Positions 1 through 64,000 of a stretch of 64,000 bases of DNA are shown one piece after another (within the stretch, counting starts at the first letter, position 1; each line of letters starts with the position of its first letter). Where the stretch lies: the NCBI GenBank assembly GCA_029263415.1, contig JAJCXN010000009.1, forward strand, positions 248,001 through 312,000, read 5' to 3'. Both the position numbers and the translations under genes were made by a program. Source of the DNA: Acidobacteriota bacterium. Its GTDB lineage: Bacteria; Acidobacteriota; Thermoanaerobaculia; Multivoradales; Multivoraceae. Below the pieces are notes generated by a model. It worked only from the letters and a program-made list of their open reading frames with translations. It searched no databases and was not told where the DNA came from.

Positions 1-9
1 CGTCGATCA

Positions 10-2364
10 TTGCCTCGATCCTTACGTGACTCATTGCGAGCGGCCGGCAATCAGCCGCCTGCGGTTCGCCATGGCTTGCTGTTGTGGTTGGGAATAGAGG
101 TTGGCCGGGCACTAGATCCTGGTCTCCACGATTGGGAGGCAGGCCTGCTGTTGCTCAGTGTGCTGCTGCTCGCCCTGGACGGCCGAGCGAGGAGCCTTGG
201 CACAGTGTCTTGCGGACTTCTGTTGGCGGCGCTTGGAACAGGACCTGGGTCTCTCAAGCCTGGGGTTGAGCATGCGGTATCGAAGGACGAGCTGCGAACT
301 GGAGTCCCGGTCTCTGCGGTGATCACTGGGTGCGGGACGTGGAAGGAGCGTGAGTTCGGTCGGGTTGCTCGTTGCCACCTCAGTTCAGCGCGACTTCGAA
401 GCAGGGTGATTCCACTTTCCGGCGCGATCTATGTGCGCGTTCCCCTGGATTCGGAGGATGATCTCAACTGCGCGCGGATGCGGGGCATCCTGAGGCAACC
501 GGTGCCCCCACGAAACCCTCCGGTAGCCCAAGTCGGCGCTCCTGGAGACCCGTCGTTGACCGTGAAGTCGAATCGGTTGATTGAGGCTTTCGATTGCTCG
601 TCGGAATGGTCGGGCCTCTCTCGAATCGGGCTGCGGCTAAGGAGGTCGATCGAGCAATCCCTGCTCTTGCAAGGCGAGCAGTCACCATCCTTCGCGCAGC
701 GGCTGGCGGCGGCCATGTGGTTAGGCGAGCGTGATCATCTGAGCCGGCGGGAACAGGCCGGGCTACGCAACTGGGGGCTCACGCACCTTCTAGCTGTCTC
801 CGGCCTGCACGTAGGTGTTCTTCTCGCACTCGGAATGCTCTTCATTCAAAGCTGGCCAGGGTCTCACCAACTTGGGCGCCCAATGCTCGCTTTAGTCTGG
901 GTGATTTTCGCTGGGAGTTGGATCATTCTGACGGTGGGGCCTCGAGTGTCCGTGTTACGAGCGCTGTTGATGGCCATGATGGTTCTCATCTCGCGACTTG
1001 CCAAGCGGCCCTCGGGAGCTCTAGCTAACGCGGGTATTGCGCTGGTGGTCATGACCGCGCTGGCTCCCGAATCTGTGCCTGGTCTTTCATTCAGGCTCTC
1101 GTTTGCTGCCACCCTGGGGATCATCGGTGGTGCTCCGGCTCTGGCCGCAGCCTGGTCAGGGTTGCCGCGCTGGCTCGCGATGCCGCTGGCCGTTTCGGTT
1201 GCAGCGCAGCTCGCCACACTGCCGTGGACGTTAGCGATACATCCAGTGGTCCCTCTAGCTGGACCGCTGGCAAACTTGATTGCTGTTCCCGCAGCCGCGC
1301 TGACGTTGATTCAGACGCCATTGTGGATGGCCTGGGGTTCGGTCGGCCGAGGGGACCCGGTCGGCGGAGGCTCAGGCACGTCAGGCTCGGCCTGGATCGA
1401 CTCCATCGCTACAGGTGTATTAGGCTTTCCTGCTCGAACAATCGAGTGGCTCGCACTTCTGGATCCTCTGCCCTGGCTGCAGCCCACCTGGGCATGGGAC
1501 CCTTGGTGGAGTGCTCTGTGGGCGGCCGGGGTGTTCGCGTGGGCGCTCGCCCCTCGTCGCAGGTGGGCCTTGCTCGCGCTCCTAGGAGGGGCACTATGGT
1601 GGCCAGCGGAAGGTCACTCTCAGATGAGTTTTCTTGACGTAGGTCAAGGTGACGCTACCCTAGTCCGCTCCGGCAAGCAGGCCTTGCTCATCGACGGAGG
1701 AGGATGGCGCGGTGGGGAGGTCGGCGCCCGCGTTCTGCTACCCGTGATTGCGCGCGAACGGCTACGACGGCTCGACGCCGCGATCTTGACCCACGCCGAT
1801 TTCGATCACTGCGCGGGCCTCCTCGAGTTGTCGTGGGTCATCGAAATTCAAGAGCTTTGGGTTGGTCCTGGCCAACACACTGGTGCCTGTGGTCGAGCAT
1901 TGCTCGAACGCTTTGACCGCCGGGTTGTGATCCTCAGTGATCTGGAGACTCGTCAACTCGGTGACTGGTCGTTGACGGTGGTATCGAACGGCGCCGCCTC
2001 CTCGACGTCGAACGGCCGCTCGCTGATCTTGCGGGCCGAGTCGAACGGCTGGAGCGCACTGCTGACGGGAGACGTCGACGCCAGGACGGAACGTCGCCTG
2101 CTCGCCGCGCGCGCAGCACCGGATAAGAGATCACTGATCGACGTTGACTGGCTCAAGGTGGCTCATCATGGCTCAAAGACATCGACAAGCCAGGAGCTTC
2201 TGGACCACGCCTCACCATCGATTTCTGTGATCTCCGCTGGGCACCGCAACCCCTACGGTCATCCCTCACCAACCGTGATGCGGCGACTAAGTGCAGGCGG
2301 AAGCACAATCCTTCGTACTGACCTTGACGGTCGAATCGACTATTGTCCACGCGATGACTGTTGA
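10..2364 (+). CDS. comEC: ComEC/Rec2-family DNA uptake channel protein
   Basis: Inner-membrane protein thought to pass single-stranded DNA into the cytoplasm during natural transformation. It has the family order: a hydrophobic N-terminal part, the Competence domain with the hallmark THLLAVSGLHVG (near residue 258), many membrane helices, and a C-terminal metallo-beta-lactamase-like domain from about residue 540 (SFLDVGQGDATL, then THADFDHCAG near 594 and AHHGSKT near 718). The metal ligands of the HxxxDH type look intact, so the periplasmic nuclease-like domain may be active. The listed start is a TTG; the frame stays open to the window edge, so the true start could lie upstream. Length of 784 aa is usual for the family. 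Its stop overlaps the likely miaA start by 11 bp. No other competence or pilus genes are in the window, so transformation itself is inference. Confidence 0.93.
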   Translation: MPRSLRDSLRAAGNQPPAVRHGLLLWLGIEVGRALDPGLHDWEAGLLLLSVLLLALDGRARSLGTVSCGLLLAALGTGPGSLKPGVEHAVSKDELRTGVPVSAVITGCGTWKEREFGRVARCHLSSARLRSRVIPLSGAIYVRVPLDSEDDLNCARMRGILRQPVPPRNPPVAQVGAPGDPSLTVKSNRLIEAFDCSSEWSGLSRIGLRLRRSIEQSLLLQGEQSPSFAQRLAAAMWLGERDHLSRREQAGLRNWGLTHLLAVSGLHVGVLLALGMLFIQSWPGSHQLGRPMLALVWVIFAGSWIILTVGPRVSVLRALLMAMMVLISRLAKRPSGALANAGIALVVMTALAPESVPGLSFRLSFAATLGIIGGAPALAAAWSGLPRWLAMPLAVSVAAQLATLPWTLAIHPVVPLAGPLANLIAVPAAALTLIQTPLWMAWGSVGRGDPVGGGSGTSGSAWIDSIATGVLGFPARTIEWLALLDPLPWLQPTWAWDPWWSALWAAGVFAWALAPRRRWALLALLGGALWWPAEGHSQMSFLDVGQGDATLVRSGKQALLIDGGGWRGGEVGARVLLPVIARERLRRLDAAILTHADFDHCAGLLELSWVIEIQELWVGPGQHTGACGRALLERFDRRVVILSDLETRQLGDWSLTVVSNGAASSTSNGRSLILRAESNGWSALLTGDVDARTERRLLAARAAPDKRSLIDVDWLKVAHHGSKTSTSQELLDHASPSISVISAGHRNPYGHPSPTVMRRLSAGGSTILRTDLDGRIDYCPRDDC

Positions 2365-3310
2365 ACCCCATCGCGGGGTCGTGGTGGCGCTCGTGGGTGC
2401 GACCGGGACCGGAAAGAGCTCGTTGGCACTCGAGATCGCGCGTGCGATTGGCGGCGAGATCGTCAACTGCGACGCGTTGCAGATCTATCGAGGGCTGGAC
2501 ATCGGAACCGCGAAACCCTCGACCGAGGTGCGCTCAAAAATCCCGCACCATCTATATGACATCCGGGATCCGCACCAGCGCTTTTCAGCCGGAGAGTACG
2601 CGAGTGACGCGACCGAGACCCTCGACCAGTTGACGCAGAGATCTCACGCAATCCTGGTTGGGGGTACGGGGCTCTACTACCGAGCATTGACGCGCGGGAT
2701 CGCAGCGATTCCACCCATTCCAGACCACGTCCGTGCGGCAGTGCGAGGTTCCGCTTCTGAGGCGGGTCCAGCCTCCACACATGAGTTGTTACGGGAAAAG
2801 GATCCGGTAATGGCCGCTCGGATCCAGCCAACGGACACCCAGAGAACCTTACGTGCGCTCGAAGTCCTGGCGGCCACCGGAAGGAGTCAATCGGCGTGGA
2901 TCGCTGAGCAACAAACCCCAGTTCATCCCTGGCAGCTCGTCCCATTTCTGTTGACCCTCGAACGATCCCTTCTATACGATCAGCTTGAGCTGCGGACACA
3001 AGCCATGCTGGCTGGTGGCTGGATCACTGAGGTCCAAGCGCTGCTCGAGAGCGGGGTGCAATCCAGCGCTCCTGCCTTCCAAGCAATCGGCTATCGGCAG
3101 ATCGTTGATCTGCTGGCTGGCCGGATCAGTAGTGTTGAGACACTGGACCGAATTCTTCTAGCAACGCGCCGCTACGCAAAGCGACAAAGCACCTGGTTCC
3201 GTCAAGAACCCGGGCTTAAGAGCATTGATGCTCTTAAGCCTTCGCCCGTCATCGATGGCCTTGTCGATCTTCTTTCTTTTCATCCTTTTTCGAGCGGGGG
3301 CTCTCAATGA
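2354..3310 (+). CDS. miaA: tRNA dimethylallyltransferase
   Basis: Transfers the dimethylallyl group to N6 of A37 in tRNAs reading UNN codons. The P-loop GATGTGKSS lies at residues 15-23, followed by CDALQIYRGLDIGTAKP, the DxxxxY-type substrate motif, and QAIGYRQI toward the C-terminus, all typical of MiaA. The start was set at ATG 2354 (318 aa) because the frame upstream to 2291 lies inside comEC and adds residues absent from the family; the P-loop is then near the N-terminus as expected. The gene overlaps comEC by 11 bp and its stop overlaps the hfq ATG (ATGA), which indicates translational coupling. The miaA-hfq order is conserved in many Gram-negative bacteria. Confidence 0.95.
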   Translation: MTVEPHRGVVVALVGATGTGKSSLALEIARAIGGEIVNCDALQIYRGLDIGTAKPSTEVRSKIPHHLYDIRDPHQRFSAGEYASDATETLDQLTQRSHAILVGGTGLYYRALTRGIAAIPPIPDHVRAAVRGSASEAGPASTHELLREKDPVMAARIQPTDTQRTLRALEVLAATGRSQSAWIAEQQTPVHPWQLVPFLLTLERSLLYDQLELRTQAMLAGGWITEVQALLESGVQSSAPAFQAIGYRQIVDLLAGRISSVETLDRILLATRRYAKRQSTWFRQEPGLKSIDALKPSPVIDGLVDLLSFHPFSSGGSQ

Positions 3311-3513
3311 CCAAGCACAGCATCAACATTCAGGACGGCTATCTGTTTCAGAACCTCAAGGAATCCACCGTCCTCGAAGTGCTTCTGATGACTGGAAAGT
3401 CATTCACCGGCCGCATTCGGCGCTTCGACCGGTTCGCGGTGGTTCTCGAACCACTCGACGGCGGTGAGGTTCTGATCTACAAACACGCGATCGCCACCAT
3501 CTCTGAAACATAG
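3307..3513 (+). CDS. hfq: RNA chaperone Hfq
   Basis: Sm-like hexameric RNA chaperone that pairs small RNAs with mRNAs. The 68-aa protein is nearly all Sm core: N-terminal SINIQDGYLFQNL (proximal-face Gln), Sm1 segment with TGKSFTGRIRRFDRF, and the Sm2 signature YKHAIATIS. It lacks a long acidic C-terminal tail, as in many non-enterobacterial Hfq proteins. The ATG overlaps the miaA stop as ATGA. The rim has an RRFDRF patch, so Arg residues for mRNA contact are present. No partner small RNA was recognised nearby. Confidence 0.95.
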   Translation: MTKHSINIQDGYLFQNLKESTVLEVLLMTGKSFTGRIRRFDRFAVVLEPLDGGEVLIYKHAIATISET

Positions 3514-3518
3514 GAGTC

Positions 3519-3538
3519 CCGGGCCAGCCTTGGGCCCG
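3519..3538 (+). terminator. possible hairpin downstream of hfq
   Basis: A GC-rich inverted repeat, CGGGCC / GGCCCG with a 7-nt loop, lies 6 nt after the hfq stop. No T-run follows and the next gene starts 15 nt later, so it may only attenuate transcription or be chance. Confidence 0.3.
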
Positions 3539-3552
3539 CGGACCGCGCCATC

Positions 3553-4917
3553 TTGAAAAGTCGTCAATCCCTAGCCAGGCGCTTGTCGCTGCTGACATCC
3601 CTGATTGCCCTCGGAGTTGTTGGCTGCTCGTCTGTGGAGCCTCCACTGACACCGCGCACTGACGCGCGCCCGAGTGAACAGGTGCTGCGCTACCTTGAGA
3701 ACCCTCTTCAAGGCTACGAGCTCAGCGTCAGCGCCGACGATGCACTCAAGGTCGACCAGGCCTTCGCAGGCCTCATCAAGTCTGGTGATTCGATTGCGGC
3801 TTTGGGGATTGCTCGCCAGTTGTTGGCGCGAGATGACCAGTTACTGCCTGCGATTGTGCTGGAACAGCAGGTCTCGTTTCTTGCCGGTGACTACCGTTCC
3901 ATCGTAGATCGATTGAGCCCCGAGTTGACCGAAGATTCCACCTACGGCGCTGCGCTCCTATTGCTGGCGCGATCGCAGGATTTGCTGGGCGCAGAGCTGG
4001 ATGCGTTTGACCTCTATGAGCGACTCCCCGAATCTGCAACCGCAAAGGCACGAGCCAACGCACTCAGACCTCGGGTGGTAGAACTCTTGGTTGAGCGGCT
4101 GGAGCGGTTGCTTGCGGAGGGATCGGCCGAGCCGGCGCGTGTGATTGTTGAGAGGCTTCAGCTGACTGCGCCAGAGTCAATCGTTGCCTTGCAAGCAGCT
4201 CGAGATTTTGCGGCGATCACTCTTGACGTGAGCGCCGAACTTGAGGCGCGGCGTAGCCTGAGTGCCAAGCGCACCGAGTCCCCAGCAGATCTTCGCCGTC
4301 TCGCTGAGCTTGAGGTCGAGATTGGCGATCCGACCCAAGGCGTCGACATACTCCAACAACTTGTGGATCGATCACCCGATGACTTTGTGCTCCGCGAGGC
4401 ATTGGATTCGGCGAAGTTCAGTTGGCGGTTGAACATGCTTCCGCCGGAGGTAGTGGAAGTGGCCAAGTCAGACGCGATCACGCGAGCGGACTTCGCGACC
4501 TTGCTCTACTGGGTGATCCCAGGTGCCAGGTCGGGGAACGCTCAGAGTGCGCAGATCGCAACCGACGTGCCGTTGGATCATCCCCAACGCCGCGAAGTGC
4601 TGCGTGTCCTCAATCTGCGGTTGATGTCGATGGCGGACGCTGCTCTGCGAAGCTTCGAGCCCGATCGGCGCATCACCATCATCCGATCACTCGATGTGCT
4701 CCTAAGAGTGCCGGCACTCCAAGGATTGCCGCTTGCGTGCGGTCGCAAGTACGAAGATCGACTCCGTCATCGGGCCGATACCACGTGCGCGACGGCCGCA
4801 CGATGCGAGATCGTTGCCGACATCGAGGCCTGTTCCATCGACGGGCCGGTGAGCGGGCCGGTGGCTCGAGAAATGGTGCGACGAACCCTGAACCTGCTCG
4901 GTGGTTCACGCCCATAG
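3553..4917 (+). CDS. lipoprotein with helical repeats and SLH-like C-terminal region
   Basis: Secreted lipoprotein of unknown function, 454 aa, TTG start. The N-terminus has basic residues, a hydrophobic stretch and a lipobox-like GVVGC at about residues 21-25. Residues about 50-290 are Leu/Ala-rich amphipathic helices resembling TPR-type repeats, with no clear consensus. From about residue 305 there is a pattern like degenerate S-layer homology repeats: ITRADFATLLYW, then TDVP, then a helix, then FEPDRRIT followed by a Leu-rich helix. The end is Cys-rich (about four Cys near residues 394-425), which could form disulfides in the periplasm. The SLH reading is inference; a simple helical-repeat lipoprotein is the alternative. 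It follows hfq by 39 bp but is probably unrelated to it in function. Confidence 0.7.
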   Translation: MKSRQSLARRLSLLTSLIALGVVGCSSVEPPLTPRTDARPSEQVLRYLENPLQGYELSVSADDALKVDQAFAGLIKSGDSIAALGIARQLLARDDQLLPAIVLEQQVSFLAGDYRSIVDRLSPELTEDSTYGAALLLLARSQDLLGAELDAFDLYERLPESATAKARANALRPRVVELLVERLERLLAEGSAEPARVIVERLQLTAPESIVALQAARDFAAITLDVSAELEARRSLSAKRTESPADLRRLAELEVEIGDPTQGVDILQQLVDRSPDDFVLREALDSAKFSWRLNMLPPEVVEVAKSDAITRADFATLLYWVIPGARSGNAQSAQIATDVPLDHPQRREVLRVLNLRLMSMADAALRSFEPDRRITIIRSLDVLLRVPALQGLPLACGRKYEDRLRHRADTTCATAARCEIVADIEACSIDGPVSGPVAREMVRRTLNLLGGSRP

Positions 4918-5081
4918 ATTGATCCGCTGCGGCGTCATTCAACGGGTCGCTTTGTACGGCATCCGTCTGTTGGATGGTGGTCCATTGAGGGTCCTTCTGG
5001 AGCAGTCCGCGTGATACTTTCAAGACTCATTAGCAGGCGCTACGCGCAAACGTTGAACGGTCAAAGATTGGGGATTCAGTG

Positions 5082-5804
5082 ATGTCTGAACGCAAGGGAC
5101 TTCCTTGGTTTGCATGGGTCGGTATCGGTTGTGGCGTCCTAATCATTCTGGGGGTCGTGGCGATCGCTGGGCTCGGCCTGTTCGTCGGCAGCAAGGTGAA
5201 GGATCTTGCTGAGGACTTCGAAGATCGTCCGGTTTATACGACTGCAGCAGCCATCGCTCGCTTCAATCCTGAGATCGAACTCGTTGAAGCGGACGAGGAG
5301 AAGCAGATAGTCACCATGCGCAGTGTTAAGACCGGTGAGGTCATGACCTTCCATCTAGACGACATCAAGTCAGGCAATTTCTCGTTTGAGAAGGATGGCG
5401 AACGGGTCGATGTGTCGACCGGTGGCAACGGAGTTACCGTCACCTCGGATGAAGGCACAACACGTTTTGGCGCTGGGACTGGCACAGACCTTCCCGACTG
5501 GCTGCCGGTTCCGCGCGGAGCCAGTACCAAAGTGGGCTACACGGCCAACAATGACACCGAGTCGTCGGGTCTTGCGCAATTGCAAGACTTCGGCTCCAGC
5601 GAGGACGTTCTGGATTTTTATCGGCGTGAACTCAAGGGCCAAGGTTACGAGCTCGCTGAACAGAACATGAGCAGCGGCACAACTGCCATTTCGAGCGTGA
5701 CAGCCTCGAAGAAATCGCCCAAGCGCACGATCACTGTCACCAGTAACCGCAACGGCGATGAAGCTGAAGAGATCACCATCACCTATTCCGGCCAAAACGG
5801 CTAG
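5082..5804 (+). CDS. single-pass membrane protein of unknown function
   Basis: 240-aa protein with one strong N-terminal membrane helix (about residues 9-35, WFAWVGIGCGVLIILGVVA) and a mostly beta-strand-like, polar C-terminal part presumably outside the membrane. The region around DVLDFYRRELKGQGYEL resembles a short alpha/beta module seen in many hypothetical envelope proteins that hold a FYxxxLxxxGW-like motif, but no function is known. ATG 5082 was chosen over the adjacent GTG at 5079. The gap to the next gene is 14 bp, so it may be cotranscribed with the hydrolase downstream. Confidence 0.75.
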   Translation: MSERKGLPWFAWVGIGCGVLIILGVVAIAGLGLFVGSKVKDLAEDFEDRPVYTTAAAIARFNPEIELVEADEEKQIVTMRSVKTGEVMTFHLDDIKSGNFSFEKDGERVDVSTGGNGVTVTSDEGTTRFGAGTGTDLPDWLPVPRGASTKVGYTANNDTESSGLAQLQDFGSSEDVLDFYRRELKGQGYELAEQNMSSGTTAISSVTASKKSPKRTITVTSNRNGDEAEEITITYSGQNG

Positions 5805-5818
5805 GCAGCCGCTCTTTG

Positions 5819-6421
5819 ATGACTGTCGTTGCCCTAGATCAATCAGTGTTTGTCTTGATCGATGTTCAAGGCAAGCTCGTGCGTCTGGTTCACGAAGCCG
5901 ACCGATTGTTGGAAGTGAGCCATCGATTCTTGCGGTTGGCCGAGGCCTTTGCTCGACCGGTGGTCCTGACCGAGCAGTACCCGCAGGGGCTCGGGCCAAC
6001 CGAGCCTGAACTCCTGGAGCGGTTCGAACAGCTCGAAACACCGAAGCGTCGAGTGTCGAAGGACGCCTTCGGGTGTGGGGCGGAACCGGCGTTCGAGGAG
6101 GCGGTGGCCGAGCTTCTCCCGGGGATTGCCGCCTCAGATCGGCACTACGTAGTGGGCGGCATGGAAACCCATATCTGCGTCATGCAGACAGTCTTGTCCC
6201 TGCTTGGAACCGGCGCTACGGTGTTTGTCCCTTTCGACTGCGTCAGCGGTCGGGGTGAAGAGTACGGTCGGCGGGCACTTGAGCGGATGGCCCAAGCCGG
6301 CGCGATCATTACCAATCACGAGTCTGTTGGTTTTGAGCTTGCGGGCGACAAGAACCATCCGGCATTCAAGACCCTCAGCAACATGCTGAAGGCTGGCCAA
6401 CCTGGGTCGGCATCGGCGTGA
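5819..6421 (+). CDS. isochorismatase-family cysteine hydrolase
   Basis: Predicted cytosolic hydrolase of the isochorismatase-like alpha/beta superfamily, 200 aa. The catalytic Asp sits in LIDVQGKL (about D15) and the nucleophilic Cys in the conserved THICVMQT segment (about residue 119), preceded by the VGGMETH strand-turn. The set EQYPQGLGPT also matches the short ISOC1/ISOC2/YcaC-like branch. The substrate is not predictable from sequence: the family includes nicotinamidases, N-carbamoyl hydrolases and isochorismatases, and no siderophore or NAD genes are adjacent. ATG 5819 is preferred over TTG 5816. The stop overlaps the next GTG start (GTGA). Confidence 0.88.
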   Translation: MTVVALDQSVFVLIDVQGKLVRLVHEADRLLEVSHRFLRLAEAFARPVVLTEQYPQGLGPTEPELLERFEQLETPKRRVSKDAFGCGAEPAFEEAVAELLPGIAASDRHYVVGGMETHICVMQTVLSLLGTGATVFVPFDCVSGRGEEYGRRALERMAQAGAIITNHESVGFELAGDKNHPAFKTLSNMLKAGQPGSASA

Positions 6422-7140
6422 GTAGTGGGTCGCTAGCGTCAGCTTCGCTGTTGCGCTGGTGGCTGGGGACTCTGCTCGTGCTGGTAGGTCTAAGCGAGCC
6501 TGGTGTCGCTACAGCGGGCCAACAGGTTTCCTCAGAGGAAGCTCGCGTCAAGCAGGTGTTCATCGACTACAAGAACGCGTTAGTCAATGGTGACGGCGTA
6601 GCTGCCGCGGCCCTGGTCGACCAGAAAACGCTCGAGTACTTTGGCGAATTGAAAGACCTCGCGGTGTCGGCAGACGAGGCGACCGTCAGGGCGCGCCCGT
6701 TCGTGGATCGCCTGCTCACCATCAGTATGCGGCAGATTCTGGCACCCTCCGAGCTACGCGTACTGGAACTGGGGGAACTGATGAACCGAGCTGTTGCTGA
6801 AGGTTGGATCTCTCCGCAGACCGTCGCCCAGCTTGATATTGGCAAGGTCACCGTCACTGGTGATTCGGCGACCGCCGAGGCTCTATCCTTGAACCCAGCG
6901 CTCTCGCTCGAGGCGGACAGCGACGAGGGTGCAGGGCTCGACTATCAGTTCTCTCGCGAGAACGATGAGTGGAAGTTCGGCTTCTCTTCGCTGGTCAGTA
7001 GCCTCAATCGAATGATTGAGGAATTCACGGCCCAGCTGGGGACCGACCAAGACGAACTTATCTTTGTCCTGGTGCAGTCGCTGACCGGTAAGCCGGTACT
7101 GCCCGAGGTCTGGCAGCTGCCGACCGAGACGCCTCCGTGA
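6418..7140 (+). CDS. secreted protein of unknown function
   Basis: 240-aa protein with a GTG start overlapping the preceding stop by 4 nt. The N-terminus has a long signal-like segment (WWLGTLLVLVGLSEPGVATA) with a possible cleavage after ATA, near residue 33. The mature part begins with a helix (EEARVKQVFIDYKNALVNGD) followed by alternating helices and strands, and resembles NTF2-like or small secreted scaffold domains only loosely. A central segment VTVTGDSATAEAL and WKFGFSSLV is the kind of beta-sheet seen in such folds. I do not recognise a family. Coupling to the hydrolase upstream suggests joint expression. Confidence 0.7.
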   Translation: MSSGSLASASLLRWWLGTLLVLVGLSEPGVATAGQQVSSEEARVKQVFIDYKNALVNGDGVAAAALVDQKTLEYFGELKDLAVSADEATVRARPFVDRLLTISMRQILAPSELRVLELGELMNRAVAEGWISPQTVAQLDIGKVTVTGDSATAEALSLNPALSLEADSDEGAGLDYQFSRENDEWKFGFSSLVSSLNRMIEEFTAQLGTDQDELIFVLVQSLTGKPVLPEVWQLPTETPP

Positions 7141-7162
7141 CCGTCCACCGAGTGGTGTCGAG

Positions 7163-8668
7163 GTGAGCAGGTCTAAACCCGTTGAGCAGCTGCGTCGCTC
7201 GTTCCTTGCGCGCTACCCGTTGGTGTTCATCGTTTGCGCTGAAGACTCAAGAGTGGTGCGCCATCTCGAGAGATTTAGCGATCGCGTGGTACGAGGGGAG
7301 ACCTTGGACCTGGTTCGTTGGAGTTGCGTGTCTGGCTTCTCAGACGAGGCTACCGCCGATCAACGAACCTTGGACCCGGTCACGGCGCTTGAGCGGGTGT
7401 TCTCAAGCAACGATGCCGGGTTCTTCTTGCTTTGCGATTTCGGTACCTTCTTTGACGACGCGCGTGTAAGGAGGGCTCTGCGTGAAGGTTATGACGCGCT
7501 TCGCCATTCGAACCGAACGCTGTTCATTAGCGGTGCTGAGCTGACGCTGCCGCTCGATCTCCAACGGCAGATGCACGTTGTCGACCTCGGATTGCCGGAC
7601 GAGATAGAGCTCGAAGCCTTGGTGAAGAGCTATCAGCAGTCAGCAAAGGTGCTACAAGACGATTGGATCCAAGAGCTCTCGTTCGCACTCAAAGGTCTAA
7701 CATTGGCCGAGGCTGGGCACTGTTTGGAGCGTGCTTTGCGCCTTGGGCCGAGCGAGCTGAGTGAGATCTTGAACGAGGTGTCGGAGGACAAGTCTGAGGC
7801 GGTCAGGCGGGCGGGATTCTTAGAGTACGTTCCCCAGCGCTCAAGCCTCGATGGCATCGGCGGACTAGACAACCTCAAAGACTGGCTGATGCGGCGTGAA
7901 CGCCTGTTTCAGCGCGCCGCAGTCAATGACGGCATGCCCATCCCCAAGGGCATGCTGATCATGGGCATGAGTGGCTGTGGCAAGAGCCTAGCGGCCAAGT
8001 CGGTGTCGGCGCTGTGGCGAGTCCCGCTCTTTAGGCTCGATATGAACTTGATCGTTTCAGGGATCTATGGGTCCCCCGAAGCGGCGTTCGCTCGGGCGCT
8101 GCGGACGGTAGAGAACCTCGCTCCTGCGGTCCTGTGGATCGATGAGATCGAGAACAGTCTTGGCGGCGAGACCGAGGGGGCTTCGGGCAACGCTGGCATC
8201 TTCTCGAGCTTTCTCACCTGGATGCAGGAGAAGCCACCACTGATCTTTGTTGCGGCGACGGCGAATCGGATCAGCGCGCTACCGGCGGAGGTGATCCGTA
8301 AGGGCCGCTTCGACCAAGTTTTCTTTGTGGACCTGCCGACGATGAGCGAGCGCCAGCAGATATTCGAGATTCACCTCGCGCGCAACGAGGCCAATATCGA
8401 GGACTTCGATCTGGAGCTACTCTCTATCGCGACCCGTGGCTGGAACGGCGCTGAGATCGAGGAGGCGGTGCGCGCCGCACGCATCGACGCCTACCAGGTG
8501 GGCCGCCCATTCGTGATGGCAGACCTGACCCGCAACACCTCAACCTTGGTACCGCTATCGAAGACCATGCACGAGCAGATGAAGCGAATTCGTGGGTGGG
8601 CGTACGGCAGAGCGACCCTCGCCTCGGCTGAGAAATATTCCGAGACGGAGCAGGGCGCCCTCGGCTGA
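7163..8668 (+). CDS. Ycf46-like AAA+ ATPase
   Basis: 501-aa cytosolic AAA+ ATPase with the layout of the Ycf46 family: an N-terminal alpha/beta domain starting with FLARYPLVFIVCAED, a poorly conserved middle, then a C-terminal AAA+ core. Walker A is GMSGCGKS (about residue 269), Walker B VLWIDEIEN (about 324), sensor 1 in FVAATANRIS, and an arginine-finger-type RKGRFDQVF. The family is widespread in cyanobacteria, plastids and some other bacteria; its substrate is unclear, with links to stress and carbon metabolism in cyanobacteria. GTG start, 22 bp after the previous gene. It lies just before the MoxR/DUF4159 cluster but ends against a convergent gene, so common regulation is uncertain. Confidence 0.88.
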   Translation: MSRSKPVEQLRRSFLARYPLVFIVCAEDSRVVRHLERFSDRVVRGETLDLVRWSCVSGFSDEATADQRTLDPVTALERVFSSNDAGFFLLCDFGTFFDDARVRRALREGYDALRHSNRTLFISGAELTLPLDLQRQMHVVDLGLPDEIELEALVKSYQQSAKVLQDDWIQELSFALKGLTLAEAGHCLERALRLGPSELSEILNEVSEDKSEAVRRAGFLEYVPQRSSLDGIGGLDNLKDWLMRRERLFQRAAVNDGMPIPKGMLIMGMSGCGKSLAAKSVSALWRVPLFRLDMNLIVSGIYGSPEAAFARALRTVENLAPAVLWIDEIENSLGGETEGASGNAGIFSSFLTWMQEKPPLIFVAATANRISALPAEVIRKGRFDQVFFVDLPTMSERQQIFEIHLARNEANIEDFDLELLSIATRGWNGAEIEEAVRAARIDAYQVGRPFVMADLTRNTSTLVPLSKTMHEQMKRIRGWAYGRATLASAEKYSETEQGALG

Positions 8669-8747
8669 TCCTGTGGGCCTTACCGCGTTCCATGCCGCGC
8701 AGGCACTGAAGCGAGCGGACCGGCTCGGTCTCCGGAAGCCCACCGGA

Positions 8748-9647
8748 TCAGTGGGAAAGCGCGTAGAGAACGGTGTTGACGCCGAAGGCGTAAGCGACGC
8801 TTGAGAATCTCTCGAAGAACCAGTCGCCATAGGCCTCGCGCTCCCAGCCGTCACCGATGTCGCTGTTGTACGACGCGATCGCCACGATTCGCCCAACGCT
8901 GTCGGTGAAGGCTCGCAACTGAGCTTGCTCAATATCGTAGGCGGGTTGTCGGTGAATCCATGGCGGATCATGGCTTGAGCGGTGAGCGAAATCCCGGGCC
9001 GGAATCTGTGGCAAGTCGTCCAAAGGGAAGAGCATGCTCAACAGCGGGTGTTCGGCTCCTAGTGTGTGCCAGGTCGAATCAGGGATGATCTTTGCCATTG
9101 CCCGTTCGAAGTTCGACCATTCGGCGAAGCCCCAAAAATCGTCCGCCCAGATGAAACCGCCTCGCGAGAGGTAGCTGCCCAGTTGGCGGGCCTCCGTATC
9201 ATTCAGAGTCAACCAGCCGACATCGCATAGGTACAGAAACGGGGCATCGAACAAGGACTCGGTAAGGATGTCAACCACCGCCGGCGACTGGTCGACCTCG
9301 ACCGTTGATAACTCCTGGAGCCGAAGCACGAAGTTCTCATCAGCGACCGGATGGTCAGTCTCCCAGCGCTCCCACCAGCGGCCGTCGTAGGCGTAGTAGG
9401 CCTCCTGCTGGCCCCCTTCGCTCCGGTAACGTAGTCGAGCGAACTGAAAGCCGGCCTCGGTGGTGAGCTCCTCGGTGGTCGCCGAAGCGATCATTCGAGG
9501 GGCTTGAATCGCGTGGTGCTGGCTCGCGATCAGCACAGCGAGCAAGCACAGCGACGCGATCAGAACCCTGCTTCGAGGCCCCCTGCGTCGAGCCGCTTCA
9601 GGTGAGGCAGGGCGGGGCTTGGCAGACTGACGACGGGGGCCTAACAT
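8748..9647 (-). CDS. DUF4159 domain protein (paralog 1, divergent)
   Basis: Predicted membrane-anchored periplasmic protein, 299 aa from ATG 9647. The basic N-terminus leads into a single hydrophobic helix (VLIASLCLLAVLIA). The rest is a DUF4159 domain: FQFARLRYRS, the aromatic WWERWETDHP, FLYLCDVGWLTL, LSRGGFIWADDFWGFAEW and the C-terminal NTVLYALSH. An upstream TTG at 9734 would add 29 residues before a strongly basic segment; the ATG fits the signal anchor better. It is the only member of the cluster on the minus strand, and shares the intergenic region with a paralog on the plus strand. DUF4159 has a GATase/ThuA-like look but no known reaction. Confidence 0.85.
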   Translation of the reverse strand: MLGPRRQSAKPRPASPEAARRRGPRSRVLIASLCLLAVLIASQHHAIQAPRMIASATTEELTTEAGFQFARLRYRSEGGQQEAYYAYDGRWWERWETDHPVADENFVLRLQELSTVEVDQSPAVVDILTESLFDAPFLYLCDVGWLTLNDTEARQLGSYLSRGGFIWADDFWGFAEWSNFERAMAKIIPDSTWHTLGAEHPLLSMLFPLDDLPQIPARDFAHRSSHDPPWIHRQPAYDIEQAQLRAFTDSVGRIVAIASYNSDIGDGWEREAYGDWFFERFSSVAYAFGVNTVLYALSH

Positions 9648-9757
9648 GGATCGAAACAGACGGGGTGTGTCCTTCGTTTTGCTGAGTGGAGTCCAACAGT
9701 TCGCTACACACTCTACTGCTTGATCTGGAACCAAACCTCGTCCGGTCGGGTTCTAAT

Positions 9758-9771
9758 TGAACGAGCGTTCA
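9758..9771. promoter_or_regulatory. palindrome in the divergent DUF4159 promoter region
   Basis: TGAACG-AG-CGTTCA is a perfect 6-bp-arm inverted repeat in the 293-bp region between two divergent DUF4159 genes (starts at 9647 and 9941). Short palindromes with a GAACGnnCGTTC core are often bound by TetR-type repressors. Function is inferred from location only; no -10/-35 pair was pinned down. Confidence 0.35.
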
Positions 9772-9940
9772 GACTCGGGTGATCCATGGAGTACGATCGC
9801 CCTGTCGACCGTACGCCCCGGACGGCTAGGCCAGTCGCTCGACTAAGACTCCAGTGAGCCTCAACGCTGTAGGCGCACTTCTACGCTTTCAAAGGATCCC
9901 TTGACTTCGTACTTCCCCCCTAAGCCCAGCTCGGTCGACC

Positions 9941-10921
9941 ATGCGCCATAGCCTAGGCTGGCGCGCAGGCCTGCTTGCCGCGACTGTTCTGGCTTCGGTG
10001 GCGGTCGGATCGACTGTGCTCGCGATGACCGCGTCCCGCCCGGCGGGCTCTGGACCGGGCGCTCATGGCCCGGTCCAGACCCCTCGACTTGTCCAGCAAC
10101 AACCCAGAGAGCGCGGTACCTTCAGGCCGCGCTCAGTTCCTGGTGGGCAGCGCGGCTTTGGACCTCTCCAGTTGCCGCCCATGCCGCAAGATCCTGACGA
10201 TGCTCCGCTGGCGCGCCGAGAGCCTTTGTTGCGCGACGGCAACGTCCCCTACGACTTCTATTTCTCCCGGATCGCCTACAGCGGCACGGCACTGTGGGGC
10301 TACGCCAGCTGGAGTGTCGACTTTCCCAAGGCGGACCGCCAGTTTCTGCTGGGAGTGCGTCGCCTGATCGAAACTCTGGACCTCTATCCGTTCGAGAACG
10401 CCATGCTTCTCGATAGCGAGAAGTTGCGCGACTTTCCATTTCTCTACGCGGTGGAAGTGGGGCACATGCTCTTGACGCCATCAGAGAGAGATGGCCTGCG
10501 GAATTACCTCTTGTCCGGTGGCTTTTTGATGGTCGACGACTTCTGGGGTTCCCTGGAGTGGGCGCACTTCGTGCGTCAGATGTCGGAAGTGCTCCCCGGC
10601 TTCACGATCGAGCCGGTGCCGATGGATCATCCCCTGTTTCACACCTTCTATGACATCAATCGAGTGGTACAAGTACCCAACCTCGGGCTTGCCAGAGACT
10701 TTCGTAGGGGTATCAGCACCAAAACGTGGGAGCAGGACGGATATACAGCAGAGGTGCTCGGGATATTCGACGAGAATCGCAGACTCATGGTGGCGATCAA
10801 TTGGAACTGCGACTTGGGCGATGCCTGGGAGTGGGCAGAGAGTTTTGAATACCCGCTTGAGTTTTCCACGTATGCATACCAAATCGGCGTGAACACCATC
10901 GTGTACGCGATGACCCACTAG
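9941..10921 (+). CDS. DUF4159 domain protein (paralog 2)
   Basis: 326-aa secreted or anchored protein, ATG 9941. The signal-like N-terminus (GLLAATVLASVAVGSTVLA) is followed by a Pro/Gly/Arg-rich linker to about residue 95, then the DUF4159 domain: FYFSRIAYSGT, WSVDFPKADRQFL, FPFLYAVEVGHMLLTPSE, LLSGGFLMVDDFWGSLEW, MVAINWNCDLGDAWEWAE and final NTIVYAMTH. The same blocks occur in the proteins at 8748-9647 and 17256-18092. It is the first gene of the forward operon; the next gene begins 22 bp downstream. The conserved DDFWG and NxxxDxGD-like acidic sites could bind metal or ligand, but this is inference. Confidence 0.87.
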   Translation: MRHSLGWRAGLLAATVLASVAVGSTVLAMTASRPAGSGPGAHGPVQTPRLVQQQPRERGTFRPRSVPGGQRGFGPLQLPPMPQDPDDAPLARREPLLRDGNVPYDFYFSRIAYSGTALWGYASWSVDFPKADRQFLLGVRRLIETLDLYPFENAMLLDSEKLRDFPFLYAVEVGHMLLTPSERDGLRNYLLSGGFLMVDDFWGSLEWAHFVRQMSEVLPGFTIEPVPMDHPLFHTFYDINRVVQVPNLGLARDFRRGISTKTWEQDGYTAEVLGIFDENRRLMVAINWNCDLGDAWEWAESFEYPLEFSTYAYQIGVNTIVYAMTH

Positions 10922-10943
10922 CAAGCAATCCAAGGCACCAACT

Positions 10944-13268
10944 GTGTTCGAGTTTCTATTCAACTATCGGTCTGAGCTATTCAGTCAAGGCGAGCTCACG
11001 TTTCTCGCTGGGCCCGTGCGTTTGCTGATGCTCTCGGTCGGCCTCGCCCTGACCGCATGGGCACTTCATCGCTACCGTAAGTCGCTGACCGGGTCCGACA
11101 AGGCAAGCGGCCCCGTCCAGGGGCTCTTGCTCGCTTTGCGGGCTTTAGGAGTCGGGGCGCTAGTGGTCGCTCTGTTGGAGCCCGCTTTGGCACTCAGTGC
11201 AATCAAGCCTCAAGAGAGCTTTGTCGCAGTTCTCGCAGACACCAGTGCGAGCATGACGGTCACAGACACTGAAGACCTTGACCAACCGGCAGCCACGAGG
11301 GCAGCGTGGCTCGACCGATCTCTGGTTGGAGCGCCTTTCGACAACGAGCCGGGCGATCTCTGGCGGGATCTGGCAACTCGTTTCCAGGTGCGAGCCTACG
11401 CCTTTGATGAGACGGCAGGGCGCATCGACTTCGCTGAGCCACTCTCCTTCGACGGTCGGCGCAGCGACCTCGGCAGCGCATTGACCATGGTGCGATCGGA
11501 ACTGACAGGGGTCCCGCTAGCGGGCGTCGTGGTCCTGACCGATGGAGCAATCGAAAGCACGGACGTTCTGATTGATGAGAGCCTACGTTTTCGCAGCGCC
11601 GGAATACCGATCTTTCCTGTCGCCGTTGGCTCGGCGCGGTTCGATCGTGATCTTGAGATCGCCGAAATCAGGGTCCCGCGTCGAACACTCTTAGGTTCAA
11701 CGGTTCTAGCGCAGGTCCAGATCGGCTATCCCGGGTTCGCTGGAGAAACGATCACAGTGGAGATCCGCGATGAAGGTCGAGTGATCCAGCAGCGAACTGC
11801 GGAGCTCCCCGTGGGCGGCGACGACACCATGTCCCTAGAACTTTCATTCCGTACACAGGCCGAGGGCACGCGCTCTCTGGAGTTCGCGGTGACCCCACAG
11901 TCGCGCGCCGCTGAGGCTGTGACCCTCAACAACACAAAAACGGTGTTGCTGGAAGTGGAGTCGGGGCCGCACAAGATCCTCTACTTCGAAGGCGAACCGC
12001 GCTTCGAGTACAAGTTCATTCGCAGAGCGGTTGCTGAGGATCCCCAGCTACAGCTCGTGTCGCTACTGCGCATGGCCGACAATCGGTTCTACCGACAGTC
12101 TGTCGATGGGGAAGACGAGCTACGGGGCGGCTTTCCCACCCGCCGCGAGGAGTTGTTCAAGTATCGAGGCCTGGTCCTCGGATCGATCGAGGCTAGCTTC
12201 TTCACCTACGAACAGATGCGCATGATCGTTGACTTCGCCGCCGAGCGGGGTGGGGGAGTGCTGTTCCTCGGCGGCTCGAACGCGCTCGCCGAGGGCGGCT
12301 ATGCGGGAACACCCTTGAGTGAGCTGATTCCTACCGAACTTTCGGATCGTCGGGAAGTGGGCCCTCGCGGAGTCTCAGTGAACGTGCAACCGACGGCGCT
12401 CGGCAGAGAGCATGCGGCACTGCAGCTGCAAGGAACGTCGGACGACGCTTTTTGGGCATCGCTGCCAGAGTTATTGGTACTCAACCGTACTGGCCGACTC
12501 AAGCCAGGTGCGGCGGCACTGTTAGCCGGACAAACGGCTGGCACGCAAGAAGCACAGTTGGTCCTCGCACATCAACGGTTCGGGGCCGGTTCCTCAATGC
12601 TCTTCTTGCCTACCGACTCCTTTCGGTGGCAAATGCGACTTCCGACCGAGGATCAAACCCACGAAATTCTGTGGCGCCAGATACTGCGCTGGTTGATCAA
12701 CGGAGTGGACGACCGAGTGGTCGCTTCGCCGCAACGCGATCGTGTTGAACTTGGAGGAGATGCAGTTCTCGAGGCAACAGTTCGGGATCAACGGTTCCAA
12801 GCTGATCCAAACGCCCTGGTGGAAGCCGAGGTCACATCACCTTCGGGAGCCACGTCCAGGTTTGATCTCACCTGGGATCCACTGACCGAGGGTCGCTATT
12901 CGGGCGAGCTCAGTGTCAACGAACCGGGACTGCATGCGGTGACCGTCTTTGCTGACACCGGTGAAGGTTCACAAGCCACCGCTGCAACCGCAAAAGCGAA
13001 CTTCACCTTCGAAGCTGGCAGTCTCAACGAAGAGTTCTTCGGCGCCGTCAGACAAGCTGGGGTAATGACACGCCTAGCGTCTGAAACAGGAGGCCAGACC
13101 TTCGCCGGCAACGACATCTCCGCCTTGATCGACCAACTCTCCTACTCAACAGCTGGTGTGACCGTTCGAGAGGAGAGACCCTTGTGGAACATGCCCATCC
13201 TCTTGTGCCTGATCCTCCTGGGATTACTCGGGGAGTGGAGCGCTCGCCGATGGAAGGGCCTGCGATGA
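10944..13268 (+). CDS. membrane vWA protein with GATase1-like domain
   Basis: 774-aa inner-membrane protein, GTG start. Two N-terminal helices (about residues 22-45 and 55-80) precede a von Willebrand A region with the MIDAS motif DTSASM (about 99), followed by a VVLTDGAIES strand. A middle beta domain (WGT-like, about 230-330) leads into a class-I-glutamine-amidotransferase-like fold (LYFEGEPRFEYKFIRRA, then ERGGGVLFLGGSNALAEGGY) and a final beta domain, ending in a C-terminal helix (ILLCLILLGLLG). This is the usual make-up of large membrane proteins encoded with MoxR and DUF4159. No catalytic Cys-His-Glu triad is evident in the GATase part. Stop overlaps the next ATG as ATGA. Confidence 0.88.
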   Translation: MFEFLFNYRSELFSQGELTFLAGPVRLLMLSVGLALTAWALHRYRKSLTGSDKASGPVQGLLLALRALGVGALVVALLEPALALSAIKPQESFVAVLADTSASMTVTDTEDLDQPAATRAAWLDRSLVGAPFDNEPGDLWRDLATRFQVRAYAFDETAGRIDFAEPLSFDGRRSDLGSALTMVRSELTGVPLAGVVVLTDGAIESTDVLIDESLRFRSAGIPIFPVAVGSARFDRDLEIAEIRVPRRTLLGSTVLAQVQIGYPGFAGETITVEIRDEGRVIQQRTAELPVGGDDTMSLELSFRTQAEGTRSLEFAVTPQSRAAEAVTLNNTKTVLLEVESGPHKILYFEGEPRFEYKFIRRAVAEDPQLQLVSLLRMADNRFYRQSVDGEDELRGGFPTRREELFKYRGLVLGSIEASFFTYEQMRMIVDFAAERGGGVLFLGGSNALAEGGYAGTPLSELIPTELSDRREVGPRGVSVNVQPTALGREHAALQLQGTSDDAFWASLPELLVLNRTGRLKPGAAALLAGQTAGTQEAQLVLAHQRFGAGSSMLFLPTDSFRWQMRLPTEDQTHEILWRQILRWLINGVDDRVVASPQRDRVELGGDAVLEATVRDQRFQADPNALVEAEVTSPSGATSRFDLTWDPLTEGRYSGELSVNEPGLHAVTVFADTGEGSQATAATAKANFTFEAGSLNEEFFGAVRQAGVMTRLASETGGQTFAGNDISALIDQLSYSTAGVTVREERPLWNMPILLCLILLGLLGEWSARRWKGLR

Positions 13269-14329
13269 ACAAGTTGCAGCAACGCTTGGTCCGCTGGCTG
13301 CTCGTGATCGGACTCATGCTTGGCTTCACTCTCGGGTCGGGTGCCGCTGCGCCAGCGGATACCTACGGATTGTTCGTGTCCGGCCTCGGTGGCGACGAGA
13401 AGTTCACCACATCGTTCGTCGAGACCGGTCGGCTGCTGTACGAGTCGGCCATTGCCAGCGGTATGGATGAGGATGCCTTGCTCTGGCTATCTGAGGACGC
13501 TAGTCAGGATCGTCGAATCCGCGGTCGGTCGACCAAAGACTTGGTATTGAGTTCACTGGGTGAGCTCAAGGACCAGATGAAGAAGGACGACCTTTTGTGG
13601 ATCGTGTTCATCGGGCACGGCAGCTATCGGGATCAGACTTCGAAGATCAATCTGCCGGGGCCGGATCTCACCGATCGTGACCTTGGACTGGCCCTGGCCG
13701 CCTTCCCCAATGATCGAGCCATTGTGTTTGTCAACACGGCCAGTGCCAGCGGAGGATTTCTTGAAGCTGTTTCAGGCGAGGGACGAGTGGTGCTCACTGC
13801 CACTAAGTCGGCCGCTCAGAAGAATGAGACGGTATTTGGCACATTCTTCGCCTCAGCATTCGCCGAAGGAAAAGCGGACTCGAATCAGGACGGTTTCGTC
13901 TCAGCTTTGGAAGCCTTTGTGCATGCCAATGAGCTGGTCAAGGGGTACTACGAAGACCGCAACCTCCTAGTCACGGAGAATGCACTCCTCGACGATAACG
14001 GTGACGGGCAGGGGTCGCTCGACCCTGATGTTCTGGGTGGAGAAGACGGATCAATCGACGGTGCCTTGGCCGCAAAGCTGGTGCTCGGCGCCGCAGCTCT
14101 TTCGAGCGTCGAGAGGACGCCAGAGAATCTGGCCATGCTGGAACGAAAGAGCGAGTTGCAACGCAAGCTCGACGCACTCAGGCGGCAGAAGGCGACCTTG
14201 GAAGAGAATCTCTACTTGCAGGAACTCCAGTCGATCCTTGTCGAGATCGCGCGTATTGATCGGAACCTTCGCCAGCAGAGCGAGGAATCAGCCCCGAGCT
14301 CCACGGCCAGCCAGGAGAGCGGATCATGA
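13265..14329 (+). CDS. secreted C13/caspase-like protein with Ser in place of the catalytic Cys
   Basis: 354-aa exported protein, start at ATG 13265 overlapping the upstream stop (ATGA). A signal peptide (LLVIGLMLGFTLGSGAAAPA) precedes a legumain/caspase-like core: strand TYGLFVSGLGGDEKF, FIGHGS with the His at residue 118, and NTASASG at residues 157-163. In legumain this block reads EACESG, so Ser160 sits where the nucleophilic Cys is expected. The downstream VLTATKSAAQKNETVFG matches the legumain strand-loop after the nucleophile. An EF-hand-like loop follows at 205-216 (D-S-N-Q-D-G-F-V-S-A-L-E), then another Asp-rich run DDNGDGQGSLD, then a C-terminal coiled coil. It could be a serine variant, a pseudo-enzyme or a calcium-dependent scaffold. 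Stop overlaps the next ATG. Confidence 0.82.
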   Translation: MNKLQQRLVRWLLVIGLMLGFTLGSGAAAPADTYGLFVSGLGGDEKFTTSFVETGRLLYESAIASGMDEDALLWLSEDASQDRRIRGRSTKDLVLSSLGELKDQMKKDDLLWIVFIGHGSYRDQTSKINLPGPDLTDRDLGLALAAFPNDRAIVFVNTASASGGFLEAVSGEGRVVLTATKSAAQKNETVFGTFFASAFAEGKADSNQDGFVSALEAFVHANELVKGYYEDRNLLVTENALLDDNGDGQGSLDPDVLGGEDGSIDGALAAKLVLGAAALSSVERTPENLAMLERKSELQRKLDALRRQKATLEENLYLQELQSILVEIARIDRNLRQQSEESAPSSTASQESGS

Positions 14330-17256
14330 ACACACCAAGACAGGCGTCCCTGACATCCCTGGTGCGCCGCACGCATCCAGTGGGTGTAACGTTGGTACTT
14401 GCTTGCTGGCTGCTGACAGCACCTTTATTGGCCCAGGAGGTAGTGCCGAAGCCACCTGTTCCGAATCGGGTTATCACCATTGGTGCGCAGGGTCAGATTC
14501 TCGAAGGCCAACCCGAGCAGACTGAGACTGAGGTTGTCGGCGTCGAGGGTGAAGAAGAGGGGCCCAACTCCGGGGAGCCTGATGATCAAGCGAAGGTCGA
14601 GCAGGAGAAGGCCGGAGCGAACCTCCGAGCTCTAGCCGCCCAACTAACAGCCGCCAAGCCGGTGCCAGTGACCTCCGAGAGTCTTGAGCTGTCGACGCTC
14701 GAGCTTGAGCTGGGCCGCTACGAGGAACTCATCCAGCGGCTGGACCAATCGCTTCAACTGGTGCCTCCGCGCCAGGGACAACAGTTACCAGTTCTCGAGA
14801 TCGCTCTACTGCGCAACCTCGCTGATGCGCACACTGTGGTCGGTGGGTTGGCACGGGCTGAAGAGATTTACCAGCACTTAGCCACGCACTTCGACGACCT
14901 ACGCGCTCGCTCGCGCTTGGCGCGTCTACTCGAGCGACGCGGAGAGCGGGAGTCATCCGAGAGTATCTACTACGGATTGATCAGGACGTACAACGAACGG
15001 CCTCGGTTGAATCCTGGCGAGTTGGTCGCGGTCGCCGAAGCTTGTCGGGAGCTCGGTCGGAACAACCCACAGTTGTTCCAGGATGCGCTCAAGGCGTTAG
15101 ATCAAGTCATCGCTCGCGCCGGTAGCACGGGAGCAGGAGCCAAGGCCAGGATCGCGCTGACTGATTTGTTTGTCGAGAAGTACGACAGTCCTCAGGCGCG
15201 CGACGCATTGCAACCACTGATCACGGCTGAAGAGCCGAACGCGGAGACTTTGCTCGCAGCGGCGCGAGTGGAGCGCTTCGACGGGCGACCGACCGCGCGC
15301 GACCTCGCGCTGACTGCGCTTGAGATCAATCCCAATTTCATTGAGGCGTTGGTGTTTCTAGCGTCGCTTGAGAACGAAGCTGAGGATCGTGTTGCTGCTG
15401 CGGAGTTCACCGAGCGAGCGTTGGCCGTGAACCCAGACTCACTGGAGGCCTTGACGGTCAAGGCGGGCCTTGAGTTCTTGGCGGAAGATAGCCCGGCCTT
15501 TGAAGCCGTTCGCGACCGCGTGCTTGCGCTCCATCCCAGCTATGCGGACTTCTTCGTCGAGCTTTCTTTGATCGCGATGCGCAACCGCTTGTATCCACCC
15601 GCCCAAGCTTTCGCGCAGCAAGCAGTGGACCTGGATGAAAAGTCGTGGCGTGGGTGGGGCGAATTGGGTCTCAATCAACTTCGGCTCGGCGCAATCGATG
15701 AAGGCCGCACCAGCCTAGAGAAAGCGTTCGGTGGTGATCCGTTCAATGTCTGGAACAAGAATACGCTTGATCTGCTCGACCAGCTCCCTGGGTACAAGAC
15801 GGTCACCACCAAGCACTTCGAGATCGTCCTGCATCCGGAGGAAGCCGAGCTGCTAGGCCCAATCGTCGGCGACCTGGCCGAGCGGTCCTACACAAGCCTG
15901 GCAGCGCGCTACGCCTACGAGCCAGAGACTCCCATTCGGCTCGAGGTCTATCCGAGCCATGAGGATTTCTCGGTACGCACGGTTGGGCTCTCGGGGCTTG
16001 GTGCTCTGGGGGTGAGCTTCGGGCCTGTGATCGCGATCGACTCACCTGCCGCTCGCGGTATTGGAGACTTCAACTGGGGCACCACCCTGTGGCACGAGAT
16101 CGCCCATACGTTCACTCTCGGCCTTTCCAAGGGGAAGATTCCGCGATGGTTGACCGAAGGACTGTCGGTTTACGAGGAGCGTCAGGGCCCCAAAGGTTGG
16201 ACCGACGATCCCTCACCCGACTTTCTTGCGGCGTACACCGATGGACGCTTACTTGGGCTGAGGGCGATGAACGACGGTTTTGTACGTCCGAGCTTTCCGA
16301 ACCAGATCGGCCTGTCTTACTTTCAAGCGTCGTTGGTCGCCGAGTACATCGACAAGACCTGGGGCTTCGATCGCATCGTTGAGATGTTGAAGGGTTATGG
16401 CGACGGGAAAGACACCGAGCAGATCGTTCAGGCCGAGTTCGATCTCACTCTCGAACAGTTCGACGAGCGCTTCTGGGCGTATTTGGATGAACGGTTTGCG
16501 CTGACCTTGCCAACCTTCCGCACGACCATCATTCCGATAGAGCCGGATTCAGGCCAGACCGGAGACGACGAAGATCTTAGCGAGAGTCCCGCTGCGATTC
16601 ATCTTCCGAAGGCCGGGTCGCACGAGGCTTCCGGTGGTCTTGAACAAGCAGCGAACGAACGCACTCAAGACTTCCGCGCCCAATTGGCGTACGGGCAGGA
16701 GCTGCAAAAGGAAAAGCGCTGGCAAGAAGCACGAGAGTACTTGGATAAGGCTCGTGATCTGTTCCCAGAGTACGCTGGGCCCGGTTCTCCCTACCACTCG
16801 CTAGCTGCGATTGCCCTCGAACTGGACGAGAAGCAGGCTGCCACTGAAGCGTTGCGACAATTGGTCGATCTCAACGAGTACGACTACGAGGCTCACTTGC
16901 AGTTGGCCGATCTGTACGAAGAACTGGCTCGTCCGGAGGACGAATTGGAGATTCTCGGTCGCTCGATCTTCATCTACCCCTACCGCCCTGATGTCCATGA
17001 GCGAATAGGAGAACTCGCCCTCGAACTCGGCAAACTGGAGCAGCGCGTTGGAGCCCTAAAGGCGACCTTGAGTCTGCGCCCCAGCAGTCGACCGCGGCTG
17101 CTCTTTGAACTGGCTACGACCTATCGTGATCTCGGCTCTCTGGCAGACGCAAAGCGCTCGGTGCTCGGAGCGCTGGAAGTGGCACCGAGCTACGCGCAAG
17201 CACAAACCCTCTTGCTCGAACTGATCGATGCCGACGTGATCGGAGGGGACTCGTAG
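14326..17256 (+). CDS. TPR protein with gluzincin (HExxH) metallopeptidase domain
   Basis: 976-aa exported protein, ATG 14326. After a signal peptide (VTLVLACWLLTAPLLAQE) and an acidic low-complexity linker come TPR-like repeats (about 120-490), a peptidase MA-type zinc domain, and further TPRs (about 790-970). The zinc site is HEIAH (H590, E591, H594) with a downstream glutamate in LTEGLSVYEE (E611), matching the HExxH-plus-Glu gluzincin pattern, so it should be active. TPR-peptidase MA proteins of this kind are common in Acidobacteriota, Planctomycetes and Myxococcota but uncharacterised. It sits between the pseudo-C13 protein and the third DUF4159 gene, overlapping its neighbours by 4 nt and 1 nt, which argues for a shared process in the periplasm. 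Confidence 0.9.
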   Translation: MNTPRQASLTSLVRRTHPVGVTLVLACWLLTAPLLAQEVVPKPPVPNRVITIGAQGQILEGQPEQTETEVVGVEGEEEGPNSGEPDDQAKVEQEKAGANLRALAAQLTAAKPVPVTSESLELSTLELELGRYEELIQRLDQSLQLVPPRQGQQLPVLEIALLRNLADAHTVVGGLARAEEIYQHLATHFDDLRARSRLARLLERRGERESSESIYYGLIRTYNERPRLNPGELVAVAEACRELGRNNPQLFQDALKALDQVIARAGSTGAGAKARIALTDLFVEKYDSPQARDALQPLITAEEPNAETLLAAARVERFDGRPTARDLALTALEINPNFIEALVFLASLENEAEDRVAAAEFTERALAVNPDSLEALTVKAGLEFLAEDSPAFEAVRDRVLALHPSYADFFVELSLIAMRNRLYPPAQAFAQQAVDLDEKSWRGWGELGLNQLRLGAIDEGRTSLEKAFGGDPFNVWNKNTLDLLDQLPGYKTVTTKHFEIVLHPEEAELLGPIVGDLAERSYTSLAARYAYEPETPIRLEVYPSHEDFSVRTVGLSGLGALGVSFGPVIAIDSPAARGIGDFNWGTTLWHEIAHTFTLGLSKGKIPRWLTEGLSVYEERQGPKGWTDDPSPDFLAAYTDGRLLGLRAMNDGFVRPSFPNQIGLSYFQASLVAEYIDKTWGFDRIVEMLKGYGDGKDTEQIVQAEFDLTLEQFDERFWAYLDERFALTLPTFRTTIIPIEPDSGQTGDDEDLSESPAAIHLPKAGSHEASGGLEQAANERTQDFRAQLAYGQELQKEKRWQEAREYLDKARDLFPEYAGPGSPYHSLAAIALELDEKQAATEALRQLVDLNEYDYEAHLQLADLYEELARPEDELEILGRSIFIYPYRPDVHERIGELALELGKLEQRVGALKATLSLRPSSRPRLLFELATTYRDLGSLADAKRSVLGALEVAPSYAQAQTLLLELIDADVIGGDS

Positions 17257-18092
17257 TGGCACCAAAGCCTTCAAGCTTTCGCGCAAGAGCCACTGTGGGT
17301 CTAGCGGCGGCGGTCGCCGCAGCCTTACTGTGGCTTGGCTCCAGCATTGCTACCGCTGCCGCGGCCGATGGCGATCGCTCCGGTGCTCCTCAGGTTGAGT
17401 TCCCGGTCTACGACTATGATCATCGATTCACTTTCGCGCGCATCAAGTTCTCACCGATCGAGTGGGGATTCTCGCGGCGGTACACCTGGGGTCTCGACCT
17501 CAAGTGGAACCACGACTACCCCCAGGCCGAGCAAAACTTCGCCAAGGTACTGGACGAGATCACGGGAATCAAGGCCAATCCCGAGGGCGGCAACCTGATC
17601 GAACTCGACGACCCGCGGCTCTTCGACTACCCGTGGGCCTACCTGTGCGAGCCCGGGTTCTGGGACCCAACCGAGACGGAGCTGGTTGCGCTTCGCAACT
17701 ATCTGCTGCGTGGTGGCTTTCTAGTGATCGATGATTTCTTCGATCAAGTAGGTGGATTCAATGAGCAGTGGGACAACTTCGAACGCCAGATAAGGCGCCT
17801 GTTCCCTGGTTCGACGCTGTCCCCACTGCGGTTGGATCAGGCTGCGTTCCGGGTCTTCTTTGAACTCGATGACCTGGACTTTTCCGATCCGCGCCTTCCG
17901 TTCAACGTGCCTGCGATGTACGGCATCTTCGAAGACAACGATCCAACCAAGCGGTTGATGATCGCGGTCAACTACAACATGGACATCGGGGACTACTGGG
18001 AATGGTCCGACCAAGGGCTCTACCCAGTCAATATGACGGAGAAGGGTTTCAGGCTCGGCCTCAACTACCTCTTGTATTCGATGACCCACTGA
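17256..18092 (+). CDS. DUF4159 domain protein (paralog 3)
   Basis: 278-aa exported protein, GTG start sharing one base with the upstream TAG. The signal segment (VGLAAAVAAALLWLGSSIATA) is followed almost directly by the DUF4159 domain: FTFARIKFSP, GLDLKWNHDYPQAEQNFAK, PWAYLCEPGFWDPTE, LLRGGFLVIDDFFDQVGGF, MIAVNYNMDIGDYWEWSD and closing NYLLYSMTH. It lacks the Pro/Gly-rich spacer of paralog 2. The following 124 bp to moxR hold no gene. Retention of three diverged copies in one locus suggests different partners or ligands. Confidence 0.88.
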   Translation: MAPKPSSFRARATVGLAAAVAAALLWLGSSIATAAAADGDRSGAPQVEFPVYDYDHRFTFARIKFSPIEWGFSRRYTWGLDLKWNHDYPQAEQNFAKVLDEITGIKANPEGGNLIELDDPRLFDYPWAYLCEPGFWDPTETELVALRNYLLRGGFLVIDDFFDQVGGFNEQWDNFERQIRRLFPGSTLSPLRLDQAAFRVFFELDDLDFSDPRLPFNVPAMYGIFEDNDPTKRLMIAVNYNMDIGDYWEWSDQGLYPVNMTEKGFRLGLNYLLYSMTH

Positions 18093-18216
18093 CACTCCCT
18101 CCCAGTTTCGACCACCCGCTTGGGCCCGCAGCCCAACTGGGCAATCCCATCGGCCAAAATATTCCGCTTCGAAAGAAGCACGATCGCCCTCGACCCGCAT
18201 TCTGGAGATCTCTCAC

Positions 18217-19335
18217 ATGAGCAACGACACACCCAATGATGAAGGCCAGCAGGAGGCGGAGGCACACAACGCGCTTTCGGCTGTTCCCGTGATTGAAGAG
18301 CAGCCGATGCATAGCGTCGAGAGCAGCGATGACGAGCAGGATGCTGCGGCGGCAGAGCGACTAGCCCGCGGGCGCCAACAAGTGCTGGACGAGATCGGTA
18401 AGGTCATCATCGGGCAAGAGACGGTTCTCGACCAACTCCTGCTCTCCCTCTTTGTTGGCGGCAACAGCATCGTCACCGGCGTCCCGGGTCTGGCCAAGAC
18501 TCTGATGATTCAAACCATGGCGGAGATCCTGCAGCTGGACTTCAACCGCATCCAGTTCACCCCTGACTTGATGCCGTCTGACATCACCGGGACCGACATC
18601 ATCCAGGAAGATCCCGACACGCATGAGCGGAAGATGACGTTCATGCCGGGCCCGATCTTCAGCCAGATCGTGTTGGCGGATGAAATCAACCGGACCCCTC
18701 CCAAGACGCAGGCAGCTCTGCTTGAGGCGATGCAGGAGAAGCGGGTCACTGTACAGGGTCGCACTTACGATCTGGGTAGCCCCTTCTTTGTCTTTGCTAC
18801 CCAGAACCCGATTGAGTTGGAAGGCACCTATCCGTTGCCGGAGGCCCAGCTTGATCGGTTCATGTTCAACATCATCATCGATCATCTCGATGAAGATGGA
18901 GAGATGCGAGTAGTTCGGTCGACCACGTCTGGTGACCAGGTTGAACTCCAGAATCACATCACCGCCAACGATCTCAATGGCTTCCACCGCTTGGTGCGCA
19001 GGGTGCCGCTGGCGGACAGCGTGTTGCGCTACGCAGTGCGGTTGGTGCGCATGACCCGCCCCGACCATGATGAAGCTCCCGACTTCGTTCGCACCTACGT
19101 TCAGTATGGCGCTTCGGTCCGGGCTGCTCAGTACCTCACGCTTGGTGGCAAGGCGCGAGCTCTCACCCACGGTCGGTTCCACGTCAGCTATGACGACATT
19201 GCAGCGATCGCGTTGCCTGTGCTACGCCACCGCGTGCTGACAAATTTCCAGGCCGACAGCGAGCGCATCACCACAGATGACCTGATCACTCGCCTGGTCG
19301 AGACCGTGCCAAAGGACGAGTCGGGCCTTACCTAG
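18217..19335 (+). CDS. MoxR-family AAA+ ATPase
   Basis: 372-aa cytosolic AAA+ chaperone of the MoxR family (AAA_3 type), which usually acts with vWA proteins to assemble or activate protein complexes. After an acidic leader come GKVIIGQETVLDQLL, Walker A GVPGLAKT (about residue 88), the insert motif FNRIQFTPDLMPSDITGTD, Walker B LADEINRTPPKTQAALLEAM (about 153), sensor 1 ATQNPIELEGTYPLPEAQLDRF and a C-terminal helical lid. All catalytic elements are present. ATG 18217. It heads the moxR-DUF58-BatA block and probably powers the membrane vWA proteins encoded around it. Confidence 0.95.
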   Translation: MSNDTPNDEGQQEAEAHNALSAVPVIEEQPMHSVESSDDEQDAAAAERLARGRQQVLDEIGKVIIGQETVLDQLLLSLFVGGNSIVTGVPGLAKTLMIQTMAEILQLDFNRIQFTPDLMPSDITGTDIIQEDPDTHERKMTFMPGPIFSQIVLADEINRTPPKTQAALLEAMQEKRVTVQGRTYDLGSPFFVFATQNPIELEGTYPLPEAQLDRFMFNIIIDHLDEDGEMRVVRSTTSGDQVELQNHITANDLNGFHRLVRRVPLADSVLRYAVRLVRMTRPDHDEAPDFVRTYVQYGASVRAAQYLTLGGKARALTHGRFHVSYDDIAAIALPVLRHRVLTNFQADSERITTDDLITRLVETVPKDESGLT

Positions 19336-19383
19336 ACCTGTTTGGAAGAAGGCTCGAACGTTGAAGAACCAAAGACACTATTC

Positions 19384-20334
19384 ATGACTGTTGCATCCCC
19401 ATCGCCGCGCCCCCGCCAAGGGGCGACCACTCGTATCGATCGATATCTCGATCCGCGAGTGCTCGGCCGCATCGGCAACTTGCAGGTCTTGGCGAAGACG
19501 GTAGTGGAGGGCTTCGTTTCCGGATTGCATCGATCACCGTTCCTCGGTCGGTCGATGGACTTCGCGGAGTACCGGTCCTACCTGCCGGGCGATGACATCC
19601 GCCAGATCGACTGGAAGCTCTACAGTCGCAGCGACCGCTACTACGTGAAGCAGTTTGAAGGTGACACCAACACCAACTTGACCGTGCTAATGGATGCCTC
19701 AGCGTCAATGGCTTACGGTGGCAGCGACACTACTGGCAATCCCTCGAAGATCGAGTACGCCAAGTATCTGGCCGCGAGCTTGGGGTATCTGACCCAGAAG
19801 CAGCGCGATCGGATCGGCTTGATGGTCCTAGGCAATGGCATTCGCAAGGTGGTGCCGAACGGTGCCAAGCAGCTACAGACCATCTTGGTGGAGTTGGATG
19901 CCACCCGCGCCGAAGGAGAACTAGACCTGGATCCAGTGCTAGCGCAGATCGCCGGCGGCATACGGCGCAGGGGCCTCATCGCCTTGCTGTCGGATCTGTA
20001 TGAACCGTCCGACCAGATACTACGGGCGGTGTCGAAGCTTCAGGTACGGGGCGCCGATGTGGTGGTCTTTCACATCCTCGATCCAACCGAGGTCGCACTG
20101 CCGTTCTCTGACACGGTTGAACTCGAAGACCTTGAGAGCGGTGGTCGTATGGCGATCGAACCCGAGGTGCTGCGCGATCGCTATCAAGAGCGTATCCAGC
20201 GGCATATCGCAGAAGTCAAGGACGGCCTAGTACGAGCGGGCGCTGATTATCATCTGACCATGACCGACGAACCTCTCGATCAGAGTCTCCATCGGTATCT
20301 CTCGACTCGACTTTGGTCGATGAAGAGCCGCTAG
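19384..20334 (+). CDS. DUF58 domain (vWA-like) protein
   Basis: 316-aa protein of the DUF58 family, the standard partner of MoxR ATPases. The signature is FAEYRSYLPGDDIRQIDWK near residue 65, followed by YYVKQFEGDTNTNL and a vWA MIDAS motif DASASM near 105. No membrane helix is seen, in contrast to many DUF58 proteins. ATG 19384 was chosen; an upstream TTG at 19342 would add 14 residues of weak character, and neither has a strong ribosome site. The stop TAG overlaps the downstream GTG by one base. The role is inferred from family and neighbours. Confidence 0.9.
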   Translation: MTVASPSPRPRQGATTRIDRYLDPRVLGRIGNLQVLAKTVVEGFVSGLHRSPFLGRSMDFAEYRSYLPGDDIRQIDWKLYSRSDRYYVKQFEGDTNTNLTVLMDASASMAYGGSDTTGNPSKIEYAKYLAASLGYLTQKQRDRIGLMVLGNGIRKVVPNGAKQLQTILVELDATRAEGELDLDPVLAQIAGGIRRRGLIALLSDLYEPSDQILRAVSKLQVRGADVVVFHILDPTEVALPFSDTVELEDLESGGRMAIEPEVLRDRYQERIQRHIAEVKDGLVRAGADYHLTMTDEPLDQSLHRYLSTRLWSMKSR

Positions 20335-22490
20335 TGAGTTTTCTCGCCCCATTTTTCCTGTTCGCTGGGCTTGCGATCGCGGTCCCGATTCTGGTGCATC
20401 TGCGACGACGCAAGACCAAGGAGCGTTTTGCCTTCCCGTCGTTGATGTTCCTAGAAGAGGTGCCGCACGCCACCATCAAGCGGCGGCGCCTGCGCGACCT
20501 GTTGCTGCTCGCCCTGCGCTCCCTCGCCGTATTGTTGTTGGCTTTGGCGTTTGCACAACCCGCACTGCGGAGCGGCTTCGCGACTACGGGTGAGCCGACC
20601 ACCGAGGTCTTCATCTTGGTCGATCGTTCCGCCTCGATGACAATCGGCGATCGCTGGAATCGGGCAAAGGAGCTGGTTCAAACGCATGTCCAGTCGCTAG
20701 GCCCCGGTGACGCGGTAACTCTCGCGCTGTTTGACGAGACCGTCGAGCTGCCGCTGATCTCAGTTACTGATGTTGCACAAGCAAGCCGGGTCTTGGACGA
20801 GACCGAGCCTAGGGATCGTCGGACGTTGTTGGCCAGCAGCCTGAGAGTGATCCGGCCGATGATTCTCGATCTCCTCGGCGATCCCCTAAGGCCCTCGTCC
20901 GCGGATGTGGTGATCGTCAGCGATTTCCAACGCAACAGCGCCCTCGACTTGGATGAGGTGCGACTGCCGGCGGGTGCGAAGCTGACGCTATTGTCGGTGG
21001 GAGAGCCTTCGACCGACCCGAACCGTTGGGTCCGAGACGTCGAGCTCCACCGTGGTGCAGGGCCCAACGCGAGTCCAGGCCGAGAACGGGTCCGCGTCTC
21101 TGCGACCCTAGGTCAAGAGGATGCGGTTCTAGAGGGACGTGTTCGGGTTTCTCTATGGCTGGACGGGCGCGAGATGGAATCGAAGACCGTGACCGTCACC
21201 GGCCGATCGACAGCCATCGCATTCGAGCCGATCGCGCTGGATGCAGAGCGGGTGAGCAAGGGTGAAGTTCGAGTGGAGCCTGACTATTTTGCGGACGATG
21301 ACGTCTTCTACTTCACCGCCTCTGCGGCTGATGCGCTAACGGTCTTGGTGGTAGAGGGACGTCGCGAAGGTGCTGGCCTGTTCGTTCAACGGGCGCTTGA
21401 GAGCCTCGAGGCCCCACGCTACCGGGTTGAGCGAACACGTCGTGGCGAGATCACCACCGCGGACCTGCAGGGCAAGCACGTGGTGGTCCTGCAAGATGCT
21501 GGCAGCGTGCAAGGGTCGTCTGCAGCGGCGCTGCAGACCTTCGTTGAGGCCGGTGGGGGCGTGCTGGTCGCTTATGGGCGCGAGTCGATCGGCACGCGCC
21601 TACCAGCCTGGCTCGATCTCAGAGCCAACGATGACGTCAAGCAGAGTCGTTCCGGCATACGCTTGGTGTCGGTGGCGCGCGATCACCCCGTATTTAGAAC
21701 CCTGGACGGAGGCGACTGGGGATCGGCACCGTTCTTCAGACACTTCGAGTTGAACGCCAGTTCTAGCGCACCCGCTCAAGCGCCAACGGCGAACCCAGCG
21801 CAAAGCAGCGAGCAAGGCGGAGAGCAGAACGGAGCGCAGGGCGGAACACAGAGCGCAGTTCTGGCTCGCTTCGACAATGGAGATGTTGCTCTGGCCGAGC
21901 GCAGATTGGGTGAGGGCCGCGTGATCGCGGTGGCCTCGACGCTCGACACCGACTGGAATGACTTTCCACGTCAGGGCGTGTTCTTGGGCTGGCTCGATCG
22001 ATCCATGCAATATCTAGGGGTCTTTAGGGCATCAGAGGACTCATACACGGTCGGCCAGCCGTCTCTGGTGGAGGTCTCCCGCGATCGCTCGTTGGAGTGG
22101 GTCCTGCAGCCCTCGGATGGCGAGGCAACCCACCTCCGACTGGACGGACAGGACGAAGGAGACACCGCGGTTGGCGACGAGGTTCTACTCAACTTCGAAG
22201 TCGCCGGCCACAACTCTTTGCGGCCGCCAGGAACCGACGTGAGCAGCGGTCGCTGGTTCGCCGCTAACCTGGATCGCAGCGAGTCGGAGTTGATGATTGC
22301 CGATTTGGCGGTGCTCGAGGCGCAGCTCAAGCCCGATCTTGAGGAACGTGCGGTCACTGCCGGACTCAATCCCGACCTGCCACCTCGAAGCTTTTGGTGG
22401 CTGGTGCTGTACGCCCTCCTTCTGCTGCTGGTGAGCGAGGGCTTCATCGCCAGCCGCCTCCCGGCCCGGACTCAGTTGAGTCGATCTTAG
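20334..22490 (+). CDS. BatA-like membrane protein with vWA and GATase1-like domains
   Basis: 718-aa membrane protein. It begins with the BatA/aerotolerance N-terminal module (FLAPFFLFAGLAIAVPILVHL, then a basic RRRKTKERFAFPSLMFL and a second helix LRSLAVLLLALAFAQP). A vWA domain follows (FILVDRSASM near 103), then beta-sandwich segments, a GATase-like part (FVEAGGGVLVAYGRESIG near 410), a Gln/Gly/Ala-rich low-complexity loop (about 480-507), and a C-terminal helix. The start is GTG 20334, overlapping the upstream TAG; the open frame before it lies inside the DUF58 gene. It resembles the protein at 10944-13268 in domain plan, so the operon holds two such membrane vWA proteins. Confidence 0.9.
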   Translation: MSFLAPFFLFAGLAIAVPILVHLRRRKTKERFAFPSLMFLEEVPHATIKRRRLRDLLLLALRSLAVLLLALAFAQPALRSGFATTGEPTTEVFILVDRSASMTIGDRWNRAKELVQTHVQSLGPGDAVTLALFDETVELPLISVTDVAQASRVLDETEPRDRRTLLASSLRVIRPMILDLLGDPLRPSSADVVIVSDFQRNSALDLDEVRLPAGAKLTLLSVGEPSTDPNRWVRDVELHRGAGPNASPGRERVRVSATLGQEDAVLEGRVRVSLWLDGREMESKTVTVTGRSTAIAFEPIALDAERVSKGEVRVEPDYFADDDVFYFTASAADALTVLVVEGRREGAGLFVQRALESLEAPRYRVERTRRGEITTADLQGKHVVVLQDAGSVQGSSAAALQTFVEAGGGVLVAYGRESIGTRLPAWLDLRANDDVKQSRSGIRLVSVARDHPVFRTLDGGDWGSAPFFRHFELNASSSAPAQAPTANPAQSSEQGGEQNGAQGGTQSAVLARFDNGDVALAERRLGEGRVIAVASTLDTDWNDFPRQGVFLGWLDRSMQYLGVFRASEDSYTVGQPSLVEVSRDRSLEWVLQPSDGEATHLRLDGQDEGDTAVGDEVLLNFEVAGHNSLRPPGTDVSSGRWFAANLDRSESELMIADLAVLEAQLKPDLEERAVTAGLNPDLPPRSFWWLVLYALLLLLVSEGFIASRLPARTQLSRS

Positions 22491-22524
22491 TCAGACATGT
22501 AACGTTGGTCAGAGAGGCCTTGAG

Positions 22525-25500
22525 ATGACAGATCCAGGATTGCATCGCAGCGAGTTGTACTCTCGAATTGAGCGCTTGATCCGTACTGTTAGGCGCCGGC
22601 GCAACCTGCGCATGATGTTGCGCGGGACGGTAGCCACCGTAGCGGTCGCTCTTGGTGTCTTCTTTGCTTCGAGCTGGGCCATGGATCAGCTGCTCTACAC
22701 AGAGCGTTCAGTGTCACTGATTAGAGCGCTCTCCTGGGTCACAGTGGCATGCTGCTTCATCTCACAGTTGGTCTTGCCGTTCCTACGCCGCCCGTCCGAT
22801 CGGCAGATCGCTCTTTACATTGAAGAGCACGAGCCCGATCTCGAATCCGCACTGATTACCGCCCTTGAGGTTGGGTCCGAATCTTCGGCGCACGATCCGG
22901 CCCTCTTGCAAGTGGACTCTGGTGATGGGGTTCATGAGCGCTTGCTCTATCGCCGGTTGCTCGCCGACACGATTGAGCGTTGTGAGCGCATCGACTTTGG
23001 CAAGGGTATCGAGCGCGGTGCCTTCCAGCGTGCTTCAGGAGGACTGGCACTGGTAGCGGGGCTCTCGCTTCTCCTAGCGCTCCTTAGCCCGGCCTTCCTG
23101 CGGCATGGTGCGTCCTTGCTCATGTTTCCGTGGAAGACCGCGGCGATTGACAACCCTTACGACATCGTCGTTTCGCCCTCGGACCAAATCTTTGCCAAAG
23201 GCGCGGATATTCCAATCCAAGCGCGCCTGCAGGGATTCACGGATCCCGACGTACGGTTAGCACTCAAGATCGGCGATGCAAGCGAGTGGACCCGCGAAGA
23301 CATGGTTTCAGGCGCAAACCTTGATTCAGTGTTTGGCCCGCCCAGCGGTGGTTTGCGCAACGAAGGCTCCACCTATGCCGACTACGAATCCCTCTTGATC
23401 GCAATGGATCAAAGCTTCTCGTACTTCGTGGAGGCGTCGGGCATCCGCTCTCAAGTCATCGACATCGAAGTGATCGATCTGCCGTACACCAAACAGATCG
23501 ATCTGCTCTATCGCTATCCCGCCTATGCGGGTGTGGCTGAAGAGCTAGTCGAGAACGCCGGCGATATCGCAGCGCTCCGCGGGGCCCGAGTGGAGATTCG
23601 GGTAACGCCGACAATGGCAACCGATGGCGTCCGATTGGTGGTGGAGGGAAGCGAGGCTGTCGACATGGTGCGTGGGGAGGAAGATGTTTGGACACATGAA
23701 CTCGAGATCCAGGATGCCGGGTTCTACCACCTAGAAATGCTCGACAAGCGAGGAAGGATGGCTCGCGGATCCGCCGACTATGGGATCACTCCGCTCGACG
23801 ATCGGCCTCCGATGATCGAGATGCGCAACCCGGGACGAGACCTGCGGGTGAGCAAGATCGAAGAGATCTTCATCGAAGCGGCTGCTGAAGATGACTACGG
23901 TATCCGTGCAATCGATCTGCACTACTCCGTCAACGGAGGGGCCGAAGACTCCAAGCGGCTGATGACTGCACCGCAGGGGGCAGCGAGGAAGAAGGCGTCG
24001 GGTACACACACGTTCTTCTTGGAGGAGGTCGAACTCCTCGATGGTGACTTCATCTCCTATTACGCAACTGCGCGTGATGGCCGCCCCGGTGCGGGCGCTC
24101 GGACTGAGACCAGCGACATCTACTTCCTTGAAGTCCGCCCATTTGGGCAGGATTATCGCAAGGCCGACAGCGGAGGTGGCGGGGGCGGTGGGGGTCAGGG
24201 CGGAGCCGACTCGGAGCTGTCGAAACGCCAGCGAGAGGTTGTTGCGGCTACCTTCGCTCTGATGCGGGACAAGAAGGACTTCTCTACTAAAGAGTTCAAC
24301 GAAAGTGTGGCCACTGTCGCACTGTCGCAGACCAAGCTCCGCGAGCAAGTCCAGACCCTGATGACCCGCATGGGCAACCGCGACATGTTGATGAGCGACG
24401 AAGAATTCGCTCAGATTCTGGAGTATCTCGAATCGGCTCTTGCGCCGATGAATCAAGCTATTGAGGAACTGACCGCGCAGAAACTGGCGGCTGCCCTGAT
24501 GTCTGAGCAGCAGGCTCTGAGCGCATTGCAGCGCGCAGAGGCGATGTTCCGAGAGGTGCGGGTCTCGTTCGACCCGGGTGGGGGTGGTGGCGGTTCCGGA
24601 GAGATGGCCGAGGACCTTGCAGACTTGTTCGAGCTCGAGCTCGACAAGCTGCGCAACCAGTACGAAACCGTTCAGCGTGGACAGCAGCAAGGTGCCGATC
24701 AGAAGGTCGATGAATTGGAAGAGCGATTGCGCGAACTAGCGCGCCGGCAGCAGAAGGAAAACGAGCGCAAGAAGCGACTTGGCCAGCAGTCGAGCGCAGG
24801 CCAAGGAGCCGGTCAACAGCAAGAGTTGATTGACGAGACCGAGGAACTAGCGCGGCAGCTAGAGCGATTGGCAAGAGAGCAGTCCTCGCCTGAGCTACGG
24901 CAGACGGCTAAGCAACTTGAGCAAGCAGTCGACCAAATGAAACGCGCTGGCAGCGAAGGGCAGGCGAAGGCTGGCAGCGCGGGGTCCGGTGCGGCTCAAG
25001 CGCTGGAAGATGCACGCAGACTCTTAGATAAGTCGCGTCGCGTTGACGTGAAAGAGGGGGTCAGCGAGCTCGAGTCTAGGGCTCAAAACCTAACTGAACA
25101 GCAGCAACGCATGCGCGATGAGGTTGAAGCTTCGAACCGCGAGCGACAGGCCACTGGCGCCACCGGCCCGCTGGAGCGCGAGCAATTGCAGAACCTGATG
25201 GAACGTAAGCAACAGATTCAGCGCCAAGTTGATGGCCTCGAGGAGGAACTCGACCGTCTGGCCCGGCAGTCGCGAACCGAGGAGCCGGAGCTGGCGCGGG
25301 CGCTTCAGCAGGCAGCGAACGATCTCAGAACATCAGGTGTCTCGAAGAAGATCGAGTACTCCCAACGGATCCTCGAGGAGGGCGACATGGAACTCGGGTC
25401 GCGCTTCGAACAGGTGATCGAGCAGGATCTGCAGTCGTTGCTTGAAGGTGTTGAGGACGCTGCAGGCAAGGTGGGTGAGGGAGGCCAGGCAGCCGGAGAA

Positions 25501-26355
25501 GATGCATTGGAACAAGCTCGCGATCTCGTGGAAGGACTCGAGTCGCTCGAACAACGTCTAAGGGACGGGGTTCAGGCTGCGCAGGCCGGTCAAGAGAGCC
25601 AGGAGGAGGGGCAAGGACCAGGCCAAAGCGGAGAGTCGCAAGAAGGCTCAGGTCAACAAGACCAAGGAGAGGGCCAGCAAGCACAAGCGGGCGAAGGTCG
25701 TGAGGGCCAAGGCCAGCAGCCCGGGGGGCAGCCAGGCCAGACCGGACAAGGCCAGACCGGGGAAGGCCAGCCCGCGAAAGGGCAAAGCGGTGAACGATCG
25801 GGTTCCAACCAAGGCAGGGAGGGCACCAGCGGCCAAGGCGGCTCTCGTCCGAGTCCGGGCGCCGACGGTCGATCCATGTCCCAAGCAGGACAACAAGGCA
25901 ATGCCGAAGGGCAAAGCCCCGGTGAGCGCCTGGGCCAGGGAGCACCCGCGCTGGGCTCGGGCAGCAGCAGCGGATCCCTTCAGCCCGGAGCGTTCAGCGC
26001 CGAAGATATTCGCCAGCTCAGTCGCGAGGTGCGGGAGCGCCTGTTAGAGACCGAGGAGTTGCGCCAGTCCCTTGAACAGCAGGGTGTGGACGTCAGTGAT
26101 CTGAAGGACATTCAGCGCAACATGAATCGTTTGGATACACGCCAGTTGACCAATGATCCACTGGCCCTCGAGGCGCTGCGCCGCAACATCGAGGAGCTCC
26201 GTCACTTCGAATTCGGCCTTTGGCGCGAACTAGGCCGTGACACCACCGAACTCAGGTCGCCCCGCGCTGAGCGAGCACCTGAGGGCTACGAAGATGAGGC
26301 TGAGCGCTACTTTCGATCACTCGCCACCGAGGCAGGTGGCCAGCGCCCAAACTAA
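22525..26355 (+). CDS. DUF4175 membrane protein with Gln/Gly-rich coiled-coil region
   Basis: 1276-aa protein of the DUF4175 family, often the last gene of MoxR operons. Two or three N-terminal helices (about 33-53, 68-92, 170-195) precede a periplasmic beta-rich region ending near 545. A poly-Gly run (about 551-560) marks the switch to long charged coiled coils (about 565-1000), a Gln/Gly/Glu-rich disordered stretch (about 1015-1150), and a short conserved helical C-terminus (EDIRQLSREVRERLLE). ATG 22525, 34 bp after the BatA-like gene, so it is in the same operon. The low-complexity part is GC-rich and may vary in length between relatives. A structural or tethering role in the envelope is inference. 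Confidence 0.88.
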   Translation: MTDPGLHRSELYSRIERLIRTVRRRRNLRMMLRGTVATVAVALGVFFASSWAMDQLLYTERSVSLIRALSWVTVACCFISQLVLPFLRRPSDRQIALYIEEHEPDLESALITALEVGSESSAHDPALLQVDSGDGVHERLLYRRLLADTIERCERIDFGKGIERGAFQRASGGLALVAGLSLLLALLSPAFLRHGASLLMFPWKTAAIDNPYDIVVSPSDQIFAKGADIPIQARLQGFTDPDVRLALKIGDASEWTREDMVSGANLDSVFGPPSGGLRNEGSTYADYESLLIAMDQSFSYFVEASGIRSQVIDIEVIDLPYTKQIDLLYRYPAYAGVAEELVENAGDIAALRGARVEIRVTPTMATDGVRLVVEGSEAVDMVRGEEDVWTHELEIQDAGFYHLEMLDKRGRMARGSADYGITPLDDRPPMIEMRNPGRDLRVSKIEEIFIEAAAEDDYGIRAIDLHYSVNGGAEDSKRLMTAPQGAARKKASGTHTFFLEEVELLDGDFISYYATARDGRPGAGARTETSDIYFLEVRPFGQDYRKADSGGGGGGGGQGGADSELSKRQREVVAATFALMRDKKDFSTKEFNESVATVALSQTKLREQVQTLMTRMGNRDMLMSDEEFAQILEYLESALAPMNQAIEELTAQKLAAALMSEQQALSALQRAEAMFREVRVSFDPGGGGGGSGEMAEDLADLFELELDKLRNQYETVQRGQQQGADQKVDELEERLRELARRQQKENERKKRLGQQSSAGQGAGQQQELIDETEELARQLERLAREQSSPELRQTAKQLEQAVDQMKRAGSEGQAKAGSAGSGAAQALEDARRLLDKSRRVDVKEGVSELESRAQNLTEQQQRMRDEVEASNRERQATGATGPLEREQLQNLMERKQQIQRQVDGLEEELDRLARQSRTEEPELARALQQAANDLRTSGVSKKIEYSQRILEEGDMELGSRFEQVIEQDLQSLLEGVEDAAGKVGEGGQAAGEDALEQARDLVEGLESLEQRLRDGVQAAQAGQESQEEGQGPGQSGESQEGSGQQDQGEGQQAQAGEGREGQGQQPGGQPGQTGQGQTGEGQPAKGQSGERSGSNQGREGTSGQGGSRPSPGADGRSMSQAGQQGNAEGQSPGERLGQGAPALGSGSSSGSLQPGAFSAEDIRQLSREVRERLLETEELRQSLEQQGVDVSDLKDIQRNMNRLDTRQLTNDPLALEALRRNIEELRHFEFGLWRELGRDTTELRSPRAERAPEGYEDEAERYFRSLATEAGGQRPN
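25567..25985 (+). repeat. Gln/Gly/Glu-rich low-complexity coding tract
   Basis: Within the DUF4175 gene the codons for Gly, Gln, Glu and Ser recur as short imperfect units such as GQ, GEGQ, QGQ and GQTGQ for roughly 130 residues. The region looks disordered and prone to replication slippage. It is in frame with no stop. Confidence 0.75.
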
Positions 26356-26491
26356 ACGTTTGTGGCGCGGCGGACTAGATCGATTCCTAGATGCGATGCC
26401 GGACGACGTAGCCTGCGCAAGCGAGCTTGCCGCCACCGGGCCACGACCGGGCCGCCACCAGGGCGCCACACCAGGCCGAGGGAGACGCCTT

Positions 26492-26510
26492 GGCCCGGGT
26501 CAGCCGGGCC
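26492..26510. terminator. hairpin between convergent DUF4175 gene and glyA
   Basis: GGCCCGG / CCGGGCC with a 5-nt loop lies at the 3' end of glyA and 137 bp after the DUF4175 stop. Its position between convergent genes suggests a bidirectional terminator, but neither side has a clear T-run. Confidence 0.4.
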
Positions 26511-27802
26511 TAGAGACCTGGGACCGGATAGCGAAGGCAGAGTTCCTCGACTTCGTCCCTGATTCGCGCCAACGTCGTTTCGTTTTCATGCCCTTTGAGG
26601 GCATCGTCCATCCAAGCGGCAAGCTGCACCATCTCCGCTTGGCCAAAGCCGCGCGAGGTCGGCGCCGGGGTGCCCAAGCGGATACCTGACGGACGCATTG
26701 GGGGAAGTGGATCATCGGGGATGATCTGCTTGTTCACCGTGATCGACACCTTGTCCAACGTCTCTTCGGCCACATGGCCGTCTATGCCGTAGCTGTCGAC
26801 GGTGTTGACCACCATCAGGTGATTCTCAGTACCACCCGTCACCAAGTGTGCGCCTCGCTGACTCAATTCGGCCGCCAGAGTGCTCGCGTTGTTGATGGTG
26901 TCTTGGGCGTACTGCTTGAACTCTGGCTTAAGTGCTTTGCCCAGGGTGACTGCAATCCCTGCGATTGCATTCATGTGGGGTCCCCCCTGGAGGCCAGGAA
27001 AGACCGCCTTGTTGATCTGGAGCCTGAAGGGCTTGCGACAGAGAATCATGCCCCCTCGAGGCCCTTTCAGACTCTTGTGCGTTGTGGTGGTGACGATGTC
27101 GAAGCCATGATCGAAGGGATTGCTGAGCACACCGCCAGCGATCAGGCCGCCAATGTGGGAGACGTCGGCCATGGTGACTGCACCGACCTCCTTGGCTACT
27201 CGGGTGAACATCGAGTAGTCAAGGTCAAGGGGATAGGAGGAGTGACCGCACAACACCATCTGCGGCTTGTGCTCGTGGGCCAGCGCTCGCAGCTCTTCCT
27301 CGTTGATGCGGTGAGTCACCGGATCTGTCTTGTAGCGGACAAAGTTAAAGATCTTGCCCATGTGTGAAACCGGCGCTCCGTGAGTGAGGTGCCCGCCGTG
27401 AGAGAGATCCATCGCGAGGATCGTGTCGCCCGGATTGAGCACACCCATGTAGACCGCCTGGTTCATTGGAGAGCCTGAGAGCGGCTGGACGTTGGCGTGC
27501 TCGCAGCGAAAGAGCTTCTTGGCGCGCTTCACCGCAAGACGCTCGATGGCATCGGTGAACTCCTGGCCACCGTAGTAACGGCGGCCAGGGTAGCCCTCCG
27601 CGTACTTGTTGGTGAACACCGAGCCATTGCAGGCCAACACCTCGGGATAGGTATAGTTCTCGGAAGGAATCAACTCGATGCCACGTCGTTGCCGATCTTC
27701 CTCTCCCAGGATCGCCTCGAAAATTGCAGGATCGGACTGCTCGAGGTCCCGCCATTGGCGGATGATGTGGTCGCGGTCGCTGTTGTTGGTGGTGCTGCTC
27801 AT
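26510..27802 (-). CDS. glyA: serine hydroxymethyltransferase
   Basis: PLP enzyme that interconverts serine and glycine while loading tetrahydrofolate with a one-carbon unit. Seen: IELIPSENYTYPEVLA, YAEGYPGRRYYGG (substrate and folate site), DLSHGGHLTHGAPVS, ADVSHIGGLIAGG, and the PLP lysine block TTTTHKSLKGPRGG with Lys at about 243. The C-terminal domain carries RPSGIRLGTPAPTSRG. 430 aa is the usual bacterial length. ATG start at 27802. It runs against the DUF4175 gene and diverges from a TetR regulator, so the control region of 170 bp is shared. Its one-carbon role links loosely to the ahcY/metK genes of the window. Confidence 0.97.
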   Translation of the reverse strand: MSSTTNNSDRDHIIRQWRDLEQSDPAIFEAILGEEDRQRRGIELIPSENYTYPEVLACNGSVFTNKYAEGYPGRRYYGGQEFTDAIERLAVKRAKKLFRCEHANVQPLSGSPMNQAVYMGVLNPGDTILAMDLSHGGHLTHGAPVSHMGKIFNFVRYKTDPVTHRINEEELRALAHEHKPQMVLCGHSSYPLDLDYSMFTRVAKEVGAVTMADVSHIGGLIAGGVLSNPFDHGFDIVTTTTHKSLKGPRGGMILCRKPFRLQINKAVFPGLQGGPHMNAIAGIAVTLGKALKPEFKQYAQDTINNASTLAAELSQRGAHLVTGGTENHLMVVNTVDSYGIDGHVAEETLDKVSITVNKQIIPDDPLPPMRPSGIRLGTPAPTSRGFGQAEMVQLAAWMDDALKGHENETTLARIRDEVEELCLRYPVPGL

Positions 27803-27855
27803 CTGAGTCTCTCGTTGGATGGTCTTGGGTTCTTGATACGGAATGGGCTTGACGC

Positions 27856-27883
27856 TTTACTTCTACCGGTCGGTCGGTAGAAT
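27856..27883 (+). promoter_or_regulatory. likely promoter of the TetR regulator gene with embedded operator
   Basis: TTTACT (27856-27861) and TAGAAT (27878-27883) are separated by 16 bp and read toward the TetR gene at 27973. An inverted repeat TTCTACCG / CGGTAGAA (27861-27868 and 27875-27882, 6-bp centre) fills the spacer and covers the -10. A repressor bound here would block RNA polymerase, which fits autoregulation by the TetR protein. Confidence 0.5.
27861..27882. promoter_or_regulatory. candidate TetR operator
   Basis: Perfect 8-bp arms TTCTACCG and CGGTAGAA flank GTCGGT. Read on the minus strand the core is CTACCGACCGACCGGTAG. It is 91 bp upstream of the TetR start and 59 bp upstream of the glyA start, so it could affect both genes. 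No experimental motif is claimed. Confidence 0.55.
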
Positions 27884-27972
27884 TGGCATAGCATCCGAGA
27901 GGTCAATCTCGACCCTCTGTGCTTCTGCTGGTTCCAATCCGGTTCCGATCTACTGTGAGAGTCTAGCCTGCC

Positions 27973-28647
27973 ATGGCGCCTACACCTGACACCGTTTCCA
28001 AAGAAGACAAGTCACCAGACTCGGCGGCAATGCCTAGCGCTGGGGAGAGCAGTGTTGACTCAGACAAGACCCGGACTATCTTTCGCGTCGCTGCTCGCAT
28101 CTTTTCCGAGCGCGGCTTTCATGCAACCTCCATCAACGAGATTGCAGAAGCCGTCCAGCTCACCAAAGCCGGGCTCTACTACTACATCAAGGGCAAGGGC
28201 GACCTGCTCTTCCGCATCATGGACCATGCCATGGAAACCATCGAAGAACAGGTGGTCAGTGCGGCCGAGAAAGAAACCGATCCAGAACGCAGGCTCGAAG
28301 CGGTCGTTCGTAAGCACGCGGCGCTGGTGACACAGCCGGCCAGTGCACCTTTCGCTATCCTTGTCGACGAACTCAGCGGCCTGGCACCCGAGTTGCGTGA
28401 GAAGATCGCAGCGCGGCAAAAACGTTACGTTGATTTCATCCGCCAAACGCTGCATCAGCTCGAAGATGATGGCAAGCTCCGCCCGAATGTTGATTGCTTG
28501 GCAGCCTCCTATGCACTCCTCGGCATGGTCTTGTGGAGTTCGCGCTGGTACCGCCAGGGTGGCAAGCTCGACTCCGACCAAGTCGCCGACCAATTGGCTG
28601 CAATGGCGCTCAATGGGCTACTCAAGCAACCGGCGCCGGCTGCTTAG
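27973..28647 (+). CDS. TetR/AcrR-family transcriptional regulator
   Basis: 224-aa DNA-binding repressor. A charged N-terminal extension of about 30 residues precedes the TetR helix-turn-helix: TIFRVAARIFSERGFHATSINEIAEAV, then LTKAGLYYYIKGKGDLL as recognition helix and following segment. The C-terminal part is a helical ligand-binding domain (LDELSGLAPELREKI, YALLGMVLWSSRWY). It is followed after 74 bp by etfB, etfA and etfD, so a role in control of acyl-CoA or fatty-acid oxidation, with an acyl-CoA ligand as in FadR-like and KstR-like TetR proteins, is a reasonable inference. A good operator candidate lies in its own promoter. Confidence 0.9.
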   Translation: MAPTPDTVSKEDKSPDSAAMPSAGESSVDSDKTRTIFRVAARIFSERGFHATSINEIAEAVQLTKAGLYYYIKGKGDLLFRIMDHAMETIEEQVVSAAEKETDPERRLEAVVRKHAALVTQPASAPFAILVDELSGLAPELREKIAARQKRYVDFIRQTLHQLEDDGKLRPNVDCLAASYALLGMVLWSSRWYRQGGKLDSDQVADQLAAMALNGLLKQPAPAA

Positions 28648-28721
28648 ACTCAAACCCGACGTTCAAACTCGACTTCAATCTCAAAATAGACAGCAACGAC
28701 TCATCGCGGAGACCAACTGAA

Positions 28722-29525
28722 ATGAAGATCCTCGTCTGCATCAAGCAGATCCTCGACCCTGACATGCCGGCTCGTGACTTTAAGGTCAACGCCGAAACGA
28801 AGGAAGCAGAACGTGGGGGAGCCAATCTGGTGACCAACATTTTCTGCGAGAACGCACTCGAAACCGCGCTCCAGATCAAAGAGAAGACTTCAGGCAAGGT
28901 GACAGCACTGTCCTACGGTACCGATGACACCGAAGACTCGCTGCGCAAGGCGCTAGCGATGACGGTCGATGAAGCAGCTCTAATCCTGCGCGAGGGTGAC
29001 TCCAACCCGGATGCCGAAGCAGTAGCGAAGGTGCTCGCCGCTGCGATCACCAAGCTCGGAGAGTTCGACTTGATCCTCATGGGGCGCGAATCCGGTGACT
29101 GGGGAGTCGGCCAAACCGGTGGTCTCCTGGCTGAGGAACTCGGCTTACCCTCCCTCGCCTTCGTCGATTCGATCGAGGCAAATGACGGCACCCTGACAAT
29201 GCGTCGCCAAACGGACAGCGGCACCGAGACTGCCACTGTCACCGGGCCTGCGCTGGCATTGATCACCAACAACGAATTCAACGTCCCGCGCATCCCCAAA
29301 ACCCGCGATGTGATGATGTCTTACCGCAAACCCCTCGAGAAGTTTTCGCTCGCCGACATCGGCCTGAGCGCTGAGGATGTCAGCGGCTCCTCCTTCTATG
29401 AAGTCACGGACCTCTCGATCCCAACCAAGGATGTCCAGTGCGAGTTTGTCGAGGGCGATTCGATCGACGAAAAGATCGGTGTTCTCGCCTCGAAGATTCA
29501 ACCCGTGGTTGCGGCCAACTCCTAA
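28722..29525 (+). CDS. etfB: electron transfer flavoprotein subunit beta
   Basis: Small subunit of the ETF heterodimer that accepts electrons from acyl-CoA and other dehydrogenases. 267 aa from ATG 28722; the longer open frame upstream overlaps the TetR gene and has no ETF character. The N-terminus MKILVCIKQILDPD is typical, as are the adenine-nucleotide contacts around TDDTEDSLRKALAMTVDEA, MGRESGDWGVGQTGGLLAEELGLP and the C-terminal NVPRIPKTRDVM(M) segment. Next gene after 36 bp is etfA. The beta-alpha order with a membrane oxidoreductase downstream defines a complete ETF-to-quinone pathway. Confidence 0.96.
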   Translation: MKILVCIKQILDPDMPARDFKVNAETKEAERGGANLVTNIFCENALETALQIKEKTSGKVTALSYGTDDTEDSLRKALAMTVDEAALILREGDSNPDAEAVAKVLAAAITKLGEFDLILMGRESGDWGVGQTGGLLAEELGLPSLAFVDSIEANDGTLTMRRQTDSGTETATVTGPALALITNNEFNVPRIPKTRDVMMSYRKPLEKFSLADIGLSAEDVSGSSFYEVTDLSIPTKDVQCEFVEGDSIDEKIGVLASKIQPVVAANS

Positions 29526-29561
29526 GCTCCCGAGCAGCAAAGAAAGTACAAAGGTATTTCA

Positions 29562-30527
29562 ATGAGCAATGTCATCGTCGTTCTCTTCGGCAACAACGGC
29601 TGGGATCGGTCCGCTGAAGGTGCTGCTGGTACCGGCCAGCGCTTGGCCCAATCCACCGGCGGCAACCTGAATGTCGTCTTCCTAGGCGACGCATCTAAAG
29701 AAGCCAGGGACGGGGCGGCAGCCTGCGCAGCGTCGGTGGTTGTGGTCAATCAACCAGAACTGGCCGAGTACCAACCCGAAGCCGCGCTCGAGGCGGCCCA
29801 AAAGGCATGTGCAGAGATCTCCGACACAAGCGTCGTGTTGTTTGGCAACGACACCTACAGCCAAGAACTGGTGCCGCGCCTCGCGCATCGGCTCGGCGGG
29901 TGCTCGTTGGCTGATGTTCAAGGCGTCACTGCAGACGGTGGCCAGGTCTTAGCGACCCGCTCGGCGTATGGCGGCAAGGCGATGTCGACCTACTCGATGA
30001 AAAAGACGCCGGTTGTGCTGTGGGTCCGAGCTCGCGCCATGGATCCGGCGACCCCAGGCGCTGGTGGTTCGCTGGAGGAGAAGGCCTACGAGCTGGCCAC
30101 ACCCCGCCTTACCATCACCAGCCGAGATGTGCTTGAGAGCGAAGGCCCGAGCTTGGAAGATGCATCCATCATTGTTTCCGGCGGCCGTGGCCTGGGTGGT
30201 CCTGAGGCGTTCGAGAACGAGCTCAAGGGTCTGGCAACAGCGATGCACGCAGTCCAAGGTGCGTCCCGCGCCGCGTGTGATGCTGGTTGGGTGCCGCCCA
30301 ACTGGCAAGTGGGCCAGACCGGCAAGAAGGTTGCTCCGGAGCTCTACCTTGCAATCGCGATCTCTGGTGCCAGCCAGCACTTGCTGGGCATGGGCGACTC
30401 CAAAATGATCGCCGCTATCAACACGGACCCGGATGCCCCGATCTTCAAGCACTGCAGCTTCGGTATTGTTGAGGACTACAAGAACGTGGTGGCGCCTTTG
30501 ACGGAGAAGCTCAACTCCATGGGTTGA
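29562..30527 (+). CDS. etfA: electron transfer flavoprotein subunit alpha
   Basis: Large ETF subunit that binds the redox-active FAD. 321 aa, ATG 29562. The C-terminal FAD domain has IIVSGGRGLGGPEAFEN, VGASRA-like QGASRAACDAGWVPPNWQVG, GQTGKKVAPELYLAIAISGASQHLLGM and INTDPDAPIFKHCSFGIVEDY, all standard signatures. The N-terminal half (VIVVLFGNNGWDRSAEGAA) is the Rossmann-like domain shared with EtfB. It lies between etfB and the membrane Fe-S protein gene, with spacers of 36 and 63 bp. Confidence 0.96.
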   Translation: MSNVIVVLFGNNGWDRSAEGAAGTGQRLAQSTGGNLNVVFLGDASKEARDGAAACAASVVVVNQPELAEYQPEAALEAAQKACAEISDTSVVLFGNDTYSQELVPRLAHRLGGCSLADVQGVTADGGQVLATRSAYGGKAMSTYSMKKTPVVLWVRARAMDPATPGAGGSLEEKAYELATPRLTITSRDVLESEGPSLEDASIIVSGGRGLGGPEAFENELKGLATAMHAVQGASRAACDAGWVPPNWQVGQTGKKVAPELYLAIAISGASQHLLGMGDSKMIAAINTDPDAPIFKHCSFGIVEDYKNVVAPLTEKLNSMG

Positions 30528-30590
30528 TCCGGTAGCGCTTTGCTCCAGCGCACCGCTTAGAACGCATCTCACCAACTCGAAGGAAGTCCT

Positions 30591-32720
30591 ATGTCCTCAA
30601 TCCCAGCCGGTGTACCGACTCGCGAGATCTACTGGAACGTTCCGTTTCACGACCTTCTCTACGTGTTCTTGGTTCCGACTCTGGCGATTGCGGCTTGGGG
30701 CGTCTATCGGCGGGTCCGCTTGTGGAGGGCCGGCCAGCCGATCCTGCGCTTTGATCGGCTAGGCGAGCGCTTGGATCTCTTCGTCAAGGACGTCTTGGCG
30801 CAAGGCCGGGTGGTGCGCAGCAGCTATGCCGCGTTCTTTCATACCGGCTTGGTGATCGGTTTCTTGGTGTTGTTCGCAGCGACTACGGTGGTCGCGATCC
30901 AAGCAGACCTGAAGATCCCGATCATGCAGGGGCCGTTCTATCTGTTCTTTCAATCGCTGACCGTCGACCTGTTTGGCCTCTACGTTTTGGTCGGTTGCGC
31001 CATGGCTGGGTACCGGCGGTGGAAGACCAAGCCCGCCAAGTTGGTTTACACCGACGAGGCCACGCGCCTGGTGCTGTTGATTGGGGTGATATCGCTCACC
31101 GGATTCTTGTGCGAAGGCTGGCGGATTGCGGTGACCGACGATCCGTGGGGTGGCTGGTCGCCGGTCGGATTCGTTTTCGCTGCAGCGTCTGACTCAATGA
31201 TGAGCGACAGCCTGATGAAGACTTTGCACACAGGAACCTGGTGGTTCCACATGGCGTTGTCGTTTGGTTTCGTCGCCTGGGCGCCTTACACCAAGATGCT
31301 GCACGTGCTGACCTCGCCGCTCAACATCTTCACTGCCAACCTCGACGGCTATGGAGCGAGCCTCAAACCGCTCGACTTCGAAAAGGCCGAGCGTCTGGGC
31401 GTGAACGCGTTGACCGATTTCACCTGGAAGGACTTGCTCGATCTCGACGCATGCACTGAGTGCGGTCGGTGCACCGCCGTTTGCCCGGCGAACACCGTCG
31501 GCAAGACGCTGTCTCCGCGCGACATCATCCTCGATCTGCGCGAGCTGATGCACAACAATGCGCCTGCGCTGCTGACCACGCTCGGCGCCAACGGAGCCGG
31601 CACGAAGGGCGCTGACTCTTCCGCGCCCGCTGGTGCAATCGACGCAGCGGCAACGCTGCCCCCTGTCATTCGCGAAGGCACACCGCTTGACCCCGAGGCG
31701 CTCTTTTCATGCACCACCTGTGCAGCGTGCATGGAAGCATGCCCGGTGCACATCGAGCAGCTACCGAAGATCATCGACGCTCGCCGTTATCTGGTGATGG
31801 AAGAAGCGGAGTTCCCCGAGGGAATGATGAATGCGATCACTTCGCTCGAGAGTCGGCAGCATCCATTCCCTGGGACCCAGTTCAACCGCACTGACTGGGC
31901 CGAGGGCCTTGGACTCGACGTCCTGGGCGACATGGAAGATCCCACCGAAGCCGAAGTGGTTTTCTGGGTAGGTTGCGGCGGTGCACTGGTTGAGCGGAAC
32001 CGATCCACCGTGCGCGCGACCGCAAAGTTGCTCAAACGAGCGGGAGTCAAGTTCGCAATCCTCGGTCGCGAAGAGTCCTGCACCGGTGATCCGGCACGCC
32101 GCATCGGCAACGAGTTCTTGTACGAGATGTTGGCAAAAGGCAATGTCGAGACCCTGAACAAATACGGCACCAAGCAAATCGTCACCTCATGCCCACACTG
32201 CTTCAACAGCTTCAAGAACGAGTATCCACAATTCGGTGGCGACTATCAGGTGCACCACCACAGCCAGTACTTACAAGAGTTGGTTGAAGACGGTCGATTG
32301 CTCAACGGCAAAGACGACGTTGAAAAGAAGCTTGATCGCAAGGTCGTCTACCACGACCCATGCTACTTAGGCCGCCACAACGGTGAGTACAAAGCACCTC
32401 GCGCGTTGCTTGATGGCGCCCTCAACACCAAGCGGGAAGAGGTCGCTCGCAGCGGCCGCGACTCCTTCTGCTGCGGCGGCGGCGGCGGCATGATGTACAT
32501 CGACGAGAAGCCGGACCAGCGGGTCAACCAGGAGCGCGCCTCACAGCTGCTCGAGAGCGGCGCTGACACCGTCGCTGTTGGTTGTCCGTTCTGCGCCACC
32601 ATGCTCGAGGATGGCGTTAACGCTCGTAAGGGAGATCGCGAAGTGAGCGTGATGGACATCGCCGAGCTGTTGCTCGAAGCCGCAGGCGACGACGAGGCCT
32701 CAGCCCCTGTCGCGGAGTAG
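30591..32720 (+). CDS. etfD: membrane ETF:quinone oxidoreductase (FadF/EtfD-type Fe-S protein)
   Basis: 709-aa protein that most likely passes electrons from EtfAB to the quinone pool. Four to five N-terminal helices of NarI type (to about residue 250) are followed by two 4Fe-4S motifs, CTECGRCTAVCP (about 285) and CTTCAACMEACP (about 370), and two Cys-rich CCG domains: VGCGGALVERNRS with ESCTGDPARR and SCPHC, then HDPCYLGRHNGEY with FCCGGGGGMMYIDE and GCPFC. This plan matches FadF of Bacillus and EtfD (Rv0338c) of Mycobacterium, for which an ETF:menaquinone role has been shown or proposed. HdrD/GlpC-like proteins are the alternative, but the etfBA neighbours favour EtfD. Confidence 0.9.
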   Translation: MSSIPAGVPTREIYWNVPFHDLLYVFLVPTLAIAAWGVYRRVRLWRAGQPILRFDRLGERLDLFVKDVLAQGRVVRSSYAAFFHTGLVIGFLVLFAATTVVAIQADLKIPIMQGPFYLFFQSLTVDLFGLYVLVGCAMAGYRRWKTKPAKLVYTDEATRLVLLIGVISLTGFLCEGWRIAVTDDPWGGWSPVGFVFAAASDSMMSDSLMKTLHTGTWWFHMALSFGFVAWAPYTKMLHVLTSPLNIFTANLDGYGASLKPLDFEKAERLGVNALTDFTWKDLLDLDACTECGRCTAVCPANTVGKTLSPRDIILDLRELMHNNAPALLTTLGANGAGTKGADSSAPAGAIDAAATLPPVIREGTPLDPEALFSCTTCAACMEACPVHIEQLPKIIDARRYLVMEEAEFPEGMMNAITSLESRQHPFPGTQFNRTDWAEGLGLDVLGDMEDPTEAEVVFWVGCGGALVERNRSTVRATAKLLKRAGVKFAILGREESCTGDPARRIGNEFLYEMLAKGNVETLNKYGTKQIVTSCPHCFNSFKNEYPQFGGDYQVHHHSQYLQELVEDGRLLNGKDDVEKKLDRKVVYHDPCYLGRHNGEYKAPRALLDGALNTKREEVARSGRDSFCCGGGGGMMYIDEKPDQRVNQERASQLLESGADTVAVGCPFCATMLEDGVNARKGDREVSVMDIAELLLEAAGDDEASAPVAE

Positions 32721-32742
32721 GCTGCCCGCGGACGAGCGCGGT

Positions 32743-33969
32743 TTGCGCACGCTTGCAGTCTCTTGCGCTGTCATAGCGCTGAGTTCACTTGCCCTCGGCT
32801 GCTCGCCAATTGAGCCATCGGAAGAGGGTCGCGGGGGTTCTAGCAAGCAGGACCTGCTCTATGTCTGGGCTTTCGATAGCGATAAGCAGAGCAGTGACTT
32901 CCTCGCCGTGGTCCAGGCCGACGCAGACGCTGATGACTATGGCGAGGTGATCGAGACGGTGCCGGTCGGCCTAGCCGGTGGAGCACACCACACCGAACAT
33001 CGCATGCCTGACGACAAGATCTTCTTCGCCAATGCCTTTGCTGGAGGCACCACCTTCCTGTTTGATGCGGGAGGTCCTGGCACACCACGCATTGCGGGTT
33101 CGTTTCGTAGTCGAGCCTCTTTCACTTTCCCGCACAGCTTCGAGCGGCTACCCAGCGGCAACGTGCTCGCGACGTTTCAGAATCTCGGTGAAGGCAATGT
33201 ACTGGCTGGCGGATTGGTGGAGCTTGATGCAGCGGGGAAGTTTGTCCGTGGCAGCGAGGCAGCGGATCCTGCGGATCCGGAGTTGCGCCCCTATAGCTTG
33301 GTGATCCTGCCTAAGATCGATCGAGTTGTGAGCACCACAGCGGACATGCGCGGCCAGCTACGTGCGACCTCAATTCAGGTGTGGCGATTGTCGGATCTTC
33401 AACTACTGAAGACGATTCAGCTACCGTCCGGAGAGCGCGGCGATGAGAATGTGATGCCTGCTGAGCCCCGTGCCTTGCCCGACGGAGAGACCGTGATCGT
33501 CAACAGCTTCTCGTGCGGCCTTTTCATGCTGAGCGAACTCGACAGCCTGGAACCACAGGCCCGCTACCTCAGGAACTTCCCATACCAGCCGCCACACCGT
33601 TGCGCCTTAGCGGTTCTTGCTGGGTCTTTCTGGATTCAAACTGTACCGACCAGCGAAGCTTTGGTCAGCCTCGACCTGAGCGACCCCACAGCACCCACGG
33701 TCGTCCAGGAGCTGAAGCTCGGTGAGGACTATCGCCCGCATTGGATCTCTGCCGATCAGACCCAAAACAGAATCGTTGCGACCGGCCGGGGCGCGATGGA
33801 ACATCGAGTGGTCTTGGTCAGCCTCGATCCTAAGACCGGAAGAATGACGATTGCACCCAACGGCGGAGGCGACCTTGCGGGCAGTGCTGGCATCCGGTTC
33901 GACCGCACCGATTGGCCGCACGGCTCCACTGGCCCAGCAACCCCACATGGAGCGCTCTACCGCCACTGA
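32743..33969 (+). CDS. lipoprotein related to selenium-binding protein (SBP56)-type beta-propellers
   Basis: 408-aa lipoprotein, TTG start, with signal peptide and lipobox LALGCSP near residues 16-22. The rest reads as a beta-propeller: repeated strand blocks ending in phrases such as GGTTFLFDAGGPGTP, LVSLDLSDPTAPTVV. Conserved His clusters HHTEH (about 83), FPHSFERLPSGNVLATF (about 130), PPHRCALAV and RPHWISAD resemble the metal-site histidines of the SBP56/methanethiol oxidase family, and the tail RTDWPHGSTGPATPHG is typical of it. Methanethiol oxidase activity is possible but not shown; a copper-binding structural role is equally open. It follows etfD by 22 bp, so it is likely cotranscribed. 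Confidence 0.75.
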   Translation: MRTLAVSCAVIALSSLALGCSPIEPSEEGRGGSSKQDLLYVWAFDSDKQSSDFLAVVQADADADDYGEVIETVPVGLAGGAHHTEHRMPDDKIFFANAFAGGTTFLFDAGGPGTPRIAGSFRSRASFTFPHSFERLPSGNVLATFQNLGEGNVLAGGLVELDAAGKFVRGSEAADPADPELRPYSLVILPKIDRVVSTTADMRGQLRATSIQVWRLSDLQLLKTIQLPSGERGDENVMPAEPRALPDGETVIVNSFSCGLFMLSELDSLEPQARYLRNFPYQPPHRCALAVLAGSFWIQTVPTSEALVSLDLSDPTAPTVVQELKLGEDYRPHWISADQTQNRIVATGRGAMEHRVVLVSLDPKTGRMTIAPNGGGDLAGSAGIRFDRTDWPHGSTGPATPHGALYRH

Positions 33970-34130
33970 CCGATCGCCGTCGGAACGGGTCTTGAGCCCC
34001 GGTCGGAGTTTTTCAAACCGATTGGCATCGTCCGGACCCAGCGGTTTCCGTCGCACGCGGCGGGTTCGCGGTTGGTCCCTCGGCAGACAAGACGAGCCGT
34101 GCGCTCGCTCGCGTTTCGCCTTGCGACGAC

Positions 34131-34159
34131 TTGCAAACAGCTGTCGGCAACCCTATAAT
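34131..34159 (+). promoter_or_regulatory. sigma70-type promoter of the SahR-like gene
   Basis: TTGCAA (34131-34136) and a perfect TATAAT (34154-34159) are spaced by 17 bp. Transcription would begin near 34166, at the left edge of the palindrome described next and about 23 nt before the ATG. Confidence 0.72.
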
Positions 34160-34165
34160 CCACAC

Positions 34166-34181
34166 ATCCGGATATCCGGAT
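34166..34181. promoter_or_regulatory. palindromic operator candidate for the SahR-like regulator
   Basis: ATCCGGATATCCGGAT is a perfect 16-bp palindrome made of two ATCCGGAT halves. It starts at the expected +1 of the upstream promoter and ends 7 nt before the ATG, so bound repressor would block both initiation and escape. It is the natural candidate target of the ArsR-type protein encoded directly downstream. Confidence 0.65.
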
Positions 34182-34188
34182 CTTTGCC

Positions 34189-35190
34189 ATGAACTCATTC
34201 CTGAATCACCTCGGCCTGCTTTCGGACGTCACCCGCTGTCGTCTGTTGCGAGCTGCCGAAACCGACGAGCTAACCGTGGGGGAGCTGTGCGCCGTCCTGG
34301 AGCTGCCACAGTCGACCGTCAGCCGGCATCTGAAGCAGCTGGGCGATCTGGGCTGGGTCCAACTCCGCAAAGAAGGCAGCCGCCGTTTCTACCGAGTCGA
34401 CCTAGAGCCCCTCGCTGCTCGCGAACGTCGGCTCTGGATGCTGCTGCGCAACGAGCTCAACGAAGATGACGCAGACTTTCGCGGCGATGCACGTCGCCTC
34501 CAGCGTGTGATCAACAAACGCCGAGCAGCCTCTCAAAGCTTCTTCTCCTCGGCGGCCTCAGAGTGGGATCGCTTACGCACGGACCTTTTTGGAGAACGCT
34601 TCGACCTGCTCGGGTTGCTGGGCTTGCTCGATCCTTCTTGGGTCATCGGCGACCTCGGGTGCGGTACAGGAACCATTGCAGCCACCTTAGCGCCGTTCGT
34701 TTCCAAAGTGATCGCGGTGGACTCTTCCACCGAGATGCTCGAAGTCGCTGGCGCCGCACTCAAGAACGAGGCCAACGTGGATCTGCGGGCAGGCGTTCTT
34801 GAACACTTGCCCATCGAAGACGCGACTCTCGATGCGGGCATCCTGTTCCTGGTTCTCCAGTACACAGCATCACCTAAAGCGGTGCTCTTCGAGGCACGTC
34901 GCGTGCTGAAGCCGGGCGCTCCGCTCCTGGTCGTCGACTTGATGAGCCACCAAGACGAAGAGCTTCGAGTCCGCATGGGTCACCAGCGGCTCGGATTCTC
35001 CCAGGAGTCCTTAGCGGCGGAGTTCGCGCGTGCCGGTTTCGATCCCATGCGATGGGTCGAGGTACCAACCCAACCCCGCACTAAGACAGGAGGCGTGACC
35101 CCGCCGCGGCTGTTCTCAACTAGCGCTAGAGCTCCTGAGACTGTTGCAGCGCGACGGCCACGCCCTACTGCAGTCTCGCCACCCGCTTAA
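34189..35190 (+). CDS. ArsR-type regulator fused to SAM-dependent methyltransferase (SahR-like)
   Basis: 333-aa two-domain protein. The N-terminal winged helix (about 1-90) is ArsR-like: LGLLSDVTRCRLLRAAE, LTVGELCAVLELPQSTVSRHLKQL, then the wing KEGSRRFYRVD. There are no metal-binding Cys pairs. The C-terminal part is a class I methyltransferase fold: VIGDLGCGTGTIAATL (motif I), IAVDSSTEMLEVA, LEHLPIEDATLDAGIL and LLVVDLMSH. Proteins of this make-up next to ahcY are the SahR regulators of the SAM/SAH cycle, with S-adenosylhomocysteine as likely ligand; true methyl transfer is doubtful. ahcY starts 81 bp downstream. The palindrome before the gene suggests self-repression. Confidence 0.85.
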   Translation: MNSFLNHLGLLSDVTRCRLLRAAETDELTVGELCAVLELPQSTVSRHLKQLGDLGWVQLRKEGSRRFYRVDLEPLAARERRLWMLLRNELNEDDADFRGDARRLQRVINKRRAASQSFFSSAASEWDRLRTDLFGERFDLLGLLGLLDPSWVIGDLGCGTGTIAATLAPFVSKVIAVDSSTEMLEVAGAALKNEANVDLRAGVLEHLPIEDATLDAGILFLVLQYTASPKAVLFEARRVLKPGAPLLVVDLMSHQDEELRVRMGHQRLGFSQESLAAEFARAGFDPMRWVEVPTQPRTKTGGVTPPRLFSTSARAPETVAARRPRPTAVSPPA

Positions 35191-35204
35191 TCATTTTGTT
35201 CGAC

Positions 35205-35228
35205 GAAGGATCGTTTGATCGTTCCTTC
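35205..35228. promoter_or_regulatory. imperfect inverted repeat before ahcY
   Basis: GAAGGA / TCCTTC arms enclose a direct repeat GATCGTT(T)GATCGTT, 44 bp before the ahcY ATG. It does not match the palindrome before the regulator gene and no SAH riboswitch fold was recognised. Role unknown; it may be a second operator or a leader hairpin. Confidence 0.3.
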
Positions 35229-35271
35229 ATTCACCGTTTCTCACTGACTCAACCGAAACCAAGGAGCACTC

Positions 35272-36744
35272 ATGGCAGTTGCCGAAGTACCAACCGCAGT
35301 TACAGCTGACTACAAAGTTCGAGACCTAAGCCTCGCAGTCCAAGGACGCAAGGAAATCACACTCGCCGAGCACGAAATGCCCGGCCTGATGGCATTGCGC
35401 GCTCAGTACAAGGACGAGCAGCCGCTTGCTGGCGCCCGCGTCACCGGCAGCCTTCACATGACCGTGCAAACCGCGGTTCTCATTGAGACATTGGTCGACC
35501 TCGGCGCACGAGTGCGCTGGGCATCGTGCAACATCTTCTCGACTCAAGACCCGGCCGCCGCCGCGGTTGCCGTTGGTCGACCTGATACTGGCGGAACCGT
35601 GGAGCAGCCAAATGGCGTGCCGGTGTTCGCATGGAAGGGCGAGACCCTCGAAGAGTACTGGTGGTGCACAGATCAAGCTTTGCGCTGGGACGGCGAAGAT
35701 GGCCCCACGCTGTTGGTCGACGACGGCGGCGACGCGACCCTGCTCATCCACAAGGGCGCTGACTACGAGGCGGCTGGTTCTGTTCCTGCGCACGATCCCA
35801 AGGACGGCGAAGAGTTCGGCATGATCCTTCAGGTCTTGCGCGCGCGTCTCATCGAAGACAACACGTACTTCACCCGCATGGCCTCCGTGCTGAAGGGCGT
35901 TTCTGAAGAGACCACCACGGGCGTCTTGCGCTTGAACCAGATGATGGAAGCAGGCACCTTGCGCTTTCCTGCAATCAACGTGAACGACTCGGTGACCAAG
36001 AGCAAGTTCGACAACGTATACGGTTGCCGCCACTCGTTGATCGATGGCCTAAACCGCGCGTCAGACGTCATGCTTTCCGGCAAAGTCGCTGTCGTTTGTG
36101 GCTATGGCGACGTTGGCAAGGGCTGCGCTCAGGCTCTCAAGGGTCAAGGTTGCCGCGTGGTTATTACCGAGATCGATCCAATCTGTGCCCTGCAGGCCGC
36201 GATGGAAGGCTACGAGGTCAACACCCTCGAGAACTTGATCTCAACCGCCGACGTTTTCGTCACCGCGACTGGCAACAAGGGTGTGATCACCGCCGATCAG
36301 ATGGCGCGCATGAAGGACAAGGCGATCGTCGGCAACATTGGCCACTTCGACAACGAGATCGAGATGGCGGAACTCGCCGACATGGAGGGCGTGGAGCGCA
36401 ACGAGATCAAGCCTCAGTTCGACGAGTGGCGCTTCCCGGACGGACACAGCGTCTTGGTTCTGGCCGAGGGCCGGCTCTTGAACTTGGGTTGTGCAACCGG
36501 GCACCCGAGCTTTGTGATGTCAACCTCGTTCACCAATCAGGTGCTGGCCCAGGTAGAGCTGCAGAAGAACACCGATCGTTATGAGAATCGGGTGTACCTG
36601 CTTCCGCGTCACCTCGACGAAGAAGTGGCCCGTCTACATCTCGGCAAGCTGGGCGTACAACTCACCGAACTGACCGATGAGCAATCCTCCTACGTCGGCA
36701 TTCCGAAGAACGGCCCGTACAAAGCAGATACCTACCGGTACTAG
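35272..36744 (+). CDS. ahcY: adenosylhomocysteinase
   Basis: Tetrameric NAD-dependent enzyme that splits S-adenosylhomocysteine into adenosine and homocysteine, relieving product inhibition of methyltransferases. Seen: [34 protein letters not shown], the substrate-binding [26 protein letters not shown], the NAD fold [28 protein letters not shown] and the C-terminal [10 protein letters not shown] that reaches into the neighbouring subunit. 490 aa includes the roughly 40-residue insert of the bacterial long form. A ribosome site AAGGAG lies just upstream of ATG 35272. It follows the SahR-like gene and ends before a strong hairpin. Confidence 0.97.
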
Positions 36745-37066
36745 ACCTTTGGGCCCCTCTTGCCGGGGGCTAGGGGTGCGCGGAAACGCGCCACAGAACT
36801 GTTGCAAAGAGAGCCCCGTGGCGCGCGTCACGGGGCTCTATTGCGTTTCTGGGGCAAGTGCTGCCGCCCACCCGGTTGCGGCGTGGCCGGAAACAAAGAG
36901 GGCGGTCCATGCGTTCAGGATGCAAGTGCTTGCCCAATTTCGCCGTTGCTAGACTGCGGCTTGTTGATGCAGCTTGATACTAGAACCCTGGCTGCAAAGC
37001 GGGCAGTACATCTTTGGCTTGTTGTCGCTCCTTCTTTTTCACTTCTCGTTGGTGGTGCTTTCACTC
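36745..37066. other. gene-free stretch after ahcY
   Basis: 322 bp holding the ahcY terminator hairpin and the leader of the transglycosylase gene. Open frames through it carry no family signature. If translation of the next gene starts at the upstream TTG 36974, the stretch shortens to 229 bp. Confidence 0.6.
36810..36839 (+). terminator. hairpin terminator after ahcY
   Basis: Perfect 11-bp arms AGAGCCCCGTG / CACGGGGCTCT with an 8-nt loop, 65 nt after the ahcY stop. The following bases ATTGCGTTTCT give only a weak U-tract, so efficiency is uncertain. Confidence 0.65.
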
Positions 37067-38875
37067 GTGACACGACTTCGGTTTCGAATCCCACTTGGCC
37101 TGGCGCTGATCGTCCTCACTGCGACCACTGGATTGCTGGTCGGCGTACCCCAGGTTGCCTTTGCGCAAGGCGGCTATCACCCGGCGGTCAACGAACAGAT
37201 CTTTCCGGTGCCGGTGAGCCTGCGCCCTGCGATTGCCTTCTGGCGAGACATCTTCGCCAAGCACGATGCGCATCACGTGGTGATCCACGATGAACGCGAG
37301 TTGGACCTTGTCTACGATGTGGTCGACGTGTCCGACCTTGTGCTCAGTGGCTTATCGGATGTAGCGCAAGCAAGGGAGAGGACACGACGCGTGAAGGAGG
37401 TTTTAGAACGCACGCGGGCTGCGCTCCGGGTACTTTCTGGCGATCGACGCGCGAAGGCCGCTCAGGAAGATCTTGACCGGATCAAGGAACTAACCCTTGC
37501 GCATGCCGGTGAGTCGAGCGGTGCCCAGGCGAACTGGTATCGCAGCGCACGTGAGCGGGTTCGTTCGCAGAGCGGGTTGCGCGAAGATTTTGCCAACGCC
37601 ATCCAGATCTCTGGCATGTTCATGCCTGGCATCGAAGAGGCCCTTGCGGCTGAGGGACTGCCGGTGGAGATCTCACGGCTGCCGTTTGTCGAGTCCATGT
37701 TCAACTACAAGGCGCGCTCCAAGGTGGGAGCGTCTGGCGCTTGGCAGTTCACGCGCTCAACCGGCAGGCTCTATCTGCGAATCGACTCTGCAGTCGATGA
37801 GCGTTCGGATGTCCTGCTAGCGGCGCATGGTGCCGCTAAGTATCTTCGTGCCAACTACCGTCGAGTGGAGAGCTGGCCCCTAGCACTGACCGGCTACAAC
37901 CACGGCATCGGCGGCATGGTGCGAGCGATGAAACGGTTAGGCACCAAGGACATGGGTGTGATTGCAGATCGCTACAAGAGCCGAACATTCGGCTTTGCGT
38001 CGAGGAACTTCTACGCCGAGTTTGTCGCTGCCGTGGTGGTGTTTGCCGATCGAGACGAACACTTTCCCGGCATTGACCAGTTGCCCCGATTGACCTTCGA
38101 AGTGTTCAGGCCTGATCACTATGTGTCGCTCTTGGACATCGCCGCCATCGCAGAACTACCCAAGGACAAGTTGGTGGAGCTCAACCCAGCGCTGAGTCGA
38201 AGTGTGATCGAGGGTGACTTACTAATTCCAAGTGGTTTTCAGTTGAAGGTCCCGGAAGGTGCACTGACCGAAACTCTCAACGCCTACGGACTGATCCCGG
38301 AAAATCGCAAGCGTACACGGCAACTGGCTCAACGCCACAAGGTCCAACGCGGTGAGACGGTCGGCCAGATCGCGCGCCGTTACGGCACCAGTATCCGCCG
38401 CATTCAAACCGCCAACAACCTGCCACGAGCCGACCGGATCTATGTCGGGCAAGTGCTCGATATCCCGTCCACTGGTCGCAGTTCGGGATGGCAACGCCAA
38501 TTGTCCGGCGAGCAGATCGCTGCACTTAAGAATCCGCCACCAGTCAGGGAACCGGCCCGCGCAGCGGAGGGTGCTCATATTGTCAAGGCTGGTGAATCAC
38601 TGTCCTTGATCGCCGATCGATATGGTGTCTCGATGGACTCTCTAGTACGCATCAACGGCCTACGCTCGCCGGATCGTCTCCGGGTTGGTCAGCGTCTCAA
38701 CCTGGAGGGAGCCGCAAGCAACGGTAGTGAGGCACAACGTCGATACCGAGTCCGGGCTGGCGATACGCTGAGCCGGATCGCCACTGCCTACGACACCACA
38801 GTACGAGCGATCATACAGGCCAACTCGCTCGGCTCGACGGTGCTGTCCATCGGACAATCGCTCATTATCCCTTAG
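37067..38875 (+). CDS. LysM-containing lytic transglycosylase (MltD-like)
   Basis: Envelope enzyme that cleaves peptidoglycan glycan strands. From GTG 37067 (602 aa) the N-terminus is a neat signal peptide, RLRFRIPLGLALIVL with cleavage after AFA before QGG; the in-frame TTG at 36974 would add an odd second hydrophobic segment. A helical region is followed by the SLT domain, with the catalytic Glu in LPVEISRLPFVESMFNYKA, then KVGASGAWQFTRSTG and LTGYNHGIGGM. Three LysM repeats follow (HKVQRGETVGQIARRYG, HIVKAGESLSLIADRYG, YRVRAGDTLSRIATAYD), which bind glycan chains. Domain order equals MltD of E. coli. The stop is immediately followed by the Nudix ATG. Confidence 0.92.
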   Translation: MTRLRFRIPLGLALIVLTATTGLLVGVPQVAFAQGGYHPAVNEQIFPVPVSLRPAIAFWRDIFAKHDAHHVVIHDERELDLVYDVVDVSDLVLSGLSDVAQARERTRRVKEVLERTRAALRVLSGDRRAKAAQEDLDRIKELTLAHAGESSGAQANWYRSARERVRSQSGLREDFANAIQISGMFMPGIEEALAAEGLPVEISRLPFVESMFNYKARSKVGASGAWQFTRSTGRLYLRIDSAVDERSDVLLAAHGAAKYLRANYRRVESWPLALTGYNHGIGGMVRAMKRLGTKDMGVIADRYKSRTFGFASRNFYAEFVAAVVVFADRDEHFPGIDQLPRLTFEVFRPDHYVSLLDIAAIAELPKDKLVELNPALSRSVIEGDLLIPSGFQLKVPEGALTETLNAYGLIPENRKRTRQLAQRHKVQRGETVGQIARRYGTSIRRIQTANNLPRADRIYVGQVLDIPSTGRSSGWQRQLSGEQIAALKNPPPVREPARAAEGAHIVKAGESLSLIADRYGVSMDSLVRINGLRSPDRLRVGQRLNLEGAASNGSEAQRRYRVRAGDTLSRIATAYDTTVRAIIQANSLGSTVLSIGQSLIIP

Positions 38876-39538
38876 ATGACCAGCCCGCACTCTCCGGCTG
38901 ACTTCGTCGATCTCGAACGCAGGGTGATCGAGCGGCTGCTGCGCGAACTCGCTGAGCCCGAGGATAGGACTCCGAGCGGTCGTAACGTGCAACCGCAGGC
39001 TCTACGAGCTGCAGCCGTGGTGCTGGTGCTGTGCCCCAACGAGGTTGGCAAGAGTAGTTTCGTGCTGACCCGCCGGTCGGCTGACCTGAGACACCACCCG
39101 GGGCAGTGGGCGCTCCCCGGTGGGGGCCTCGAGCCGGGGGAGTCAGCGATCGAAGCTGGGCTTCGCGAGTTGAAGGAGGAGGTTGGCCTGCACCTCACCG
39201 AAGCTTCTGTTCTTGGTGTTCTTGACGATTTCGTCACTCGTTCAGGGTTCCGCATGACGCCAATCGTTTGTTGGTGCGAGCAGACGCCAGTACTCGAACC
39301 CGATCCTGATGAAGTCGCATCTGTGCACCTAGTATGCCTATCGGAGTTCGACGTCCCGGAAGTCCCGCTGCTGAGGTCCATCCCAGAGAGCGATCAGCCG
39401 GTGTTGTCACTGCCTGTTCGAGGAATGAAAATTCACGCGCCCACAGCTGCGATCGTCTATCAACTGTTTGAGCTGGTGTTTCGGCGCAAACTAGTGCGGG
39501 TCGCACACTTTGAACAGCCGGTGTTCGCATGGCGCTGA
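38876..39538 (+). CDS. Nudix hydrolase, CoA pyrophosphatase-like (NudL type)
   Basis: 220-aa hydrolase of nucleoside diphosphate derivatives. The Nudix box reads G-x5-E-x7-RELKEEVGL within [20 protein letters not shown], preceded by [20 protein letters not shown], which corresponds to the UPF0035 motif that marks CoA and peroxisomal-type NudL/NUDT7 enzymes. Coenzyme A or acyl-CoA is therefore the likely substrate, though this rests on the motif alone. ATG 38876 directly abuts the previous stop. Its 3' end overlaps the next gene by 10 nt, so a four-gene run to rsmD is probable. Confidence 0.9.
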
Positions 39539-40254
39539 GAGCGGCGCTGCCCGTCCTAGTGCTAGCGCTGTTGAGTGCGCTGGCCGGATCGAATGCCGCG
39601 AGCCAGGTGCGCTTTCGCAGCGACGAACTCGTGAGTGCTGAGCGCGCTGCGCAGCGTGAAGAAATCTTGGGGCGTGACGTAGAGGTCTTTCGCCTGGACT
39701 GCCGCAACGCACGCTTTCGGCGCGAGATCAGCCTGTTTGGCAACGGCACCTTACGTGTGCGTGAAGGCGCGGTGGAAGCACCGGAGATGTGGCTGGGCGA
39801 GCTGGACAGAGCCACTACCTCCGGTCTGATCGAACGGCTGCAGGGCCCAGACCTAGCGGATGTGGAAACCAACTCGCGCACCGTCGTAGGAGATTGGGTG
39901 GAGACTTGCAATTTCTTCTTGAGCTTGCCGGGTGAAGCATCCCGAGACTTTCAGTTCGAACGCCTGGACGCGCTGGAGCTCCCATTGCAAAAGGCACTTA
40001 GTGTTGCTATCACGGCACTAGGAATGGTTGATCGTAGTGTGCCTTCCGAGGCCCGCGACCGACTGAGTGCTCGGTATACGCCGCTCTTAGGGGATGTCTT
40101 AGTGAGCGACGACGGTCGCGAGTTCCGTGTCTCCGGTTTTGCCAGCCAGCGGACGGTGGTGGAGATGACAGGCGTGGATCAACCGGTGCTTCGGTTCTAC
40201 GCGGTGGCCGATCTCGGTAAGTACTTCGTAAGCCTCAAGGAGCCGAGGCGCTGA
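39529..40254 (+). CDS. secreted protein of unknown function
   Basis: 241-aa protein starting within the last codons of the Nudix gene. It has a clear signal peptide, [21 protein letters not shown], with cleavage after SNA. The mature part is charged and alternates strand and helix; two Cys (CRNARF near 64 and CNFFLSL near 127) could pair. Segments such as [14 protein letters not shown] and [16 protein letters not shown] suggest a compact beta-rich domain. No family recognised. Its place between the Nudix gene and rsmD appears to be operon position rather than shared function. Confidence 0.72.
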
Positions 40255-40259
40255 GCCGA

Positions 40260-40805
40260 TTGAGGGTCACGGGTGGCCGGTTTCGGGGGCGCCTGGTCAG
40301 CGGCGCGCCGAAGACCAGGCCCACCCAAGATCGCGTGCGCGAGGCATTGTTCTCTCGCTGGCAGAGCCGTGTGTCCGATGCCACGGTGCTTGAACTCTTT
40401 TGCGGCTGCGGCCTCGTCTCGATCGAAGCCCTGAGCAGAGGTGCTCGTTGGGCTTTCCTGGTGGATCAGTCGGCGGCCTCATTAGCGGTCGCTCGAAGCA
40501 ACTTCGATGGTCTCGACCTGAAGCAGAACTCGACCAAAGCGGAGCTGCCAAAAGAGATCGATCGGCTCCCTGACGCCTGGCCCGCCAAGTTCGACTTGAT
40601 CTTTGCCGACCCGCCGTACGGGTTCACGAGCCTTGCCGCGTTGGTGGACGCCGCTGCAACTCGGCTGAGCATCGATGGAGAGATGGTGATCGAGCACGGC
40701 CGTCGCGATCCGATTGACGGCACTGATACCGTCGAGTTGTGGGATCAACGGCGTTACGGTGAAACGGTTCTGAGTTTCTTCCGAGTACCTGCAGTGCCTC
40801 GATGA
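40260..40805 (+). CDS. rsmD: 16S rRNA (guanine966-N2)-methyltransferase
   Basis: SAM-dependent methyltransferase that modifies G966 of 16S rRNA. 181 aa, TTG start after an AGGAGCCGAGG ribosome site. Seen: the RsmD N-terminal block RVTGGRFRGRLVSGAP and TRPTQDRVREALFSRW, SAM motif I VLELFCGCGLVSIEALSRGA, and the catalytic ADPPYGF motif (D/N-PPY). The C-terminal MVIEHGRRD is also typical. Length is slightly under the E. coli enzyme. It converges with rex, 73 bp apart. Confidence 0.93.
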   Translation: MRVTGGRFRGRLVSGAPKTRPTQDRVREALFSRWQSRVSDATVLELFCGCGLVSIEALSRGARWAFLVDQSAASLAVARSNFDGLDLKQNSTKAELPKEIDRLPDAWPAKFDLIFADPPYGFTSLAALVDAAATRLSIDGEMVIEHGRRDPIDGTDTVELWDQRRYGETVLSFFRVPAVPR

Positions 40806-40815
40806 GGTTGGTATG

Positions 40816-40843
40816 GTGATCCAGAGGCCGTGATCCAGAGGCC
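40816..40843. repeat. 14-bp tandem duplication between rsmD and rex
   Basis: GTGATCCAGAGGCC occurs twice in direct succession, in the 73-bp gap between the convergent rsmD and rex genes. It looks like a recent slippage duplication; no hairpin with a T-run is seen here. Confidence 0.8.
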
Positions 40844-40878
40844 GGTTTGAGCCAGAATCCAGTTTAGGGGAGAGGACC

Positions 40879-41511
40879 TCAGCTCGGATCCCTACGAAAG
40901 AAGGCGAGTTCCTCGAGGAAGACCCGAAAGTCGACATTCTTCACGCGCACATCGGAGCGGTGGGGGAGTTGCACAGCCGCAAAATTGAGGATGGAACGGA
41001 TCCCCGAGGCGACAAGCCGTTCGTAGCACTGAGTCGCGGCTTCCGGCGGAATAGTGAGCACACCCATTTCGATGCCGGCGCTCTCGACAACTGTCTCCAG
41101 CGCTTCGAGTGGCTGAACTGTGATGTCGCCCACCTGCTTGCCCACTCGCTCAGGGTCGGCGTCAACCCCGGCGACGACCCGAAAGCTCGAATCATTGAAC
41201 CCCAGGAAAGAGCACAGTGCGCTTCCCAGATTACCGATGCCGACAACCACCAGGTTGTGCTGAGCATTGAGTCCCAGAAGTTCGTGCAAGTGCGCGCCGA
41301 GACTCTCGACGTCGTAGCCAACGCCACGAACTCCGAACTCTCCGAAGTGAGCGAGGTCCTTGCGGATCTGCGCAGGGGAGAGTTCAAACCGATCGGCGAG
41401 TGCGCCGGACGAGACCTTGGTCTCGCCCTCAGCCTCTAGGATCCGCAAGCAACGGAGGTAAACCGACAAACGGTTGAGCGTGAGGGGTGAGATGTCTGGG
41501 ATGAGACTCAC
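40879..41511 (-). CDS. rex: redox-sensing transcriptional repressor Rex
   Basis: NADH/NAD-responsive repressor of respiratory and fermentative genes. The 210-aa protein from GTG 41511 has the winged-helix part TLNRLSVYLRCLRIL, VSSGALADRFELSPAQIRKDLAHFGEFGVRGVGY, and the Rossmann domain NLVVVGIGNLGSALCSFLGF, ending in the swapped C-terminal helix NVDFRVFLEELAF. A longer open frame to 41622 is not coding: its first 28 residues are the translated tRNA-Leu gene. The start is 30 nt after the tRNA CCA end, so rex probably shares the tRNA transcript. No Rex operator was recognised in the immediate area. Confidence 0.94.
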   Translation of the reverse strand: MSLIPDISPLTLNRLSVYLRCLRILEAEGETKVSSGALADRFELSPAQIRKDLAHFGEFGVRGVGYDVESLGAHLHELLGLNAQHNLVVVGIGNLGSALCSFLGFNDSSFRVVAGVDADPERVGKQVGDITVQPLEALETVVESAGIEMGVLTIPPEAATQCYERLVASGIRSILNFAAVQLPHRSDVRVKNVDFRVFLEELAFFRRDPS

Positions 41512-41541
41512 GCGCCGTGTGCCTTCTCGATATGAGTTCGA

Positions 41542-41628
<87 letters not shown>

Positions 41629-41633
41629 GTGGT

Positions 41634-41662
41634 CCGTCGATGGGCAATTTGCCCGCCGACGG
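41634..41662. promoter_or_regulatory. large interrupted palindrome at the start of the tRNA-Leu transcript
   Basis: Outer arms CCGTCG / CGACGG and inner arms GGGCAA / TTGCCC are separated by AT, T and GC mismatched bases. It lies between the tRNA 5' end and its -10 element, so it covers the start point and the 5' leader. It may be an operator or a leader hairpin processed by RNases. Confidence 0.55.
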
Positions 41663-41692
41663 ATTGTAGGGAGCGATAAGGTCTACTGTCAA
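41663..41692 (-). promoter_or_regulatory. promoter of tRNA-Leu and rex
   Basis: On the minus strand TTGACA (41692-41687) and TACAAT (41668-41663) are 18 bp apart. This near-consensus pair lies 34 bp before the tRNA and is the only clear promoter upstream of rex. Confidence 0.75.
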
Positions 41693-41819
41693 TGACGGTG
41701 AGTGCAGTTCTGGCTGTTCCTGTAGTTTTCTCGCCTGCAGGGTCTGAGTTCGTTCAACCGGTGGAAGCCCATCCGGTGATCGAGCGCTCGACTAAGAAAC
41801 TAACTAGGAATTTCAAAAA

Positions 41820-44510
41820 TTGGATAGACGACGCAGCGGCACAGACCGCGAGCGGCGCACGGTGCCTTCGGACACCTTGCAGAATCACCGGCTCAGACCG
41901 TGGGTCTCAAGCCGTCTTCGATCATTGATCGAGGCCACAGACCACGCGGGCAGCACCAGTGATGCTCTGCGCGACGTATTGATGGCCGAGGGAAAGGTCG
42001 CTGGGGAGTCGGGCGACGACCTTAAGTCTGTGAGCGCTCTCGTGCCGGCATCTCTGGAGGCTATGGAAGCTGGCGGGCACGCCGTGTTGCGCAACGGCCA
42101 GTGGCAGGCACCGAGCGCTCTCGGTTTGAGACGCGGACGAGTAGAAAGAACGGGGGCTCGGTTCTTTCGCATTCGAGATCTCACCGCCGGGCCTGGCAGC
42201 TTCTACGACATCGATGCGCGACGGCTCGCGGGGGCGGGTCAGGGCGACGTCGTCCTATTCGCAGCACGCGACGCTCGCACGAGCGCGCGGTCGCGGCGCG
42301 ATGACACAAGATCTCGGGACCGAGGGGCCTTGGGCACTGCCCGCGTGGATCGCGTTGTCGAGCAGCGTGGCAGCCGATGGGTTGGCTTGCTTCGCGACGG
42401 TGACTACGGCATCCAGTTCCAGCCCTTTGACCATCGCCTCCGCTTTGACGCCCGGGACCTCAACCTGCGCTCAGTCCTTAAGGACAAAGCGATGCTTGGC
42501 GCAGACTACGGCGAGGGAATCTACGTTTCGCTCGAGGTGGAAGCAGGAGGGACTGAAGCGGGCGGGCGGTCTCAAGATCGTGGCTCGAAGAGGGGCCAGC
42601 GAGGCGGTCGCGAGCATCGTGGTCGCGGATCTCGCGAGCAGCAGCGCGGACGCGACGGTGGGGCCGGAGCCACCCGAGCCACCGGCGTTCGCATCATCGG
42701 ATCGCCCTCCGAGCCAAATATTGAAACCGCAGTCGTGCTCGCTCATGCGGGCATTAGTGACCACTGGCCCGCGGCGGTCCGAGCGGAAGAGAAACAATGG
42801 GTCGATGCTGACAATGCTGAGCTAGCGAGCGGCACGAGCGCTGACGGCAAGGCGTCTAAGTCGGATCGTCGCGACCTGCGCGACCTGGTGACCTTCACCA
42901 TCGATGGCGCTACCGCACGCGACTTTGACGACGCACTCAGTATTGAGCCAGCGGAGAACGGTGTGCGCCTGTGGGTGCACATCGCCGACGTCTCCCACTA
43001 CGTTCGCCCTGGCAGCGCTTTGGACGATGAAGCACGGGCGCGCGGCACCAGCGTGTACTTTGCCGACCGGGCCATTCATATGCTGCCGAAGGGGCTGAGT
43101 GAGAATCTCTGCTCCTTGAGGCCGGATGTCATTCGTCGAGCGATGACTGTCGAGATGGTGTTCGATCCAACAGGTGCGCGCAGCCAGACCCGGGCCTACC
43201 CAAGTCTCATTCGCAGTGACGCGCGCTTGACCTACAGGCAGGTGGAGGCCCATTTCGAGGGCGAACAACCGATCAAGACAAAGGGCGTTGCAAGTGCTCT
43301 CAGCAGAGCGCAAGCCCTGGCCCGAGACCTGCTCAAGCAGCGCAGCGAGCGCGGCGCGTTTGAGATCGAGCAAGACATCGGTGCGTTCACCATCGGCAAA
43401 GACGGCCAGCCCGAGTCGTACGACAGTACTCCGCGTTTGTTCGCGCATCGCTTGATCGAGGAGTTCATGATTCAAGCGAATGTCGCGGTCGCGGAACTCG
43501 CTGCTGAGCGGTTGGCCAAACGCTCGACCGGATCAGTGGACGCGACGGTGAAGGCGAAGTCACCAGGGAAAGGGAAGGCTAAAGGGAAGGCGAAAGTGAC
43601 GCCGAACGCGAAAGAGACGCAGAAGGGTCTCGACCAGCCACCGACCTTCTTGTTTCGCCGGCACGATCCGCCGAAACCTCAGGCGATGGAAGAGTTGGTC
43701 GAACAGGTGGGAGCTCTTGGAGTCGCATTGCCGGTTGAGGAGATCGAAACGGTCGGAGATCTTGCAGCACTCCTCGAGTCGGTCAAGGACGGTCCAATCC
43801 GCAGCTTTGTTGAGGGCCTGCTTCTGCGGTCACTGAAACGCGCGTTCTACACCCCGTCGACCAGCGAGCACTTTGCCCTCGGGCTAGGGGCCTACTGTCA
43901 CTTCACCTCCCCGATCCGACGCTACCCAGACCTCGTCAACCATCGCTTCTTGAAGGTCGTGCTGTTTGGCGATGAGGTCCATTCGCCAACCGGCGGCCAT
44001 CACGTTGGAGAGGAAGAACTCGCGGAGGCAGTGAGCGATCTCGAACGGCGCGCCGAGCAAGCCGAGCGGGAACAGTTCCGCTGGCGCATGGTGCGTTGGC
44101 TCATGCACCGTGAGGGCGAAGCACTACCGGTGACGGTCAGCGCTGTGCAACCCTTCGGCATGTTCGTCATGCTGAGCGGTCTTGGGATCGACGGCCTGAT
44201 CCCATTCGAGGACGTCCCTGGAGGCGAGATCGAGATCTTGACCGAGGGGGTCGAGGTTGTGGTGCACAACACAGGACAAAAGAGCCAGCGGTATCGGTTG
44301 GGTGACTCTTTGGATGCCGTGCTAGTCAAAGCGGACGATGACCGCCGTCAGTTGCTTCTCTCCCTCGATGCGCCGGTCCGCGCTCCAAAGAGACGGGCTG
44401 CTGACGGAGCCCGGGCTACCCCAGGCCGGGATGGCCAAGAGCAGGCTAGCCAAGAGCGGAAGAACCGAGGGCGTGCAAAGTCGTCACGGCGCCGCCGAAC
44501 AGGTCGCTAG
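41820..44510 (+). CDS. rnr: ribonuclease R
   Basis: Processive 3'-5' exoribonuclease that degrades structured RNA. 896 aa from TTG 41820, with AGGA about 10 nt ahead. Order: helix-turn-helix-like N-terminus, cold-shock-type domains, an RNB catalytic domain and a C-terminal S1 domain (EALPVTVSAVQPFGMFVML). The active site is IDGATARDFDDAL (about residues 360-372) with all acidic residues present, followed by VHIADVSHYVRPGSALDDEA and FADRAIHMLPKGLSENLCS. Two unusual insertions are seen: an Arg/Gly/Gln-rich tract near residue 250-285 and a Lys-rich tract (KGKAKGKAK) near 580-600 inside the RNB domain. These probably add RNA binding. Divergent from tRNA-Leu. Confidence 0.94.
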   Translation: MDRRRSGTDRERRTVPSDTLQNHRLRPWVSSRLRSLIEATDHAGSTSDALRDVLMAEGKVAGESGDDLKSVSALVPASLEAMEAGGHAVLRNGQWQAPSALGLRRGRVERTGARFFRIRDLTAGPGSFYDIDARRLAGAGQGDVVLFAARDARTSARSRRDDTRSRDRGALGTARVDRVVEQRGSRWVGLLRDGDYGIQFQPFDHRLRFDARDLNLRSVLKDKAMLGADYGEGIYVSLEVEAGGTEAGGRSQDRGSKRGQRGGREHRGRGSREQQRGRDGGAGATRATGVRIIGSPSEPNIETAVVLAHAGISDHWPAAVRAEEKQWVDADNAELASGTSADGKASKSDRRDLRDLVTFTIDGATARDFDDALSIEPAENGVRLWVHIADVSHYVRPGSALDDEARARGTSVYFADRAIHMLPKGLSENLCSLRPDVIRRAMTVEMVFDPTGARSQTRAYPSLIRSDARLTYRQVEAHFEGEQPIKTKGVASALSRAQALARDLLKQRSERGAFEIEQDIGAFTIGKDGQPESYDSTPRLFAHRLIEEFMIQANVAVAELAAERLAKRSTGSVDATVKAKSPGKGKAKGKAKVTPNAKETQKGLDQPPTFLFRRHDPPKPQAMEELVEQVGALGVALPVEEIETVGDLAALLESVKDGPIRSFVEGLLLRSLKRAFYTPSTSEHFALGLGAYCHFTSPIRRYPDLVNHRFLKVVLFGDEVHSPTGGHHVGEEELAEAVSDLERRAEQAEREQFRWRMVRWLMHREGEALPVTVSAVQPFGMFVMLSGLGIDGLIPFEDVPGGEIEILTEGVEVVVHNTGQKSQRYRLGDSLDAVLVKADDDRRQLLLSLDAPVRAPKRRAADGARATPGRDGQEQASQERKNRGRAKSSRRRRTGR

Positions 44511-44661
44511 CGCGATCTGGAGGCAGTCAGAGCGCGCTGGTTTGGGAACTGGACAGTGATTGAGGGAGTCCAATTCACTGAGCGGTCGGATAGGCTCCTA
44601 GCGGTCAAGGCCACCGTCTGCGATCTTCAACAACGGTGCAGTTAAGCCCACTCGGAACCCT

Positions 44662-45183
44662 ATGAATAGCTCATCTCGAACTCAGGTCCCCGCGGCTATC
44701 TCACGCGCAGTCTTGTTTCTCATGCTCGCCGCCCTGGTGTCCTTCCAGCTCGCTTGCAGCGCTTCCGACGCCGGGCCTAGCGAGAAAGACCAGCAGGCCA
44801 TCAAAGAGCTCCTAGAGGGCTACCTGCCGAGCATGGCGGAGGCTTATCGTTCGGGCAACGTCGAAGTATTGCGAGACTATGCAGTTGAAAAGGAGCTGGC
44901 GACGCTCTACAAGCGCATCAGCGACTTTATGGAGCAAGAAAACCGAATCGTGTCGTCAGACCTCAAAGGCTTTGAGATCGACGACATCAAGGTGTGGAGA
45001 CACTCCAACGCGGTGGTGAACACGACCGAGATCTGGGACGTTCGAGTGCTAGCTAGCGGCTCAGAGACGGTGCTTTCAGAAGGCCTTGATCAGCGCGACC
45101 AAGTCCGGTATCAGCTCAAGCGAACCGACGAGGGCTGGCGCGTGATCTATCGCGAGCGCGTCCAGACCATTCCTCAGCAATAG
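44662..45183 (+). CDS. small lipoprotein with ARC6/IMS- or NTF2-like domain
   Basis: 173-aa lipoprotein, ATG 44662. The signal peptide AVLFLMLAALVSFQLACSAS has lipobox QLAC near residue 32. The mature part starts with a helix (EKDQQAIKELLEGYLPSMAEAYRSGN), then DIKVWRHSNAVVNTTEIWDVRV and VRYQLKRTDEGWRVIYRE, a pattern typical of NTF2-like folds with a conserved Trp near the end. Function unknown. Der begins 25 bp downstream, and coexpression with it is likely. Confidence 0.78.
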   Translation: MNSSSRTQVPAAISRAVLFLMLAALVSFQLACSASDAGPSEKDQQAIKELLEGYLPSMAEAYRSGNVEVLRDYAVEKELATLYKRISDFMEQENRIVSSDLKGFEIDDIKVWRHSNAVVNTTEIWDVRVLASGSETVLSEGLDQRDQVRYQLKRTDEGWRVIYRERVQTIPQQ

Positions 45184-45207
45184 CTGAGGCACTCGAGGAA
45201 CTTACCC

Positions 45208-46707
45208 GTGTCAGAAGAATTCGAACCCGCAGTCGTCGGAGCTGGCGACCAAGCCAGTGCTGCCCTGATCGGATTGCCGGTGGTCGCGGTCGTTGGTCGA
45301 CCCAACGTTGGCAAGTCGACCCTGTTCAACCGGCTAGTCGGTCATCGGCAAGCGATCGTCCACGATAAGCCAGGTGTCACGCGCGACCGGATCACAGGTA
45401 CATTCGACCTCGGCGAAGGGCGCAACGCCGACATCATCGATACCGGGGGTTTGGTTCCGCAGGACGACCCTTTGGGACTGAACGATCAAGTCAAGCTCGC
45501 GATCGAAGAGGCAGATGCACTCATCTTTGTGGTCGACGGCCGAGCGGGCCTGGTTCCTCCGGACCAAGAGGTCACAGAGCTTCTGTGGCGCTACGACGTG
45601 CCGGTAGTGGTTGCGGTCAACAAAGCCGACACCAACGCCGCCCAAGAGAGCTTTCACGAGTTCTACGAGTTGGGCTTCGAGCACTGCGTGCTGCTCTCGG
45701 CGGAACACGGGACCGGAATCCCTGACTTGACCGAAACGCTGCGGCTGGTGTTGCCCGCCGTTGAAGGCGAGGGGCAACCAGTGCTCGGTGATCGTCTGGC
45801 AATCGTCGGTCGGCCCAACGTTGGTAAGTCGTCGCTCATCAACCAGCTTTCCCGCCAAGAAAGAGCATTGGTTTCGCCAATCGCGGGCACCACCCGCGAT
45901 CCGATCGATACCAAGATCGAGTTCGAGGGCCGCCCCTATTGGCTGGTCGATACAGCGGGTATTAGACGGCGTAGTCAAGTCTCCGAACCGTCTGAGGAAG
46001 TCGCGGTCATGATGGCCAAACGTCAGATTGCAAAGGCTGACCTTGCCTTCTTGATCATCGATGCCTCGGCCGGTATCACCACCGGTGACCTAGCGATCGC
46101 GGATGCCATCTGGGACCAGGGCAAGCCGTGTGTGGTGCTGATCAACAAGTGGGATTTGCTCCAAGAAGCCGAGATGGATGAAGATGACGAAACCCGGATG
46201 CGTGCTGAAGAAAGCTGGGAACGCCTAGATGAGATTCTCAGCAACCCTCCGCGAGTCAACATCTCTGCACTGACTGGGCGCCATATCGATCGCGTGCTCA
46301 AGCCCGTGCCAGCGGCACTGGAGCGTTGGCGCACAGAGATCAGCACCTCAGAGGCCAATCGCCTTTTTGAGCGTGCTTTGCAGCGTCATCAGCCGCCAGC
46401 CCACCGCGGACGCCCTTGGAACCTGCTGTATGCAACCCAAGTGACCACCGCGCCACCAACCTTCATGCTCTTTGCGAACCGCACCATCAAGCGTCAAGAC
46501 CCCTATCGTCGCTATCTCGAGAACAGCGCTCGACGCGAACTCGAACTGGACGGCATTCCCATCCGGCTGATCATCCGAGAGCGATCGAAGAGAGCGCAAG
46601 AACGTGGACCCAGTGGTGCTGGAGCGTCGGGTGGGGCAGCACAATCGGGTCGGACGGCAAAGTCGAGCAGTTCGGATCCTTGGGGCCGAGGTTCAACGGA
46701 GCCTTAG
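45208..46707 (+). CDS. der: ribosome assembly GTPase Der
   Basis: Essential GTPase with two tandem G domains that assists 50S subunit assembly. 499 aa, GTG start. First domain: GRPNVGKST (about 30), DTGGLVPQDDP, NKADT; second domain: GRPNVGKSS (about 201), DTAGIRRRSQ, NKWD. The KH-like C-terminal domain carries RPWNLLYATQVTTAPPTFMLFANR and YRRYLENSARR. A Gly/Ser-rich tail of about 35 residues is extra. The N-terminus also has about 25 residues before the first P-loop. Confidence 0.96.
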   Translation: MSEEFEPAVVGAGDQASAALIGLPVVAVVGRPNVGKSTLFNRLVGHRQAIVHDKPGVTRDRITGTFDLGEGRNADIIDTGGLVPQDDPLGLNDQVKLAIEEADALIFVVDGRAGLVPPDQEVTELLWRYDVPVVVAVNKADTNAAQESFHEFYELGFEHCVLLSAEHGTGIPDLTETLRLVLPAVEGEGQPVLGDRLAIVGRPNVGKSSLINQLSRQERALVSPIAGTTRDPIDTKIEFEGRPYWLVDTAGIRRRSQVSEPSEEVAVMMAKRQIAKADLAFLIIDASAGITTGDLAIADAIWDQGKPCVVLINKWDLLQEAEMDEDDETRMRAEESWERLDEILSNPPRVNISALTGRHIDRVLKPVPAALERWRTEISTSEANRLFERALQRHQPPAHRGRPWNLLYATQVTTAPPTFMLFANRTIKRQDPYRRYLENSARRELELDGIPIRLIIRERSKRAQERGPSGAGASGGAAQSGRTAKSSSSDPWGRGSTEP

Positions 46708-46798
46708 CGGGTTAGGATTGGCCAGCAACGAAAGATGATCGTTAAGCCTGCGACCCGTGTGCAACCACCTGCGTGTCCGCCCACTTGGGCCAAAATCG

Positions 46799-47317
46799 AT
46801 GAGCAAGACCTACAAGACCGCCGAAGCCTGCCGTGTGCTCGACGTGCAACCGTACGTGCTGCGCTACTGGGAAGCCGAGTTTGCCGCGTTAGGCGGGAAG
46901 AAATCGAGTCCCCAGCGCAGCTACACCGAAGATGAGCTCAACATCCTCAGGCGGATCAAGTTGTTACTGTACGACGAGGGCTACACCATGGGCGGGGCCA
47001 AGAAGAAGTTGGCCGCCGAAGTGGAGGAGGCAGCAGGCGAGGGATCCGCACCCAACGGTGTATCCACCGCGGACTCAAAAGGAAAGGCCGCTGCAGCAGC
47101 GCCGACCACAAAGTCTAAGAGCCAAAAGAAGCCCTCGCCTAACTCGGCAGCAAAGCGCGCTAAGCCCGCCACTTCAAAGTCCAAGACTTCCGCATCAGAG
47201 AAGAAAGAATCTCTTGACACAGGAGACCCGGTACGGATAGAAACCGTCCTGCTCGAGCTACGTAAGCTCCATGCTGAAGCGGAGCAAATCCTCTCGCTCG
47301 TGCGTGCCGCAAAATAG
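46799..47317 (+). CDS. MerR-family transcriptional regulator
   Basis: 172-aa regulator from ATG 46799; the frame upstream to 46757 shows no family residues. The MerR winged helix is YKTAEACRVLDVQPYVLRYWEAEFAAL, then KSSPQRSYTEDELNILRRIKLLLYDEGYTMGGAKKKL. A Lys/Ala/Ser/Pro-rich, histone-like linker of about 70 residues follows, and a short C-terminal helix (ETVLLELRKLHAEAEQIL) for dimerisation. The ligand is unknown and no Cys ligands for metal are seen. This small branch is often encoded beside ihfA and a tRNA-Pro gene; here tRNA-Pro lies 109 bp downstream. Confidence 0.9.
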   Translation: MSKTYKTAEACRVLDVQPYVLRYWEAEFAALGGKKSSPQRSYTEDELNILRRIKLLLYDEGYTMGGAKKKLAAEVEEAAGEGSAPNGVSTADSKGKAAAAAPTTKSKSQKKPSPNSAAKRAKPATSKSKTSASEKKESLDTGDPVRIETVLLELRKLHAEAEQILSLVRAAK

Positions 47318-47425
47318 GCACCCACCGACGACCAATCTCTCTGGCTAGGCGTCCAGTGAACGGGTCATTCGAAGACCGGCCCACACAGGAGAGATTGACA
47401 GCGAATCGAGCAACAATCGAAGGAA

Positions 47426-47502
47426 CGGGACGTGGCGCAGTCTGGTAGCGCACCTGAATGGGGTTCAGGGGGTCGGAGGTTCGAATCCTCTCGTCCCGAC
47501 CA
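47426..47502 (+). tRNA. tRNA-Pro (anticodon GGG)
   Basis: Acceptor CGGGACG pairs with CGTCCCG, discriminator A, CCA encoded. The anticodon stem CCTGA/TCAGG holds loop ATGGGGT with anticodon GGG. D and T arms are standard (GGAGG-TTCGAAT-CCTCT with one wobble). It follows the MerR gene on the same strand and may be cotranscribed. Confidence 0.95.
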
Positions 47503-47798
47503 ACGATTGCCGGTGTCAACAGAGGTTCGCGGGCAGACATAGTATTGGCGATCTGGCCTGTCTCGCAGCTTGCCTGCGTGTTTGTGTAGGCATTTGGCGC
47601 GAGCTCCCGTCCGTTCGGGCCTTGCCCTAAGCCTCCACAAGCTCTACGCTCGACGAAACGGAGCTTTTCAACGTGCTAGGCGGTTCAGGTAGGTGGCCGG
47701 GCCGTCAGATTCCAGCGCCTGCAGCTCGAAGAGCGCGCATGGTGTGCCGCGCTCCGTGGTAGTTTGGGTTAACAAGAATCAGGGTAAGGACCTTTAGA
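47503..47798. other. intergenic stretch before ribH
   Basis: 296 bp with no convincing gene. It was checked for an FMN riboswitch, whose core motifs are not seen. Several short GC-rich inverted repeats exist but none is followed by a T-run. Confidence 0.5.
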
Positions 47799-48308
47799 TT
47801 GAGCGATTTAGATAAACATGCCGGAACGCCCAATGCGGCGTTGAGCAACGGCCAGGGATTGCGCTTTGGCATCGTGATGTCGCGCTACAACGAGGGCATT
47901 TCGCGCTGCTTGTTGGAGGGTGCCTCCGAGTGCTTGAAGCATCACGGCGTTGCTCCAGATGACATCAGCGTGATCGAAGTTCCTGGCGCCTGGGAGATCC
48001 CCATGGGGCTGACTTGGTTGAGCAAATCAAGCACTTTCGATGGGCTGCTGGTGGTTGGCGTGGTTATCCGCGGTGAGACGCCGCACTTTGACTACGTTTG
48101 CCGCTCCTGCGCTGACGGCTGTGACCGGGTCGCGGCTCAGTCCAACTTGGTGGTGGGTTTTGGTTTACTGACCTGTGACACGGTCGAGCAGGCGAACGAA
48201 CGCGCGGGCGGGGCAGTAGGAAACAAGGGTGTTGAAGCGGCGATGGCAGCGCTCGAGATGGCCAATCTCAAGCGCTCGTTGATCACGCCGGTGATTGGGC
48301 ATCTCTAA
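47799..48308 (+). CDS. ribH: 6,7-dimethyl-8-ribityllumazine synthase
   Basis: Penultimate step of riboflavin synthesis: condenses the ribityl-uracil amine with dihydroxybutanone phosphate. 169 aa, TTG start. Seen: FGIVMSRYNEGISRCLLEGA, VPGAWEIPMGLTWL (substrate contact), VVIRGETPHFDYVC with the catalytic His, and VGFGLLTCDTVEQANERAGG, then NKGVEAAMAALEMANL. It forms an icosahedral or pentameric shell in other bacteria. Its stop TAA shares a base with the nusB ATG; ribH-nusB is a very common pair. Confidence 0.95.
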   Translation: MSDLDKHAGTPNAALSNGQGLRFGIVMSRYNEGISRCLLEGASECLKHHGVAPDDISVIEVPGAWEIPMGLTWLSKSSTFDGLLVVGVVIRGETPHFDYVCRSCADGCDRVAAQSNLVVGFGLLTCDTVEQANERAGGAVGNKGVEAAMAALEMANLKRSLITPVIGHL

Positions 48309-49024
48309 TGATGAGTGAAGTCCAATCAACAGCCGAAGCGCTGGCAGGTGAGCGCAAACGCGGCGAACGCGGTAAGCGGCGGCAAGGTCGAGAGATGGCG
48401 CTGCAGATGCTCTTTCAGTGGGAAGCCAGCGGCCTACATCCTTCTGAAGTGTTGCGCTCGTTCGACATCTATCTCTATCAAGCAGAAACAGCGAAGGGCG
48501 CCAAGAGTTCTGGTGGGCTCGAGCCGACTGAACCGGGAGCAGACGGGCTCTTGCCAAGTAAGCTCGAAGCAGAAGACGACGATCCAATCGAGATGGACTC
48601 GATCGATCAACGCCGCGAAGCGGCTAAGCAAGAGAACATTGATCGGCAGGTCAGTATTGACATAGGGGCAAAAGGCCAATCGAAGCCGTATCAGTTCGCC
48701 CGTTCGCTGGTGCTGGGTGTGGTCGAGCACCAGGAGACGATCGATCAGACCATTTCAGCGGGCGCAGACAACTGGCGCATCGAGCGCATGCCTCAAGTTG
48801 ATCGAAACATCCTGAGGCTAGCGCTGTTTGAGGCTCAGCATCTCGGTGAGTTGCCGAAGGCGGTGATCATTGATGAGGGCATCGAGTTAGCCAAGAAGTT
48901 TGGTGGCGAGAACTCTGGTGCGTTTGTGAACGGCCTACTTGACGGTTTGCTCGCCGGCATTGGCACTGGTGGCAGCACGGATACGGTTGCGAGCGGGGCG
49001 TCAATGGCGGGTGCGAAAGAGTAG
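48308..49024 (+). CDS. nusB: transcription antitermination factor NusB
   Basis: RNA-binding helical protein acting with S10 in rRNA antitermination. 238 aa is well over the usual 140. The N-terminal QGREMALQMLFQWEASGLHPSEVL and the C-terminal NWRIERMPQVDRNILRLALFE, then AVIIDEGIELAKKFGGENSGAFVNGLLD, are canonical. Between them is an insert of roughly 60-70 residues (about 58-122) rich in Glu, Asp, Lys and Ser, apparently disordered. A short Gly/Ser tail is also extra. Start at the first of two adjacent ATG codons, coupled to ribH. Confidence 0.92.
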   Translation: MMSEVQSTAEALAGERKRGERGKRRQGREMALQMLFQWEASGLHPSEVLRSFDIYLYQAETAKGAKSSGGLEPTEPGADGLLPSKLEAEDDDPIEMDSIDQRREAAKQENIDRQVSIDIGAKGQSKPYQFARSLVLGVVEHQETIDQTISAGADNWRIERMPQVDRNILRLALFEAQHLGELPKAVIIDEGIELAKKFGGENSGAFVNGLLDGLLAGIGTGGSTDTVASGASMAGAKE

Positions 49025-49031
49025 GCGGCGG

Positions 49032-50219
49032 ATGTTGCGGCTCGAGCATCGTCAAATGCGCCGAGTGCGCCGGTGGTTGTTCGGTGTTGTCCTCCTTGTC
49101 TCTGGCGGCACCGGAAGCGTGCTGGTTGCGATGCCTGGAGCCGAATCGGTGGAGCCAGACCGCAGCGGCCTGCTGGTGTCCGGCACGCAGCGGGTCCGCG
49201 CCCAGGTGCCACGCTCCGCACCGATCACCGCGTTCAGTAACCAAGGATACTCCTTAAGTCTTGTTGAGCCGGAATCGCAGGCGAAGGGGGGCAAGGATGG
49301 GTTCGCCGAGATTGAGGTGAGTGTGACGCTTGATCCCGTGATCGAAAAGACGCGGTTCCAGATCAACTCCTTAGCGAGCGGTCAGATCAGCGAACTGGCG
49401 CAACGCCTGGCTCGCCGAGCGCGGTACCAAGAAGACGCGGTGGCTCTGATCCTGGGATGGCAGGCACGGAACATTGAGTATCGTCTCGATCGTTCCCTCG
49501 ATCAGGGCGCTGTTGCCGTGTTCGCTCGCAGAACCGCATACTGCACAGGCATGGCTCGGCTGGCGGTAGCACTCTTAGGTGCCGTCGGCATCGAGTCGCG
49601 CGAAGTGGTTGGCTACGCACTCGACGGTCAACGGGGCCCAGATGGCTATCACCGTTGGATTGAAGTGTTCTACCCGGGCCAAGGTTGGCGCTTTGCCGAT
49701 CCGCAGGCAACGGTGGATTTTGTACCCGCGACCTACATCCGCCTCGCTAGTGAGTCGGTGCCAATCAGCCCTCAGACAGCATCTACTTGGGCGATTCTAG
49801 AACAGGGCGATAACCATCTTCCGATCACCAGCGATCCGCAGTTACCCGTTGGGCTAGAACGGCGGTATGCAGGGGAGCCGGTGAAGGGCGCACGCCTCCG
49901 AGTGCTTCTCGGCCTCACACACATCTCCTCGAGCCACGAGGTCCCGATGCTGTTGGGGCCAGAGCAGACAACACAGCGGACAACAGCGCAGATGCCGGGG
50001 CAGGACCAGGCGGCACAAGCAAAGACCAAGCCGATCAGCACCGCGGTCGCGGTGCTCACTGGAACGAGTTGGGTACAGAGTCGAACGATAGATCGGCCGA
50101 TCGTCGATTTTGTGGACCTAGCTCCAGGCCGCTACACCCTGAGTATTGGCGAGCACCGAGAGCAGATCACGCTCGATGAGCGAGATCAGGTCACCATCGA
50201 TCTGCGCTCGGACAAGTAA
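49032..50219 (+). CDS. transglutaminase-like secreted protein
   Basis: 395-aa protein from ATG 49032, 7 nt after the nusB stop; longer frames overlap nusB. A basic N-terminus and hydrophobic stretch (WLFGVVLLVSGGTGSVLVAM) act as signal or anchor. The transglutaminase core has the catalytic Cys in RRTAYCTGMARLAVALL (about residue 172) and His/Asp in DGYHRWIEVFYPGQGWRFADP (about 205-225), so the Cys-His-Asp triad is complete. The rest is beta-rich, ending in a small sandwich domain. Such proteins usually act as proteases or amidases on envelope peptides rather than as cross-linkers. Partner unknown. Confidence 0.87.
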   Translation: MLRLEHRQMRRVRRWLFGVVLLVSGGTGSVLVAMPGAESVEPDRSGLLVSGTQRVRAQVPRSAPITAFSNQGYSLSLVEPESQAKGGKDGFAEIEVSVTLDPVIEKTRFQINSLASGQISELAQRLARRARYQEDAVALILGWQARNIEYRLDRSLDQGAVAVFARRTAYCTGMARLAVALLGAVGIESREVVGYALDGQRGPDGYHRWIEVFYPGQGWRFADPQATVDFVPATYIRLASESVPISPQTASTWAILEQGDNHLPITSDPQLPVGLERRYAGEPVKGARLRVLLGLTHISSSHEVPMLLGPEQTTQRTTAQMPGQDQAAQAKTKPISTAVAVLTGTSWVQSRTIDRPIVDFVDLAPGRYTLSIGEHREQITLDERDQVTIDLRSDK

Positions 50220-50278
50220 TCGATCCGCTTGCGCGGTCTAAGCCTTGGTAGTCTCGCCGCACACCACCGGCACTGTCG

Positions 50279-50319
50279 TTCGAGCGGCACTGTTCTTCGA
50301 GCGGCACTGTTCTTCGAGC
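50279..50319. repeat. 17-bp tandem repeat upstream of lptE
   Basis: TTCGAGCGGCACTGTTC is repeated twice and then begun a third time (TTCGAGC). It lies between the transglutaminase-like gene and lptE. Confidence 0.85.
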
Positions 50320-50338
50320 ACCCGATGCCGGGCCCCAA

Positions 50339-50377
50339 TAGATTCACACGGTAGATTCACAGAGTAGGTTCACAGCC
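50339..50377. repeat. 13-bp imperfect tandem repeat upstream of lptE
   Basis: Three units of the form TAGRTTCACASRS follow one another (TAGATTCACACGG, TAGATTCACAGAG, TAGGTTCACAGCC), ending 25 bp before the lptE ATG. It may carry promoter or regulator sites. Confidence 0.8.
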
Positions 50378-50402
50378 GCACGCGCGCTAAGAGGATTGAG
50401 TG

Positions 50403-50993
50403 ATGCATTCAGGCCGAGAGAAATTTGGAACTAGTACGGCACGAGGCACCGCCATCAACCCGTTGCGAGGCTTGGCGCTCCTTACCCTAGTGTCTATCCT
50501 GGCGACAGCGGTTGGCTGCGGATACGCCCTGGTCGGCCGCGGCACAAACATCCCAGAGGACATCGCCCGCGTCTACGTTGCCCCGTTCATCAACCAAACG
50601 TCGCGCGGCGAGATCGAACAGTTCATCACTGCTGCTGTGAGCAGTGAATTGGTCACCCGCCAACGATTTACGGTGGTCAACTCCGAGGCCGACAGCGATG
50701 CAAGCATTGCTGGCGAGATCACCGACTTTCGAGTGACCCCAATCACCTTCGACGCCGACGGGCGAGCGACAGAGTACGAGACCACCATCATCGCGAAGGT
50801 CGCCTTCACTCGGCGACCGATTGCGCCTGGCGAAGAAGGCGAAACGATTTGGTCCAACTCGAGGTACCTCTTCAAAGAGACGTACGAGTTAGACGCGTCC
50901 GAAGAGTTCTTTGACCAAGAGAACATTGCGCTGGATGACACCGCAGAGCTGTTCGCCAAAACCATGATCAGCGACCTTCTTGAAGGCTTCTAG
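50403..50993 (+). CDS. lptE: LPS assembly lipoprotein LptE
   Basis: Outer-membrane lipoprotein that plugs the LptD barrel for LPS insertion. 196 aa from ATG 50403 (GTG 50400 adjacent), with AGAGGA upstream. Long N-terminus, then lipobox ATAVGC near residue 39 and the typical GCGYALVGRGTNIPEDIARVYV opening. The segment VAPFINQTSRGEIEQFITAAVSSEL and the following beta strands match the LptE fold. The partner lptD is not in the window, but LptF/LptG is encoded at 59929-62451. Next common neighbour holA is not seen. Confidence 0.9.
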   Translation: MHSGREKFGTSTARGTAINPLRGLALLTLVSILATAVGCGYALVGRGTNIPEDIARVYVAPFINQTSRGEIEQFITAAVSSELVTRQRFTVVNSEADSDASIAGEITDFRVTPITFDADGRATEYETTIIAKVAFTRRPIAPGEEGETIWSNSRYLFKETYELDASEEFFDQENIALDDTAELFAKTMISDLLEGF

Positions 50994-51478
50994 GGGCTTG
51001 TGGGGAACACCAGCTCGGGCGACTTCCGATCGCTAGGCGACGGCCAGGTCGCTCGCAAAGCGGAGACCGCTGACCGCGGCTAAGAATGGAGGCCCGAAAC
51101 CTGCGCATCACGTCCTGACGCAGTACGCTTGCCGAAGCGCAGCGTTTCGGGAGACGGCGTTTGGAGACCGCGGGGACGCGACCCGTTGCCGAACGAGGGA
51201 ACGTCGAAGACCTAGGCGAGCTGATGCCGCCAAGTCCGCCCTGAGGCTGCCCGCGTTGATTCGGCTCGCGTTGCTTCGGGCCGCGCTGATCCGGGCCGCG
51301 CTGATTCGGCTCGGTAGATCCGCGCCAGCGCGGTCACGACAGGGGCTATCGCTGCGAGCAAAGAAACAGGACGGCAGACGAAGCACATCCGTCTCGCCGA
51401 GCGGCGCTGGAGAGGCCTATCGGTCCTTATTGACTCCCAGCGGCGACGAGCGCGCCGCCTGAGCAAGCAGAAGAAGGC
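50994..51478. other. gene-free 485-bp stretch between convergent lptE and rpsT
   Basis: No ORF with recognisable signatures. It contains the 15-bp tandem repeat and a short AGCGG/CCGCT hairpin. In many Gram-negatives the DNA polymerase delta-subunit gene holA sits between lptE and rpsT; no trace of it is readable here. Confidence 0.5.
51252..51311. repeat. 15-bp tandem repeat, four units
   Basis: Four units of consensus CGCGYTGATTCGGSY follow each other with a few substitutions, and a fifth decayed unit begins at 51312. The 15-bp period keeps frame in any reading (repeating pentapeptides), but none matches the pentapeptide-repeat protein consensus. Confidence 0.85.
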
Positions 51479-51757
51479 CTAGGAGGCGGCGGCCGCTTCC
51501 GTTCCGCGGACGAGCCGAGTCAAGCGCGACTTGCTGCGTGCAGCAGCGTTGGCGTGGATCGAGCCAGCTTGGGCTGCGCGATCGAGCTTGGAGATGGCAT
51601 CGCTGAGTCCAGCGGTGGCAGCCTCAGTGTCGCCTTCGGCGGCGGCGGTCCGCACACGTTTGACAGCGGTCCGGAGTGCGGACATGCTGCCCCGGTTGCG
51701 GTCGCGGCGCTTGACGTCTTGGCGGATTCGTTTGATGGTGGAAGCGTTATTAGCCAT
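51479..51757 (-). CDS. rpsT: 30S ribosomal protein S20
   Basis: Primary 16S rRNA binding protein of the 30S subunit. 92 aa, start ATG 51757 with AGGAAC upstream. The family opening is MANNASTIKRIRQDVKRRDRNRG, shown here in parts: ANNASTIKRIRQ and RRDRNRGSMSALRTAVKRV. The rest is a Lys/Arg/Ala-rich helical bundle ending LTRLVRGTEAAAAS. It is transcribed alone or from the end of the tol-pal unit. In E. coli S20 represses its own translation; no such element is evident here. Confidence 0.95.
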   Translation of the reverse strand: MANNASTIKRIRQDVKRRDRNRGSMSALRTAVKRVRTAAAEGDTEAATAGLSDAISKLDRAAQAGSIHANAAARSKSRLTRLVRGTEAAAAS

Positions 51758-51879
51758 TTGGTGATTCGTTCCTGTTGGGAATAGAGCTGATTGAGGTCTT
51801 GACGCGGCCTGAATGCCAGTTCGGCCTGGATGCCAGTGGAGCCCTAAGTCTCCCGCAACGTCTCCGCCGCGCGCGTCGG

Positions 51880-51897
51880 GCGCCGCACAGGCGGCGC
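51880..51897 (-). terminator. GC-rich hairpin upstream of rpsT
   Basis: GCGCCGC / GCGGCGC with a 4-nt loop, 103 nt downstream of the ybgF stop and 123 nt upstream of rpsT on the same strand. It may end the tol-pal transcript or be part of the rpsT leader. No T-run. Confidence 0.4.
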
Positions 51898-51999
51898 AAG
51901 TCGTGGGATTCTATTGGTTTAGCCTGTGTGTGAGCAAGGTTCAAGGCGGTCGAAACGATCAGTTTTCACTGGCTCGAGGTCGAGCGTTCTCGATTGGCG

Positions 52000-52803
52000 C
52001 TAGCTCGGTATCTCTCTGAGTTCGCGTTGGGCGAGAATCGCTTCGTCTGACCGCGGGTAGTCGGCCATCACTGAACGAAAAGCTGACGTGGCTTGTTCGC
52101 CATCACCCAGTTCCAAGTAGGCCTTGCCGGTGCGCAGAAGAGCGGACGGAACCTTCTCACTAGCGGGGTAGCGCTGCCGCACAGCAGTGAACTGACGAAT
52201 CGCACCGCGGAACTCCCGCAGGCTGAAGTGACACTCACCGGTCCAATACAGGGCGTTGTCGGCCGTTGCGCTGTCTGGGTTGCCTTCGAGGAAAGCAGTG
52301 AAGCCTCGTAGAGCCGTTCTGTAGTCTGCGTTTTGGAATGCTTGCAGGGCCGCCTCATACGCCTCCGATCCGGAGAGAGTCGGAGAGGGTGCAGGCTGCA
52401 CCGGGCGATCAACGATGGCCTGAAGCTCAACGATGGCACGCCTAAGAGCCGCCGTCTCTTCTGACACATCCTTGACCGCGATGGTGCTCTCTTGCACTGA
52501 AGCAGCGAGTGCCTCGATCCGACCCAGCAAGACTCTGAGGTCCGCTTCGGCGTCGGCACGGCCCTTCAGGAGTTGTTCCTGCGCTTGTGCCACCGTGGCT
52601 TCCAAGCGCTCCACCTGCCCACGGTCAGAGGACTGCTGCTGGATGGTTGCCAGCTGTTGTTGCATCACATCCAGCTGCTGCTGCATGGAGATGATCTCGG
52701 GTGGAGTAGTGGCGCACCCTGATCCGAGTACTGCGAGAGAGCCGAGTATTACGAGAGGCAGTAAACCAAAAAACGGAGACCGCTGCTGGCCTCCGTTTCC
52801 CAC
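52000..52803 (-). CDS. ybgF: Tol-Pal system protein YbgF/CpoB
   Basis: Periplasmic TPR protein that couples peptidoglycan synthesis with outer-membrane constriction. From GTG 52803 (267 aa) the N-terminus is a lipoprotein signal, FFGLLPLVILGSLAVL with lipobox GSGC at about residue 30; the longer frame from 52908 places 35 odd residues before it. A Gln-rich trimerising coiled coil (EIISMQQQLDVMQQQLATIQ) precedes the TPR part (EAYEAALQAFQNADYRTALRGF, DNALYWTGECHFSLREFRGAI, VPSALLRTGKAYLELGD). A lipidated YbgF is common outside enterobacteria. Last gene of the tol-pal set. Confidence 0.9.
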   Translation of the reverse strand: MGNGGQQRSPFFGLLPLVILGSLAVLGSGCATTPPEIISMQQQLDVMQQQLATIQQQSSDRGQVERLEATVAQAQEQLLKGRADAEADLRVLLGRIEALAASVQESTIAVKDVSEETAALRRAIVELQAIVDRPVQPAPSPTLSGSEAYEAALQAFQNADYRTALRGFTAFLEGNPDSATADNALYWTGECHFSLREFRGAIRQFTAVRQRYPASEKVPSALLRTGKAYLELGDGEQATSAFRSVMADYPRSDEAILAQRELREIPS

Positions 52804-52927
52804 GTTGCCTGGGTTCCCGCGCGAGGCGACGCCCGCGGGGCCCCCTGTGGGTGCCCCGGGACGGTCTTCTGCCTTGGCGTGGCTACTATCTACCCAGATT
52901 ACGACCACCGCCGACTGTCAACCGCTG

Positions 52928-53500
52928 CTAGTTGCGGCCGGTGAGGCGGAAGTACGCGCGACGGTTCTTGCCCCAGCAGGACTCGCTGCTCTCGGCGCAG
53001 GCACCACGCTCTTCGCCGTAGCTGATGGTCCGGATGCGGCTTGATGGCACACCGAGTTCGGTGACGTAGTCAAGAGCTGCGTTCGACCGGCGTTCGCCGA
53101 GAGCCAAGTTGTACTCACTGGTTCCACGCTCATCGCAGTGGCCCTCAATGGTGACGACAAACTTGTCGTTCTCTTTGAGGAACGCCGCGTTCTTCGCTAG
53201 CCGCTCGCGAGCAGCAGGAGAGAGTTCGGAGCGATCGAACTCGAAATACACAGTTCCGAGAAGACCGTTCTCTTCGGCATACTGCTGCGCGATCAGCAGG
53301 TCGTCATCCAGCGGGTCGATCACGGGGTCCTTCTCGGGAGTGGGCTCCGGACGGGTGACTTCCACAGGTTTCGGTGGCTCAGGTGTTACGACCGGCTCTG
53401 GCGCGGGCACGGGTGGTTCTGGCGGAACGGGCTTGTTGCAGGCAAAACTAAAAACCAACAATGCGGCGAGAACCGCGAACGGCAACCTACGGACAGACAT
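52928..53500 (-). CDS. pal: peptidoglycan-associated lipoprotein Pal
   Basis: Outer-membrane lipoprotein that binds peptidoglycan and TolB. Start at ATG 53500 (190 aa): AAGGAG lies 6 nt upstream, whereas ATG 53506 directly abuts it. Signal and lipobox LVFSFACNK, then a Pro/Glu/Val linker, then the OmpA-like domain: TVYFEFDRSELSPAARERL, IEGHCDERGTSEYNLALGERRS and the NR motif WGKNRRAYF. The domain carries extra Cys (GHCDERG, ACAESSESCW) that may pair, a feature also met in Acidobacteriota-like Pal proteins. The spacer to tolB is 279 bp. Confidence 0.95.
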   Translation of the reverse strand: MSVRRLPFAVLAALLVFSFACNKPVPPEPPVPAPEPVVTPEPPKPVEVTRPEPTPEKDPVIDPLDDDLLIAQQYAEENGLLGTVYFEFDRSELSPAARERLAKNAAFLKENDKFVVTIEGHCDERGTSEYNLALGERRSNAALDYVTELGVPSSRIRTISYGEERGACAESSESCWGKNRRAYFRLTGRN

Positions 53501-53682
53501 GCACATCTCCTTCGACCCTCACGGTCTCGTCTGAGGCCTTCGAGGTGGGGTTAGCTGGGAAGCTTCGCTTTGAGAAACTCAAGATCAAAGACTTGGCAAC
53601 GGATTCTGGGACTGACCGGTGCCGCTCATGAAAGCTCACTCTATCTTGCCAAGAATGACCGCACATTAGCAAAGGCCAGATT

Positions 53683-53695
53683 GCGGTTCAACCGC
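53683..53695. repeat. short palindrome in the tolB-pal spacer
   Basis: GCGGTT-C-AACCGC lies in the 279-bp gap between tolB and pal. With the flanking TTG/CCAA the arms extend imperfectly. It could weaken or restart transcription before pal; no firm promoter was found. Confidence 0.35.
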
Positions 53696-53779
53696 CAAGT
53701 CCATGAAAATCAAGGGATTATGGGCATTGTACCCTTGGACAGTGCGCTGTTTCAAGAACCGCATGCTCGGCTCATCGAA

Positions 53780-55153
53780 CTACTCATCGAAGTAGCCTGA
53801 CCAAGACGGCCCGAAGTTGCTACTCCCGTTGGTCAGCTGCGCCACGGGTTCTCCGTCGGCAGTCATGATGTAGATCTGCTTGCGACCGGAGCGATCCGAT
53901 TCGTAGGCGATAAAACGGCCATCTGGCGAGAACGTTGGCGCCTCGTGGCTTCCTGGCGCAGCGGTGAGGGTGGCCTGCTCACCCGTCTCAACATCCACTT
54001 TGACGATGTCGAAGCGCCGGCCGTCGCGAGTCCTCGACGCGTAGATGAGATATCGCGCGTCTGGATCCCAAGCAGCACCATCGTTGTACTTCGACTGGAA
54101 GCTGATTCGTCGGATGTTCTTGCCCTCTAGATCCATCACATAGATCTGCGGTGATCCATTGCGGCTTGAGGTGAAGGCAAGCTGGTTGCCCCGCGGCGAC
54201 CAGGCTGGGTTGGTGTCAATGCCGCCCGACCTAGTCAGGCGCTTGAGACCCGCGCCATCCCGATCAATCGTGAAAATCTCGAGGTTGCCGCGCAGCGAGC
54301 GCGCGAAGGCAATCCTGCGACCGTCTGGTGATGTGGTTGGGGAAAGTGCCTGGGCGGTCTCCTCGAGGATAGGGCTCTTGCGGCCAGTCTCTCGATCAAC
54401 CCAGTAGAGCGAGGCACCTTCGCCCGAGTAATAGGAGACGTAGGCAAGGCCCTCGCCGTTGGCTGCCCAGGCCGGCGAAAACGACAACGAACGATGGCCG
54501 CTCATCTTGCGTTGGCCGTAACCGTCGTAGTCCATGAGGTAGAGCTCCTTGATGCCGTCACCATCCCGATCGGAGGTAAAGGCCAACGAGGTGCGAGCAA
54601 TACCGCGGACTCCGGTCATATAGAGCACGATCTCGTCGCTCAAGGTGTGCGCCATCTGGCGCGCAAGCTCAGTACCGGCGACATAGCGTTTGCGGAGAAT
54701 GGCCTCGCGCGAACCCAGATCGTAGAGGCTGCCTTCGAGCACTAGGCGCGCTCCGTCGACCTTGGTCTCGACCAAGAGCACCATCTCGTTGCCGAGTGAG
54801 CGGTACTGCTCAAAGTCGTTGGCACGGTCACCGCTAAGGCGAAGACCAGCAAGTTCGCGCGGGCCCTGCAAGGAGAACACGCCGGTTAGGCGAAGGTCGT
54901 TGCGTAGGGTGGCGTCGAGTTCGTCGGCCGCACTGGCCAATTGGGGAGAGGCAGACACAGGCCGCCTGGGAGCGGGGTAGGCAAGGCGCATCTTGGCGCG
55001 CTGATTATCCTCGACTGTGATCTGGACGCGGCCTTCTGGAGGCAGCTGGGCCGGCGGCGGCTCGGTATCCTGAGCGCGACCGCTGTCGGGGAGACCCACA
55101 AGGCAAAGAGCGGCAAGCAGGAAAGGAAACACTGTTCTGGTAGACAACTTCAA
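53780..55153 (-). CDS. tolB: Tol-Pal system beta-propeller protein TolB
   Basis: Periplasmic protein of the Tol-Pal machine that binds Pal and TolA. 457 aa, TTG start, signal peptide VFPFLLAALCLVGLPDSGRA. The N-terminal alpha/beta domain (RLTGVFSLQGPRELAGL, LYDLGSREAILRKRYV) is followed by a six-bladed propeller with WD-like phrases: IARTSLAFTSDRDGDGIKELY, NPAWSPRGNQLAFTSSRNGS, APTFSPDGRFIAYESDRSGR. The C-terminus ends PSWSGYFDE. Length and order match the family. Confidence 0.95.
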   Translation of the reverse strand: MKLSTRTVFPFLLAALCLVGLPDSGRAQDTEPPPAQLPPEGRVQITVEDNQRAKMRLAYPAPRRPVSASPQLASAADELDATLRNDLRLTGVFSLQGPRELAGLRLSGDRANDFEQYRSLGNEMVLLVETKVDGARLVLEGSLYDLGSREAILRKRYVAGTELARQMAHTLSDEIVLYMTGVRGIARTSLAFTSDRDGDGIKELYLMDYDGYGQRKMSGHRSLSFSPAWAANGEGLAYVSYYSGEGASLYWVDRETGRKSPILEETAQALSPTTSPDGRRIAFARSLRGNLEIFTIDRDGAGLKRLTRSGGIDTNPAWSPRGNQLAFTSSRNGSPQIYVMDLEGKNIRRISFQSKYNDGAAWDPDARYLIYASRTRDGRRFDIVKVDVETGEQATLTAAPGSHEAPTFSPDGRFIAYESDRSGRKQIYIMTADGEPVAQLTNGSSNFGPSWSGYFDE

Positions 55154-55317
55154 GCGACAAGTACCTCGCGAGGACTTCTATGGGGTTTTTTGAGCGAGCG
55201 ATGGAGAAGAAGATCAAAAGGGGAGCTACGGATGGCCGACCGCTCCAAACCTAAGTCTAGTTATATCAAGACGTTAGAGTCATTGTAGCCACACGATCAA
55301 TGATGCTTTGCCTCGGG

Positions 55318-56088
55318 CTACGGAAGAAGCACGGTCACTCCAAGGCTCTGTTTGCGATAGGCGACTGGTAGCGGCGGCAGGGGAGATGCATCCTGGATGC
55401 CGCGAAGCCCAGCACGATCGTAGGACGGAATGCCAGAGGTCCGGACTAGTTCGACGTCGCTCACTGTTCCGTCACGGCCGATGCGGAAGTTGATCGCCAA
55501 ATCCATGCGTCGCTCGAGCCGAGGGCGCCGCCAGGCACGCCGGATCGCCTGGATCAGACTGCGGGTGTAGTAGTCGTACTTAAAGTCGGGATCATCAAAG
55601 CCTGCAACGGTGGTGTCCTGGACTTCGCCTTTGGAAGCAGCGGGCAGCTCCGGCTCTTCGGGTTCGGCGGGCACGGGATCGTCGACCTCTTCGTCCTCGT
55701 CGCTCGATTCCTCGGGAACCTCAACCGGCTCTGGTTCGGGCTTCGGCGGGTCCGGCTTCTTCTCCGGTTCCTTGTCCGCGACCAGCGGAATATCCTCTGG
55801 AACCTCGACTGGCTCGTCTGGGATCACCGGCTCCGGTTCGGGCTCGGGCGGCTTGGGTCGCCGGGTCTCAGGGCGAGGCTTCGGAGCCGGCGCTAGATCC
55901 GCTGCTGGAATCGATACGACTTCGACGTACTCGATCCGCGGCGGTTCAGACCGCAACAACCCGGGCACCAGAATCACCGCGATCAGTATCCCGACATGGA
56001 CAACTGCAGAGACACTGATAGCGATGCGCAGCGGCCGCTTACCAAACTGGCTTTGCCGCTGTGAGAGGAGTTCATTGACTTGGTTCAA
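55318..56088 (-). CDS. tolA: TolA/TonB-type energy transducer
   Basis: Cell-envelope-spanning protein that carries force from TolQR to the outer membrane. 256 aa, TTG start, 9 bp after tolR. One N-terminal helix (IAISVSAVVHVGILIAVIL) with the conserved Ser-His spacing, then a long Pro/Glu/Lys-rich periplasmic rod (residues about 55-165), then a TonB_C domain: SLIQAIRRAWRRPRLERR, INFRIGRDGTVSDVELVRTSGIPSYD. The rod is Pro-rich like TonB rather than the Ala/Lys helix of enteric TolA. The location between tolR and tolB supports the TolA role. Confidence 0.9.
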   Translation of the reverse strand: MNQVNELLSQRQSQFGKRPLRIAISVSAVVHVGILIAVILVPGLLRSEPPRIEYVEVVSIPAADLAPAPKPRPETRRPKPPEPEPEPVIPDEPVEVPEDIPLVADKEPEKKPDPPKPEPEPVEVPEESSDEDEEVDDPVPAEPEEPELPAASKGEVQDTTVAGFDDPDFKYDYYTRSLIQAIRRAWRRPRLERRMDLAINFRIGRDGTVSDVELVRTSGIPSYDRAGLRGIQDASPLPPLPVAYRKQSLGVTVLLP

Positions 56089-56097
56089 GTCTTCAGC

Positions 56098-56547
<450 letters not shown>

Positions 56548-56596
56548 TAGTTAGGGCCCCCGCGTTGATCGGCCGCGGCTGCTGCTGAAGCCGACA

Positions 56597-57328
56597 TTAA
56601 GTGAAGTTCCGCTCTGCCAGGTTGAGAAACTCGAGTCCGAAGTCCTCGAGCTCGGTTCGAATCGACTTGAGCTTGGCCGCAACTTGGTTGTAGCCAATGA
56701 GTGCGGGGATGGCGGCGACCAGCCCAGCCGCGGTGTTGACCAACGCCTCAGCAATACCCGGAGCAACTGCCACGATGGACGCGGTGCCCGCGGCTCCAAT
56801 GTCGCTGAACGCGAACATGATGCCCACGACCGTACCGAAGAGCCCGATGAACGGGGTTGCAGCCGCCGTAGTCGCCAGGAACGCCGTGGTTTTCGAAAGG
56901 CCCTGCAGTTCGACGCCGATCGCTCTGCGCAAACTCCGTTCAACACCGGTGAGCGATTTGATGCGATAGGCAACAGCGCGGGTCTCCATCGGGTCCTCCC
57001 CGCTTGGTTGTTGCGCCTTTACCTGCGCGTCAATCTCGATGTAGCCCGCCTGGAACAGGCCGACCAGCGGAGACGCGGCATATTGTTGAGTAACCGAGTT
57101 GATCTCCGAGAAGCGAGCGCTCTGGCGGAAGATCGTCAGGAACCTAGCGTTGTCTCTACTAACGCGCTTGAACTGTCGCCACTTGTTGAACATCACTGCC
57201 CAGGAACCGAGCGAGAAGAAAATGAGAATCGCGAAAACAAGCTTGGCGATGGGGCCAGCGTCGAGGAACAACGAGACGATGCTTCGTTGGCCGAGGGCTG
57301 CAGCTGGAGCTAAGAAGAGTGTGTTCAT
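56597..57328 (-). CDS. tolQ: TolQ/ExbB-type proton channel protein
   Basis: Three-helix inner-membrane stator of the Tol motor, 243 aa, ATG 57328. Helix 1 is IAKLVFAILIFFSLGSWAVMF, with cytoplasmic loop and helices 2 and 3 in LATTAAATPFIGLFGTVVGIMFAF and ALVNTAAGLVAAIPALIGYN. The Thr and Ala/Gly-rich channel residues and the PFIGLFGTVVGI hallmark are present. The first gene of the five-gene tol-pal run and 179 bp downstream of the methyltransferase gene. Confidence 0.95.
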   Translation of the reverse strand: MNTLFLAPAAALGQRSIVSLFLDAGPIAKLVFAILIFFSLGSWAVMFNKWRQFKRVSRDNARFLTIFRQSARFSEINSVTQQYAASPLVGLFQAGYIEIDAQVKAQQPSGEDPMETRAVAYRIKSLTGVERSLRRAIGVELQGLSKTTAFLATTAAATPFIGLFGTVVGIMFAFSDIGAAGTASIVAVAPGIAEALVNTAAGLVAAIPALIGYNQVAAKLKSIRTELEDFGLEFLNLAERNFT

Positions 57329-57507
57329 CGTGTTGGGATCTAGTGTTGGGATCTAAGGGTGACTTCTTAGAGGGGTAGTGGCTCGGAGAGGATCTGAAGA
57401 CGGAGCTTCTGAGTCGCGGTCAAGGTAGCACGAGAGAAGTGTGTGCTCCAATAGGTTACGAGAGTGATTGCAAGATCAAGCTGCAGAATGTTCGGTGACG
57501 AGGGGCT

Positions 57508-58419
57508 CTACCGGTTGTCTGTCCGATCGCTCGTGCGATCCGTAGTTAGGGCGGGGCCGCCGATCGCGTAGGTGAGGGGTGATCGTCGTTGGATCTCAAA
57601 CAACGCCACGGCAGCGGCGGTCGCAACGTTGAGGGACTCGATGTCGCCCTCCATAGGGATGGCAAGAGAAGAAGTGCATCGTCCAGCCACCTCTGAAGAC
57701 AACCCGTGAGCTTCTGAACCCACAGCGAGCACGCGCGGGGAAGCCACCGGCACATCGAACACGCTGCGGCCGCCGGCTTGCAGGCCGTACCAGTGTGGAG
57801 TTTCGCCTAGGATGGCCTCGATCTGATGGGTCAACTCTTCGCTGCCAATGCCGTCGAGGATGGTAAGTCGTAGGGCGCTTCCTGCTGATGCTCGCAAAGC
57901 TCGCGGGTGGCGCCAGCTCGCGGTTCCCGGGCCCAGCACCACCAGGTCAACACCAGTAGCCTCTGCGACGCGCAAGACCGCACCGACATTGCGTGGGTCG
58001 CGGAGTCGATCGAGGTAGAGAAGCGTGCTCCAACCGTCCTCGAGCGCTGACGCCAGCGTCCACTCAGGTGCAGCGACGATCGCCACCAGCCCGCGCGGAG
58101 AATCAGCATCCGCTAAAGCGTCGAGCAGCGACTCCTCGACAGCCAGTGGTGCGGTCGCGAAGCGGTCGAGTACCAGATGATCACTAGCAAGGAAGCGCTC
58201 GGTTGAAACGACCAATGGCATCGGTAGGCCAGCGTCGAGGGCTGCTTCAATGAGATTGGGACCTTCGAGTACCAAGAGTGAAGCGTCTGCAGCGATCTCG
58301 GTGCGTACCAAGTCTGCCACCAGCAGGGTTGCAGCTTTGCGCGTGGCCTGACCTTGGCCGCGCCCCGAAATGAGTGCTCGAAGCGCCTTGAGGCGTTGGT
58401 TTTGGGGGCTGACGATCAT
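57508..58419 (-). CDS. TrmH-family (SpoU) RNA 2'-O-methyltransferase
   Basis: Knotted SPOUT methyltransferase acting on rRNA or tRNA ribose. 303 aa, ATG 58419. A substrate-binding N-terminal domain ([31 protein letters not shown]) precedes the SPOUT core with motif 1 [20 protein letters not shown], motif 2 [14 protein letters not shown] and motif 3 [20 protein letters not shown]. The overall plan matches RlmB/TsnR-like enzymes; the exact target nucleotide cannot be read from sequence. The gene diverges from metK and may also feed transcription into tolQ. Confidence 0.9.
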
Positions 58420-58456
58420 GGTCGCTCAAGACTAGAGGAAGGCGTACACTGCAGCA

Positions 58457-58474
58457 ATCCGAAGGCTAACGGAT
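58457..58474. promoter_or_regulatory. ATCCG-N8-CGGAT inverted repeat between trmH-like gene and metK
   Basis: The halves equal the outer ends of the palindrome upstream of the SahR-like gene (there ATCCG-N6-CGGAT), but the spacing is 2 bp longer. If SahR tolerates it, metK would join the regulon; otherwise it is chance. Confidence 0.25.
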
Positions 58475-58577
58475 CGTCGGCCACAGCATCGATTCCTACT
58501 ACGGGATTCTGCGTAGTTCTGCCGCGAGTTTGCCTTGGTATGGCAAGCTTGCTACCCTGCCCGCGCTGCGCCACGGC

Positions 58578-58592
58578 AGGCATCAGATGCCT
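58578..58592 (+). other. small hairpin in the metK leader
   Basis: AGGCAT-CAG-ATGCCT forms a perfect 6-bp stem about 113 nt before the metK ATG. The whole 285-bp region before metK was read for SAM riboswitch cores and none was recognised. Confidence 0.35.
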
Positions 58593-58704
58593 CCATTGTA
58601 CGCGCCTCCCGCAGTCCCCTTTTGGTGCGAGCTGCAAGTCTTGGATCCCACTGGTTCTTCTCGGGCCTCAAGGATCCACCCATGAAAGGAACGGGATTAG
58701 TCCT

Positions 58705-59844
58705 ATGTCTGATAGCTATCTCTTCACGTCGGAATCAGTGACTGAGGGTCACCCCGACAAGGTCTCTGACCAGATCTCCGACGCCGTGCTCGACGCTGTT
58801 TTGGAACAAGATCCAACCGCGCGGGTTGCTTGCGAGACTTTGGTCAATACCGGTCTTGCCATGCTCGCCGGTGAAATCACCACAACCGCCAAGATTGATT
58901 TTTCCAAGGTTGTGCGAGACACCATTCGCGAGATCGGCTACGACAGCGGCGACTACGGTTTCGATGCTGATTCGTGCGCAGTGATGAATGCACTCGACCG
59001 GCAGTCTCCCGACATTGCGATGGGAGTCGACGTGGGTGGAGCCGGCGACCAAGGCCTGATGTTCGGTTATGCCTGCGATGAAACCGAAGAGCTAATGCCG
59101 CTTTCGATCACCCTCGCACATCAGTTGGTCGAGCGCATGGCGCAACTGCGCAAAGACGGAACCCTCGGTTGGCTGCGCCCCGACGGTAAGAGCCAAGTCA
59201 CGGTGCAATACAGCGGCGAAGGCAAGATCGAACGGGTTCATACCGTGGTCCTTTCCACCCAACACGATCCAGACGTTGAGCAGCAAGAGATTCATGACGC
59301 GTTGTTTGAGCACGCCATCCAGCAGGTGGTGCCTGCGCAGTTCCTGGACGATGAGACCATCATCCACGTGAACCCGACCGGGCGCTTCGTCATCGGAGGT
59401 CCGCAGGGCGACTGCGGCTTGACCGGTCGCAAGATCATCGTTGATACCTACGGCGGAGTTGGCCACCACGGCGGCGGCGCTTTCTCGGGCAAGGATTCGA
59501 CCAAGGTAGACCGCTCAGCGAGCTACATGGCGCGCTACATCGCCAAGAATCTGGTCGCAGCAGGCCTAGCCACACGCTTAGAAGTCCAGCTCGCCTACGC
59601 AATCGGCGTAGTGGATCCAGTATCGGTCAATGTTGATGCGTTTGGCACTGGCACTATCAGCGATCGCAAGTTTGAGGCGATCGTGCGCGAGGTCTTTCCG
59701 CTGAGCCCGCAAGGCATCATCGATCACCTCGACCTACGCAAGCCGATCTTTCGTCGCACCGCAGCCTACGGCCACTTCGGTCGCAAGGGCTTCCGTTGGG
59801 AAGACACCGACATGGTGGAGAAGATCCAGCAGGCCGCTGCATAA
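58705..59844 (+). CDS. metK: S-adenosylmethionine synthetase
   Basis: Makes SAM from methionine and ATP. 379 aa from ATG 58705; the open frame from 58354 overlaps the divergent gene and carries no family residues. Motifs: [21 protein letters not shown] (in parts [13 protein letters not shown]), [54 protein letters not shown] and the C-terminal [13 protein letters not shown]. All ATP, Mg and K ligands expected of the bacterial enzyme appear present. A 285-bp region separates it from the trmH-like gene. Confidence 0.97.
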
Positions 59845-59879
59845 GGTTGCAGCGCTCGCCTTCGATAGCGGAGGCCAGT

Positions 59880-59910
59880 GGCCCGGGACCTCTTAGTAGG
59901 TCCTCGGGCC
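59880..59910. terminator. convergent terminator between metK and lptFG
   Basis: A long imperfect stem: GGCCCG plus GACCT pairs with AGGTC plus CGGGCC around a 6-nt loop, with one bulge. It begins 36 nt after the metK stop and 19 nt after the lptFG stop on the other strand. No long T-run on either side. Confidence 0.6.
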
Positions 59911-59928
59911 TCTGCATAGGTCTTTGGC

Positions 59929-62451
59929 CTAGGTCTCGATCCCCAAGAACAGGTACAGCGAGAGGCTGGCAAAGAGCACGTGGGGGCTCCATACCGCGAT
60001 CAGCGGTGGGAGCGATCCTGCCTGTCCGAGCGTCGTGAAAACCGCCACGATCGCGTAGAAGAAGATGCCTAAGCCGATCGCTAGGCCGACCCCATACAGA
60101 GCACCCTTGTTGCCGAGCCGGAAGGCGAAGGGTAGGGCAACGAAGGCCATGATCAGTGAGATCGCTGGCATTGCGAACTTGTTGAAGAGCTGAACCTCGA
60201 GCTGATGCACGTCTTGGCCGCCGGCAAATTGATCGTCGATATAAGCACGGAGCTCCGCGGGCGACATCTGACTGGGGGCCTTGATCTCCATGTCAAAAAA
60301 ATCAGGTGGCTCCGGCATTGTCAGTATGGCGCCGTCCTGCGGAGTGAAGAGGCCTGTTACGCCATTTTGGTTGAACTCTCGCCTCCATGCGCCAGCGAGC
60401 CGCCATTGATCGTCCCCGAGATGAACGGCCTCTTGGGCGTACATGCGAGCGTCGATCACATGGCTAACGGGATCCAGGTGGAACACGTGCAGACGTTGTA
60501 GGCGCTCAGCAATGCCGTCGTAGTTCTGGAAGTGGTAGATGTAGCCACCCTTGCCGTAGAGCCACTGGCGATCGGCACGTCGGAACGTGCGCTGCGCCGC
60601 CCGTTCGCCGCCCTTAATCTCGGCCTTGAACGCCTCGGCCTGGAGGTTGGTGTAGGGCAGCACATAACTTTCGAGCACGACGTTGCCACCACTGACAATC
60701 GCCGCAGCCACGATAGCTGGCACCGAGAGCCGGTAGAGACTCAGGCCCGCCGCCTTTGCGGCGGTGATCTCGTTGGTGCGTGAAAGGACGCCGAAACCAA
60801 TCAGGACGGTGAGCAATACCACCACTGGAGACAGGTCTCTAAAGGCCTGGAAAATCAGCGCTTGCAGGTACCCCTGGATCGTGTCCCAAGGGGTGTCGTT
60901 ACGCATGATGTCGTCGAGCAACTCGGTCAAATCAGCTAGTAGATAGATGGTGATTCCGCTCAAGACCACGACTACGAAAACCCGCAAGAACGTGCCCATC
61001 AGATAGCGATCGATCAGCGCTGGAAAATTCAGCGTCAGGCGGGGGAGTCGGATGACCAAGCCGTTCGCCTTCGGCGGAGGATGACTCTCAAGATCCAAGT
61101 CGTCCTCGTCGGCAGTAATCGTCCTAAACGAACCAGTGGCGAGATGATCCGTACCATAGGACCGCGAGTCTGCCTGTGATCGGGCGCGCTCCTTAGCCTG
61201 CTCTCGTCGACGGACAATCTTTTCCTTACGATCTTCGCGACGACGATGCTGACGGCGTTGGCGCAAACGGCTTCGTGTACGGACTCGTCCCCAGAGTCTT
61301 CGTCGAACCCAGGAGTCGATAGCGCTGAACAGCAAACTCTTGTCACCGTTCTTGCGCCAAAGCAGGAAGAGGCCTGCCACCAAGAAGACGAAGTTAGGTA
61401 GCCACATCGCAAGCCAGGGCTGCATCGTGCCCTCAAGAGCGGCGCCCTCGCCGTTGCTCTGCAGAACGTGGTAAACCAAGATGATCGGGATGGACATGGC
61501 GAAGCCGGATGAGCTGCCCCCGCGGCGATTGTTAAAGCCGAGTGGTACTGCGAACAGGCCGAAGACCAAGCAGGCAGCAGGAATCGCGAACTTCTGGTGA
61601 ATCTCCACATCGGCGACACGGCGTTCGCGCGCCTTCCGATTCGGGAGTTCTTGCCACTGCCTGAGCTCCGCAATGTTCATCGACTTAGGGGATCGGAACG
61701 CCAACTCTTGCGAACGGGCTTGGCGTTTCAGTAGGTCGTCGGCCAAGACCGCAGACAAGCGGTCCTCTCTGGCGACCAAGTACTGGGCGTCTGGATCGTT
61801 GAGGTCGACTGTGTGCCGGGTGGTCCCTTGGAAGTGAATCTGCATCCGGCTGCCGTCGCCGACCACCTGGACTCTTGCGTTTCGCGCCACTACAACCTCG
61901 TGCTCGCCAGTCGGCAGGGCGTCGGTGAAGAACACACGTTCCCAACCCTCATCGGTCACATCGAAGACGAACAGCGTCTTCTCAGATAAGCCGTCGTAGA
62001 AGACGCCAGCCTGGACCTGCTTATTGACGCTTCGAGCAAGGATCTCGCTGTATTTGGCCTCGGCCATAGAGTTGCCTTGCGGCATGGCAACCAACATCAG
62101 CCAGCCTGTCAGAAGCGTGGCAACCGTCGAGAACAGCATGACTGGCCGGTACAACGCAAAAAGGCTGATCCCGGAAGCTCGCATGGCGACAAGTTCGCTG
62201 TCCGACGAGAGTCGCCCGATTGCGATCAGCACGCCGAACAGCAAGGCCATTGGAATCGTCAGGACCAGAATGTTCGGCAGGTTGAGCGCCAGCACCTGCA
62301 GCATGGTCGCCGCTGGCACGTCGCGCTGGATGATCATCTCGGCCAACCGGAACATCAGGTTGATTAAGAGCATGAACGTGAAGACCAGCACGCCGAGGGC
62401 GAATGGCGAAAAACATTCGCGAAGGACATAGCGGTCGAGCAGGCGGAACAT
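59929..62451 (-). CDS. LptF-LptG fusion, LPS export permease
   Basis: 840-aa inner-membrane protein that joins both permease subunits of the LPS extractor in one chain. The N-terminal half (about 1-395) is LptF-like: LLDRYVLRECFSPFALGVL, LVAMRASGISLFALYRP, and VADVEIHQKFAIPAACLVFGLFAVPLGF. The C-terminal half (about 475-840) is LptG-like: LIDRYLMGTFLRVFVVVVLSG, ILTDLTE-type helix, TNEITAAKAAGLSLYRLSVP, and NKFAMPAISLIMAFVALPFAF. Each half has the expected six helices and a periplasmic jellyroll. They are linked by a very basic, then acidic, cytoplasmic stretch of about 80 residues. No stop or frameshift is seen between them. LptB, LptC and LptA are not in the window. Confidence 0.9.
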   Translation of the reverse strand: MFRLLDRYVLRECFSPFALGVLVFTFMLLINLMFRLAEMIIQRDVPAATMLQVLALNLPNILVLTIPMALLFGVLIAIGRLSSDSELVAMRASGISLFALYRPVMLFSTVATLLTGWLMLVAMPQGNSMAEAKYSEILARSVNKQVQAGVFYDGLSEKTLFVFDVTDEGWERVFFTDALPTGEHEVVVARNARVQVVGDGSRMQIHFQGTTRHTVDLNDPDAQYLVAREDRLSAVLADDLLKRQARSQELAFRSPKSMNIAELRQWQELPNRKARERRVADVEIHQKFAIPAACLVFGLFAVPLGFNNRRGGSSSGFAMSIPIILVYHVLQSNGEGAALEGTMQPWLAMWLPNFVFLVAGLFLLWRKNGDKSLLFSAIDSWVRRRLWGRVRTRSRLRQRRQHRRREDRKEKIVRRREQAKERARSQADSRSYGTDHLATGSFRTITADEDDLDLESHPPPKANGLVIRLPRLTLNFPALIDRYLMGTFLRVFVVVVLSGITIYLLADLTELLDDIMRNDTPWDTIQGYLQALIFQAFRDLSPVVVLLTVLIGFGVLSRTNEITAAKAAGLSLYRLSVPAIVAAAIVSGGNVVLESYVLPYTNLQAEAFKAEIKGGERAAQRTFRRADRQWLYGKGGYIYHFQNYDGIAERLQRLHVFHLDPVSHVIDARMYAQEAVHLGDDQWRLAGAWRREFNQNGVTGLFTPQDGAILTMPEPPDFFDMEIKAPSQMSPAELRAYIDDQFAGGQDVHQLEVQLFNKFAMPAISLIMAFVALPFAFRLGNKGALYGVGLAIGLGIFFYAIVAVFTTLGQAGSLPPLIAVWSPHVLFASLSLYLFLGIET

Positions 62452-62734
62452 CGCCCGGGATTATAGGGCCTTGGGTGCGCCTACGTTGCTCCTATCGTGC
62501 GCCTATCGTCGCCTAATGAAGCATCCACACATAGAGCCGAGTGTGGGAGTTCCACCGGGCACCTCGCGGTCCCGAATACAATGTCCGATAAGATGAATTA
62601 TGTCAACCTCGATGCGCTTACAGGCGCGCCTTGGGCCGTACAATTCGCCCCGCGCGTCGCAGCATCGGCCTGACGCCACCCGTGGAGCCAAAGCGCCAAA
62701 AGCGAGAGACCAACCAGTCTAGAACCCTGAGGGA
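62452..62734. other. intergenic region between parB and the lptFG start
   Basis: 283 bp with no supported gene. On the minus strand a perfect TTGACA (62606-62601) faces lptFG but lacks a good -10 at the right distance. The repeated CCTATCGT near 62490-62510 is also noted. No parS-like site is seen. Confidence 0.4.
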
Positions 62735-63613
62735 CTAACTGTTGGCTTCTGCGCGCAGCTTTTCCAGAATCTCTTCCAGCGCATGAATCAAATCTTCCTG
62801 GTCCACAGTGCTCTGGCGGAAGCTCAACGAAAGATTGTAGTTGTTCTCTGGAGACTTGAACTTGAAGGTGTACGGCTTTGGCCGTTGCGACTTCTTAGCC
62901 TGGTCCGGCTTCTTGAGTTCCTTGCGCAGGCCTGAGCGGGTCAAGCCTTGATGTGCAATCCGTTCGACCAGCCGGATCATCTCGTCCTCGCTGTCGGCTT
63001 TCATGACTTCGAGTAGCAATGACTTGCTGTGGATCCCCAATGCGTTCGCCGTCTCTCGAACGCGGCTCGGCATCTTGAGCAACGAAAAAGCTTCGGTGAT
63101 GGAGACCCTGGACTTCCCCACGGCTTCAGAGATCTGGTCATGGGTGAATTCATGAAGATCCTGCAGAGCCTTGTAGCCATCGGCCTCTTCGAACGGGGTC
63201 AGGTCCTTGCGCTGAAGATTCTCCACAAGAGCGATTTCCAGCGCCTCTTGCTCAGTGACCTCCATCTCAATTGCTGGCACCTCAAGTAGACCCGCTGTCA
63301 GCGCCGCTCGATAGCGTCGCTCACCGGCGATGATGCGATAGCGCGCAGAGCTGTCAGCGTCCGGGGTCGGCCGTACCAGAATCGGTTCCAAGATGCCACG
63401 CTGCAAGACCGATGCAACGAGTTCGTCGAGCTCCCCGATCTCGGCCCGAGGTTGATCGGGATCCGGCTCAATGCTGGAAATAGAAAGCATGCGACCGACA
63501 GACGGCTCACTTCGTCGAGCTAGCTCCTCGACGAAGTGACTGTCGTGGCGCATCTGTACTCGCTTGGGCAAGCCGCGCTTCTTGGCGCGACTGACGGACG
63601 TTGTACTAGACAC
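62735..63613 (-). CDS. parB: chromosome partitioning protein ParB
   Basis: CTP-binding DNA clamp that loads at parS sites and organises the chromosome origin region. 292 aa, GTG 63613 overlapping the parA stop. The N-terminal CTPase domain shows SSIEPDPDQPRAEI, GERRYRAALTAG and ENLQRKDLTPFEEADGYKAL, then the helix-turn-helix HDQISEAVGKSRVSITEAFSLL, and a C-terminal dimerisation domain after a basic linker. All signature boxes are present. The parS consensus was not seen in this window. Confidence 0.95.
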   Translation of the reverse strand: MSSTTSVSRAKKRGLPKRVQMRHDSHFVEELARRSEPSVGRMLSISSIEPDPDQPRAEIGELDELVASVLQRGILEPILVRPTPDADSSARYRIIAGERRYRAALTAGLLEVPAIEMEVTEQEALEIALVENLQRKDLTPFEEADGYKALQDLHEFTHDQISEAVGKSRVSITEAFSLLKMPSRVRETANALGIHSKSLLLEVMKADSEDEMIRLVERIAHQGLTRSGLRKELKKPDQAKKSQRPKPYTFKFKSPENNYNLSLSFRQSTVDQEDLIHALEEILEKLRAEANS

Positions 63614-64000
63614 GACTCAGCACCTCCTCAGACAACTTGTAGTACTCAAACGCGCCGGACGACCTCGGTGCAAACGCGAAAATTGACTCCCGATAAGCCG
63701 GGCTCTCCTCTAGCCGAACGCTCCTGGTGATCACCGTGTCAAACAATTTGTCACCGAACACGTTCCGGATCTCCTTCTGGATATCTTTGGCCAGCAAGGT
63801 TCGCTTGTCGTGCAAAGTGATCACTGCTCCGAGGATCTGAAGTGCCGGATTGGATCGGACTTTGATCTTGTCGATGGTTTCGAGCAGGTCGTCAGTCCCT
63901 TCCAACGCGAAATAGCTGGACTGCACCGGGATCAGGACGTGAGATGCGGCGACAAGTGCATTGATGGTAATGATCCCCAAGGTCGGCGGCGTATCCAGGA
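63606..64000 (-). CDS. parA: chromosome partitioning ATPase ParA (Soj), partial
   Basis: Walker-type ATPase that partitions the chromosome with ParB. Only the C-terminal 131 residues lie inside the window; the 5' end, including the deviant Walker A, is beyond base 64000. Seen: LDTPPTLGIITINALVAAS (switch region), SYFALEGTDDLLETI and ITLHDKRTLLAKDIQKEIR. A TTG at 63980 lies within the conserved part and is not the real start. Stop overlaps the parB GTG by 8 nt, a usual parA-parB coupling. Confidence 0.95.
   Translation of the reverse strand, partial: LDTPPTLGIITINALVAASHVLIPVQSSYFALEGTDDLLETIDKIKVRSNPALQILGAVITLHDKRTLLAKDIQKEIRNVFGDKLFDTVITRSVRLEESPAYRESIFAFAPRSSGAFEYYKLSEEVLSRV

Follow-up and report, generated by a model that had tools for sequence, protein, structure and literature searches.

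Introduction

The closest described systems are the LptB2FG(C) exporters of E. coli, Vibrio, Enterobacter and Acinetobacter (PDB 6mhu, 6mjp, 6mit, 8frl), which contain the same two permease families as the locus analysed here, in the same F-then-G order. Six hydrophobic segments and a jellyroll in each half, together with conserved coupling glutamates, are common to those exporters and to this locus. There, LptF and LptG are two chains, whereas here a single chain carries both, joined by a linker that spans 29-103 residues among 97 relatives. Among ABC transporters, the FhuB-type importers also have a natural transmembrane dimer made of a single chain, which carries both membrane halves; these proteins import siderophores and have a different fold. 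In the diderm Firmicutes, a passage of PMC5007114 describes a single LptF/G homologue, encoded in a cluster of four genes. Judged by that passage, one gene supplies the permease in both cases, but the gene described here encodes two distinct halves.

For the phylum itself, an excerpt of the survey PMC8871954 calls lptF and lptG ‘apparently lacking in Acidobacteria’; the survey had chosen its profile hits partly by length and profile coverage. A passage of PMC8787282 reports an LptF/LptG permease in an acidobacterium and is itself silent on fusion, and an excerpt of PMC7989815 mentions lptFG genes in soil families. Among the matches listed in the open-access literature, none was found to describe a fusion of LptF with LptG or of LptC with LptA in Acidobacteria.

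The window, that is, the whole stretch of 64,000 nucleotides analysed, lies on contig G000:C9 of a 6.9 Mb assembly that is 99.2% complete and rated 0.31% contaminated.

Results

One reading frame encodes both permease halves

The lptFG gene runs on the minus strand of the window from 62451 to 59929, stop included, with 840 codons and an ATG start, and holds both LptF and LptG in full. Pfam PF03739 (LptF_LptG) matches the 840-aa protein in two stretches. By the NCBIfam equivalog models, the LptF half (residues 4-366) scores 302.5 bits against TIGR04407 (cut-off 230; model positions 1-347 of 347), and the LptG half (residues 480-836) scores 348.7 bits against TIGR04408 (cut-off 240; model positions 2-349 of 351). 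Both models are matched by 17/17 members of alignment A1 at E values up to 1e-10; these members were judged by E value, the curated bit cut-offs being applied to the window protein. The first-pass annotation had described one 840-residue frame with both LPS permease halves, which is borne out by scores above both cut-offs, and the protein is confirmed as a natural LptF-LptG fusion. Its features, in window coordinates, are as follows.

59929..62451, minus strand: lptFG, single-chain LPS export permease, 840 aa (open reading frame, Pfam, NCBIfam, conserved single frame across the phylum).
61354..62442, minus strand: LptF half, residues 4-366, six hydrophobic segments and a periplasmic beta-jellyroll (TIGR04407, hydropathy, AlphaFold2 with VIA-align).
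62176..62196, minus strand: LptF coupling helix, residues 86-92, with E86 equivalent to E. coli LptF E84 (alignment column, model helix, a passage of PMC5082905).
61033..61341, minus strand: linker, residues 371-473, presumed cytoplasmic (junction profiles, charge, hydropathy).
61168..61335, minus strand: basic part of the linker, residues 373-428, one long predicted helix (charge blocks, AlphaFold2).
61087..61110, minus strand: acidic run of the linker, residues 448-455, inside a low-confidence stretch at 446-464 (charge, AlphaFold2).
59944..61014, minus strand: LptG half, residues 480-836 (TIGR04408, structural match to 6mjp_G).
60751..60771, minus strand: LptG coupling helix, residues 561-567, with E561 equivalent to E. 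coli LptG E88 (alignment column, model helix).

ParB- and ParA-like frames, named by eye, lie upstream of lptFG on the same strand, and metK lies downstream on the opposite strand. Inside the window, no lptB or lptC adjoins the gene. A Tol-Pal-like cluster occupies 52000-57328 on the minus strand, with TolQ-, TolR-, TolB-, Pal- and YbgF-like frames (named by eye) and a TonB_2-domain protein; a methyltransferase-like frame (57508-58419) and metK fill the space between this cluster and lptFG.

Predicted fold and coupling residues

The AlphaFold2 model, built with 65 aligned sequences, has a pLDDT of 87 and a pTM of 0.80, the latter value suggesting that the two halves are placed together. In VIA-align comparisons, residues 3-380 match LptF chains (9dok_F, Z 26.4, rmsd 4.1 over 350 residues; 8frn_F, Z 26.7, rmsd 4.4 over 287 residues), and residues 476-839 match LptG (6mjp_G, Z 27.9, rmsd 4.5 over 353 residues). 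By structural match and hydropathy, each half consists of a six-helix membrane domain and a periplasmic jellyroll, the six segments per half being our own grouping of hydropathy peaks. Between the halves, the linker is drawn as one long helix over residues 373-428. Its pLDDT is 59 at 371-380, 77-93 over 381-420 and 74 at 421-430, and lies below 50 over most of 431-464.

A passage of PMC5082905 describes E. coli LptF E84 and LptG E88 as the residues that couple to LptB. The corresponding coupling-helix glutamate is present in 20/20 F halves and 20/20 G halves sampled, and also in three known LptF and three known LptG proteins (23/23 F rows and 23/23 G rows).

The linker and its constraint in a sister genus

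The junction was compared over a set of 97 distinct proteins, from which duplicates and rows with a profile match short of the junction on either side had been removed. Profiles place 103 residues between the conserved halves of the window protein, the longest linker of the 97 (range 29-103, median 59), and in the AlphaFold2 model about 110 residues separate the last membrane helix of LptF (end 367) from the first of LptG (start 479). Residues 382-426 hold 22 K/R and 5 D/E, residues 442-456 hold 1 K/R and 6 D/E, and the net charge of the linker is +14. The joint had earlier been given as about 80 residues, first basic and then acidic; the order of the charges stands, but the length has to be corrected to the two values above. 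A positive net charge is found in 94 of the 97 distinct junctions, with three at zero and none negative, and an acidic run (at least five D/E in nine residues) occurs in 3/97 linkers, including that of the window. The cytoplasmic placement proposed before agrees with the six hydrophobic segments per half and with the model, the side itself being taken from Lpt topology. An amphipathic linker helix in the window protein was considered and rejected (1875/2000 shuffles as high). The helical moment in the linkers of relatives reaches 0.65, with a median of 0.4 (n=97, values with no shuffle control).

In 14 loci of a sister genus, the linker has a pS of 0.287, a pN of 0.085 and a dN/dS of 0.25, from pairwise comparisons that are not independent, and the halves of the same loci have dN/dS values of 0.075 and 0.073. 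The sister-genus linker is translated and constrained, though less so than the halves.

An internal start or a cleavage within the linker would give two working proteins, as in E. coli. In keeping with such an arrangement, the linker is long, is modelled with low confidence at 431-464 and drifts faster than the halves, and some start codon (ATG, GTG or TTG) lies within -40..+12 codons of LptG in 92/97 junctions. In the window linker, a TTG stands 22 codons ahead of the LptG profile start, with GAGG five bases upstream. Against it, ATG is found in that interval in only 43/97 junctions, a start codon follows a strong Shine-Dalgarno-like motif in 3/97 (by a motif list without plain GAGG), and the segment preceding LptG is conserved as protein in most A1 alignment rows. 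An internal start for a separate LptG had been raised by the first-pass annotation as a result that would count against the fusion, and across the 97 junctions no conserved site of this kind exists. Two separate working proteins are thus unlikely, and a single-chain product is the preferred reading, although the species of the window may make a minor separate LptG from the linker TTG.

Other Lpt components and the LPS pathway

The lptB gene (TIGR04406, 367.8 bits, cut-off 240) lies at G000:C9:318885-319595, 7 kb past the end of the window; it shares contig and strand with lptFG and stands about 8.4 kb upstream of it. It is followed on its strand by the sigma-54 (rpoN) and rapZ genes (L135:6016-9686), an lptB-rpoN-rapZ neighbourhood partly common to Proteobacteria.

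Just upstream of lptB, a 750-aa protein (G000:C9:319731-321980, minus strand; L135:9729-11981) combines an LptC-like N-terminus with an LptA C-terminus. Its Pfam scores are 46.9 bits for PF03968 (cut-off 20.4) and 19.4 bits for PF06835 (cut-off 21), and its NCBIfam scores are 52.2 bits for TIGR03002 LptA (cut-off 71.7) and 29.6 bits for TIGR04409 LptC (cut-off 38); its relatives L159 and L160 score above the cut-offs of the two NCBIfam models. A profile search against solved structures places LptA at the end of the chain (E 5.8e-13) and LptC at its start (E 7.9e-5), and the approximately 450 residues between the two matches carry no family assignment. Both PF06835 and PF03968 are found, at E values up to 0.01, in 18/18 members of set A2, which comprises the 750-aa protein and 17 relatives picked from 30 loci. 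The protein is matched in 57/60 near genomes, its own included, and the LptC-LptA profile matches 79/99 genomes across the phylum, the genomes of family f38 being without a match. The genome may also encode a separate LptA elsewhere; the family search of this genome was not exhaustive, in that PF03968 missed the LptA domain on C9, which hmmscan found at 3.7e-12.

Further along the pathway, the genome encodes an LptD-like protein of 781 aa on C46 (best LptD model NF002997, E 2.3e-44, with 151.7 bits below the cut-off of 683), LpxC (267.9 bits, cut-off 187.25) and a WaaA-type glycosyltransferase domain (PF04413, 171.3 bits, cut-off 23.9). These bear on the cargo, since a family name alone is no proof of it, and a passage of PMC10353723 describes an Lpt-like system in Borrelia, an organism that lacks LPS. 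With LpxC, the WaaA-type Kdo transferase domain and the LptD-like protein in the same genome, an exporter that carries some other glycolipid or lipid instead is quite improbable. LPS would be the cargo of the single-chain permease.

A single frame across the phylum

The window represents one assembly, and an assembly error or a read-through, with the stop between lptF and lptG lost by mistake, was considered as a source of the frame. The gene was followed through 149 Acidobacteriota genomes, its own included, drawn evenly from the phylum and searched with a profile of the fused protein. The profile matches 146/149 genomes. A frame of at least 700 aa is present in 141 of the 146, and in the other five (G150, G181, G189, G191, G223) the frame reaches a contig end. 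Three genomes (G125, G170, G180) gave no match in either profile search. Among the matches listed for the 149 genomes, none was seen with separate genes alone. G146 has an 857-aa frame, of which the first half alone is among the matches listed, and G222 has a 743-aa frame in which the profile match stops at 723 of 788. Some genomes carry additional frames: one-half frames of 362 and 495 aa occur besides the fused frame at G109:C48:17344-18408 and G215:C53:486-1604, and G112 holds two full-length fused copies, on C134 and C163 (frames of 781 and 783 aa).

Within the same family, order and class, PF03739 is found in 98/98 near genomes, its own included, and 97 of these lie above the cut-off. The match in G054 is weak, and G054, G066, G069 and G070 show a single match. 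Split genes in the divergent families f38, f36 and f30, where rows are weak or partial, were considered and rejected; a follow-up profile search returned frames of 737-908 aa. In family f38 the second half matches weakly.

At the level of loci, which overlap and repeat and some of which carry other genes, both halves share one frame in 133/157. Thirteen frames are classed as ‘other’. They comprise the gene pair on contig C21 (see below), halves cut by a contig or region end (L108, L135, L137, L138, L142, L148) and divergent f36/f38 proteins with a weak second half (L147, L154-L156). The best 80 of 365 relatives come from Acidobacteria groups, with a few labelled ‘uncultured bacterium’, a result that the query and the ranking favour. 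Matches to plasmids number 28 records, 27 of which cover less than half of the query; one Sphingomonas record contains two separately annotated genes.

Chance or misassembly is excluded in practice, because the halves share one frame in so many loci and the 97 distinct junctions are complete. The linkers also stay in frame over their whole range of lengths, and purifying selection acts on that of the sister genus; a stop lost by mistake is accordingly a highly improbable source of the frame. The single-chain LptF-LptG is nearly universal among the acidobacterial genomes examined. What had been annotated as one unusual gene is instead a trait of the phylum, and the fusion holds across the lineage.

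Origin of the fusion

In a 46-row tree of the halves that also includes proteins of E. coli, Sphingomonas and C21, all F halves fall into one clade (support 99/99) and all G halves into another (100/98); the tree takes in three outside species only, and the divergent families f38 and f30 are left out. The F clade is on the same side as known LptF, and the G clade on that of known LptG. In E. coli, lptF and lptG stand in the same F-then-G order and overlap by one base. A single fusion of an lptF-lptG pair before the sampled Acidobacteriota diverged would be the simplest reading. A recent tandem duplication that became fused, in place of LptF plus LptG, has negligible probability, for the two halves do belong to one Pfam family but each groups with its own known counterpart in the tree and matches its own equivalog model.

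On the 16 kb contig C21 (G000:C21:1-16075, L035), the same assembly contains lptF and lptG as separate genes (359 aa and 353 aa), together with others that by eye are ispA-, dxs- and folE2-like. GC content is 46.6% in C21 and 59.8% in the window, and the tetranucleotide correlation between them is -0.05, against 0.99 among quarters of the window. Because its GC and tetranucleotide profile differ from those of the window, C21 is probably contamination, and its gene pair was set aside as a second exporter; C21 may also be a foreign insert, which would look alike.

Discussion

The acidobacterial protein is very probably the permease of an ordinary LptB2FG LPS exporter, in which the whole transmembrane heterodimer is one polypeptide, ancestral to the phylum, with a slack linker and pairing in cis. 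LptF and LptG are described as separate polypeptides, and the protein is therefore not the standard pair; it is not thereby barred from functioning like one. The two halves would fold together into a pseudo-heterodimer. Each half would offer one coupling helix to one subunit of the LptB dimer, and the paired halves would extract LPS as in E. coli. The joint would connect the end of LptF helix 6 with the start of LptG helix 1, both on the cytoplasmic side. In E. coli, according to a passage of PMC10094684, the gate by which LPS and the LptC helix enter lies between helix 5 of LptF and helix 1 of LptG, and by analogy the joint would stand beside it.

On the cytoplasmic side, the linker would be a slack tether: it would guarantee that the halves are made 1:1 and favour their pairing in cis, leaving the gate unbraced. 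The 1:1 dosage proposed by the first-pass annotation follows from the fusion. The further proposal, that the fusion fixes the orientation of the heterodimer around LptC, is not supported as worded: LptF and LptG differ from each other in any case, and a tether of such varied length is too slack to impose gate geometry. A variable and slack linker would therefore set stoichiometry rather than gate geometry, and the tether could at most prevent wrong pairing. The annotation had also proposed that the basic linker could touch LptB or the anionic lipid, a contact for which the evidence offers no support.

The fusion probably explains the absence of lptF and lptG reported in the excerpt of PMC8871954, since an 840-aa double protein could fail criteria of length and coverage. 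Surveys such as this one inform the discussion of how the outer membrane originated. For work on transporters, a natural single-chain LptFG also allows each half to be mutated on its own while the stoichiometry stays fixed.

The periplasmic side may have been joined in the same manner. The chances appear evenly balanced that the phylum possesses a consolidated ancestral Lpt machine, in which the permease (LptF-LptG) and the periplasmic arm (LptC...LptA, approximately 650-860 aa) are each one chain. The organisation of LptA in the bridge is called still unknown in a passage of PMC10094684, and if the LptC-LptA chain forms a continuous bridge, this question becomes testable. If the consolidated machine is real, the gene would determine how many jellyrolls the arm contains, and with that how long it is, in place of the LptA oligomerisation supposed for E. 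coli.
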